A stretch of 41,397 nucleotides of DNA. It comes from Burkholderiales bacterium (lineage in GTDB: Bacteria; Pseudomonadota; Gammaproteobacteria; Burkholderiales; Burkholderiaceae_C). Below the pieces are notes generated by a model. The model saw nothing but the letters and a program-made list of their open reading frames with translations, searched no databases and was not told where the DNA came from. Positions 1 through 41,397 of the stretch are shown one piece after another (position 1 is the stretch's first letter; the number at the start of each line of letters is the position of its first letter). The position numbers and the translations under genes are program-made. The stretch is taken from assembly GCA_016191995.1 (NCBI GenBank), contig JACPVA010000068.1:1-41397 (forward strand), in the 5' to 3' direction.

Positions 1-1236
1 CCACAGGCGCGCGGCCGCCTGCGCCGCGAGCGTATCGCGGCGCGCCGCGCGCTCGGCGCGCACCGCATCCAGCCGCGCCAGCGCCTGCCCGGCCTCGGCG
101 ACGCGCGCGGCGACGTGCACCGGGCTCCAGCGCCGCTGCTGCGCGCGCTCCAGCCGCGCCGAGACGATCCGCATCGATCCGGCCTCGACCTCGCGCGCGC
201 CGGCCGCGCGTGCCAGCGCGAGCTTGCCGGCGCTGGCGTCGGCCTCGTCGCCCGGGGTGCGGCGCTCGACCTCGAGCTGCTGCTCGAAGGCCTCGGCGGC
301 GCGCTCGAACCACGGCAGCGGGTCGTCGGCGAGGTCCAGCAGCGACGCATCGACCCAGTCGCGCAGCGCGGCGACGCTGTCGGCGTCGTGGCCGGCGACA
401 TAGGGCGCGAGCCAGAGGTCCAGCCGCTCGACCTCACGCCGGCCCTCGGTCGCGGCGGCGGTGCGCAGCAGCCCGACGATGCGCCGCCAGCGCCGGTCCG
501 AGACTGCGAGCCCGCGTTCGGCCACCGCTGCGCGCAGCTCGGCCAGCGCGGCCAGCGCATCCGCCGACAGCGTCACCGCATCGGCCGCGGCGCGCACCGC
601 GGCGCGCTCGGCCGGCGTCAGCGGCGCCGGGACGTCGGCGGCGCTGCCGTCGCGCCCGGTCAGCAGCGCGGCAAACGAGGCGTCGCCGACCGGCGCCACC
701 GGAACGCGCAGCAGGAAACGATCGTGGAAGGCGAGCAGCGACTCGTCGGCCGGCGCTTCGTTGGTCGCGCCGACGAGGCTGACCAGCGGCGTCGGGCGCC
801 GGCCGCTGCCGTTGTCGAACTCGCGCTCGTTGAGCAGCGTCAGCAGTGCGTTGAGGATCGCCGAGTTGGCCTTGAAGACCTCGTCGAGGAAGGCGATGCC
901 GGCGGTCGGCAGATAGCCGTCGACGAGGCGTTCGTAGCGGTCGTCCTCCAGCGCGACCAGCGACAGCGGGCCGAACAGCTCCTCCGGGGTCGAGAAGCGC
1001 GTCAGCAGCCGCTCGAAGTACGCGGTGCCGGCGAAGGCGCGGTGCAGCCGGCGCGCCAGCTCGCTCTTGGCGGTGCCGGGCGGGCCGATCAGCAGCACAT
1101 GCTCGCCGGCCAGCGCGCCGAGCAGCAGCAGCCGCACCGCGGTCTGGCGTTCCAGCAGCCCGTCCTCGAGCGCGGCCAGGTGCGCGCGCAGCCGATCGCG
1201 CGCGGGCAGTGCGGCGGTGGTGGCGTCGGGGCTCAT
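1..1236 (-). CDS. ravA: RavA-like MoxR-family AAA+ ATPase (3' end outside window)
   Basis: The minus frame from the ATG at 1236 stays open to base 1, giving 412 residues without a stop, so the C-terminus lies outside the window. Visible motifs are a Walker A GPPGTAKS at about residues 51-58, a Walker B AFLDEVFK near 115, and the sensor-like GATNEAP. The wording around RFSTPEELFGPLS, SGYLP-type DGYLPTAG and SDRRWRR closely follows Escherichia coli RavA, a MoxR ATPase that works with the VWA protein ViaA. A viaA partner would be expected further left but cannot be seen. The ATG lies 79 bases after the stop of the DUF364 gene, so the two may be co-transcribed. The family call is firm; the symbol is by similarity only. 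Confidence 0.85.
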   Translation of the reverse strand, partial: MSPDATTAALPARDRLRAHLAALEDGLLERQTAVRLLLLGALAGEHVLLIGPPGTAKSELARRLHRAFAGTAYFERLLTRFSTPEELFGPLSLVALEDDRYERLVDGYLPTAGIAFLDEVFKANSAILNALLTLLNEREFDNGSGRRPTPLVSLVGATNEAPADESLLAFHDRFLLRVPVAPVGDASFAALLTGRDGSAADVPAPLTPAERAAVRAAADAVTLSADALAALAELRAAVAERGLAVSDRRWRRIVGLLRTAAATEGRREVERLDLWLAPYVAGHDADSVAALRDWVDASLLDLADDPLPWFERAAEAFEQQLEVERRTPGDEADASAGKLALARAAGAREVEAGSMRIVSARLERAQQRRWSPVHVAARVAEAGQALARLDAVRAERAARRDTLAAQAAARLW

Positions 1237-1315
1237 GCGACGGTCCTCGCGGCGTCGTGCGCCCGGTGGCTGCCACGAACGTCCGCGCCGGCCGCGCCAG
1301 CTGTCGGGCGCACGC

Positions 1316-2155
1316 TCATCGTCCGGCCGCGGCGACCAACGCCGGCCATCCGGGGTAGTCGGCGCGCTCGAGGCTGAACTTGCGCGCGTTCGAGCCCCAG
1401 GGCGTGCCGGACTCGATCGCCGCCACCAGAGCGGCCGGGTCGCTGACCCAGGTGCCGCCGATGCGCGTCACGCCGCGCCGGAACAGCGCGTCGGGCAGGC
1501 AGCCGGCGCTCGGGCCGACGAGGGCGAAGACCTCGGCGCCGCGCACCGCATCGGCGACGGCGTCGAAGCTGCGGTTGAGCAGCACGGTGCTGGTGGCCAG
1601 CACCTTGCGGCATGGCGCGAGCGCGGCCGGGTCGAGGGTGACGGTATAGCCGTCGCGCTCGCCGGCCAGATCGGCGCGCAGTTCCAGCACCGTCAGCCGC
1701 GCGCCGCGGGCGACGATCTGCGGCACCAGCGGCGGGAAGAAACCGACCATGCCGATCGCCTCGCCAGGCTGCGGGTCGAGCCCGGCGATCGAGTCGGAGG
1801 CCGAAGGGGGCATGAAGCCGGCGGCGTCCATCAGGTGGCGCGTCAGCGCATTGACGGCGGCGAATCCGACCGCCTGCCAGGCCGGGTCCGGGTCCTTCCA
1901 GCGTGCGGCCAGCGCCAGCGCATCGGCACCGGCGAGCGCGTCGTGGTGGCCGCCGGCGTCGAGCCCGGCGAGCGTGGCGCCGAGCAGCAGGTAGCTCAAT
2001 CCGAGGCTGCCGTCCTCCAGCGCCAGCGCGCCGAACTCGCCGTCCTTGGACTGGCGCAGCGCGCTGGCCGGCAGGTGCAGCGAGCGCACACGCGGCAGCT
2101 TGCGCCGGGCGAGGGCGGCGCGCAGGTCGGCGAGGATCTGGTCGGCAATCGTCAT
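1316..2155 (-). CDS. DUF364 / DUF4213 family protein (putative heavy-metal chelation fold)
   Basis: A 279-residue protein, starting at the ATG giving MTIADQILADLRAAL. A longer in-frame ORF reaches back to 2389 but its extra N-terminus is Ala/Arg/Ser-rich and looks like non-coding DNA. Family landmarks are GMVGFFPPLVPQI in the middle, the segment KVLATSTVLLNRSFDAV, and FALVGPSAGCLPDALFRRG near the C-terminus, matching the Rossmann-like DUF364 domain with its preceding DUF4213 part. Members are often annotated as putative heavy-metal chelation proteins, but no substrate can be assigned here. It sits upstream of the RavA-like gene on the same strand. Confidence 0.75.
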   Translation of the reverse strand: MTIADQILADLRAALARRKLPRVRSLHLPASALRQSKDGEFGALALEDGSLGLSYLLLGATLAGLDAGGHHDALAGADALALAARWKDPDPAWQAVGFAAVNALTRHLMDAAGFMPPSASDSIAGLDPQPGEAIGMVGFFPPLVPQIVARGARLTVLELRADLAGERDGYTVTLDPAALAPCRKVLATSTVLLNRSFDAVADAVRGAEVFALVGPSAGCLPDALFRRGVTRIGGTWVSDPAALVAAIESGTPWGSNARKFSLERADYPGWPALVAAAGR

Positions 2156-2179
2156 GCCGGCATCTTGCCAGCATCTGTC

Positions 2180-2215
2180 GCCAGGGGCCTTGAACCAGGA
2201 CAGGCAGGCCCTGGC
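2180..2215. other. Imperfect inverted repeat between two minus-strand genes
   Basis: Arms at 2180-2190 (GCCAGGGGCCT) and 2206-2215 (AGGCCCTGGC) pair with a single bulged G around a 15-nt loop. It lies just downstream of the stop of the small gene ending at 2268. There is no T-run, so calling it a terminator is a guess; it could also be a chance GC-rich stem. Confidence 0.25.
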
Positions 2216-2267
2216 GGGTGCCGCGCAGAGGGCCCGGAGCTTCCCGCGCCCGCGTGCCGGCGATGTG

Positions 2268-2618
2268 TCAGAACGGCGCGAAGCCGCTGCGCGGTGCGCT
2301 GTCCGGGAACAGCGAGTCGAGGCTGCGGCGCAGCGTCCGGCGGCGCTGGCAGCAGCCCTCGTCGTCGCCGGCGAGGCTGGCGAAGACATGGCCGCGCAGC
2401 AGCAGCAGGTCCTCGGGCTCCTCGGCGCGGCGCACCTGCTCGGCGAGCCAGCGTCCGCGCTCGTCGTCCAGGCAGGCGACGGCGGCCATGAAGTCCCGCT
2501 TCAGGCCGACGAAGACGCGCCGCGCCGCGAGCCGCGCCAGGCGGTCGCCGGGCAGCCCGGCGCCGGGCAGGCCGGGTTGCGGCAGGAAGCGGCGCGGCTC
2601 GATCGGGGACTTGTGCAT
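2268..2618 (-). CDS. Small hypothetical protein, second of a tandem pair
   Basis: A 116-residue soluble protein from the ATG at 2618. I do not recognise the family. The second half (FMAAVACLDDERG... LFPDSAPRSGFAPF) lines up with the C-terminal half of the gene immediately upstream. Both have F-x-AAVA-x-L, a VRR-x-E segment, an LR-x-x-V helix, and nearly the same final residues (FPDSAPRSGFAPF against FPTRSPRSGFAPL). No membrane segment or signal peptide is apparent. Thirty-one bases separate it from the upstream copy, so the two are probably one transcription unit. Support for it being real is the shared C-terminus and the tight spacing, not any named domain. Confidence 0.6.
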   Translation of the reverse strand: MHKSPIEPRRFLPQPGLPGAGLPGDRLARLAARRVFVGLKRDFMAAVACLDDERGRWLAEQVRRAEEPEDLLLLRGHVFASLAGDDEGCCQRRRTLRRSLDSLFPDSAPRSGFAPF

Positions 2619-2649
2619 GTCGTGTCCGGATTGCCTCGTGCGGCCGCGG

Positions 2650-3117
2650 CTACAGCGGCGCGAAACCCGAGCGCGGCGAGCGCGTCGGGAAGTGGCGGTT
2701 CAGCCGCGCCAGCCGCGCGTCGGCCTCGGCCTGGCTGTGCTGCAGCGCGACCACGCGATACACCTCGGCGCGCAGGTGCCACAGGTCGCGCAGCGTCGGG
2801 CTGATCTCGATCCGGCGCACCAGCGCGCCGGCCTCCGCGGCGGCGGTCAGGTCGGCGACCGCGGCCTGGAACTCGGCGCGCACCGCGGGCAGGTGTCGGG
2901 GCGAGGCGGCGGCGTCCAGCGGCGCCGGCGACATGATCCAGCACAGCGCGCGCTGCCACATCGAGTCCGGAGCATGGCGCAGCGACGGCGGGCGCACTTC
3001 GGTGCGCAGGCTGCTGGACGCAGCCACCGGCGACGGCGTGCGGGTCCAGCGGCGCAGGGTGAGGGCGGTCATCGGCATGCAGCGGACTTCGGCCGGATCG
3101 GCCTCGTCTTGAGTCAT
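2650..3117 (-). CDS. Small hypothetical protein, first of a tandem pair
   Basis: A 155-residue ORF from the ATG at 3117; internal ATGs at 3078 and 3072 are alternative starts. The first 40 residues are Ser/Arg/Pro-rich and may not be translated. From about residue 50 it reads as a helical protein (MWQRALCWIMSPAPLDAAA, then FQAAVADLTAAAEAG and LWHLRAEVYRVVALQHSQAEADARLARL), ending FPTRSPRSGFAPL. The C-terminal half resembles the downstream gene, suggesting duplication. The family is unknown to me. The HSQAEADARLARL stretch could form a short coiled coil. The exact start is uncertain. Confidence 0.6.
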   Translation of the reverse strand: MTQDEADPAEVRCMPMTALTLRRWTRTPSPVAASSSLRTEVRPPSLRHAPDSMWQRALCWIMSPAPLDAAASPRHLPAVRAEFQAAVADLTAAAEAGALVRRIEISPTLRDLWHLRAEVYRVVALQHSQAEADARLARLNRHFPTRSPRSGFAPL

Positions 3118-3216
3118 TCTTCACACTGCGCGGCACGGCGAAGGCGCGAAATGCGCCGTCAGCGGGCGCCAGTTCGGTGCCGGGCCGGCGCGCGCGGCGT
3201 GGCTGCCGCGGCGCCG

Positions 3217-3582
3217 TCAGAGCGGGCCGTGGCTGCGCTTGCGCTCGGCGGTATAGGCCCACCAGGGCCGCGCCGGCGCACCGCGCATGAAGTCGACCGC
3301 GGCCATGAAGACGTCGAGCACGCAGGGGTCCTGCCGCTGCCCGGTCGCGTCGCAGAGCTGGCGGTACAGCGCGAAGGCATCGCGCGCGGCGAGATCGCGC
3401 GGGTGCGCGATGCCGAGCCGCCGCAGGTCGGCGGCGATCGACGGCCCGACGTTGGGGATCTGCTCGAGCCGATCGCAATCGGCGGCGTCGCGCGCCTTGG
3501 CCGGGCGGCGCGCCGACGGCGGCCGGGCCCTGGCGCGGCGCGTTGCGGCCGGCGCGCTCGCGTCTGTGCTGCGGCGGCCCAT
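3217..3582 (-). CDS. Helix-hairpin-helix protein, Cdd1/'pathogenicity locus' type
   Basis: A 121-residue protein. The ATG at 3582 shares its first base with the TGA of lexA (TGATG), so translation is probably coupled; a GTG one codon earlier is the alternative. The first 35 residues are Arg/Ala-rich and basic. They are followed by a helix-hairpin-helix core, LEQIPNVGPSIAADLRRLGI, then DLAARDAFALYRQLC, DPCVLDVFMAAVDFM and PARPWWAYTAERK, which are typical of the small Cdd1-like family sometimes labelled mitomycin resistance protein. The HhH suggests DNA contact. Being downstream of and overlapping lexA suggests SOS-linked expression; that is an inference from context. Confidence 0.8.
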   Translation of the reverse strand: MGRRSTDASAPAATRRARARPPSARRPAKARDAADCDRLEQIPNVGPSIAADLRRLGIAHPRDLAARDAFALYRQLCDATGQRQDPCVLDVFMAAVDFMRGAPARPWWAYTAERKRSHGPL

Positions 3583-4277
3583 CACACGAGCATGTGGTTG
3601 CGGATCAGCCCGACCGCCACACCCTCGATCGCGAATCCCTCGTCGCCGCGGCGCACGACGATCGGCTCGAAATCGGGGTTCTCGGGCAACAGCTCGATGC
3701 CGTGGCGGTGGCGCGCGAGCCGCTTGACGGTGACCTCGTCGCCCAGCCGCGCGACGACGATCTGCCCGCTGCGCGCCTCGGCCGTCTTCTGCACCGCGAG
3801 CAGGTCGCCGTCGAGGATGCCGGCGTCGCGCATGCTCATGCCGCGCACGCGCAGCAGGAAGTCGGGCCGGCGCTGGAACAGCGTCGCCTCGACGACGTAG
3901 GTCTGGTCGACATGCTCCTGCGCCAGGATCGGGCTGCCGGCGGCGACGCGGCCAACCAGCGGCAGCGTCAGCTGGCTCTGCAAGGGCAGCAGGAACTGCT
4001 TGCCGTATCCTGCGATGCGCGCGACGCTGAGCGCGCGCAGGGTTTCGGCGCGCAGCCGGATCCCGCGCGAGGTGCCGCCGACGAGCTCGATCACGCCCTT
4101 GCGCGCGAGCGCCTGCAGGTGCTCCTCGGCGGCGTTGGCGGACTTGAAGCCGAGCTCGGCGGCGATCTCGGCGCGTGTCGGCGGCGCGCCGCTGCGCTCG
4201 ATCGCGCTCGTGACGAGGTCGAGCACCTGCTGCTGGCGCGCCGTCAGGCGCGGGCTGTCGGGGGCGGGGTCTTGCAT
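3582..4277 (-). CDS. lexA: SOS repressor LexA
   Basis: Transcriptional repressor of the SOS regulon that self-cleaves when RecA filaments form. From the ATG at 4277 it has 231 residues: winged-helix DNA-binding domain ([12 protein letters not shown], then [21 protein letters not shown]), the Ala-Gly cleavage site at about 113-114 in [10 protein letters not shown], the catalytic Ser148 in [10 protein letters not shown] and Lys185 in VTVKRLAR. An ATG at 4304 would add nine residues (MDSPRGRPA); neither start has a clear ribosome site, and 4304 lies very close to the predicted promoter. A LexA-box-like sequence is just upstream, as expected for autoregulation. It is divergent from the asparaginase gene. 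Confidence 0.95.
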
Positions 4278-4313
4278 GGCGGGTCGGCCGCGGGGGCTGT
4301 CCATTTATCCAGG

Positions 4314-4333
4314 TACTGTATTTTCATCCAGAG
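4314..4333. promoter_or_regulatory. LexA-box-like operator between lexA and the asparaginase gene
   Basis: The sequence at 4316-4331 is CTGT-N8-CCAG, one base from the CTGT-N8-ACAG core used by LexA of gamma- and betaproteobacteria. Over 20 bases it matches the E. coli consensus TACTGTATATATATACAGTA at 14 positions. On the minus strand TACAGT (4320-4315) could be the lexA -10 element; on the plus strand TACTGT (4314-4319) could serve the asparaginase gene. A repressor here could therefore affect both divergent promoters, although only lexA control is expected. Confidence 0.65.
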
Positions 4334-4342
4334 AGGCGCAGG

Positions 4343-5296
<954 letters not shown>

Positions 5297-5362
5297 CGCT
5301 GCGGGCTGGCTCGGCCCAACCATTCCGCAGCCGGCGAATCGCATCTGCGTGATGCAGGCCCT

Positions 5363-8113
5363 CTATCCCGACCACGCCGTCGTCATCAGCACCGCGAAGT
5401 CGCGCCGCGACAGCACGGCCGTGCAGTCGCGCCAGTCCTTATCGGGCGGCGCCATCGTGGCGGTGTAGCGAAGGTCGAAGCCGGTGGCCTCGCGCTGGGC
5501 GTCGATGTACTCGTCCATCTTCAGGCCCAGTGCCTCGATGTCGTCGATCCACTCGTCCTTGATCGTGTCTGGGACGGAGCCGAACAGGTCGTAGCGGTCG
5601 CGCATGCGGTCCGAGAGGCGGTCGTAGATCTTCTCGTCGACGGTCTGCTCGTTGACCAGGTTGAGCATGTCCACGGTGTCGCGCTTCTGGCCGAAGCGTT
5701 TGATGCGGCCGATGCGCTGTTCCAGCCGCGTCGGGTTCCAGGGCAGGTCGACGTTCACCAGCGTGCCCAGGGTCTGCAGGTTCAGGCCCTCGCAGGCGGC
5801 ATCCGTGGCCACCATGATCCGGATCTGGTGCTCGGCCACCATCTTCTTGAGCGTCTCGCGTTCGCACGACACGCTGTCGCCGCGCTGGTAGAGCCGGCTG
5901 CGGCCGGCACCAGCGTACAGACCGATGGCTTCATCCGGGTAGCGCTGGGCGAGCTGCTCCGCCACCCAGCGCGCGGTGTCGTAGTACTGGCTGAAGATGA
6001 TCACGCCCAGCTCCAGCCACTTCTCGCGGTCCAGGTAGTACAGCAGTGCCGCAAGCTTCGGGTCGGACTCGATCCTCTCCAGCCGGTTCAGCAGCCGCTC
6101 CAGGGCCTCGCGCTCGTCGCTGGTTTCAACGGCCAGCTCCGCGTCGCCCTCGTCTTCCTCGTCGCGCAGAGTCTGGCCTTGCAGAAGCGCTCGCACCGTG
6201 TTCAGGCCCGCGTGGATGGACGAGCAGATGCGCTGCTCCACCAGGTTCTTCATGAACCCGCCGCCGCCCCCGCGACCCTGGCCGCTCGCGCTCAACGCCT
6301 TGCCGAAGGCGCGTGCCTCGCGGTACGCCTCGCGGAAGTCCTCGCTGGTGCGCAGGGCCTTGGCCTCGAACAGCGCGTCGAAGCCCTGGGGCTCGCGAAC
6401 GAGCTGCCGATCGGGATGCACGTCCACGCCCACCCGTGCCAGCAGGCCGGCGTCCTCCAGGCTGACGCGCCTGCGCAGCACCACGTGGCGCACCAAGGGG
6501 TTCTCGCGCTGGAAGAAGGTGGCGCCGGACACCTGCCGGTGCAGCTCGTCTTCCAGAATCTCGCGCGTGTCCTCGCTCAGGTCGGCCAGCGACCGGGCGG
6601 TCTGGGTCTCGCCGTTCACCAGCCCCAGGTCCTGGCGGATCGCGCTGAACAGCCGCCTGGCGCGCGGCTCGCGCGTGGAGTCCACCAGCGGCAGCGGGGA
6701 CCGTAGCAGCTCCCACGCATGCTCGGCAGAGGTCACCTCCTGCCGGCCCGACAGAATCTCCAGCACCTCACCGGCCCGGTGCCAGGCCGCGAAGTCGTTG
6801 CCCAGCACGAAGTTGCCGCGCCCCTGGTGCAGGATGCCGATCAGGTCCCACAGGTCCTGCGGCTGCGTCTGGATGGGCGTCGCCGTGCCCAGCAGCACAT
6901 GCTCCGACCGGGCCGCGATCTCGCGCATGAAGGCCAGCAGCTCGTTCGGCGTGCCCGCGTCGGCGCCGAAGCCCTGTCGCGTGCGCGCCTTGTGCGCCTC
7001 GTCCAGGATCACCAGGCCGAAGCGCAGGCCGAGCAGGTGCTGCTTCTCGGCCGATTGCCGCATCATCAGCCCGGTCGAGACGATGCCGATGCGCAGCGGG
7101 CAGCGCGCGATGTGCTCGCGGCCGGCGGGCGAGATGGCCCGTTCCTGGTCATCGAGCCACACCTTGCGCACCGTGTCCCAGCGCGCGCACGGGATGCCCA
7201 GCTTGTCCAGCATCTCGGTCTGCCACTGCTCGCACAGCGTGGCCGGGGCAAAGATCACCACCGGCCGCCGGGCTTGCTGCTCGCGGTCGGCCAGCAGGCA
7301 CAGCGTCAGCGCCGCCGTGCCGAGTGACAGCGTCTTGCCCAGGCCCACCTCGTCGGCCAGCAGCAGGCGCACCACCTTGTGCATCTGGTGGTGGCGCAGG
7401 CACTCGGTCACGAAGCCCTGCTGCCACGGCTGCAGCGACAGGCCTTCGCGGTACAGCGGCGACTCGATCAGCGCGGCCGGTGCCACGTCGTCAACGCCCT
7501 CGATCTCGTCGAACACCACCTCGCGGCGGTAGCCACGCCGGTGCACCTCGCGGATCACCGCCTCGGGCAGCGGGCGCGCCGCGTTCCACAGGAAGTCGAA
7601 CTCGCCCTCGATCCAGGCCACACCCTCGGGCGACTCGTCTTCCCACAGGATCTCGTAATGGCGCTGCCAGCCGCTGCGGGTTTCGTTCATGGAGCCGATG
7701 AAACCCAGCTTGCGCCCATCAGCCAGCTCGATGACGCCGGCCTTGCCGTGCACGAAGCCGCACACGCTGTCGGGCGCCACCCGCACCGCCTGGCCGTGCC
7801 GCTGCAGGAAGGCGTCCAGCCGGCGGTAGCGGTCGCGGTTCAGCAGCGCCTCGGCCTCGATGGCCTTCTCGTTCCAGCGGCCCATCATCCGGGCCTCGCG
7901 CAGCTGGGCCACCTTCAGGTCGTCGGGGTGGATGTCGACGTTGCAGACGATGCGGACGTGCGGAATGCCCTCCAGCAGCTCGTGCGCCACCTCGAACAGC
8001 GAGCTGGTGAAGTAGCCCGCGATGCGCCGGTAGCTGCGCGCGCCTTTCAGGTGCTCCAGCAGAAAGCTGGCGTCCAGCCGGTGCGTGCGTGACGAGAACC
8101 GCCGGATGGACAT
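5363..8113 (-). CDS. Defence helicase: PLD-like domain fused to SNF2-type helicase
   Basis: A 916-residue protein, last gene of the six-gene defence operon. Residues 1-180 form a phospholipase D-like domain with one half-site, HGKAG at about 122-126 followed by GSMNETRSGW, so a full active site would need a dimer. The helicase part has Walker A DEVGLGKT near 254-261, DEAH at 371-374, GTATP near 409, and the C-terminal helicase signature LEQRIGRIKRFGQ. Such proteins are translocases/ATPases acting on DNA and recur with DUF499 and DUF1156 proteins in phage-defence loci (helicase of the 'Hma'-like set). The ATG lies 13 bases after the methyltransferase stop. The final residues (LSRRDFAVLMTTAWSG) appear intact. 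Confidence 0.88.
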   Translation of the reverse strand: MSIRRFSSRTHRLDASFLLEHLKGARSYRRIAGYFTSSLFEVAHELLEGIPHVRIVCNVDIHPDDLKVAQLREARMMGRWNEKAIEAEALLNRDRYRRLDAFLQRHGQAVRVAPDSVCGFVHGKAGVIELADGRKLGFIGSMNETRSGWQRHYEILWEDESPEGVAWIEGEFDFLWNAARPLPEAVIREVHRRGYRREVVFDEIEGVDDVAPAALIESPLYREGLSLQPWQQGFVTECLRHHQMHKVVRLLLADEVGLGKTLSLGTAALTLCLLADREQQARRPVVIFAPATLCEQWQTEMLDKLGIPCARWDTVRKVWLDDQERAISPAGREHIARCPLRIGIVSTGLMMRQSAEKQHLLGLRFGLVILDEAHKARTRQGFGADAGTPNELLAFMREIAARSEHVLLGTATPIQTQPQDLWDLIGILHQGRGNFVLGNDFAAWHRAGEVLEILSGRQEVTSAEHAWELLRSPLPLVDSTREPRARRLFSAIRQDLGLVNGETQTARSLADLSEDTREILEDELHRQVSGATFFQRENPLVRHVVLRRRVSLEDAGLLARVGVDVHPDRQLVREPQGFDALFEAKALRTSEDFREAYREARAFGKALSASGQGRGGGGGFMKNLVEQRICSSIHAGLNTVRALLQGQTLRDEEDEGDAELAVETSDEREALERLLNRLERIESDPKLAALLYYLDREKWLELGVIIFSQYYDTARWVAEQLAQRYPDEAIGLYAGAGRSRLYQRGDSVSCERETLKKMVAEHQIRIMVATDAACEGLNLQTLGTLVNVDLPWNPTRLEQRIGRIKRFGQKRDTVDMLNLVNEQTVDEKIYDRLSDRMRDRYDLFGSVPDTIKDEWIDDIEALGLKMDEYIDAQREATGFDLRYTATMAPPDKDWRDCTAVLSRRDFAVLMTTAWSG

Positions 8114-8126
8114 GGCGCTGTCTTCC

Positions 8127-11100
8127 TCAGACCCCGAAGCGCTGGTTCTTCAGCCGCGCGCCCAGCACCTCGGCCGCCGTGCGCACATCGGCCTCAGGAG
8201 CCTTGCGCTCCACGAAGGCCAGCAGGTCCACCAGCAGCGGGCGGGCTTCCAGGAAGTCGGGCATCTCGGCCTGCAGCTGGCTGATGATGGTCTGCGGCTC
8301 CAGGTCGGCGCGCATCTGCTGCAGCGCAATGACCAGCCGGCCCAGCCGCGTGGCGCCCAGCTCGGTACTGTCGGTCAGGTCGCGCGAGGCGAACTCGGTC
8401 GCCTGCTTCAGCCGGGCTTCGTTGGGCGCCATGCTGGCCATCACGCGGGCGTAGTCCTGCACGCGGAAGGCCTTGGCGAAGTTCTGGTAGTTGTCCAGCT
8501 TGCGGGCGCCCGTGGTCTCCATGTCCATCATGCGCAGCACGAAGCGCTCGATGCCGGACAGCTTGCCCCAGGTGTCTGCCGCCAGGCCCTCGGGCACCAG
8601 CAGGTTGCTGGCCGCTTCGGCGGCCTGCTGCACGATCTCGTCCACCACCGTGACCTCGCCCTTCACGCGAGGGCGCAGCGCGAAGCTGGTGACGTCTTCG
8701 CCGCCGATGTGGGTGTAGCCGGTCAGCACCTTGAGCGCCGCGGCGTAGCCGGCCATCTGCAGATCGGAGTCGTTGAACACCGGCTCGCCATGGTGGGCCT
8801 TCACGGCGGTGTTCAGGTGCATCATGGTCCGGATCTGCCGGTCCACCTCCTGCCGCACGGCCGGTAGCAGGCGCTGCTTGAAGGCGGGCCGGTCACCCAC
8901 CGGGCGCTTGCGCAGCATCAGCGTCACCGTGCCCTGCACATATCCGCCTTTCTTCAGTTCGGACGTGGTCTCGGTGGCGATGTACCAGGCCGCCACCACC
9001 TGCAACCCTGCGGCCCAGAAGATGCCGACGAGGTCGCTCCAGACACCGGTGTCCTGGTGCGTGAACATCACGCATTGCATGCCGTTGTCTGGCATTTGAT
9101 CAGTCATTGCCTTGTAGGCAGCGACCATGCCGCGACGGAAGTCTTCACCCGCACCCTTTATCGCTAGAGCACGGCGCGAATCCCAAACCCAGTCGCTGAA
9201 CGGGGCGGGTGCATTCTTCCTTAACCAGGCGATAAAGAACTCGGTGATTTCCTCATAGTTCACTGCGTCCGCATAAGGTGGGTCAGTGATGAATATGTCT
9301 TGACCTTCGGCAAGTTCGTTGCTTGGGGCGCAAACTATTGAGGTGCTGGTACAGATGGGCGTGCACTTATAGTCCTGCACGAAGCAGTGATCAAAGAATG
9401 ATCGGTTCGCCCAGTTGTAGAGAGTATTAAGCGCTTGATTTGAGAAGACATTGGAGGTGAAGTCGCTACCGCCGCCCGCAGAAAATCGCACAATCCAACG
9501 CGAAAGCTTTGAACAAAAGTCAAGAGTACCGCAGAATTCAGGAACCAACTCGGGTTGGCGAATGTGTTTCCGGAGCAATGCGAGCTTAAGGAGATCCCTT
9601 GGCGAGAACATGTGGTGCCAATGGGTCCATCCTCTCTCTCGAATCGGTTGCTCAGTGTTGTAGCCGGGTTCAATTGCCATATCTGGCACCAAACCATCGG
9701 TCTGCCAGCGCTGGAGATTTTCGGCAATTATTTCCTCAACTCTTCGCTCGTTCTGCAAGTCAGTTTCGCTTGGGGCCGCAAAGAATGTTTCCTGCCGCCC
9801 AGCCTCCAACGTGTCTTTTGTGATCCATTGAATCGCGTAAAGTCGCTCCTGAAGGATATCTTCAGGTCTCGGCTTGAAGTCGCTCTTGTCCCACAACCGC
9901 AAACGATTAGCGGTACTACCATCGTCTTTCCTGAAGTCTCCTCTCAAGGTCTTTATTGGGGTGCGGTAGGTCTTTCCGTTAAGTTCATACACCATATCCC
10001 CATCCAGCACCGTTCCCTTCTGCGCGGCCGCAACTTCATCGCTGGAAACGCCAGACTTCAGTTCGATTTCGAATCGTCTGCTTTCGTAGTTGGGCACGAG
10101 TTTCGCTATAACGCGCTGCCTTGGCGAAATGACCCAACTGGGTGCCAGAGGAATCATCCAGCCGGTTTCAGGGCATTTGGCCTCAATGCAGTATATGTAG
10201 GCCTTAATGCGATTGCCCGGCTCGTCATGTTCAATCCCAAGAGCGGTGATTTCGCGGTCTACAGCCTCCGCTACCTCTCGTTGGGCTCGTCTTATCTCTG
10301 TCTGGCGTTCGGGTGAGGCGCCCACGATATTGAGAGCGCCCCAAGTCAGCATGCAAGCGACTGGGTTTAGATCCGAGGCAAAAACATCGCAGCCGATACG
10401 TGCAGCTTCAAAAGGGATGGAGCCACCGCCGGAAAACGTATCGCCGACACGCGGACGATGACCGAAGCGGAGTATTCCAAGTTGCTCTACCAGCTCAGGC
10501 AGTGATGTTGCGCTTACACCTAGATTGGCATAATAGCGATTTATGTCTGCCCAGGCATTGGCATAAAGCCAATCTTGATCTAGCTCTTCTGGACGTTTTC
10601 CGAGACTTGCCTTTTCCTCGTAGGTGCCGTAAGTGGCGAGCACCCTGCGGTATATGACCAACTTTTGGTCATCGGTCAGTCCTCTTTGCCACCGTAGCGA
10701 AATCCCCTCTGCATCGGCATTCAGGGGAAAGCGCATCCAACGAAGATCGCCCCCCGTGACGCCGGATCGCTTGATTGTGGCCTTGAAGTAATTCCAAGGC
10801 GCGTCAAGCTGAATACGGGCGGCAATCTCCGCAGGCGATAGGGTGTTACTCGCCAGTACGCGCCTTGCCAAACCTTCATCGTCGAACGCCATCAGCTTCT
10901 CGAAGATGGCAAGGTCTCCTTCGGCATCCTCAGTGGTCGGCAGCAGACTACCGAGCAATACGGCTCGTACCAAGATCAGAGGCTTACGACCTTTCCAGTA
11001 GGAACCAAGTGCGGTCAAGGTCTGCCCTGGCCCGGCTTTCCGTTCCCTCTGTGCTTCGAAGGACACCTTCTGGGCAGGGAAGACGGACTCGATCAAGGCG

Positions 11101-11147
11101 GGCGCGTCGCGCAGCGCACCAGGGATGAGGATGGGACGTTTGGTCAT
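8127..11147 (-). CDS. DUF1156 DNA methyltransferase (N6-adenine/N4-cytosine type)
   Basis: A 1006-residue protein. The N-terminus carries the DUF1156 region (SVFPAQKVSFEAQRERK, then TLTALGSYWKGRKPLILVRA). The AdoMet-binding motif I is DTFSGGGSIPFEAAR at about 236-250 with ASDLNP following, and the catalytic motif IV is DPPYADAV at about 622, indicating methylation of an exocyclic amino group in DNA. It probably marks self DNA for the system. Bases about 9060-11060 (roughly residues 30-695) are much less GC-rich than the rest: three sampled 60-base lines gave 55%, 47% and 45% GC, against 65% in the 3' part. The gene is therefore compositionally mosaic. Nine bases separate it from the upstream gene and 13 from the helicase. 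Confidence 0.9.
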   Translation of the reverse strand: MTKRPILIPGALRDAPALIESVFPAQKVSFEAQRERKAGPGQTLTALGSYWKGRKPLILVRAVLLGSLLPTTEDAEGDLAIFEKLMAFDDEGLARRVLASNTLSPAEIAARIQLDAPWNYFKATIKRSGVTGGDLRWMRFPLNADAEGISLRWQRGLTDDQKLVIYRRVLATYGTYEEKASLGKRPEELDQDWLYANAWADINRYYANLGVSATSLPELVEQLGILRFGHRPRVGDTFSGGGSIPFEAARIGCDVFASDLNPVACMLTWGALNIVGASPERQTEIRRAQREVAEAVDREITALGIEHDEPGNRIKAYIYCIEAKCPETGWMIPLAPSWVISPRQRVIAKLVPNYESRRFEIELKSGVSSDEVAAAQKGTVLDGDMVYELNGKTYRTPIKTLRGDFRKDDGSTANRLRLWDKSDFKPRPEDILQERLYAIQWITKDTLEAGRQETFFAAPSETDLQNERRVEEIIAENLQRWQTDGLVPDMAIEPGYNTEQPIRERGWTHWHHMFSPRDLLKLALLRKHIRQPELVPEFCGTLDFCSKLSRWIVRFSAGGGSDFTSNVFSNQALNTLYNWANRSFFDHCFVQDYKCTPICTSTSIVCAPSNELAEGQDIFITDPPYADAVNYEEITEFFIAWLRKNAPAPFSDWVWDSRRALAIKGAGEDFRRGMVAAYKAMTDQMPDNGMQCVMFTHQDTGVWSDLVGIFWAAGLQVVAAWYIATETTSELKKGGYVQGTVTLMLRKRPVGDRPAFKQRLLPAVRQEVDRQIRTMMHLNTAVKAHHGEPVFNDSDLQMAGYAAALKVLTGYTHIGGEDVTSFALRPRVKGEVTVVDEIVQQAAEAASNLLVPEGLAADTWGKLSGIERFVLRMMDMETTGARKLDNYQNFAKAFRVQDYARVMASMAPNEARLKQATEFASRDLTDSTELGATRLGRLVIALQQMRADLEPQTIISQLQAEMPDFLEARPLLVDLLAFVERKAPEADVRTAAEVLGARLKNQRFGV

Positions 11148-11156
11148 GCAGCCGCT

Positions 11157-13112
11157 TCAGGCACGGTAGGCCTGGTCCGGGTCATTGGGTTTGTCGGGCC
11201 GGGTCATGGCGATCCGGCCGGCGCGCAGCAGGGGGCGCAGGTAGTTCTGTCGCACGGTCTCGGCGTTGCGGCCCAGCAGGGCCGCGATCTCCTCGGCGCG
11301 CCAGGGGCGCAGTTCGCAGAGCGCCACCACCAGGTCTTGCACCTCCTGCGGCGGGCGGCGCTGGCCGATGGCGCCCACCCGGGCGGCCAGGCCGCCGGGC
11401 AGCTCGTTCAGCAAGGCCTGGCGGCGCGGGTCGGCCAGCGGGTCATCCCGAGGTTCAGGCTGGCGAGGGTTACTGTCCTGGGATCCGAGGTTGCTAGACA
11501 AGGCGCCGGGGTTACTAGATAAGCCGAGGGGGTTACTAGACAAGCTGGCCCCGCCAGCGCCTTGGGCAGTAAGTTCGCCGGCGGTCTGGGCGGCGCCGTC
11601 CTTGCCGCCATCCTGGTCAGTGCGGCCCAGCATCCGAGCGGTGGGCTGGTACCAGGTGGCCGATCCGCGGTCCTTCTGGGTGAAGAGGCCGGCGTCGCGC
11701 AGCCGGCGCAGCGCCTTGCTGGCGGCCAGGGTGTCGACCTTGTTGATCTCGCGGTAGGTCTGGTTGTCCATCGCCCCGGCCTCGCGGGCCACCACCAGCG
11801 CGCGCGCCTCGGCCTCGGAGAGCTGAAGCTCCTTGAACCGCGCCAGCCAGGCCAGGTCGTCCGGCCCCAGGAAGTGGTGGAAGAAGAGGCGCAGCGTGAA
11901 CTGGTCCTGCCCGCGGTCAGACTCGAAGAGCGGCGGCGCCAGGCCGGCGCGCTCGCACATCTCTCGCATCACCCGCACGCCGCTGCCCTTGGTCTCGGCA
12001 AAGCGGGTGTCGTACAGCGCCGCGGCGACCTTGGGATTGCGAGGTACCGAGCCGGGTTCGCCCAGGTGGTCGGGGGACTTGAGCGAGAAGCCCGGGTTGC
12101 GGATCTCCAGCCGGTTGCTGTAGCGGATGATCTGCACCGGCGCCTGCAGCCGGTAGCTGCGGTGCATCAGCGCATTGACGACGGCCTCGCGGATCACGCG
12201 CTGGGGGACGAGCGGGCTGTCCTGCCGCTGCAGTTCGCCCTCGGCCAGGCCGAAGGCCTTGGGCAGGTCGTCCAGGATGGCGGCCTGCGCGCGGCGGATC
12301 AGGCGGAACAAGGGGTCGCGCAGCTCGACGGTGTCGAAGCGGCGGTCCGGGTCGGGCACCCAGTCGCGGCCGGGCACGCGGATGTAGTCCACGCGCGTCA
12401 TCGGAAAGCACCGGCGCAGCGCCACGGGTTTGCCCAGCAGCACGAGGCCGGCCACGGTGGGCTGCCAGGCGCCCTGCGCATTGCGGCGCACGGCACCCAG
12501 GGCCTGCAGCAGCTCTTCGTCGGACCAGCGCAGCTCTTCGGCGTCGGGGTTGGCCTCGCGGCGGGCGACGCGGTAGTCGGCGATGGCTTCGGGGGACAGG
12601 TCGTCGATCGTGGTGTCGGGCACCAGGCCGGAGTCGAAGCTCTCCACCTGGCGGGCCTGGTACAGCGCGATCAGGTCGTCTTCGGTGCAGCGCTGGTCGG
12701 TGCTGCCGATGCGGCGGAAGGCCCCGCGCGGCAGGCCTTGGGCCTTCAGGTAGACCGGCTTGTCCTGCGGTGCCGCCTCGGGCACGAACACCGCCAGCAC
12801 CGCTTTGCCTTCGAGCTGCTCGGTGCGCACTTCCAGCCGAACGGTCTGGTTGAACATGCTGGCCGCCTGGGTGGCGAGGTCGGCGCCGACGCGCTCGGGC
12901 TGCTCCACACCTTCCACCGAGTAGCCGGGGAAGAGCGCCATCTCCTCGCGCACCACGCCCAGCAGAAGCCAGCCCCCGCCCATGCCGGGTTCGTTGGCAA
13001 AGGCGCACACGGTTTCCATGACCGACTTGCCCACGTCGGAGCCGGCCTTGGCCTCGATGCGCTCGGTTTCGTCGAGCAGCTGCAGGCGTTCGAGCAACTC
13101 CTGGGCGGTCAT
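11157..13112 (-). CDS. AlbA/Schlafen-type ATP-binding winged-helix protein in defence operon
   Basis: From the ATG at 13112 (MTAQELLERLQLLDETE) it has 651 residues; the longer frame to 13406 is only the shadow of the upstream gene. The start overlaps the DUF3780 stop by four bases (ATGA). Residues about 15-140 match the AlbA_2 (formerly AAA_4) domain, with ERIEAKAG and AFANEPGMGGGWLLLG. Around 330-400, VIREAVVNALMHRSY and LEIRNPG are typical of the RecG-like/HATPase_c_4 ATP-binding domain. Next come a winged-helix region (TYREINKVDTLAASKALRRL) and a second HTH-like C-terminus (EEIAALLGRNAETVRQNYL). A low-complexity linker contains four 7-residue repeats. Role in the system is unknown: regulator, sensor or nuclease-related effector are all possible. 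Confidence 0.85.
   Translation of the reverse strand: MTAQELLERLQLLDETERIEAKAGSDVGKSVMETVCAFANEPGMGGGWLLLGVVREEMALFPGYSVEGVEQPERVGADLATQAASMFNQTVRLEVRTEQLEGKAVLAVFVPEAAPQDKPVYLKAQGLPRGAFRRIGSTDQRCTEDDLIALYQARQVESFDSGLVPDTTIDDLSPEAIADYRVARREANPDAEELRWSDEELLQALGAVRRNAQGAWQPTVAGLVLLGKPVALRRCFPMTRVDYIRVPGRDWVPDPDRRFDTVELRDPLFRLIRRAQAAILDDLPKAFGLAEGELQRQDSPLVPQRVIREAVVNALMHRSYRLQAPVQIIRYSNRLEIRNPGFSLKSPDHLGEPGSVPRNPKVAAALYDTRFAETKGSGVRVMREMCERAGLAPPLFESDRGQDQFTLRLFFHHFLGPDDLAWLARFKELQLSEAEARALVVAREAGAMDNQTYREINKVDTLAASKALRRLRDAGLFTQKDRGSATWYQPTARMLGRTDQDGGKDGAAQTAGELTAQGAGGASLSSNPLGLSSNPGALSSNLGSQDSNPRQPEPRDDPLADPRRQALLNELPGGLAARVGAIGQRRPPQEVQDLVVALCELRPWRAEEIAALLGRNAETVRQNYLRPLLRAGRIAMTRPDKPNDPDQAYRA
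11463..11546 (-). repeat. Four in-frame 21-bp tandem repeats
   Basis: Four consecutive 21-base units at 11526-11546, 11505-11525, 11484-11504 and 11463-11483 encode SLSSNPL, GLSSNPG, ALSSNLG and SQDSNPR. The core TCTAGTAACCCC or a close variant recurs in the first three; the fourth has diverged. The unit length keeps the frame, so copy number could change without breaking the AlbA-type protein. It lies in the linker before the C-terminal HTH-like domain. Confidence 0.85.
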
Positions 13113-13807
13113 GCCGTGCCGTCGCTGAACAGGTCGAGCGTCGGCCGCTCGCCCGCGATGCCGCTGTCGCGGGCGACCAGGCCGCGGCGCGCGCGCGGCG
13201 ACAGCAGCTCGCTCTGCGCCACGTCGCCCAGCGCGTGGCGCAGGGCCAGCCGCCAGCCCTTGTCGCCATCGCCGATGCCGCCCGTGCTCATCGCGGTCAT
13301 GCCGAACAGCCACCAGCGTTCTTCGGGGCGCAGTGCGAGCCAGTTGCGCACGGCGACGGGGATCTTCTCCATCTCCATGTGCTCGACGGCCCAGACCAGC
13401 ACGCACAGCTCCTTGCCCAGCAGCCGATCGACCAGGTTGTCGCCGGCCTTCCAGGCGCTGGGCTTGAGGTTGTGCGTGCTGAGCCGGGCATTGAAGGCGC
13501 GTTGCACATCGGCGCGGATGGCGGTCCAGCGCGCGCGGTCGAGCACGGCCCGGTCGATCACGGAGTGCTCGTCGCTCAGGGCCTGCAGGCCGAGGTACTC
13601 GCTCACCTGCACGGGGGCGGTGTTGCTGCGCGGGACGACCACCTTGAAATGGTGCGGGTCCGACGTGGCGGGCACGCCAAAGCCCAGCGTCGGGCGTGCG
13701 TCGCCCGCTGCGCCCAACCCAGCGGCCGCCGCGGAACCGGCTTCGCTGGGCCGCTGGCGGCGCCCCCCTGGGGGGGAGGCGCCGAAGGCGCTTCGGGGGG
13801 GGGTCAT
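13109..13807 (-). CDS. DUF3780 defence-associated protein with repeat-encoded N-terminal extension
   Basis: A 232-residue protein. The ATG at 13807 is preceded by AGGAGG inside the end of the DUF499 gene, one base after its TGA. The conserved DUF3780 body starts at about residue 41 (TLGFGVPATSDPHHFKVVVP), followed by VSEYLGLQAL, LLGKELCVLVWAVE and RNWLALRPEERWWLFGMT. DUF3780 proteins are small and of unknown activity, and are found beside DUF499 and DUF1156 proteins in phage-defence loci. Residues 2 to about 40 are Pro/Ala/Gly/Arg-rich and are encoded by a palindromic GC-rich repeat, which I read as an in-frame insertion after the start codon. A TTG at the GLGAAG segment is an unlikely alternative start. 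Confidence 0.82.
   Translation of the reverse strand: MTPPRSAFGASPPGGRRQRPSEAGSAAAAGLGAAGDARPTLGFGVPATSDPHHFKVVVPRSNTAPVQVSEYLGLQALSDEHSVIDRAVLDRARWTAIRADVQRAFNARLSTHNLKPSAWKAGDNLVDRLLGKELCVLVWAVEHMEMEKIPVAVRNWLALRPEERWWLFGMTAMSTGGIGDGDKGWRLALRHALGDVAQSELLSPRARRGLVARDSGIAGERPTLDLFSDGTA
13693..13804. repeat. GC-rich palindromic repeat inserted at start of the DUF3780 gene
   Basis: The core at 13759-13803 contains nested palindromes: CCCCCC/GGGGGG around TG, GGCGCC pairs, and CGCC-GAA-GGCG. Together with the adjoining segment ending near 13693 it resembles the dispersed intergenic palindromes I associate with Burkholderiales genomes. It starts directly after the ATG of the DUF3780 gene. The outer right limit is inferred from the point where the conserved protein begins. 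Copy number elsewhere in the genome cannot be tested here. Confidence 0.6.
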
Positions 13808-13808
13808 G

Positions 13809-16800
13809 TCATGCCTCCTGGACCACGTCGCCAGGCTTCAGCTCCAGGCCCACCAGCTTGGCGAACTCCTTGGCCGCGAAGCCGGTGTCGAAGTGGGCGC
13901 CGTCGCTGATGTTCACGACCACCGGCGCCTGGTCTTCGGCCAGCAGCTGGCGCAGGCTGTTGATCACGCCCTCGATCACGCTGGCGGTGACCTCGCGCTC
14001 CTGGAAGCGCACGGTCACGGTCTTCTCGCCTTCGCCGATCTCGATGCGCACGCCCTTGAACAGTGTGCCGGGCTGGTCGCGGAAGCGGTTGATGACGCCG
14101 AACACGCGGTCGGTGGTGTCCAGGCCGATGCGCTTGGGCTGCAGCTTGACGGGCTTGGTGTCGTTGATCTGGACGGTCTTGTCGCCGCTGGCCGGGATCT
14201 GGAAGTCGGCCGTCTTGTTGGCCTCGCCGGCGCGGGCGTAGACGAGCAATCGGGCCGCGGCGGCGCCGATCTCGAACGGCCCCTCGTAGGGCAAGCCGTC
14301 GCGCGGGTTGGAGCCGTCCAGCGTGTACGTCAGCGTGGCCTTGGGCGTGCACGCCAGCGTGACGCGGCGCTTGTCGGCGGCGGGCTCGACCTGGTGGCGG
14401 ACCTTCAGCTCGGCGGTCCAGCGAACGGGCGTGCCGGTTTCGTAGTGGCCGGTGTTGTCGCGGGCCAGGAAGTACAGCGTGCCTTCGGTCGTGGTGAAGC
14501 CGTCGAGATCCTCGATGGACTGCCCGTTCACCAGCCCCTCGGGGCGGGTGGCGTAGACCACCACCGGGCTTTCGCCCGCGTGGCGCGGCGTGAGGCTCAG
14601 GATGGTGGCGCCCGTGTCCGGCTGGCTGCCGACGACCGACACGTTGACCGTGGTCTTGTCCTTCGGGAATGGACCCTTCTCGATGTACCCGTCTTCACCC
14701 AGGCGCCAGCGGCCTTGCTTCAGGGCCTCGGCCTTCAGCGTGTCCATGCCACCCGAGCCAGGCATCCAGGGCCAGTCGGGGTTGCTCTTGGCGCGCGCGA
14801 CCACGTCTTTCCATGGCGTGCGGCGGTTGTCCTTGCCCGAGGGCCACAGAACCTCTTCCGCCATGGCGAAATACTCGCCGAAGCTGGCGGTCAGGTTGGC
14901 CGCGAGCTTGTAGTTAGCGCGCGGGCTGGCCAGCAGCGTCTCGATCTGGGCCTCGGCGGACTGCTCGCCCTTGCCGAGCTTGAGGCCGTTGTCGATGGTG
15001 ACGTTGGCCAGGAAGTGCCGGCCGTCGATGGGGTCGGTGCCCGGGAAATAGACCCGGTTGTAGGCGGCGGAGAGCGCCTTGGCGAAGCGGTCTTCCGCCT
15101 CTTCGAGGCGGTCACGTGCTTCCTCGAACAGGGTGTCGCCAGCCTTCAGGCGCTTGTGGATCTGCTCGATGGCGTAGAGCTCGCGCAGGCGGTCTTCCAC
15201 GGCGTCGGCCAGGTGACTATCCTGCCCCGTCAGCACCAGCAGATTGTTCTTCTCCTGCTGGTAGTCGAAGAAGTTCTGCAACTCGCTGGGCGGCACCTTG
15301 CCGTCCGGCTTGATGACGATGAGGGTGCGCGGGCCGCTCAGGCGGATCTCGTCGAAGCGAGGCAGCACCTGCACGTCCTGGTAGGCCTGGCGCCTGTCCG
15401 GCTGAAGGATGCCGGTGAGCCGGTTGATCAGCGCCTGGTCGACCTTGGGTTGCGGCACCTCCTTGGCGTTGCGCTCGATCTGGCGCGAGAGGTTCTCGGT
15501 CTCCTTGACGAACAGGCGCTGGTCTTCGCGGTGCAGGTACCAGGCTTGCTCGCGCAGCCGCTGCAGCGCTTGCAGGAACTCGTCGGGCTTGCGGCCGGGC
15601 GCGGCGAGGAACTCGATGACCTCGCTCTCTGACAGGCCGATGCGCCCGCCCACCGCGCGCGACAGCGACGACGCCAGCAGCAGCGTCATCACCTGGCGCG
15701 CCGCATCGGTATCGAGCTCGGCGTCGATGGTCTCGGCGATGGCGTTGCCTTTGTCGGCGATGTCCCGCGTGACAGCCGGCAGCAGCTTGGGCGCGATGCG
15801 CTCGATCTCGTCGCGCACCTGGTCATCGTTGAGGGCCAGGTGCTGGGTACCGATGAGGTGGACGTCGTCGTCCTCGCGCAGCGCCACGCTCTTGAGCAGC
15901 CGCGCGGTGAACTGCATCAGGCCGCGGGTCTGCCGGAAGCCTTCGTTCTCCTTGAACAGGGCCACGAGGTGCTTGAAGGACGGATGAAAAGGGTAGGTCT
16001 CCCGCACCTGCTCGGCGATCTGCTCGATGCTGGCTGCGACGATGTAGCCGGCGTCCTCGGCCTTCTTGACCTGCTGGGCGTACTCCTCGGCCACGTCCGC
16101 GATGACGCGCTCGCTGGGCATCTCGTCGATGAGGCGGGTCTTCAGGATCTCGTAGATCTCGTTGCCGGCCAGCTGGACCGGCGTGATCGTCATCGCCTGG
16201 CGGCGGGTTTCCTGCTGCAGGTTCGAGATCGCGTCGGCCAGCGCCTTGGTCTGCGCCTGGTAGCTGCCGGATAGGTTGGCAACGACGATGCAGCAGTTGG
16301 GCAGTTCCAGCGCCGCGCTCATCAGCGTGGCCAGCGAGAACACCACCATGTTGGCCAGCGTTCCCTGCCCGAAGACCTGGGTGCTCGCGTTGTCCAGGTA
16401 GGGCGGGAGTTCGTCGAGAAGGATGAGGGTCGGCTTGTCGCCGATGATCTCTTTCCACTTGGCCTGGTCGACGGACTTCGGGCCGTTGGCCCAGTAAGGC
16501 TTGATCGCCTCGGGCTCGCCCAGCTGCGTTGCGATGTCGCCCCAGATGTAGTTGTCGGGGGTGTTGCGGCCATTGAAAGCGGCGATGCGCGCCTGGCCGA
16601 AGTCGATGCGGTCCTTCAGGTCGGCAGGCAGCACCTCCTGCCGCAAGTGCGGGTGGCGCGCCAGCAGGCCCAGCGCGATCATCATGTGCGTCTTGCCGCC
16701 GCCCATCGCCTGGGTCAGCTCGAAGACCGCCTGGTCCGACTTGGCCGAAAGACGCAGCAGGCCTTCGCGGAACAGCTGCGCCATGCCGTGGGTGACGAAG

Positions 16801-16931
16801 TTGCGCGAGAAAAACTCACGCCCGTCGCCGGCGTCGTGAATGAGGTCGGCCAGGTTCTCGATGCCCTGGCTCATCCGGTAGTCGTGGATGGCCGCGTTGA
16901 AGCGGCAGGCCTGCTTGACAGTCTTGATCAC
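13809..16931 (-). CDS. DUF499 AAA+ ATPase of defence system
   Basis: A 1040-residue ATPase that starts with GTG at 16931, overlapping the stop of the small regulator gene by four bases (GTGA). Walker A is QAMGGGKTH at about 74-82 and Walker B TLILLDELPPYL at about 168-179. The N-terminal wording (HDAGDGREFFSRNFVTHGM) and this spacing are characteristic of DUF499 proteins, which recur with DUF1156 methyltransferases and helicases in phage-defence islands. Residues from about 480 on include a charged helical part (LKAGDTLFEEARDRLEEAE) and a beta-rich C-terminal region of unknown role. The family is established; the mechanism is not. No frameshift or truncation is seen. Confidence 0.9.
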   Translation of the reverse strand: MIKTVKQACRFNAAIHDYRMSQGIENLADLIHDAGDGREFFSRNFVTHGMAQLFREGLLRLSAKSDQAVFELTQAMGGGKTHMMIALGLLARHPHLRQEVLPADLKDRIDFGQARIAAFNGRNTPDNYIWGDIATQLGEPEAIKPYWANGPKSVDQAKWKEIIGDKPTLILLDELPPYLDNASTQVFGQGTLANMVVFSLATLMSAALELPNCCIVVANLSGSYQAQTKALADAISNLQQETRRQAMTITPVQLAGNEIYEILKTRLIDEMPSERVIADVAEEYAQQVKKAEDAGYIVAASIEQIAEQVRETYPFHPSFKHLVALFKENEGFRQTRGLMQFTARLLKSVALREDDDVHLIGTQHLALNDDQVRDEIERIAPKLLPAVTRDIADKGNAIAETIDAELDTDAARQVMTLLLASSLSRAVGGRIGLSESEVIEFLAAPGRKPDEFLQALQRLREQAWYLHREDQRLFVKETENLSRQIERNAKEVPQPKVDQALINRLTGILQPDRRQAYQDVQVLPRFDEIRLSGPRTLIVIKPDGKVPPSELQNFFDYQQEKNNLLVLTGQDSHLADAVEDRLRELYAIEQIHKRLKAGDTLFEEARDRLEEAEDRFAKALSAAYNRVYFPGTDPIDGRHFLANVTIDNGLKLGKGEQSAEAQIETLLASPRANYKLAANLTASFGEYFAMAEEVLWPSGKDNRRTPWKDVVARAKSNPDWPWMPGSGGMDTLKAEALKQGRWRLGEDGYIEKGPFPKDKTTVNVSVVGSQPDTGATILSLTPRHAGESPVVVYATRPEGLVNGQSIEDLDGFTTTEGTLYFLARDNTGHYETGTPVRWTAELKVRHQVEPAADKRRVTLACTPKATLTYTLDGSNPRDGLPYEGPFEIGAAAARLLVYARAGEANKTADFQIPASGDKTVQINDTKPVKLQPKRIGLDTTDRVFGVINRFRDQPGTLFKGVRIEIGEGEKTVTVRFQEREVTASVIEGVINSLRQLLAEDQAPVVVNISDGAHFDTGFAAKEFAKLVGLELKPGDVVQEA

Positions 16932-17128
16932 GAAGTGGCTCCCTTGGCCGCGCGCTTGTTGTTGCTGGTGTTGCCCGTGGCGATGCCCTTGAGCCTGCAG
17001 TGCTCGCGGATCAGCACCTCGACCATGTTGGCGATGGAGCGGTGCTCCAGCTCGGCAGCGCGCTGCAGCGCCTCCTTGATCTCGGGCTCGATGCGCAGCG
17101 TGAGAGTGGCGGTCTTGCTGGCGGCCAT
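16928..17128 (-). CDS. Ribbon-helix-helix (Arc/CopG-like) regulator
   Basis: A 66-residue protein from the ATG at 17128 (MAASKTATLTLRIEPEIKEAL). The longer frame to 17257 has no support. TATLTLRIEPEIKEALQRAA followed by RSIANMVEVLIREHC is the beta-helix-helix pattern of an Arc/CopG-type DNA-binding dimer. It is the first gene of the defence operon, so autoregulation of the operon is the natural guess. The C-terminal tail (GNTSNNKRAAKGATS) is basic. An antitoxin role is possible for this fold, but no toxin-like partner is adjacent. Confidence 0.82.
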   Translation of the reverse strand: MAASKTATLTLRIEPEIKEALQRAAELEHRSIANMVEVLIREHCRLKGIATGNTSNNKRAAKGATS

Positions 17129-17145
17129 GGCGTCCTCGTGGCGGT

Positions 17146-17164
17146 GATGCAAATGTACTGCACC
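17146..17164. promoter_or_regulatory. Candidate promoter/operator of the defence operon
   Basis: A near-palindrome, GATGCA-N7-TGCACC on the plus strand (five of six arm positions symmetric), lies 18 bases upstream of the regulator ATG. On the minus strand it covers TACATT (17157-17152), a plausible -10 element; no good -35 is visible. GAGG at 17136-17133 could be the ribosome site. A ribbon-helix-helix dimer pair binding here would block the promoter. Evidence is only pattern and position. Confidence 0.35.
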
Positions 17165-17408
17165 AAGCAGCCAGGACCGCCCGAGTTGAGTGAGCGATGC
17201 GGGGCCAGATCGCGCCCGCAGGCGGAATACGATGGCCTCGAGCGGTGCGGCGCGCATCGAGGTTGCCCAGGCCGGATGCGTGCGATGGAGCTGGCGCTGC
17301 TGGTCCGAATCGCCGGACGTACCCGTAGCTTACAGGTCACCTGCCAGACCCCAATCCGGGTCATTGGCGGGGCGCTACACGCAAGGCGTGTCACGCCGCA
17401 CACGGTCT
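17165..17408. other. Non-coding right border of the defence island
   Basis: No convincing gene is seen between the operon's candidate promoter and yheS. The ORFs that cross this stretch lack recognisable motifs. Short inverted repeats occur (CCAAT-N7-ATTGG near 17350 and GGCGTG-T-CACGCC near 17385) but no T-run follows them. No tRNA, integrase remnant or flanking direct repeat was found to explain how the island arrived. Confidence 0.4.
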
Positions 17409-19426
<2,018 letters not shown>

Positions 19427-19430
<4 letters not shown>

Positions 19431-20368
19431 GCGCGGCCCGTGCGCGCGGCGGTTGCCGCGACGGCGTTGCTCGGCACCGCGGCGGCCGGATCGCCCGTCA
19501 GTGCCTCGCGCGTCAGCAGCAGCACCTGGTCGTCGCCGGCGCTGGTCGGCAGCCAGACCGCCTCCAGGCGCGGGAAGGCGGCGTCGAAGTGCGCGCGCTC
19601 ATTCCCGATCTCGAGCACGAGCACGCCCTGCGGGCCCAGGTGCGGTGCCACGCCGGCGAGCAGCCGCCGCACGAAGTCCATACCGTCGCGGCCGCCTTCG
19701 CGGTTGCCGTCCAGCGCCAGCGCCGGCTCGGCGCGGTATTCGGCCGGCAGCGCGTCCATCGCCGCCCGGTTGACATAGGGCGGGTTGCACAGGATCAGAT
19801 CGTAGGCGCCGCGCGCGGCGGCCAGGCCGTCGCCCTGGCGCAGCGTGATGCGGCCTTCCAGGCCATGGCGGTGGACGTTGAGGGCTGCCACCGCGAGCGC
19901 ATCGGGGCAGACGTCGGTGGCGTCGACGGCCAGCGCCGGCCAGGCCAGCGCCGCCAGCACCGCGAGGCTGCCGCCGCCGGTGCACAGGTCGAGCGCGTGC
20001 GTCGCGTCGGCGGCCAGCCAGGCGTCGAGCGTGCCGTCGGCGATGACTTCGGCGATCAGCGATCGCGGCACGATGACGCGCTCGTCGACGGTGAACGCGA
20101 CACCTTGCAGCCAGGCCTCGCCGGTCAGGTAGGCGGCGGGCTTGCGGCTCGTGATTCGCGCATCGACCAGCGCGCGCACCGCGGCCTGTCCGTCAGCGTC
20201 GACCTCGCGCGCGGCCACCCCGTTGAGGTCGTCCAGCGGCAGGGCGAGCCGCCACAGCACGAGCCACGCGGCCTCGTCCCAGGCGTTGGTCGTGCCGTGG
20301 CCGAAGGCCACGCCGGCGGCGTCGAGGCGCGCCGCCGCGTCCTCGACGAGCTGCAGCAGGGTCGTCAC
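19427..20368 (-). CDS. prmB: Ribosomal protein L3 glutamine N5-methyltransferase
   Basis: A 313-residue AdoMet-dependent methyltransferase of the HemK/PrmB family that modifies a glutamine of ribosomal protein L3. The start is GTG at 20368 ([10 protein letters not shown]), overlapping the dapE stop by four bases; the long frame up to 21355 is an artefact over dapE. Motif I is [16 protein letters not shown] and the catalytic loop is LCNPPYVN. The N-terminal helical part and the segment [15 protein letters not shown] (family G-E-x-x-F-x-G region) fit PrmB. PrmC is the alternative paralogue; the dapE-prmB neighbourhood favours PrmB. Confidence 0.88.
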
Positions 20369-21531
20369 GGCGCGAGCAGGAAGTTGGCCAGCGTGCGCCG
20401 GTAGATCGCCGCCAGCCGGTCGATATCGGCCAGCTCGACATGCTCGTCGACCTGGTGGATGCTGGCGTTGACGGGGCCGAACTCGACCACCTGCGGGCAG
20501 ATGCGCGCGATGAAGCGGCCGTCCGAGGTGCCGCCGGTGGTCGACGGCTCGGGCAGTATGCCGGTCTCGGCTTCGATCGCGGTGGCCAGCGCCCGGCTCA
20601 GCGTGCCGGGCGGCGTGAGGAAGGGCTCGGCGCCGAGCGTCCAGGCTAGCGTCGCGTCGACGCGGTGGCGCTCGAGGATCGATCGCACGCGCGCCTGCAG
20701 CGACGCCGGCGTCGACGCGCTGCCGAAGCGGAAGTTGAAGTCCAGCACCAGCTCGCCCGGGATCACGTTGCCGGCGCCGGTGCCGGCGTGGACGTTGCTG
20801 ACCTGCATGGTGGTCGCGGGGAAGTGCGCGTCGCCGTCGTCCCAGCGCTGCCCGACCAGCTCGGCCAGCGCCGGCGCGAGCTCGTGCACCGGGTTGCGCG
20901 CGAGCTGCGGGTAGGCAACATGGCCCTGCACGCCGCGCACCACGAGCCGCGCCGATAGCGACCCGCGGCGACCGTTCTTGACCGTATCGCCGAGCCGCGC
21001 GACCGAGGTCGGCTCGCCGACGATGCAGGCGTCGAGGGGTTCGCCGCGCTGCTGCAGCCACTCGACGACGCGCACCGTGCCGTCGACCGCCGGGCCCTCC
21101 TCGTCGCTCGTCAGCAGCAGCGCGATCGCGCCCGGGTGGCGCGGATGCGCGGCGAGGAAGCCCTCGGTGGCGACGACGAAGGCGGCGATCGAGGTCTTCA
21201 TGTCGGCGGCGCCGCGGCCGTAGAGCCGGCCGTCGCGCTCGGTCGGCACGAAGGGGTCGCTCGCCCAGCGATCGCGCGGGCCGGGCGGGACGACGTCGGT
21301 GTGGCCGGCGAAGACGATCGCCGGCCCGGGCGCGCCGCCGCGGCGCAGCGCCCAAAGGTTGCTCACGCGCGCGGCCTCGGGGCCGGCGGCGATCGTCTCG
21401 CAGTCGAATCCGGCGGCGCGCAGGCGGTCGGCGACGAGCGCCTGGCAGCCGGCATCGTCGGGCGTGACCGACGGCCGCGCGACCAGCTTGCGCAGCAGCT
21501 CCAGCGCCGGGCTCACCGCGGCCGCCCGCAC
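20365..21531 (-). CDS. dapE: Succinyl-diaminopimelate desuccinylase
   Basis: Metallohydrolase of the succinylase branch of lysine/diaminopimelate synthesis, releasing LL-diaminopimelate. It has up to 388 residues from GTG at 21531; GTG at 21516 ([12 protein letters not shown]) is an equally likely start. Metal- and substrate-binding motifs of M20 peptidases are visible: [32 protein letters not shown] with the catalytic Glu pair, and GEPTSV. The C-terminal [12 protein letters not shown] carries the last metal ligand His. It overlaps prmB and follows pilU by about 90 bases. Confidence 0.93.
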
Positions 21532-21618
21532 GCGCGCCGCATCGGCGCCGGCCTGCTCACCGGATCACCCGCCGCGCGCCGCGCTCCCGGATGAGCGCTC
21601 GGGAACGGCCCGGCGCGC

Positions 21619-22803
21619 TCATCGGCGCACCAGCCACGGTGCGGCCGGGGTCGCGTCCACCGGGTGCACGTCCAGCGTCACCGCGGTGAAGACCGGCTCC
21701 TCGTCGGCCGGCACCTGCGCCGCCTCGGGCGCCGGGGCATCGCCCTGGTCCAGCCGCCACATCAGGTTGGTCGCCGAATCGGCGTAGGCGATGCCGTCGT
21801 CGCGCGAGACGGTGCCGTTCTTGATCAGCCGCGCGATATCCTGCTCGAAGGTCTGCGAGCCTTGCGCGAGCGACTTCTCCATCGCCTCCTTGACGCTGGG
21901 CAGGTCGCCCTTCTCGATCAGCTCGGACACCAGCTTGGTGTTCAGCAGCACCTCGACCGCCGGCACGCGGCCGCCGGTCTGGGCGCGCAGCAGACGCTGC
22001 GAGGCGATCGCCTTCAGCCCCGCGGCGAGGTCCGACAGCAGCGCCGGCCGCGCCTCCGGCGTGTAGAACGACAGGATGCGGCCGAGCGCGTGGTAGCTGT
22101 TGTTGGCGTGCAGCGTCGCGAGCACGAGGTGCCCCGACAGCGCATACGACAGCGCCGAGGTCATGGTCTCGCGGTCGCGGATCTCGCCGATCAGGATGCA
22201 GTCCGGCGCCTGCCGCATCGCATTCTTCAGCGCCACCTGCAGCGACTCGGTGTCGCGGCCGACCTCGCGCTGGTTGACGATCGAGCGCTTGTTGCTGAAC
22301 AGGAACTCGATCGGATCCTCGATCGTCAGGATATGCCCCGGCATGTTCTGGTTGCGCGACTCGAGCATCGCCGCCAGCGTCGTGCTCTTGCCGGTGCCGG
22401 TGGCGCCGACCATCAGGATCAGCCCGCGCTTCTCCAGCACCAGCTCGGACATGATCGGCGGCAGGCCGAGCGAGTCCAGCGTCGGGATCTCGTGCGGGAT
22501 GCAGCGCAGCACGGCGGCGATCGACCCGCGCTGGCGGAACGCCGACAGGCGGAAGCTGCCGACGCGGTGGATGCTGACGCCGCAGTTGAGCTCGCCGGTC
22601 TCGTCGAGCTCCTCCATCTGCTGCGGCGTGACGAGCTCGGCCAGCAGGCTGCGCGTCTGGTTGACGCCGAGGACCTGGTCCGACAGCTGCAGGATCTGGC
22701 CGTCGATCTTGATCAGGATCGGCGTGTTGGCCGACATGTAGACGTCCGAGGCCTGCTTCTCGGCCATCAGGCGCAGCACGCGCTCCATGTTTCCGCTGCT
22801 CAT
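21619..22803 (-). CDS. pilU: Type IV pilus retraction ATPase, PilT/PilU family
   Basis: A 394-residue secretion-type hexameric ATPase that works at the inner-membrane base of type IV pili. Walker A is GATGTGKST at 133-141, the Asp box is LTIEDPIEFLF, Walker B LIGEIRDRETM, and the His box HLVLATLHANNSYHALGR. The N-terminus (MERVLRLMAEKQASDVYMSA) is typical of the family. The extended C-terminus and NQREVGRD wording favour PilU over PilT. It lies between dapD and dapE with no other pilus gene in the window, a placement I recall from other Burkholderiales. Confidence 0.88.
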   Translation of the reverse strand: MSSGNMERVLRLMAEKQASDVYMSANTPILIKIDGQILQLSDQVLGVNQTRSLLAELVTPQQMEELDETGELNCGVSIHRVGSFRLSAFRQRGSIAAVLRCIPHEIPTLDSLGLPPIMSELVLEKRGLILMVGATGTGKSTTLAAMLESRNQNMPGHILTIEDPIEFLFSNKRSIVNQREVGRDTESLQVALKNAMRQAPDCILIGEIRDRETMTSALSYALSGHLVLATLHANNSYHALGRILSFYTPEARPALLSDLAAGLKAIASQRLLRAQTGGRVPAVEVLLNTKLVSELIEKGDLPSVKEAMEKSLAQGSQTFEQDIARLIKNGTVSRDDGIAYADSATNLMWRLDQGDAPAPEAAQVPADEEPVFTAVTLDVHPVDATPAAPWLVRR

Positions 22804-22875
22804 CGGGGCTCCCTGGGTGGCTGCGCCGTCCTGCTGCGCCGAGCTGCCGCCGGACCAGGCCGCCGGCGCGGGCGA

Positions 22876-23709
<834 letters not shown>

Positions 23710-23720
23710 CGGTGCGGGCC

Positions 23721-24968
23721 TCATCGGGGAAGTCGTCCATGATCCGGGGCGCTGCCCTGCATCAGGGAAGTCGGCGCATAGGCGGCGATGCGCCGGGCGG
23801 CGTCGAGGCACTCGTCGACGCCGGCGACGAGCGCTAGCCGGATGCGGCCCGCGCCCGGGTTGGCGCCGTGCGCATCGCGCGCGAGCAGGCTGCCTGGCAG
23901 GACCGTCACATTGTATTGAGCGAAGAGCCCGCGCGCCCAGGCGACATCGTCAGCCGGCCGCCCGCCGCGGCCGGGCAGGCCGGCCCAGAGGAAGAAGCCT
24001 GCATCGGGCAGCCGCACGTCGAGGACTTCGGCCAGGATCGGCGTGACGCGAGCGAATTTTTCACGGTACAGCGCGCGGCCGGCCTCGACATGCGCCTCGT
24101 CGCCCCAGGCCGCGATGCTGGCCGCGGCGGCGAGCGGCCCCATCGCGCTGCCGTGGTAGGTGCGGTACAGCGCGAAGGCGCGGATCCATTCGGCATCGCC
24201 GGCGACGAATCCGGCGCGCAGCCCGGGCACGCTGGAGCGCTTGGACAGGCTGGTGAAGACGACGAGGCGGCGGAAATCGCCGCGGCCGAGGCGTCGCGCG
24301 GCCTGCAGCCCGCCCAGCGGCGGCGCGTCGCCGAACCAGATCTCCGAGTAGCACTCGTCGCTGGCGATGACGAAGCCATGCCGGTCCGACAGCTCGAACA
24401 GCCGCTGCCATTCGGCCAGCGGGATCACGGCCCCGGTCGGGTTGCCCGGCGAGCAGACATACAGCAGCTGCGTGCGGGCCCAGGTCGCATCGTCGATCAG
24501 GCGCCAGTCGGCGGCGAAGTTGCGTGCCGGGTCGCTGTTGGCGAACGCGAGCTCGGCGCCGGCCAGCAGCGCCGCACCCTCGTAGATCTGGTAGAAGGGA
24601 TTCGGGCAGACGACGGTGGCCCCGGGGCGCGAGGCATCGACCGCGACCTGCGCGAAGGCGAACAGCGCCTCGCGCGACCCGTTGACCGGCAGCAGCTGGG
24701 TCTCGGCGTCGACGTCGACGCCGTAGCGGCGCGCGAGCCAGGCGGCACAGGCCTGGCGCAGTGCGGGCGTGCCGCGCGTCGGCGGGTAGCTCGCCAGGCC
24801 CGGCAGCGCGGCGGCGATGGCGCGCCTGACGAGCTCGGGGGCGGCGTGGCGCGGCTCGCCGATGCCGAGGTTGATCGGCGCGCGCGAGGTATCCGGCTGC
24901 ACGCCGCGGACGATCTCGGCCCAGCGCTCGAACGGGTAGGGATGGAGCAGGCGCAGGCGCGGGTTCAT
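23721..24968 (-). CDS. dapC: Succinyldiaminopimelate transaminase
   Basis: A 415-residue PLP-dependent aminotransferase, fold type I. The PLP lysine is K243 in [22 protein letters not shown] and [12 protein letters not shown] bind cofactor. The start [16 protein letters not shown] and the tight link to dapD identify it as DapC, which transaminates N-succinyl-2-amino-6-ketopimelate with glutamate. The C-terminal tail ([16 protein letters not shown]) extends slightly beyond the conserved fold. The gene is preceded by only 38 bases after zapA. Confidence 0.9.
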
Positions 24969-25006
24969 GCGCCGGATTATCCGGCGCCGGCCGGGCGGCG
25001 GCCGCG

Positions 25007-25354
25007 CTACAGCAGCAGGCCGTCGTCCTGCAGCAGGTGGTCCAGGCGCGCGACCAGCGCGTCGAGGTCGACACCGTCGGTGTCGGCCGGCGCGGCGTGC
25101 GCGGCCTGCGCGGCAGCCGGCGACGCGGACGGCGCCGCGGCCGCTGCGGCGAGCGGCTGCTCGGCGAGCTTGTACGCGAGGTTGAGCGCGGCCAGCACCG
25201 CGATGCGCTCGCGCGCCTTGACCCTGCCGGCATCGCGGATCGCGCTCATCTCGGTGTCGACCGCGGCCACCGCCGCGAGCAGCGAGGACTCGCCGCCCTC
25301 CGGGCAGCCGAGCACATAGCTCTGGCCGAGGATCGTCGCCTCGATCTGCTTCAT
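25007..25354 (-). CDS. zapA: Cell division protein ZapA
   Basis: A 115-residue FtsZ-associated protein that bundles FtsZ filaments at midcell. It starts MKQIEATILGQSYVLGCPEGGE, the conserved ZapA beginning, and continues with an amphipathic coiled-coil helix (RERIAVLAALNLAYKLAEQ). An Ala/Pro-rich spacer separates it from a C-terminal LDHLLQDDG segment. The ATG overlaps the stop of the upstream coiled-coil gene by four bases. The 6S RNA gene that often follows zapA is not here, as dapC starts 38 bases downstream. Confidence 0.9.
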   Translation of the reverse strand: MKQIEATILGQSYVLGCPEGGESSLLAAVAAVDTEMSAIRDAGRVKARERIAVLAALNLAYKLAEQPLAAAAAAPSASPAAAQAAHAAPADTDGVDLDALVARLDHLLQDDGLLL

Positions 25355-25551
25355 CGCTCGCTGTCCTCGGGCAGCCGCGCCAGCAGCGCGTCGACGCGCG
25401 CGCGTGCCGCGGCGAGCCTGGCCTTCAGGCTGTCGCGCTCGGTCGTGACCGCTTCCAGCTCCTGCGCCAGCAGCGCATGCGCGCGCTGCAGCTCCTCGTG
25501 GCGCAGCAGCAGGCGCTCGATGCGTTCGGCGAGGTCTCGCAGCGTGGCCAC
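25351..25551 (-). CDS. Small coiled-coil protein, ZapB-like (TIGR02449-type)
   Basis: A 66-residue protein from GTG at 25551 (VATLRDLAERIERLLLRHEE). Almost the whole chain is a charged heptad-like helix ending LARLPEDSER. Small coiled-coil proteins of this kind regularly precede zapA and are regarded as ZapB-like; a role in division is by association. The overlap with zapA indicates coupled translation. The frame further upstream overlaps nth and is Arg-rich noise. Confidence 0.75.
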   Translation of the reverse strand: MATLRDLAERIERLLLRHEELQRAHALLAQELEAVTTERDSLKARLAAARARVDALLARLPEDSER

Positions 25552-25570
25552 GGGGCGGCTTCGGGCAGCT

Positions 25571-26239
25571 TCAGGCGGAGTCGGACGGGCGGTATCGGCT
25601 CGGTGCCGACGATTGTAGGCGGCCGTGGTCGCAGGTCGGCCGCACCGCGCAGACCTCGCAGCGCGGCCGGCGCGCCAGGCAGACATAGCGCCCGTGCAGG
25701 ATCAGCCAGTGGTGCGCATGCTGCAGGTAGGCCGCCGGCACGCGCGCCAGCAGCCGTTGCTCGACCTCGAGTGGCGTGCGCCCCGGCGCCAGCCCGGTGC
25801 GGTTGGCGACCCGGAACACATGCGTGTCGACGGCGATCGTCGGCTCGCCGAAGGCGACGTTGAGCACGACATTGGCGGTCTTGCGGCCGACGCCCGGCAA
25901 GGCCTCCAGCGCCGCGCGGTCGCGCGGCACGGCGCCGGCGTGGCGCTCGACCAGCAGGCGGCAGGTCGCGACCAGGTTCTTCGCCTTGGTGCGGTACAGC
26001 CCGATCGTGCGGATGCGCGCGGCGACCTCGTCCGCGCCGAGCGCCAGCATGCGGCGCGGGGTCGGCGCGCACGCGAACAGCGCCGGGGTGGCCTTGTTGA
26101 CGCTGGCGTCGGTGGCCTGCGCCGACAGCAGCACCGCCGCCAGCAGCTCGAAGACGCTGGCGTAGACGAGCTCGCTGCGCGGCTGCGGGTTGGCGGCCGC
26201 GAGCGTGGCGAAGAAGCGCTCGACCTCGGAGTCGGTCAT
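25571..26239 (-). CDS. nth: Endonuclease III (DNA glycosylase/AP lyase)
   Basis: Removes oxidised pyrimidines and nicks at abasic sites in base excision repair. The 222-residue protein starts at the ATG of MTDSEVERFFATLAA, two bases after the stop of the ferredoxin gene. The helix-hairpin-helix is LPGVGRKTANVV with catalytic Lys120, and Asp138 lies in AVDTHVFRVA. The iron-sulphur cluster loop C-x6-C-x2-C-x5-C is complete (CLARRPRCEVCAVRPTC). The tail after the cluster is slightly long. Confidence 0.95.
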   Translation of the reverse strand: MTDSEVERFFATLAAANPQPRSELVYASVFELLAAVLLSAQATDASVNKATPALFACAPTPRRMLALGADEVAARIRTIGLYRTKAKNLVATCRLLVERHAGAVPRDRAALEALPGVGRKTANVVLNVAFGEPTIAVDTHVFRVANRTGLAPGRTPLEVEQRLLARVPAAYLQHAHHWLILHGRYVCLARRPRCEVCAVRPTCDHGRLQSSAPSRYRPSDSA

Positions 26240-26241
26240 GG

Positions 26242-26886
26242 TCACGCTTCGCCCGTGCCCGTCGCGGGGGCGGCCATCCCGGCGGCCATCCCCGCGGCCA
26301 TCCCCGAGGTCATTCGTGCGGCCATTCGTGCATCGTGCTCGCGCCGGTCGCGCTCGACGCGCTCGCGATGCGCGAGGTAGCGCGCGCGCGACCGCTGCGC
26401 CTGCGCCGCGCTCCACGCCGCCCAGCCGGTTTGCGTGCCGCTCGCCGGGTGCATCGCGATGCAGTCGACCGGGCAGGCGCTCAGGCACAGCTCGCAGCCG
26501 TTGCAGTCCGCCTCGATCACGCTGTGCATCAGCGCGGGCGCGCCGACGATGCAGTCGACGGGGCAGGCCTTGATGCACAACGTGCAGCCTATGCAACCGG
26601 CCTCGTCGACGACCGCGACCGCGCGCGGCCGCTCCTCGCCGCAGGCCGGGTCCAGCGGCCGCGCCGGGCGTCCGGTCAGCTGCGCGAGCCGGGCGATGCC
26701 CTCGGCGCCGCCGGGCGGGCAGCGGTCGATGTCGGCCTCGCCAGCGGCGATCGCCTCGGCGTAGCCGCGGCAGTCGGCGAAGCCGCAGCGCCGGCACTGC
26801 GTCTGCGGCAGCGCGGCGTCCAGCGCGTCGGCCCGCGCCGAATTCGCGCGCGCGGTGTCGGCGCAGGGGGGCGGGGCGGCGGGCAC
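26242..26886 (-). CDS. rsxB: Electron transport complex ferredoxin RnfB/RsxB
   Basis: A 214-residue iron-sulphur protein from GTG at 26886. The N-terminal Fe-S domain is [15 protein letters not shown] with the fourth Cys in DRCPPGG. Two classical 4Fe-4S motifs follow: [15 protein letters not shown] and [15 protein letters not shown]. The usual N-terminal membrane helix of RnfB is missing, as in other betaproteobacterial forms next to nth. No other rnf/rsx gene is present, so it may act as a stand-alone ferredoxin. The C-terminus has short repeats ([12 protein letters not shown]). Confidence 0.85.
26269..26328. repeat. Five 12-bp tandem repeats in the 3' end of rsxB
   Basis: Units GGCGGCCATCCC (26269-26280 and 26281-26292), CGCGGCCATCCC, CGAGGTCATTCG and TGCGGCCATTCG run head to tail. 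On the coding strand they give the four-residue repeats of [12 protein letters not shown] type. Unit length preserves frame. Confidence 0.8.
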
Positions 26887-26930
26887 GTGCCGATTATCGG
26901 CGCGTGCGACTTCCGCCGCGGCGCGGCGCC

Positions 26931-28229
26931 TCAGCGAACGCGGTGGATCTCGCCGTGCCGCCGGGGCTCGGCGGCGACCGCGGCGCCGCGCCGGTGGCGC
27001 TCGATGAAGGCCTTCACGCGCGGGTAGACCATCTCGCGCCAGCGGCGGCCGGAGAAGATGCCATAGTGGCCGGCGCCAGGGACGTCGTAGTGCGCATGCC
27101 GCCCGGCCGGGATGCCGGTGCACAGGTCGTGCGCGGCCTGCGTCTGGCCGGCGCCGGAGATGTCGTCGAGCTCACCCTCGACCGTCATCAGCGCGCTGCC
27201 GGTGATGTCCTGCGGGCGCACATGCTCGCCGCCGACATACCAGCTGCCGTTCATCAGCGCAAAGTCCTGGAATACGGTCTTGATCGTGTCGAGGTAGTAC
27301 TCGGCCGGCAGGTCGAGCACGGCGTTGTACTCGTCGTAGAACTGGCGGTGCGCGTCGGCGCTGTCGTCGTCGCCGCGGATCAGGTCGCGGAAATAGTCGT
27401 AGTGCGACGAGACATGGCGGTCCGGGTTCATCGCGACGAAGCCTGAATGCTGCAGGAAGCCCGGGTAGACGCGCCGCCCGGCGCCGGGGTAGTTCGGCGG
27501 CACGCGGAAGATGACGTTGTTCTCGAACCAGCCGTGGCTCTTGGTCGTGGCGAGCGTATTGACCGCGGTCGCGCTGCGCCGGGCGTCGATCGGGCCGCCC
27601 ATCATGGTCAGGGTCGGTGGCGTGGGTTCGCCGCGGCTGGCCATCAGCGACACCGCGGCCAGCACCGGGACGGTCGGCTGGCAGACCGAGATCACATGCG
27701 CCTCGGCGCCGACGTGGCGGATGAACTTCTGCACGTAGCGCACGTAGTCGTCGAGGTGGAACGGCCCCTGGTCGGCCGGCACCATGCGGGCGTCGGTCCA
27801 GTCGGTGATGTAGACCTTGTGGTCGTGCAGCAGGCTGCGCACGGTATCGCGCAGCAGCGTCGCGTGGTGCCCGGAGAGCGGCGCGACCACGAGCACCGTC
27901 GGCTGGCCCTTCATCAGTGCCAGTGCCTGCGGGTCGTCGGTGAAGCGCTTGAAGCGCAGCAGGCGGCAGAAGGGCTCGGCCAGTGCGACCCGCTCCTGCA
28001 CCGCGACCTCGACGCCGCCGCCGACCCTGGCGCTGGTGATGCCGAACGCGGGCTTCTCGTACTCCTTGCCCAAGCGGTGCAGCAGGTCGAACGACGCCGA
28101 GATGCGCTCGGACAGCGGCAGGTGGGCGAACGGCGACAGCGGGTGGTCGTACAGCTTGGCCGCGGCACCGGCGAATTCGGCGAACGGCGCCATCAGCGCG
28201 CGCTGGGTCTCGTAGAGCTGGTAGAGCAT
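26931..28229 (-). CDS. phaZ: Intracellular polyhydroxyalkanoate (PHB) depolymerase
   Basis: Degrades stored polyhydroxybutyrate in the cytoplasm. The 432-residue protein starts at the ATG of [20 protein letters not shown], the conserved PhaZ beginning; upstream in-frame sequence carries the operator and is not coding. The nucleophile is Cys183 in [11 protein letters not shown], the residue number known for PhaZ1 of Ralstonia/Cupriavidus, within an alpha/beta-hydrolase fold. [15 protein letters not shown] holds the catalytic His. A 10-bp inverted repeat upstream may be its operator. Its presence implies the cell makes PHB. Confidence 0.93.
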
Positions 28230-28250
28230 GGGCGGGATCCTCGGCTCGGG

Positions 28251-28289
28251 GCTGGATTTGTGCAGTGCAGCAAATCCAGCGGCGACTAT
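28251..28289 (-). promoter_or_regulatory. phaZ promoter with PhaR-operator-like inverted repeat
   Basis: GCTGGATTTG (28251-28260) and CAAATCCAGC (28271-28280) are perfect 10-bp arms around TGCAGTGCAG. Read on the coding strand the centre is CTGCACTGCA flanked by TTTG/CAAA, close to the TGC-rich CTGC/GCAG sites bound by PhaR repressors of PHA genes. TATAGT just upstream on the minus strand is a good -10 candidate; no strong -35 is seen. A repressor downstream of the -10 would block initiation. Confidence 0.5.
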
Positions 28290-28319
28290 AGCGCGGACGG
28301 CGCCCGAGCGCACGAAGGT

Positions 28320-28368
28320 GCTGCGGCGAGCGATACGCCGCAGCGGGAAAAAAGCCCGACGATCGGGC
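28320..28368 (-). terminator. Rho-independent terminator of the aminotransferase gene, with second hairpin
   Basis: Read on the minus strand, stem GCCCGA/TCGGGC (28354-28368, 3-nt loop) is followed by six T (28353-28348), a standard terminator about 50 bases after the aminotransferase stop. A second perfect 9-bp stem, GCTGCGGCG/CGCCGCAGC (28320-28344), comes directly after. Both separate the aminotransferase from phaZ. Confidence 0.8.
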
Positions 28369-28418
28369 CTGCGCGCCGATCGCGCAGTCGCCTGCGCGAC
28401 AGCGGGCGGGCCGCTGCG

Positions 28419-29615
28419 CTACATCACGGCGACGATCGCGCGCACCACGGCGTCGAGGTTGCGGCCGTTCAGCGCCGCCACGCAGATGCGGCCCGAGTCG
28501 ACGCCGTAGACGCCGAACTCGTCGCGCAGCCGCTGCATCTGCGCCGCCGACAGCCCGGAGTAGCTGAACATGCCCTTCTGGCGCGTGATATAGGCGAGGT
28601 CCTGCGTCACCCCGGCGGCCTGCAGCCCGTCGCGCAGCCGCAGCCGCATGGCGCCGATGCGCTCGCGCATCGCGGCCAGCTCCTGCTCCCAGCGCGCGCG
28701 CAGCGCCGGCGTCGTCAGCACGGTCGTGACGAGGCGGGCGCCGAAGGTCGGCGGGTTGGAGTAGTTGGTGCGGATCGCGACCTTGAGCTGCGACAGCACG
28801 CGCGCCGCCTCGTCGCGGTCGGCGCAGACGACCGACAGCGCGCCGACGCGCTCGCCGTAGAGCGAGAAGCTCTTGGAAAACGAGGTCGAGACGAGGAAGC
28901 CGACCCCGGCGTCGAGGAAGCCGCGCACCGCCGCGCCGTCCTCGGCGATGCCGTCGCCGAATCCCTGGTAGGCCATGTCGACGAAGGCGACCAGCCCGCG
29001 CGCGCGCACCGCCTGCACGACCTGTGCCCACTGCGCGGGCGTCAGGTCGCAACCGGTCGGGTTGTGGCAGCAGGCGTGCAGCACGACGATCGTCCCCGCG
29101 GCGGCGGCATGCAGCGCCGCCAGCATGGCGTCGAAGCGAACGCCGCGCGTCGCCGCGTCGTAATAGGGGTAGGTCTGGACCTCGAACCCGGCGCGCGTGA
29201 ACAGCGCGCGGTGGTTCTCCCAGCTCGGGTCGCTGATCAGCACCCGCGCCGCCGGGGCGAGGGCGTGCAGGAAGTCGGCGCCGACCTTGAGTGCCCCGGT
29301 GCCGCCCAGCGCCTGCACGGTGGCGATGCGGCCGGCGGCGACGGCCTCGCTGCCGGCGCCGAACACCAGCTCCTGCACCGCGCGGTCGTAGGCGGCGATG
29401 CCGTCGATCGGCAGGTAGCCGTGCGGCTGCGGTGCGGCCAGCAGCTGCTGCTCGGCCTGCTGCACGCAGCCGAGCAGCGGCAGCCGCCCGTCCTCGTCGA
29501 GGTAGACGCCGACGCCGAGGTTGACCTTGCCCGGGCGCGGGTCGGCGGCGAACTGCTCGCTCAGGCCGAGGATGGGGTCGCGCGGCGCCATCGCGGCCGC
29601 GGAAAGGATCGACAT
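28419..29615 (-). CDS. tyrB: Aspartate/aromatic aminotransferase
   Basis: A 398-residue PLP enzyme of the class I aspartate/tyrosine aminotransferase type that exchanges amino groups between aspartate or aromatic amino acids and 2-oxoglutarate. It opens [20 protein letters not shown] with [14 protein letters not shown]. The PLP lysine is K248 in [28 protein letters not shown] and the C-terminal [10 protein letters not shown] (family Arg for the carboxylate) are present. AGGAAT before the ATG serves as ribosome site. AspC and TyrB cannot be told apart securely by eye, so the symbol is provisional. It is divergent from uvrB. Confidence 0.85.
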
Positions 29616-29689
29616 GGGGATTCCTTCGGGATTGCGCTAGGCTTGCCAGTTTGCCGTTGCCGCGCGCCGGCCGCCGACCCCGCATTCTA

Positions 29690-29710
29690 GGGACGCGGCT
29701 GCCGCGTCCC
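29690..29710. other. Perfect stem-loop in the uvrB leader
   Basis: GGGACGCGG and CCGCGTCCC form a 9-bp stem with a 3-nt loop, 40 bases before the uvrB start. CATTCT just upstream could be a -10. No T-run follows. No LexA-type CTGT-N8-ACAG site was found in the intergenic region 29616-29749. Confidence 0.4.
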
Positions 29711-29749
29711 GGCGGCCACTGCGCGGCGCGCCGCCACCGACCCCGACCG

Positions 29750-31883
<2,134 letters not shown>

Positions 31884-31885
<2 letters not shown>

Positions 31886-31950
31886 GCGCCCCCGCCCGGC
31901 CGCTCCGAAGGGGGCGCTCCGTCCCGCCTGGCGGGACCGCGCGCAGCGCG
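31884..31950. repeat. Cluster of three GC-rich palindromes after uvrB
   Basis: Stem 1 pairs GAGCGCCCCC (31884-31893) with GGGGGCGCTC (31910-31919) and includes the end of the uvrB stop codon. Stem 2 is GTCCCGC/GCGGGAC (31921-31937, CTG loop). Stem 3 is CGCGC-A-GCGCG around 31939-31950. There is no T-run. The CCGAAGGGGGCGC wording recalls dispersed extragenic palindromes of this bacterial order; copy number is untestable here. Confidence 0.5.
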
Positions 31951-31961
31951 AGGGTGCAGAC

Positions 31962-32501
31962 GTGAGACGCTGGTTCGGCAAGCCGCCGCCGGCGCCCGAG
32001 TTCGCGGTGCTGATGGTCTGCATGGGCAATATCTGTCGCTCGCCGACCGCCGAGGGCGTGCTGCGCGCCAGGCTCGCCGCCGCCGGGCTGGACGGCCGGG
32101 TCCGCGTCGATTCCGCCGGCACGCATGGCTACCATGTCGGCGACGCGCCCGATGCGCGGGCTCTGAAGCATGCGCGATCGCGCGGCGTGGACCTGTCGCG
32201 CCAGCGCGCGCGCCGAGTCGTCGAGGAGGACTTCGACCACTTCGACCTCGTGCTGGCGATGGACGAGGACAACCTGGCCGAGCTCGAGCGGCTGCGCCCG
32301 GCCGGCCATGCCAACGCGCCGCGCCTGCTGCTGGACTTCGCCGCGCGCCACGCCGGCTTGCGCGAAGTGCCCGACCCGTATTACGGCGGCCCGGACGGCT
32401 TCGAGCATGTGCTGGACCTGATCGAGGATGCCTGCGACGGCCTGCTCGCGCACCTGCGCGAGCGGCTGCTGGACGAGCAGGACGGGCAGGGCGACGCGTA
32501 G
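31962..32501 (+). CDS. Low-molecular-weight protein-tyrosine phosphatase
   Basis: A 179-residue protein from GTG at 31962 (VRRWFGKPPPAPEFAVLMV). The phosphate loop CMGNICRS (C20 to R26) is the C-x5-R signature of LMW phosphatases, and the general-acid Asp lies in VPDPYYGGPDGFEHVLD. SAGTHGYHVGDAPDARA is also typical. Earlier in-frame codons read through the palindrome cluster and are Arg/Pro-rich, so they are excluded. Placement between uvrB and iscR is common in Burkholderiales. Arsenate reductase is a less likely alternative, as the YYGG motif is that of phosphatases. Confidence 0.9.
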   Translation: MRRWFGKPPPAPEFAVLMVCMGNICRSPTAEGVLRARLAAAGLDGRVRVDSAGTHGYHVGDAPDARALKHARSRGVDLSRQRARRVVEEDFDHFDLVLAMDEDNLAELERLRPAGHANAPRLLLDFAARHAGLREVPDPYYGGPDGFEHVLDLIEDACDGLLAHLRERLLDEQDGQGDA

Positions 32502-32630
32502 GGCTAGCCGTCCGGAAGCGGCCGGGGGCGTCGGCGGTCCGCGGCGGGTCGCGCAGGCTCTGCCAAGCCAGGCCTGGCCTGGCGGCACCGAATGACCGAG
32601 CGTCGCAGTGGGGAACTTGCCCGGCCTTAT

Positions 32631-32680
32631 CCGACCCAACGATCCGGTCTCGGGTATACTTGAGTGAACCGCTCAGTTAT
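32631..32680 (+). promoter_or_regulatory. iscR promoter with IscR type 1 binding site
   Basis: TATACT at 32655-32660 is a near-consensus -10; CCGACC at 32631-32636 is a weak -35 at 18-bp spacing. The 25-bp sequence at 32656-32680 begins ATACTTGAG and ends CTCAGTTAT, arms that match as an inverted repeat at seven of nine positions and resemble the ATA-x-YTGACT...AGTCA-type site of Fe-S-loaded IscR. The site overlaps the -10, so autorepression is expected. The remaining leader to the start codon is about 120 bases. Confidence 0.75.
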
Positions 32681-32698
32681 AGAACCGTTCCGAGCGGT
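32668..32698 (+). other. Stem-loop in the iscR leader
   Basis: ACCGCTC (32668-32674) pairs with GAGCGGT (32692-32698) around a 17-nt loop, overlapping the right half of the IscR site and the start of the transcript. The rest of the 303-base gap between the phosphatase gene and iscR (32502-32804) holds only a short CCAGGCCTGG palindrome and the promoter; no small gene was found. Confidence 0.3.
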
Positions 32699-32804
32699 CT
32701 GGCGTACGGCCGGCGCGCTTGCCGGGCTGCGTCGTCGAGCACCATGTCCCGCCGCCGGCTCCGCCGCCGCGGCATCCGATGCAAGGGCAAGGAAGGAGTT
32801 CGTC

Positions 32805-33338
32805 ATGCGACTGACCACCAAGGGCCGATTCGCCGTCACCGCGATGATCGACCTCGCGCTGCGCTCGCATTCGGGGCCGGTCGCGCTGGCCGCGATCAGC
32901 CAGCGCCAGCAGATCTCGCTGTCCTACCTGGAGCAGTTGTTCGGCAAGCTGCGCCGCCACGAGCTGGTCGAGAGCACGCGCGGCCCCGGCGGCGGCTACT
33001 CGCTCGGCCGCGCCGCCGAGGACATCACGGTGGCCGACATCATCGTCGCCGTCGACGAGCCGATCGACGCCACCGGCTGCGGCGGCAAGGAAAACTGCAT
33101 GGGCGACGACGTGGGTCGCTGCATGACGCACGACCTGTGGACCAGCCTGAACGCGAAGATGATCGAGTATCTCGACTCGATCACCCTGAAGAAGCTGGTC
33201 GCCGACCAGCTCGCGCGCGGCATCTCGATCGAGGAGGCGCCGGTCAAGCGCGCGATCTCGTCGGCGCCGGTGGTCAAGCCGCTGAAGGTGACGGCGCCGA
33301 ACTCGGTCTTCGCGCTCGGCGCGGCGATCAGCAAGTGA
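32805..33338 (+). CDS. iscR: Fe-S cluster-responsive regulator IscR
   Basis: A 177-residue Rrf2-family winged-helix regulator. The ATG of [19 protein letters not shown] follows GGAAGGAG; a longer frame from 32664 runs through the promoter and is not real. The 2Fe-2S ligands are C92, C98 and C106 with H109 in GRCMTH; the second Cys gap is two residues longer than in E. coli. It reports cluster supply and represses its own operon through the upstream type 1 site. Directly downstream is iscA rather than iscS. Confidence 0.94.
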
Positions 33339-33444
33339 ACCTGGAATCACCGCGCCGCTGCGGCGCGGGCCCCGCAGGCACAGGATGCGGCGATCGGGGC
33401 TTCGCACAGCGGCCGGCGCCGGCAACGCATCGGAGCATCGAACC

Positions 33445-33768
33445 ATGGCTGTCACCCTGACCGAAGCGGCCGCGCGGCATGTGTCGCGCAACCTGCAGCG
33501 CCGCGGCAAGGGCGTCGGCGTGCGTCTGGGCGTCAAGGCCAGCGGCTGTTCGGGGCTGGCCTACGACCTGGAGTATGCCGACGCGGTCGCACCCGGCGAC
33601 ATCGTCTTCGAGGCCCACGGCGTCAAGCTGCTGGTCGACCCGAAGAACCTCCCCTTCGTCGACGGCACGCGGCTGGACTTCGTCCGCGAAGGGCTGAACG
33701 AGGGCTTCAGGTTCGACAACCCGCGCGAGAAGGATCGCTGCGGCTGCGGCGAGTCGTTCCGGGTCTGA
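33445..33768 (+). CDS. iscA: Iron-sulphur cluster assembly protein IscA
   Basis: A 107-residue A-type carrier that delivers Fe-S clusters. The three cluster ligands are C35 ([10 protein letters not shown]), C99 and C101 (CGCGESF), at the positions found in E. coli Isc[14 protein letters not shown] is also IscA-typical, which argues against ErpA or SufA. The start is the ATG of [13 protein letters not shown], 106 bases after iscR; earlier in-frame codons are not conserved. In the usual isc operon iscS and iscU would stand between iscR and iscA, but here they do not. Confidence 0.92.
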
Positions 33769-33787
33769 GCGCGCCGGCGATCTCGTC

Positions 33788-33805
33788 CCCGGGCCGCGGC
33801 CCGGG
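33788..33805. other. 18-bp perfect palindrome between iscA and tsaD
   Basis: CCCGGGCCGCGGCCCGGG is fully self-complementary and lies 20 bases after the iscA stop. No T-run follows, so it is either a stable 3' end structure for the iscR-iscA mRNA or simple GC-rich chance. Confidence 0.4.
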
Positions 33806-33877
33806 CGCGTTCCGCGCGTGAACGTCGCCCGTTGTCCGCGCCCGAAAGGGGGTGCAGGCTCGGATCGGCCGGCCCCG

Positions 33878-33891
33878 TACACTGCCCGCCG
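33878..33891 (+). promoter_or_regulatory. Putative tsaD promoter giving a leaderless mRNA
   Basis: TACACT at 33878-33883 fits a -10 element. The ATG is only eight bases further on, where transcription would begin, and no Shine-Dalgarno sequence precedes it. No good -35 is visible. This suggests a leaderless or nearly leaderless transcript. Confidence 0.4.
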
Positions 33892-34932
33892 ATGAACGTG
33901 CTGGGCATCGAATCGTCGTGCGACGAGACCGGCGTCGCGCTGGTCCAGGCCGGCGCCGACGGCGTGCCGCGCGTGCGCGCGCAGGCGCTGCACAGCCAGG
34001 CCGACATGCACGAGGCCTATGGCGGGGTCGTTCCCGAACTGGCATCGCGCGACCACATCCGCCGCGTGCTGCCGCTGACGCGGCGCGTGCTCGACGACGC
34101 CGGGGCGACGCTGGCCGATGTCGACCTCGTCGCCTACACGCGCGGGCCGGGGCTGGCCGGCGCGCTGCTCGTCGGCGCCGGGGTCGCGGCCGCGCTCGGC
34201 GCCGCGCTGCAGCGGCCGACCGCGGGCATCCACCACCTCGAGGGCCACCTGCTGTCGCCCTTCCTGGCCGAGGATGCACCGCCGTTTCCCTTCGTCGCGC
34301 TGCTCGTCTCCGGCGGCCATACGCAGCTGATGCGGGCCGACGGCGTGGCGCGCTACCGGCTGCTCGGCGAGACGGTCGACGATGCGGCCGGCGAGGCTTT
34401 CGACAAGACGGCCAAGCTGCTCGAGCTCGGCTACCCCGGCGGGCCGGCGCTGGCACGGCTTGCGGCCTTCGGCGACCCCGAGGCCTACGACCTGCCGCGC
34501 CCGCTGCGGCACAGCGGCGACCTGGACTTCTCGTTCGCCGGGCTGAAGACCGCGGTCATGACGCGGCTGGCCCGGCTCGGCCCGAATGTCTGCGAGCAGT
34601 CGCGTGCCGACCTCGCGGCGTCGACGCAGCAGGCGATCGTCGACGTGCTGGTGGCCAAGTCGCTGCAGGCGCTGCAGGAGACGGGGCTGGACCGGCTCGT
34701 CGTCGCCGGGGGGGTCGGCGCCAACATGCGGCTGCGCGAGGCGCTGCACGCCGGCGCGGCACGCATCGGCGCGCGCGTGCACCACCCGCCGCCGGCGCTG
34801 TGCACCGACAACGGTGCGATGATCGCGCTCGCGGCGGCGCTGCGCTGGCAGCACGGGCTGCTGCCCGACGAACCGGCGGGGGCCTTCGACGTCAGGCCGC
34901 GCTGGCCGCTGCAGGAGCTGAGCGTGGCCTGA
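33892..34932 (+). CDS. tsaD: tRNA threonylcarbamoyladenosine transferase subunit TsaD
   Basis: Transfers the threonylcarbamoyl group to A37 of ANN-decoding tRNAs, together with TsaB and TsaE. From the ATG of [18 protein letters not shown] it has 346 residues, the usual length; the extra 20 upstream codons include the predicted promoter. The metal-binding His pair is in [12 protein letters not shown], with [10 protein letters not shown] and [14 protein letters not shown] as ASKHA-fold nucleotide motifs and CTDNGAMIA near the end. It stands alone between iscA and an aminotransferase gene. Confidence 0.95.
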
Positions 34933-34950
34933 ACGCGGCACGTGCGAGCC

Positions 34951-34975
34951 GCGGCGGCGAAACCCGCACCGCCGC
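34951..34975. other. Stem-loop after tsaD
   Basis: GCGGCGG (34951-34957) pairs with CCGCCGC (34969-34975) around an 11-nt loop, 18 bases after the tsaD stop. There is no T-run. The rest of the gap to the aminotransferase start (34976-35087) shows nothing recognisable. Confidence 0.3.
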
Positions 34976-35087
34976 TTGCCGCGATCGCCGCCGGCCATGC
35001 CGCAGCGCGCAGGCCCTGCCACCGAAGCGACCCCATGCGAGCCTCGTTCACTCCCGTTTGCCGCCTGCCTCGTGCGCCGGCGCCTGC

Positions 35088-36314
35088 ATGCCGAGGCGGC
35101 CGGTAGTGGGGGCCGCCCAGGCCAACTCGCCGGCCGGCGCCATCCTGCGGCCGGCGATCGCCGCGCTGTCCGGCTCGGCCATCCGCGAGGTCGCCAACGC
35201 CGGGATCGGGCGTGCGGATGTGCTGCCGTTCTGGTTCGGCGAGAGCGACGAGGTCACGCCGCCAGCGGTGCGCGAGGCGGCCGCGGAATCGTTGCGCCGT
35301 GGCGAGACCTTCTATTCGCACAACCTCGGGCTGCCCGAGCTGCGCGAGGCTATCGCCGCCTACACCGCGCGGCTGCATCCGGCGCCGGGGCCCGGGCGGA
35401 TCGCGGTCACGTCCTCGGGGGTCAGCGCGCTGATGATCGCGATGCAGATGCTCGTCGGCGCCGGCGACGAGGTCGTCGCGGTGGTGCCGGTATGGCCGAA
35501 CCTGACGGCGCAGCCGGCGATCCTCGGCGCGCAGGTCGTCCGCGTCGCGCTGCGGCCGGATGCGCGAGGCGCCTGGGGGCTGGACCTCGACGCGCTGCGC
35601 GCGGCGGTGACATCGCGCACTCGCGTGCTGCTGGTCAACGCACCGAACAACCCGACCGGATGGGTGCTGCGGCGCGACGAGCAGCGCGCGCTGCTCGACC
35701 ACTGCCGTGCCACCAGGACCTGGATCGTCGCCGACGAGGTCTACGAGCGCATCGTCTTCGACGACGCCGGGCCCGCCGGCCGCGGCCCCTGTGCGCCGAG
35801 CTTTCTCGATCTCGCCACGCCCGAGGACCCGCTGGTCGTCGTGCACAGCTTCTCCAAGACCTTCCTGATGACGGGTTGGCGCCTCGGTTGGATGGTGCTG
35901 CCGCCGGCGCTGGTCGATGCCGCGGGCAAGCTGCTCGAGTTCAACAGCTCCTGCGCGCCGGTCTTCGTCCAGCGCGGGGCGCAGGCGGCGCTGGCGATGG
36001 CCGAGGACTTCGTCCCAGCGCTCGTCGCGCGGCTGCGTGCCTGCCGTGACCGGCTGTCGGCCGGGCTGGAAGCGCTGCCCGGCGTGACGGCCGCGCCACC
36101 AACCGGCGGGCTGTATGCGTTCTTCCGCGTCCAGGGCTGCGACGACTCGCTGGCCTGGGCCAAGTCGCTGGTCGCCGAGCATGGGCTGGGGCTGGCGCCC
36201 GGGGTCGCCTTCGGGCCCGAGGGCGAGGGCTGGCTGCGCTGGTGCTTCGCGTCGCGCGAGCCGGAGCGGCTCGACGAGGGGCTGCGCCGGCTGGCGCGCG
36301 CCCTTGGCCTATAA
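35088..36314 (+). CDS. Class I/II PLP-dependent aminotransferase
   Basis: A 408-residue enzyme from the ATG of [15 protein letters not shown]; a GTG six codons later is possible. A longer frame from 33852 runs across tsaD out of frame and is spurious. The PLP lysine is K257 in [17 protein letters not shown], with [10 protein letters not shown] and [11 protein letters not shown] as cofactor-binding segments and the C-terminal WLRWCFAS holding the carboxylate Arg region. The fold is that of the aspartate/alanine/HisC-like group, but the substrate cannot be fixed. Its stop codon overlaps the rpsO promoter. Confidence 0.85.
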
Positions 36315-36315
36315 T
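36310..36315 (+). promoter_or_regulatory. rpsO promoter -10 overlapping the aminotransferase stop codon
   Basis: TATAAT, a perfect -10 hexamer, occupies 36310-36315 and contains the TAA stop (36312-36314). No good -35 lies 16-18 bases upstream. This would give an rpsO leader of about 165 bases. Confidence 0.6.
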
Positions 36316-36391
36316 AGTTTCTGGTTCGGGGCGAGCGCCGCGGGCCCAGCACGGCGCCGGTCGGTTTCACTGGTGTCCGCGAGTCTTGTTA

Positions 36392-36481
36392 CCGGAAACC
36401 GCTCCCGCCCGTCCCAGCGGGCCCGAGATCGCCATCTCGGGGCCGTGCGGCATGGCAGGGCGTTTCCGGGCCACCAGGAAA
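36392..36481 (+). promoter_or_regulatory. Structured rpsO leader, candidate S15 autoregulatory site
   Basis: CCCGAGAT/ATCTCGGG (36422-36441) is a perfect 8-bp hairpin with a 4-nt loop. GTTTCCGG (36462-36469) can pair either with CCGGAAAC (36392-36399) or, through TTTCC, with GGAAA (36477-36481), which is the ribosome site. The two pairings exclude each other, so the leader could switch. S15 is known to repress its own translation by binding the rpsO leader in several bacteria; binding here is inferred. Confidence 0.45.
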
Positions 36482-36486
36482 TCCCC

Positions 36487-36756
36487 ATGTCCATGACCGT
36501 GGCCGCAAAGGCCGAAATCGTCAAGCAGCATGCCCGCGGCGGCGCCGACACCGGCAGCCCCGAGGTGCAGGTCGCGCTGCTGACCGCGCGCATCGAGCAG
36601 CTGACGCCGCATTTCCAGCAACACAAGCACGATCACCATGGCCGCCGCGGCCTGCTCAAGCTGGTCAACCAGCGCAAGCGGCTGCTCGCCTACCTCAAGG
36701 ACAAGGACGCCGAGCGCTACTCGGCGCTGATCGGCAAGCTCGGCCTGCGCAAGTAA
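36487..36756 (+). CDS. rpsO: 30S ribosomal protein S15
   Basis: An 89-residue ribosomal protein that binds 16S rRNA helices 20-22 and starts central-domain assembly. It begins [19 protein letters not shown] and contains [20 protein letters not shown] and [21 protein letters not shown], the family core. The length is exactly that of most S15 proteins. An ATG two codons later is an alternative start. AGGAAA stands before the start. The pair rpsO-pnp is widely conserved. Confidence 0.97.
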
Positions 36757-36857
36757 GGCCGGCCGCGGCGCCCCTCGCGGGGTGCCGCCTCGCGCCCGCC
36801 GCCGGCCGCGCCGCCGGCGGGCCAACCCGGAGCTGATCCGCACGCGAGCACCTGCTG

Positions 36858-36913
36858 TGTCATTCCATCGCGCCGTGCCGGCCAGGCACGCCGCGCGCCG
36901 CGATGGAATGGCA
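36858..36913 (+). promoter_or_regulatory. Long stem-loop in the pnp leader, candidate RNase III site
   Basis: CATTCCATCGCG (36861-36872) and CGCGATGGAATG (36899-36910) form a perfect 12-bp stem, extended outward by a few pairs including G-U. Inside is a second hairpin, CGTGCC/GGCACG (36874-36890). It sits 50 bases before the pnp start. In E. coli a leader stem cut by RNase III lets PNPase control its own mRNA; this structure is in the right place for the same control. No T-run follows, so it is not a simple terminator. The remainder of 36757-36959 is GC-rich without a gene. Confidence 0.6.
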
Positions 36914-36959
36914 TGGTTGCCTCGCCGGCGGCTTCTCCCACCAACCAGGAGCCATCCGC

Positions 36960-39239
36960 ATGAGCATCTTCAACAAGGTCAGCAAGACCTTCCAGTGGGG
37001 CAACCACCGCGTCACCCTCGAAACCGGCGAGATCGCGCGCCAGTCCACCGGCGCCGTCGTCGTCAGCATGGACGATACCGTCGTGCTGGCCACCGTCGTC
37101 GCGCGCAAGGACGCCAAGGCCGGGCAGGACTTCTTCCCGCTCACCGTCGACTACATCGAGAAGACCTACGCCGCGGGCAAGATCCCCGGCAGCTTCTTCA
37201 AGCGCGAGGGCCGCCCGAGCGAGCTCGAGACGCTGACCAGCCGGCTGATCGACCGCCCGATCCGGCCGCTGTTCCCCGACGGCTTCTTCAACGAGGTTCA
37301 GGTAGTCGTCCACGTGCTGAGCCTGAACCCCGAGGTGCAGGCCGACATTCCGGCGATGATCGGCACCAGCGCCGCGCTGGCGATCAGCGGCATCCCGTTC
37401 AACGGCCCGATCGGCGCCGCGCGCGTCGGCTACGTCAACGGCGAGTACGTGCTCAACCCGGGCAAGACCGAGCTGACCTTCAGCCAGCTCGACCTCGTCG
37501 TCGCCGGCACCGAGTCGGCCGTGCTGATGGTGGAGAGCGAGGCCGACCAGCTCAGCGAGGAGGTCATGCTCGGCGCCGTCGTCTACGGCCACGAGCAGGG
37601 CCGCAAGGCGATCGCCGCCATCGACGAGCTGGTGCGCGAGGCCGGCAAGCCCGAGTGGAGCTGGCAGCCGCCGGCCAAGGACGAGGGTTTCATCGCCAAG
37701 GTCGCCGAGCTCGGCGAAGGCGCGCTGCGCGCGGCCTACCAGATCCGCAGCAAGCAGGCGCGCACCCAGGCCTGCCGCGACGCCTACGCCGCGGTGATGG
37801 CAGGGTTGAAGGCCGCCGGCATCGACTTCGACCCGATCAAGGTCGAGGGCCTGTTGTTCGAGATCGAGAGCCGCATCGTGCGCGGCCAGATCCTGGCCGG
37901 CGATCCGCGCATCGACGGCCGCGACACGCGCACCGTGCGCCCGATCGAGATCCGCACCAGCGTGCTGCCGCGCACCCACGGCTCGGCCCTGTTCACGCGC
38001 GGCGAGACGCAGGCGCTGGTCGCCGCCACACTCGGCACCGAGCGCGACGCGCAGCGCATCGACGCGCTGGCGGGCGACTTCGAAGACCGCTTCATGCTGC
38101 ACTACAACATGCCGCCTTTCGCCACCGGCGAGACCGGGCGCGTGGGCAGCCCGAAGCGGCGCGAGATCGGCCACGGGCGGCTCGCCAAGCGCGCGCTCAT
38201 CGCCTGCCTGCCGAGCAAGGAGCAGTTCCCCTACACGCTGCGCGTGGTCTCCGAGATCACCGAGAGCAACGGCTCGTCGTCGATGGCCAGCGTCTGCGGC
38301 GGCTGCCTGGCGCTGATGGACGCCGGCGTGCCGATGAAGGCGCATGTCGCCGGCATCGCGATGGGGCTGATCAAGGAGGGCAACCGCTTCGCGGTGCTGA
38401 CCGACATCCTGGGCGACGAGGACCACCTCGGCGACATGGACTTCAAGGTCGCCGGCACCACCGGCGGCGTGACCGCGCTGCAAATGGACATCAAGATTCA
38501 GGGCATCACGAAGGAGATCATGCAGGTCGCGCTGGCGCAGGCCAAGGAAGCGCGCATGCACATCCTGGGCAAGATGGTCGAGGCCATGGGCGGGGCCAAG
38601 GAGGACGTGAGCCCGTTCGCGCCGCGCCTGTATACGATGAAGATCCACCCGGAGAAGATCCGCGACGTCATCGGCAAGGGCGGCGCGACGATCCGCGCGC
38701 TGACCGAGGAGACCGGCTGCACGATCGATATCGCCGAGGACGGCACGATCACGATCGCCTCGACCGACGCCGACAAGGCGGCGCTGGCGCGCCGCAAGAT
38801 CGAGGACATCACGGCCGAGGCCGAGGTCGGCAAGGTCTACGAGGGCCCGGTGACCAAGATCCTGGAGTTCGGCGCGCTCGTCAACATCCTGCCGGGCAAG
38901 GACGGGTTGCTGCACATCAGCCAGATCGCGCACCAGCGCGTCGAGCGCGTCGAGGACTTCGTCAAGGAAGGCGACGTCATCAAGGTCAAGGTGCTGGAGA
39001 CCGACGACCGCGGCCGCATCAAGCTGTCGTTGAAGGCGCTGCTCGACAAGCCCGAGGGCTGGGTCGAGGAGGAGCGTCCGCCGCGGCGCGATCGCGGTGA
39101 CCGCTTCGACCGTGGCGACCGCCCGCGCCGCGAGCCGCGTGAAGCGCGCGAGCCGCGCGAACCGCGCGAGCCGGCGCCCGGCGCCGAGACCGCGGTCGAC
39201 GCTGCGCCCGAGGCCGGCGACGCGCCGCGCCAGGACTGA
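36960..39239 (+). CDS. pnp: Polynucleotide phosphorylase
   Basis: 3'-5' phosphorolytic exoribonuclease of the RNA degradosome. From the ATG of [18 protein letters not shown], after AGGAG, it has 759 residues. There are two RNase PH-like domains ([20 protein letters not shown] with FKREGRPSE; and [15 protein letters not shown] with [16 protein letters not shown] and the catalytic [15 protein letters not shown]). A KH domain ([20 protein letters not shown]) and an S1 domain ([20 protein letters not shown]) follow. The last 60 residues are a charged tail with repeated RGDR and REPRE units, a variable region that may bind RNA or partners. Confidence 0.97.
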
Positions 39240-39260
39240 GCGCGGCGCGCGGGCGGCGCG

Positions 39261-40250
39261 ATGATGCACGCGATCGAGATCAGCGCCCCCGGCGGGCCGG
39301 AGGTGCTGCGCCAGACGCAGCGCCCGCGGCCGCAGCCGGCCGCGGGCGAGCTGCTGATCCGTGTCGCCGCCAGCGGCGTCAACCGGCCCGACGTGCTGCA
39401 GCGCAAGGGCCTGTATCCGCCACTACCCGGTGCGTCCGATATCCCGGGGCTCGAGCTCGCCGGCACGGTCGTCGAGGGCGCGCCCGAGGATCTGGCGGCC
39501 GCCGGGGTCGGGCTTGGCGATCGTGTCTGCGCGCTGGTGGCCGGCGGCGGATATGCGCAGTGGTGCAGCGCGCCCGCCGGGCAGGTGCTGCCGGTGCCGC
39601 AAGGCCTGTCGGACATCGAGGCCGCGAGCCTGCCCGAGACCTTCTTCACCGTCTGGCAGAACGTGTTCGAGATCGCCGCCTTGCAGTCCGGCGAGTGGCT
39701 GCTGGTGCACGGTGGGACGAGCGGCATCGGCGTGACCGCGATCCAGCTCGCGAAGGCGCGCGGCGCGCATGTCGTCGCCACCGCCGGCAGCGCCGACAAG
39801 TGCGCCGCCTGCGTGGCGCTCGGCGCCGAGGTCGCCATCGACTACCGGCAGCAGGACTTCGTGCACGAGGCGCTGGCGGCCACCGGCGGGCGCGGGGTGG
39901 ACGTCGTGCTCGACATGGTCGCCGGCGACTATGTCGCGCGCGAGCTGCGCTGCCTGGCCGACGACGGCCGGCTCGCGATCATCGCGGTGCAGGGCGGCAC
40001 CAGGAGCGAGATCGACGCCGGCATCGTGCTGCGCAAGCGGCTCGCGATCACCGGCTCGACGCTGCGCGCGCGCCCGCTCGCGTACAAGGCGGCGCTGGCG
40101 CGCGCGCTGCGCGCGCAGGTGTGGCCGCTGCTGGAGGCCGGCGTCGTGCGGCCGGTGGTCCATCGCGCGCTGCCGGCGGCCGAGGCGGCCGCCGCGCACG
40201 CGCTGATGGAGTCCGGCACGCATGTCGGCAAGATCGTCCTGACCTGGTGA
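39261..40250 (+). CDS. NAD(P)H quinone oxidoreductase, zinc-less MDR family (PIG3 type)
   Basis: A 329-residue medium-chain dehydrogenase/reductase without catalytic zinc ligands. It starts at ATGATG (second ATG equally possible). The N-terminal GroES-like domain has [20 protein letters not shown], typical of the PIG3/quinone reductase branch. The Rossmann domain has [19 protein letters not shown] with the NADPH-binding GxSGxG-like glycines. It is placed between pnp and tpiA as in many Burkholderiales. Substrate range (quinones) is by family only. Confidence 0.88.
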
Positions 40251-40263
40251 GAGGGTGAAGCCC

Positions 40264-41004
40264 ATGCGCAACAAGCTCGTCGTCGGCAACTGGAAGATGC
40301 ACGGCAGCCGGCCGGCGAATGCCGAGCTGCTCGCCGGCATCCTGGCGGCGCGGCCGTACGCGGCCGAGGTCGCCGTGTGCGTGCCCTTCCCCTACCTGGG
40401 CGAGACCGCGGCGGCGCTGGCCGCGAGCGATATCCGCTGGGGTGCGCAGGACTGCTCGGCGCACGAGCAGGGGGCCTACACCGGCGAGGTGTCGGCGGCG
40501 ATGCTGGCCGAATGGGGCTGCCGCTATGCGATCGTCGGCCACTCCGAGCGCCGCGCCTACCACGCCGAGGGCGACGCGCTCGTCGCCGACAAGGCCAGGG
40601 CGGCGCTGGCGAACGGCCTGACGCCGATCGTCTGCGTCGGCGAGACGCTGGCCGAGCGCGACGCCGGCCGCACCGAGGAGGTCGTCGCGCGCCAGCTCGC
40701 GGCCGCGATCGACAAGCTCGGCGAGCGCGTGGCCGAGATCGTCGTCGCCTACGAGCCGGTGTGGGCGATCGGTACCGGCCGCACCGCCACGCCGGCGCAG
40801 GCGCAGCAGGTGCACCGGCTGCTGCGCGCGCAGCTGCGGGCCGCCAGCGGGCTAGGCGATCGCGTGCGCATCCTCTACGGCGGCAGCGTCAAGCCCGACA
40901 ACGCGGCCGAGCTGTTCGGCCAGCCCGATATCGACGGCGGCCTGATCGGAGGCGCCTCGCTGAAGGCGGCCGACTTCGTCGCCATCTGCCGCGCCGCCGG
41001 CTGA
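40264..41004 (+). CDS. tpiA: Triosephosphate isomerase
   Basis: Interconverts dihydroxyacetone phosphate and glyceraldehyde 3-phosphate in glycolysis. From the ATG of [15 protein letters not shown] it has 246 residues, with GAGGG eight bases upstream; a GTG at 40255 would add three residues. Catalytic residues are Lys11 in GNWKMHG, His in AIVGHSERR and Glu in [13 protein letters not shown]. The phosphate-binding ends [11 protein letters not shown] and [10 protein letters not shown] are complete. It follows the oxidoreductase by 13 bases. Confidence 0.96.
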
Positions 41005-41051
41005 AGCCGTAAGCGCGCGAACCCCGAGATCGAACCCGGAGCCTTCTTCCC

Positions 41052-41397
41052 ATGCAAGTCTGGATGACCCTCGTGCTGGTGCTGCAGCTGCTGTCGGCGC
41101 TGGCGATGATCGGCCTCGTGCTGGTGCAGCACGGCAAGGGCGCCGACATGGGCGCGAGCTTCGGCGGCGGTGCCTCGGGCAGCCTGTTCGGCGCCACCGG
41201 CAGCGCCAACTTCCTGTCGCGCTCGACGGCCGTCTGCGCCACCGTCTTCTTCATCGCCACGCTCGCGCTGGCCTTCATGGCCGGCAACCGCCCGGCACCC
41301 GCCGCCGGCGGCAGCGTGCTCGACCAGGCGGTGCCGGCCGCCGCCGAGCCCGCGCCGGCCGCGATCCCCGGCGCGGCGCCGGCTGCGCCTGCGGCGG
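41052..41397 (+). CDS. secG: Preprotein translocase subunit SecG (3' end outside window)
   Basis: An inner-membrane subunit of the SecYEG channel. The ATG begins MQVWMTLVLVLQLLSALAMI, the first transmembrane helix, followed by VLVQHGKGADMGASFGGGAS and SLFGATGSANFLSRST, the conserved SecG loop. A second helix is AVCATVFFIATLALAFMAG. The tail is Ala/Pro-rich and still open at the window end after 115 codons. In related genomes a tRNA-Leu and the nuo operon usually follow. Confidence 0.92.
   Translation, partial: MQVWMTLVLVLQLLSALAMIGLVLVQHGKGADMGASFGGGASGSLFGATGSANFLSRSTAVCATVFFIATLALAFMAGNRPAPAAGGSVLDQAVPAAAEPAPAAIPGAAPAAPAA

Follow-up and report, generated by a model that had tools for sequence, protein, structure and literature searches.

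A Type-2 BREX-Related operon with a mosaic methylase whose predicted DNA-recognition half was probably swapped in by recombination

What kind of defence is encoded by a compact six-gene operon in a 41,397-nucleotide stretch of Burkholderiales DNA (hereafter the window, meaning the whole stretch analysed), and which of its parts are peculiar to it? A sequence-only reading had described six same-direction genes with overlaps or gaps of at most 13 bases, forming an anti-phage-type operon related to Hma and possibly a distinct subtype by virtue of its AlbA/ATPase and ribbon-helix-helix (RHH) genes. This layout was confirmed, as six co-directional open reading frames, all on the minus strand, were recovered at the same coordinates, with successive genes overlapping by 4 bases (twice) or separated by gaps of 1, 9, and 13 bases:

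16928..17128, minus strand: RHH protein, 66 aa, predicted autorepressor of the operon (TacA1 match and E. coli orthologue)
13809..16931, minus strand: DUF499 AAA+ ATPase, 1040 aa, GTG start (NF042962, 1528 bits, cut-off 1200)
13109..13807, minus strand: DUF3780 protein, 232 aa, marker of Type-2 BREX-Related systems (NF042961, 273 bits, cut-off 200)
11157..13112, minus strand: protein with AlbA_2 (Schlafen-like), HATPase_c_4, and C-terminal Fic-like_C domains, 651 aa, cargo of slot 1 (Pfam)
8127..11147, minus strand: DUF1156 adenine-type DNA methylase, 1006 aa, mosaic gene (NF042963, 1346 bits)
5363..8113, minus strand: PLD and SNF2 helicase, 916 aa, predicted restriction effector (NF042964, 1205 bits)

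The earlier assignments of the DUF499, DUF1156, DUF3780, PLD-SNF2, and AlbA/ATPase proteins held up, supported by Pfam scores (DUF3780, 256 bits; DUF1156, 69; DUF499, 74; PLDc_2, 42; SNF2, 54; SLFN_AlbA_2, 44; HATPase_c_4, 59) and by the NCBIfam "anti-phage" equivalogs NF042961, NF042962, NF042963, and NF042964, all above their cut-offs in four of the operon's proteins. By sequence, the operon is a Type-2 BREX-Related (BR), DUF499-centred system, a type already published by Rakesh and Krishnan in January 2026 (PMC12839542). According to the main text of that paper, Type-2 BR comprises a DUF499 ATPase, a DUF1156 adenine methylase, an HKD(PLD)-Snf2 helicase in which the HKD nuclease domain replaces TUDOR at the N-terminus, and a standalone DUF3780 protein; FnIII-like domains precede the C-terminal RRM in 53% of DUF499 members, and Schlafen + histidine-kinase + wHTH genes often lie beside BREX or BR loci. 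The operon studied here shares all four components, and its DUF499 protein has a candidate Fn3-like stretch (CHB_HEX_C_1/Fn3_assoc match at residues 854-907 in Pfam). Since this gene set was already in PMC12839542, the idea of a new defence system was rejected. Against PADLOC models, the DUF499 protein scored 1445 bits with its own model (PDLC02192) and 155 bits with HmaC; the HmaA, HmaB, and HmaC models gave 130, 63, and 155 bits, versus 1379, 1422, and 1445 bits for the proteins' own models. The operon is therefore a cousin of Hma, not Hma itself. Thus, the proposed relatedness to Hma and the four-gene set stood, but the set proved to be one already described.

The inspected catalytic motifs are intact in this operon, namely the DUF499 Walker A (GGGKT, residues 77-81), the methylase DPPY (residues 622-625, in a protein with its DUF1156 domain at 22-84), the PLD motif H122-x-K124, and the SNF2 Walker A and DEAH. 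The helicase carries PLDc_2 at 19-176, the only Pfam domain matched at its N-terminus, followed by SNF2 at 238-431 and Helicase_C at 703-808. H122, K124, the helicase Walker A, and DEAH are invariant across 47 aligned loci, as is DPPY in the aligned loci. Some relatives do look broken (L002, L032, L058, and L069), as would suit a module that has decayed or serves modification alone and does not restrict; the intact and invariant motifs, however, make that explanation very improbable for the operon in the window.

The relatives compared were the best 80 of 352 loci found, giving 81 rows with the window, of which 68 were long enough to align for DUF499, 55 for the methylase, and 51 for both; the rows are not independent (L003 and L004, for example, are identical over the compared proteins). 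A check for homologous loci routinely lacking two or more of the genes showed that the core persists, with all four core genes in 52 of the 61 rows having enough sequence on both sides. The helicase was absent from, or only partly within, the available stretch in L037, L070, L071, L073, and L079.

The RHH gene was found in 54 and not found in 15 of the 69 eligible loci, 12 of the 81 rows being excluded for want of a DUF499 start or enough upstream sequence. It is thus a regular member of the family, not peculiar to this operon. The RHH protein here passes TacA1 (23.4 bits) and falls below the RHH_1 threshold (18.7 versus 20.5 bits, scanned as a longer ORF of 109 aa); its E. coli orthologue passes Pfam RHH_1. 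Upstream of the gene lies a candidate binding site:

17148..17162, minus strand: predicted operator TGCAGTACATTTGCA, 19 bp ahead of the RHH start codon, 0 mismatches

This 15-bp sequence is the sole site at up to 2 mismatches in the window and the sole site at up to 1 mismatch in the whole genome (G000). Allowing up to 3 mismatches, the operator was present in 53 of 54 RHH-bearing loci and in 0 of 15 RHH-less loci, with a pattern derived from the RHH-bearing loci themselves.

The AlbA/ATPase gene occupies what we call slot 1, between the DUF3780 and methylase genes, which in other loci has no gene or is taken by DarTG, TIGR04255, or Ppl genes. Seven of the 81 rows have it as the sole occupant of slot 1, counting a deletion remnant and a copy at a contig edge, and in an eighth a distant relative lies next to Ppl; among the remaining 73 rows, slot 1 is empty in 29 and carries DarTG in 25, and it was unclassed in 4 of the 81. 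The AlbA/ATPase gene is therefore cargo, not core, and with the RHH gene regular in the family, the suggestion that these two genes define a distinct subtype was not borne out. The cargo is clade-stable, with 6 changes on the DUF499 tree, so the slot is not fast-shuffling. A homologue of the AlbA/ATPase gene is located within a Type I restriction-modification (R-M) operon.

The function of this cargo could be read in two ways. We propose that it acts as an effector; alternatively, it may be a DNA-binding regulator of the operon, which we consider a tentative possibility, the less probable of the two. Homologues annotated as RecG-like or DNA-binding, a weak TrmB match, the Fic-like_C match, and low-confidence model matches that include MarR-type proteins (E 0.004 and weaker) would all suit a regulator. 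However, the E-x4-E-x-K and GHKL-type residues are kept even in a 28%-identical homologue (E15, E20, K22, E309, N313, G376, and G378 are invariant in 15 of 15 aligned proteins), the RHH protein and operator already provide a predicted regulator, and the same slot holds DarTG and Ppl in other loci. The structure model (pLDDT 61.7; PDB 2kyy and 3lmm matched) is usable only for the N-terminal domain match.

The operon sits between two genes that mark the edges of its insertion site:

4343..5296, plus strand: asparaginase, left edge
17409..19430, minus strand: ABC-F ATPase, right edge

In all five congeners fetched, the asparaginase and ABC-F genes lie 1.1-2.7 kb apart and the operon is absent.

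The part of the operon that differs most from its relatives is within the methylase gene, which divides as follows:

9078..11147, minus strand: foreign-type methylase segment, codons 1 to about 690 (GC3 and identity drop)
9288..10325, minus strand: predicted target-recognition block, approximately codons 275-620, the fastest-turning stretch family-wide (motif order and PMC12839542)
8127..9077, minus strand: methylase C-terminal third, codons 691-1006, 90-98% identical to the nearest operons

Against the nearest operons, identity is 59-66% over codons 1 to about 690 but 90-98% over the C-terminal third and in the other core genes. The DNA identity jumps at codon ~690 against all three close relatives compared; this 3' border is sharp, and at the 5' end a sharp border is seen only against L003. 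Third-position G+C (GC3) is 0.58 in codons 1 to ~690 versus 0.93 in the last third, the largest gap among 55 loci; the jump within the gene was absent from the sequence-only reading. GC3 is lower in the N-part than in the C-part in 54 of 55 loci, so part of this gap is a habit of the family and not a mark of recent import. The N-part also follows host GC3 with a slope of ~1, on which ground a regression to a shared pool was rejected as proof of exchange. Because the methylase structure model was too weak to use (pLDDT 53.7), the recognition block was assigned by motif order, between motif I and DPPY, and from the main text of PMC12839542, which places the recognition domain as an insert after core strand 2, not by fold.

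The methylase is a mosaic, its predicted DNA-recognition half having likely been swapped in by recombination. Alternatively, the N-part could have diverged by fast point mutation under diversifying selection, and both its high divergence across clades and the GC3 offset in 54 of 55 loci would fit; we nevertheless judge this very improbable, because breakpoints, two-way dissociation, and tree conflict all point to exchange. Change points fall at codons 611-623, beside DPPY, in 22 of 27 pairs, in addition to the sharp one at codon ~690 here. Among 175 methylases (14,878 pairs), 104 pairs combine a C-third at least 96% identical with a block at most 60% identical, and the reverse case, a block at least 85% identical on a C-third at most 88% identical, occurs in 110 pairs (e.g., block 98%, C-third 75%). 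In trees of 36 rows hand-picked from the 175, the C-terminal thirds of all 7 members of the clade group on one branch (99), but a single clade of their N-terminal parts is rejected (AU p 0.0024). Furthermore, L010 and L011, whose DUF499 proteins are 100% identical after rounding, match at 96-100% where aligned in codons 1-225, drop to 36-78% in codons 276-625, and recover to 90-94% in codons 626-700.

An assembly chimera in this single genome is exceedingly improbable. The genome is in 199 contigs and may be a metagenome bin, but the reading frame is intact across the junction, isolates and one complete genome likewise carry divergent N-parts on a conserved core (L010, L011, L003, and L061-L063), and none of 119 other proteins among the matches listed exceeds 82% identity over the N-part. 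The closest N-part among those matches is only 81-82% identical, so a donor was not identified, and among plasmids searched for one, the best match covered 72% at 69.5% DNA identity. Klebsiella plasmid records matching DUF499 (571) were set aside, as those listed cover only ~70 residues and are not operons.

Across the family, turnover of the predicted recognition block is largely uncoupled from that of the core. For 24 pairs at 95-99% DUF499 identity (from the 51 of 81 rows complete for DUF499 and methylase), median identities were 96.8% for DUF499, 97.2% for the helicase, 96.4% for the methylase C-third, and 53.9% for the block, although pairs with such close backbones are not independent of one another. 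At DUF499 identities of at least 99% (7 pairs), the block median was 81.5%, indicating that near-copies often keep their block. In the 4 of 17 E. coli loci compared, no within-species exchange was seen, three having the same methylase accession and the fourth differing by one residue.

Our preferred reading, held with moderate confidence, is of a Type-2 BR locus that likely performs methylation-licensed restriction, with a mosaic methylase whose predicted recognition half was likely recombined into an operon that otherwise kept to its own clade. The data show the gene content, the mosaic, the conflicting trees, the association of RHH gene and operator, what the slot holds, and the lack of the operon at this site in congeners; every biochemical step of this working is one we infer. 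The RHH protein would bind TGCAGTACATTTGCA and hold expression low; the DUF1156 methylase would mark one motif in host DNA; the DUF499 ATPase and DUF3780 protein would check DNA for the mark; and DNA lacking it would be destroyed by the PLD-SNF2 helicase. Exchange of methylase codons 1 to ~690 could alter mark and target at a single stroke, since the conserved C-terminal third, which probably does the docking, would still fit its resident partners. The AlbA/Schlafen-GHKL protein may be a suicide effector of RNase type kept in reserve, the role that DarTG would play in the sister clade. Such defences are likely retargeted by swapping the methylase recognition piece. A broader model, for which we see the chances as evenly balanced, casts Type-2 BR as a retargetable chassis: a constant core under RHH/operator control (ATPase, DUF3780, helicase-nuclease, and methylase C-third) would take in recognition blocks via motif I/DPPY junctions, re-aiming methylation and restriction together, and would also accept plug-in suicide modules (Schlafen-GHKL, DarTG, Ppl, and PDC-M28) at two fixed slots from a pool common with Type I R-M operons.

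BR systems are widespread, with Type 2 in 1120 taxa according to PMC12839542, and we found no description of BR DNA targets or control in the literature searched. The main text of PMC12839542 makes no mention of RHH, ribbon-helix, DarT, macro domain, or recombination, nor did we find the operator, the DarTG slot, or recognition-block exchange reported there; the methylase mosaic, the RHH-operator association, and the AlbA/ATPase gene as slot cargo go beyond that text. If one methylase segment does set the target and is swapped naturally, near-identical operon pairs such as L010/L011 are ready-made specificity-mapping and retargeting experiments, and the predicted 15-bp operator makes control directly testable.

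In Type I R-M systems, HsdS target-recognition domains shuffle on conserved scaffolds. The methylase here resembles them in this exchange; it differs in that recognition there lies in a separate S subunit, whereas here catalytic and recognition parts vary within a single methylase gene. In BREX, defence and host methylation both follow the motif set by the PglX/BrxX methylase, whose specificity has been altered by engineering in a C-terminal domain, according to the available part of PMC11341690; natural variation here peaks instead in the central block between motif I and DPPY. PglZ, BrxC, and BrxL were not among the matches listed for the ten proteins scanned, and the helicase match to BrxHI/BrxHII (113 bits) and the methylase match to PglX/PglXI (33 bits) are both far under the proteins' own models. 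Hma, named Type-1 BR in the main text of PMC12839542, likewise has a DUF499-type ATPase, a methylase, and a Snf2 helicase but lacks the DUF3780 carried here; its helicase bears a C-terminal PD-(D/E)XK nuclease in 79% of taxa, not an N-terminal PLD, and no Pfam match to PD-(D/E)XK was found in the helicase here. Finally, the RRDM island, as described in the available part of PMC12255303, combines RptR, a four-helix protein binding TAGCTA, with a Type I R-M system that embeds DarTG2. In both, the first gene encodes a small repressor, a predicted one in the present family, with a conserved promoter site, and DarTG inside the R-M operon resembles the DarTG clade of the present family; RRDM differs in its Type I R-M core and in that RptR is not RHH, the regulator here being classed as RHH-type from its orthologue's Pfam family. 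Slot 1 connects BR systems with the Type I R-M islands in which DarTG is embedded.

The six genes of the operon run co-directionally with small overlaps or gaps, and coordinates and open reading frames agree on this point with the sequence-only reading. Within the operon, the methylase falls into two parts:

17128-5363, minus strand: RHH, DUF499, DUF3780, AlbA/HATPase, DUF1156 methylase and PLD-SNF2 helicase genes, neighbours overlapping by 4 bases or lying 1, 9 or 13 bases apart
11147 to about 9078, minus strand: N-part of the methylase (codons 1 to ~690), with a predicted recognition block at codons ~275-620; the C-third follows (codons 691-1006)

Pfam, PADLOC and NCBIfam profiles strongly support DUF499, DUF3780, DUF1156 and PLD-SNF2, upholding the first three assignments as originally made. 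Pfam support is good for the AlbA_2/HATPase_c_4 protein and weak for the RHH protein, whose E. coli orthologue exceeds the Pfam RHH_1 cut-off and is annotated as ribbon-helix-helix. All catalytic motifs inspected are intact. The NCBI "anti-phage-associated" names reportedly derive from an earlier experimental screen. According to the main text of PMC12839542, DUF499, a DUF1156 methylase, a PLD-Snf2 helicase and DUF3780 make up the Type-2 BREX-Related (BR) system, and an R-M-like mode of action is inferred there; judged by gene content, the window operon is a member.

The operon was compared with the best 80 of 352 relatives, giving 81 rows with the window. All four core genes are present in 52 of the 61 rows with enough sequence on both sides, so homologous loci do not routinely lack them. 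Four loci look broken (L002, L032, L058 and L069). In L002 (Burkholderiales bacterium REEB187, 12573-15238), the operon ends inside the methylase with ~75 codons left, the helicase is absent from the locus, and a long opposite-strand ORF follows that by eye looks like anthranilate synthase component I. DUF3780 occurs in 8 of 399 sampled same-family genomes and 7 of 399 same-order genomes (both counts include the window's genome), and an RHH-DUF499 stretch covering at least 80% of the query occurs in 17 of 5426 E. coli genomes. In four E. coli loci (L122-L125), a restriction endonuclease gene overlaps the helicase gene end by 4 bases (4/4); the L122 enzyme is Mrr-type by Pfam. The DUF3780 protein of L122, whose accession recurs in the other three, carries a DUF4357 domain at its C-terminus.

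By these comparisons, the window methylase is a mosaic gene. Against the nearest operons with a whole methylase (L003 from Ideonella, L007 from Rubrivivax, L009 and L005), DUF499 is 93-97% identical, DUF3780 90-94%, the methylase C-third 90-98% and the N-part 59-66%; the helicase is 98 and 92% identical to the two complete ones. In 3/3 comparisons, DNA identity is ~75% before codon ~691 (~9077) and ~96% after it. At the 5' end, identity to L003 falls from 93 to 76% near the start codon (~11140), and this border is less certain because identity to L007 and L009 is mostly 76-93% until ~11050. The best N-part matches (79-81%) are carried on C-thirds just 69-83% identical; conversely, N-parts are 59-71% identical in the sequences that match best in the C-third (97-99%). 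In trees of 36 sequences hand-picked from 175 methylases, seven backbone members form a single C-third branch (support 99), a single N-part clade for them is rejected (AU p 0.0024), and the window N-part clusters with nine sequences whose C-thirds fall in several other branches. Third-position GC (GC3) is ~0.58 over codons 1-690, ~0.93 thereafter and 0.91-0.94 in the other operon genes, and this gap of 0.35 is the largest outlier among 55 loci (mean 0.115, sd 0.067); by itself, however, GC3 is weak evidence of exchange, because the N-part lies below the C-part in 54/55 loci and tracks host GC3 with a slope of ~1.

Exchange of the recognition block is apparently a family habit. Among the 51 of 81 rows in which both proteins were long enough, median block identity is 81.5% for the 7 pairs with DUF499 identity of at least 99%, 54% at 95-99% (24 pairs), 57% at 90-95% (61), 55% at 85-90% (154) and 50-54% below 85%; the C-third tracks DUF499 over the whole range. 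Across the 175 methylases, a set biased by the selection of 119 for likeness to the window N-part, 104 pairs combine near-same C-thirds with different blocks and 110 show the converse. The change point lies at codons 611-623, at the DPPY motif, in 22 of 27 close-backbone pairs, which are not independent, and at codons 633-685 in the other five, including the window versus L003, L004 and L007. The DUF499 proteins of L010 (Nitrospira) and L011 (Stutzerimonas) are identical within rounding, and the methylases of these two loci are 96-100% identical over codons 1-225 where aligned, 36-78% over 276-625 and 82-97% thereafter (one stretch 68%). Part-blocks may move too, since L029 and L036 differ mainly at codons ~401-625, a hint of two exchangeable halves.

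The gap between DUF3780 and the methylase (slot 1) holds variable cargo: 29 of 81 rows are empty, 25 hold DarTG, 6 AlbA (plus 1 at a contig edge), 2 TIGR04255 and 1 Ppl with a distant AlbA, 13 are other or unassigned and 4 not classifiable. The DarT, DarG, Ppl and TIGR04255 names come from profile scans of 1-2 representatives each, extended to other rows by tblastn. One AlbA copy (L005) is a remnant with an internal deletion, and two "other" rows (L066, L068) have a longer DUF3780 frame and no clear cargo. On a DUF499 tree of 68 rows, 55 with a slot state, slot content requires 6 changes, versus 24.9 on average after shuffling. Together with one empty row and one TIGR04255 row, the AlbA rows make up a clade of 9 (support 100); the branch holding that clade has as its sister a clade of 25 rows (support 100), most of them with DarTG. 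Behind the TIGR04255 gene of L009 lie the final 78 codons of AlbA, a fossil of cargo replacement. In L007, PADLOC candidate PDC-M28ABC genes occupy a second slot, located between methylase and helicase (15541-18687: a small protein, a ParA-like ATPase and a second ATPase), and tblastn relatives of all three occur in L009, L029, L035, L037, L075 and L077.

In the AlbA protein, E15, E20, K22, E309, N313, G376 and G378 are invariant in 15/15 aligned proteins, one just 28% identical. The first three match the Schlafen-type E-x4-E-x-K motif, and the others are GHKL-type residues. A structure is available for a relative of the N-terminal domain (2kyy); PADLOC matches are all weak, to pAgo and Aga models (at most 59 bits), and NCBIfam profiles gave none. 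We favor, with some confidence, a backup RNase effector; the protein may instead be a regulator, which we consider less likely. Per the main text of PMC12839542, at least 1017 taxa have Schlafen/histidine-kinase/wHTH proteins in the neighbourhood of BREX and BR loci.

The RHH protein is predicted to repress the operon through an upstream site. An RHH gene precedes DUF499 in 54 of 69 eligible loci, and a site of consensus ataCtGta.a.TGCAGTACATTTgCAgt is common to the upstream regions. Its 15-bp core, sought in 500 bp on both strands, occurs with at most three mismatches in 53 of 54 RHH loci (exact in 29, one mismatch in 17, two in 5, three in 2; L024 has five), a count that is partly circular because the pattern was derived from 49 of them. 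Outside that derivation, 0 of 15 RHH-less loci carry the core (best 5-6 mismatches), and just 1 of 2.39 million background positions elsewhere in the loci searched lies within two mismatches. The core occurs once in the window's genome and exactly in 4/4 E. coli loci read. Most RHH-less loci are more distant relatives; in L009, the operon match starts inside RHH, and operator and RHH 5' part appear to have been lost together and thus count as one event.

The operon was either gained at its present site or lost from congeners, since all five fetched congeners keep LexA, asparaginase, ABC-F and the genes beyond in the same order without it (1.1-2.7 kb separating asparaginase from ABC-F, versus 12.1 kb in the window). 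One congener has a divergent DUF3780 elsewhere, and asparaginase was not found beside ABC-F in the two other family genomes inspected. BR genes also occur on phage and predicted viral DNA. Proteus phage vB_PvuS_Pm34 (KY420199.1, 1105-2193) has, adjoining lysis genes, an ORF matching just the C-terminal 174 DUF499 residues (66% identical), then a 171-aa DUF3780 protein (70% over 154 residues); other core genes were not found within the 7.6 kb read, and the pair is a fragment captured from an operon or, possibly, serves as a decoy to counter BR systems. Eight of ten predicted viral IMG/VR contigs with DUF3780 carry at least two further core genes, three of them also DarTG; either mobile elements carry these genes or host DNA was binned as viral.

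Genome G857 has a Type I R-M operon with a 50% identical AlbA homologue placed between hsdS and hsdM; among 274 class genomes this is a single case, the only other hit being the window's genome. RRDM, published in PMC12255303, is a Type I R-M operon that contains DarTG and has its own small repressor. Slot content therefore looks common to both kinds of R-M. The main text of PMC12839542, by word search, and searches of the openly readable main literature yielded no operator, block exchange or cargo slot. In sum, the proposal of a distinct, undescribed combination does not hold for the gene set, which is the published Type-2 BR; by comparison, the window operon is a new variant with a putatively operator-controlled core, an exchangeable recognition block and a cargo slot.
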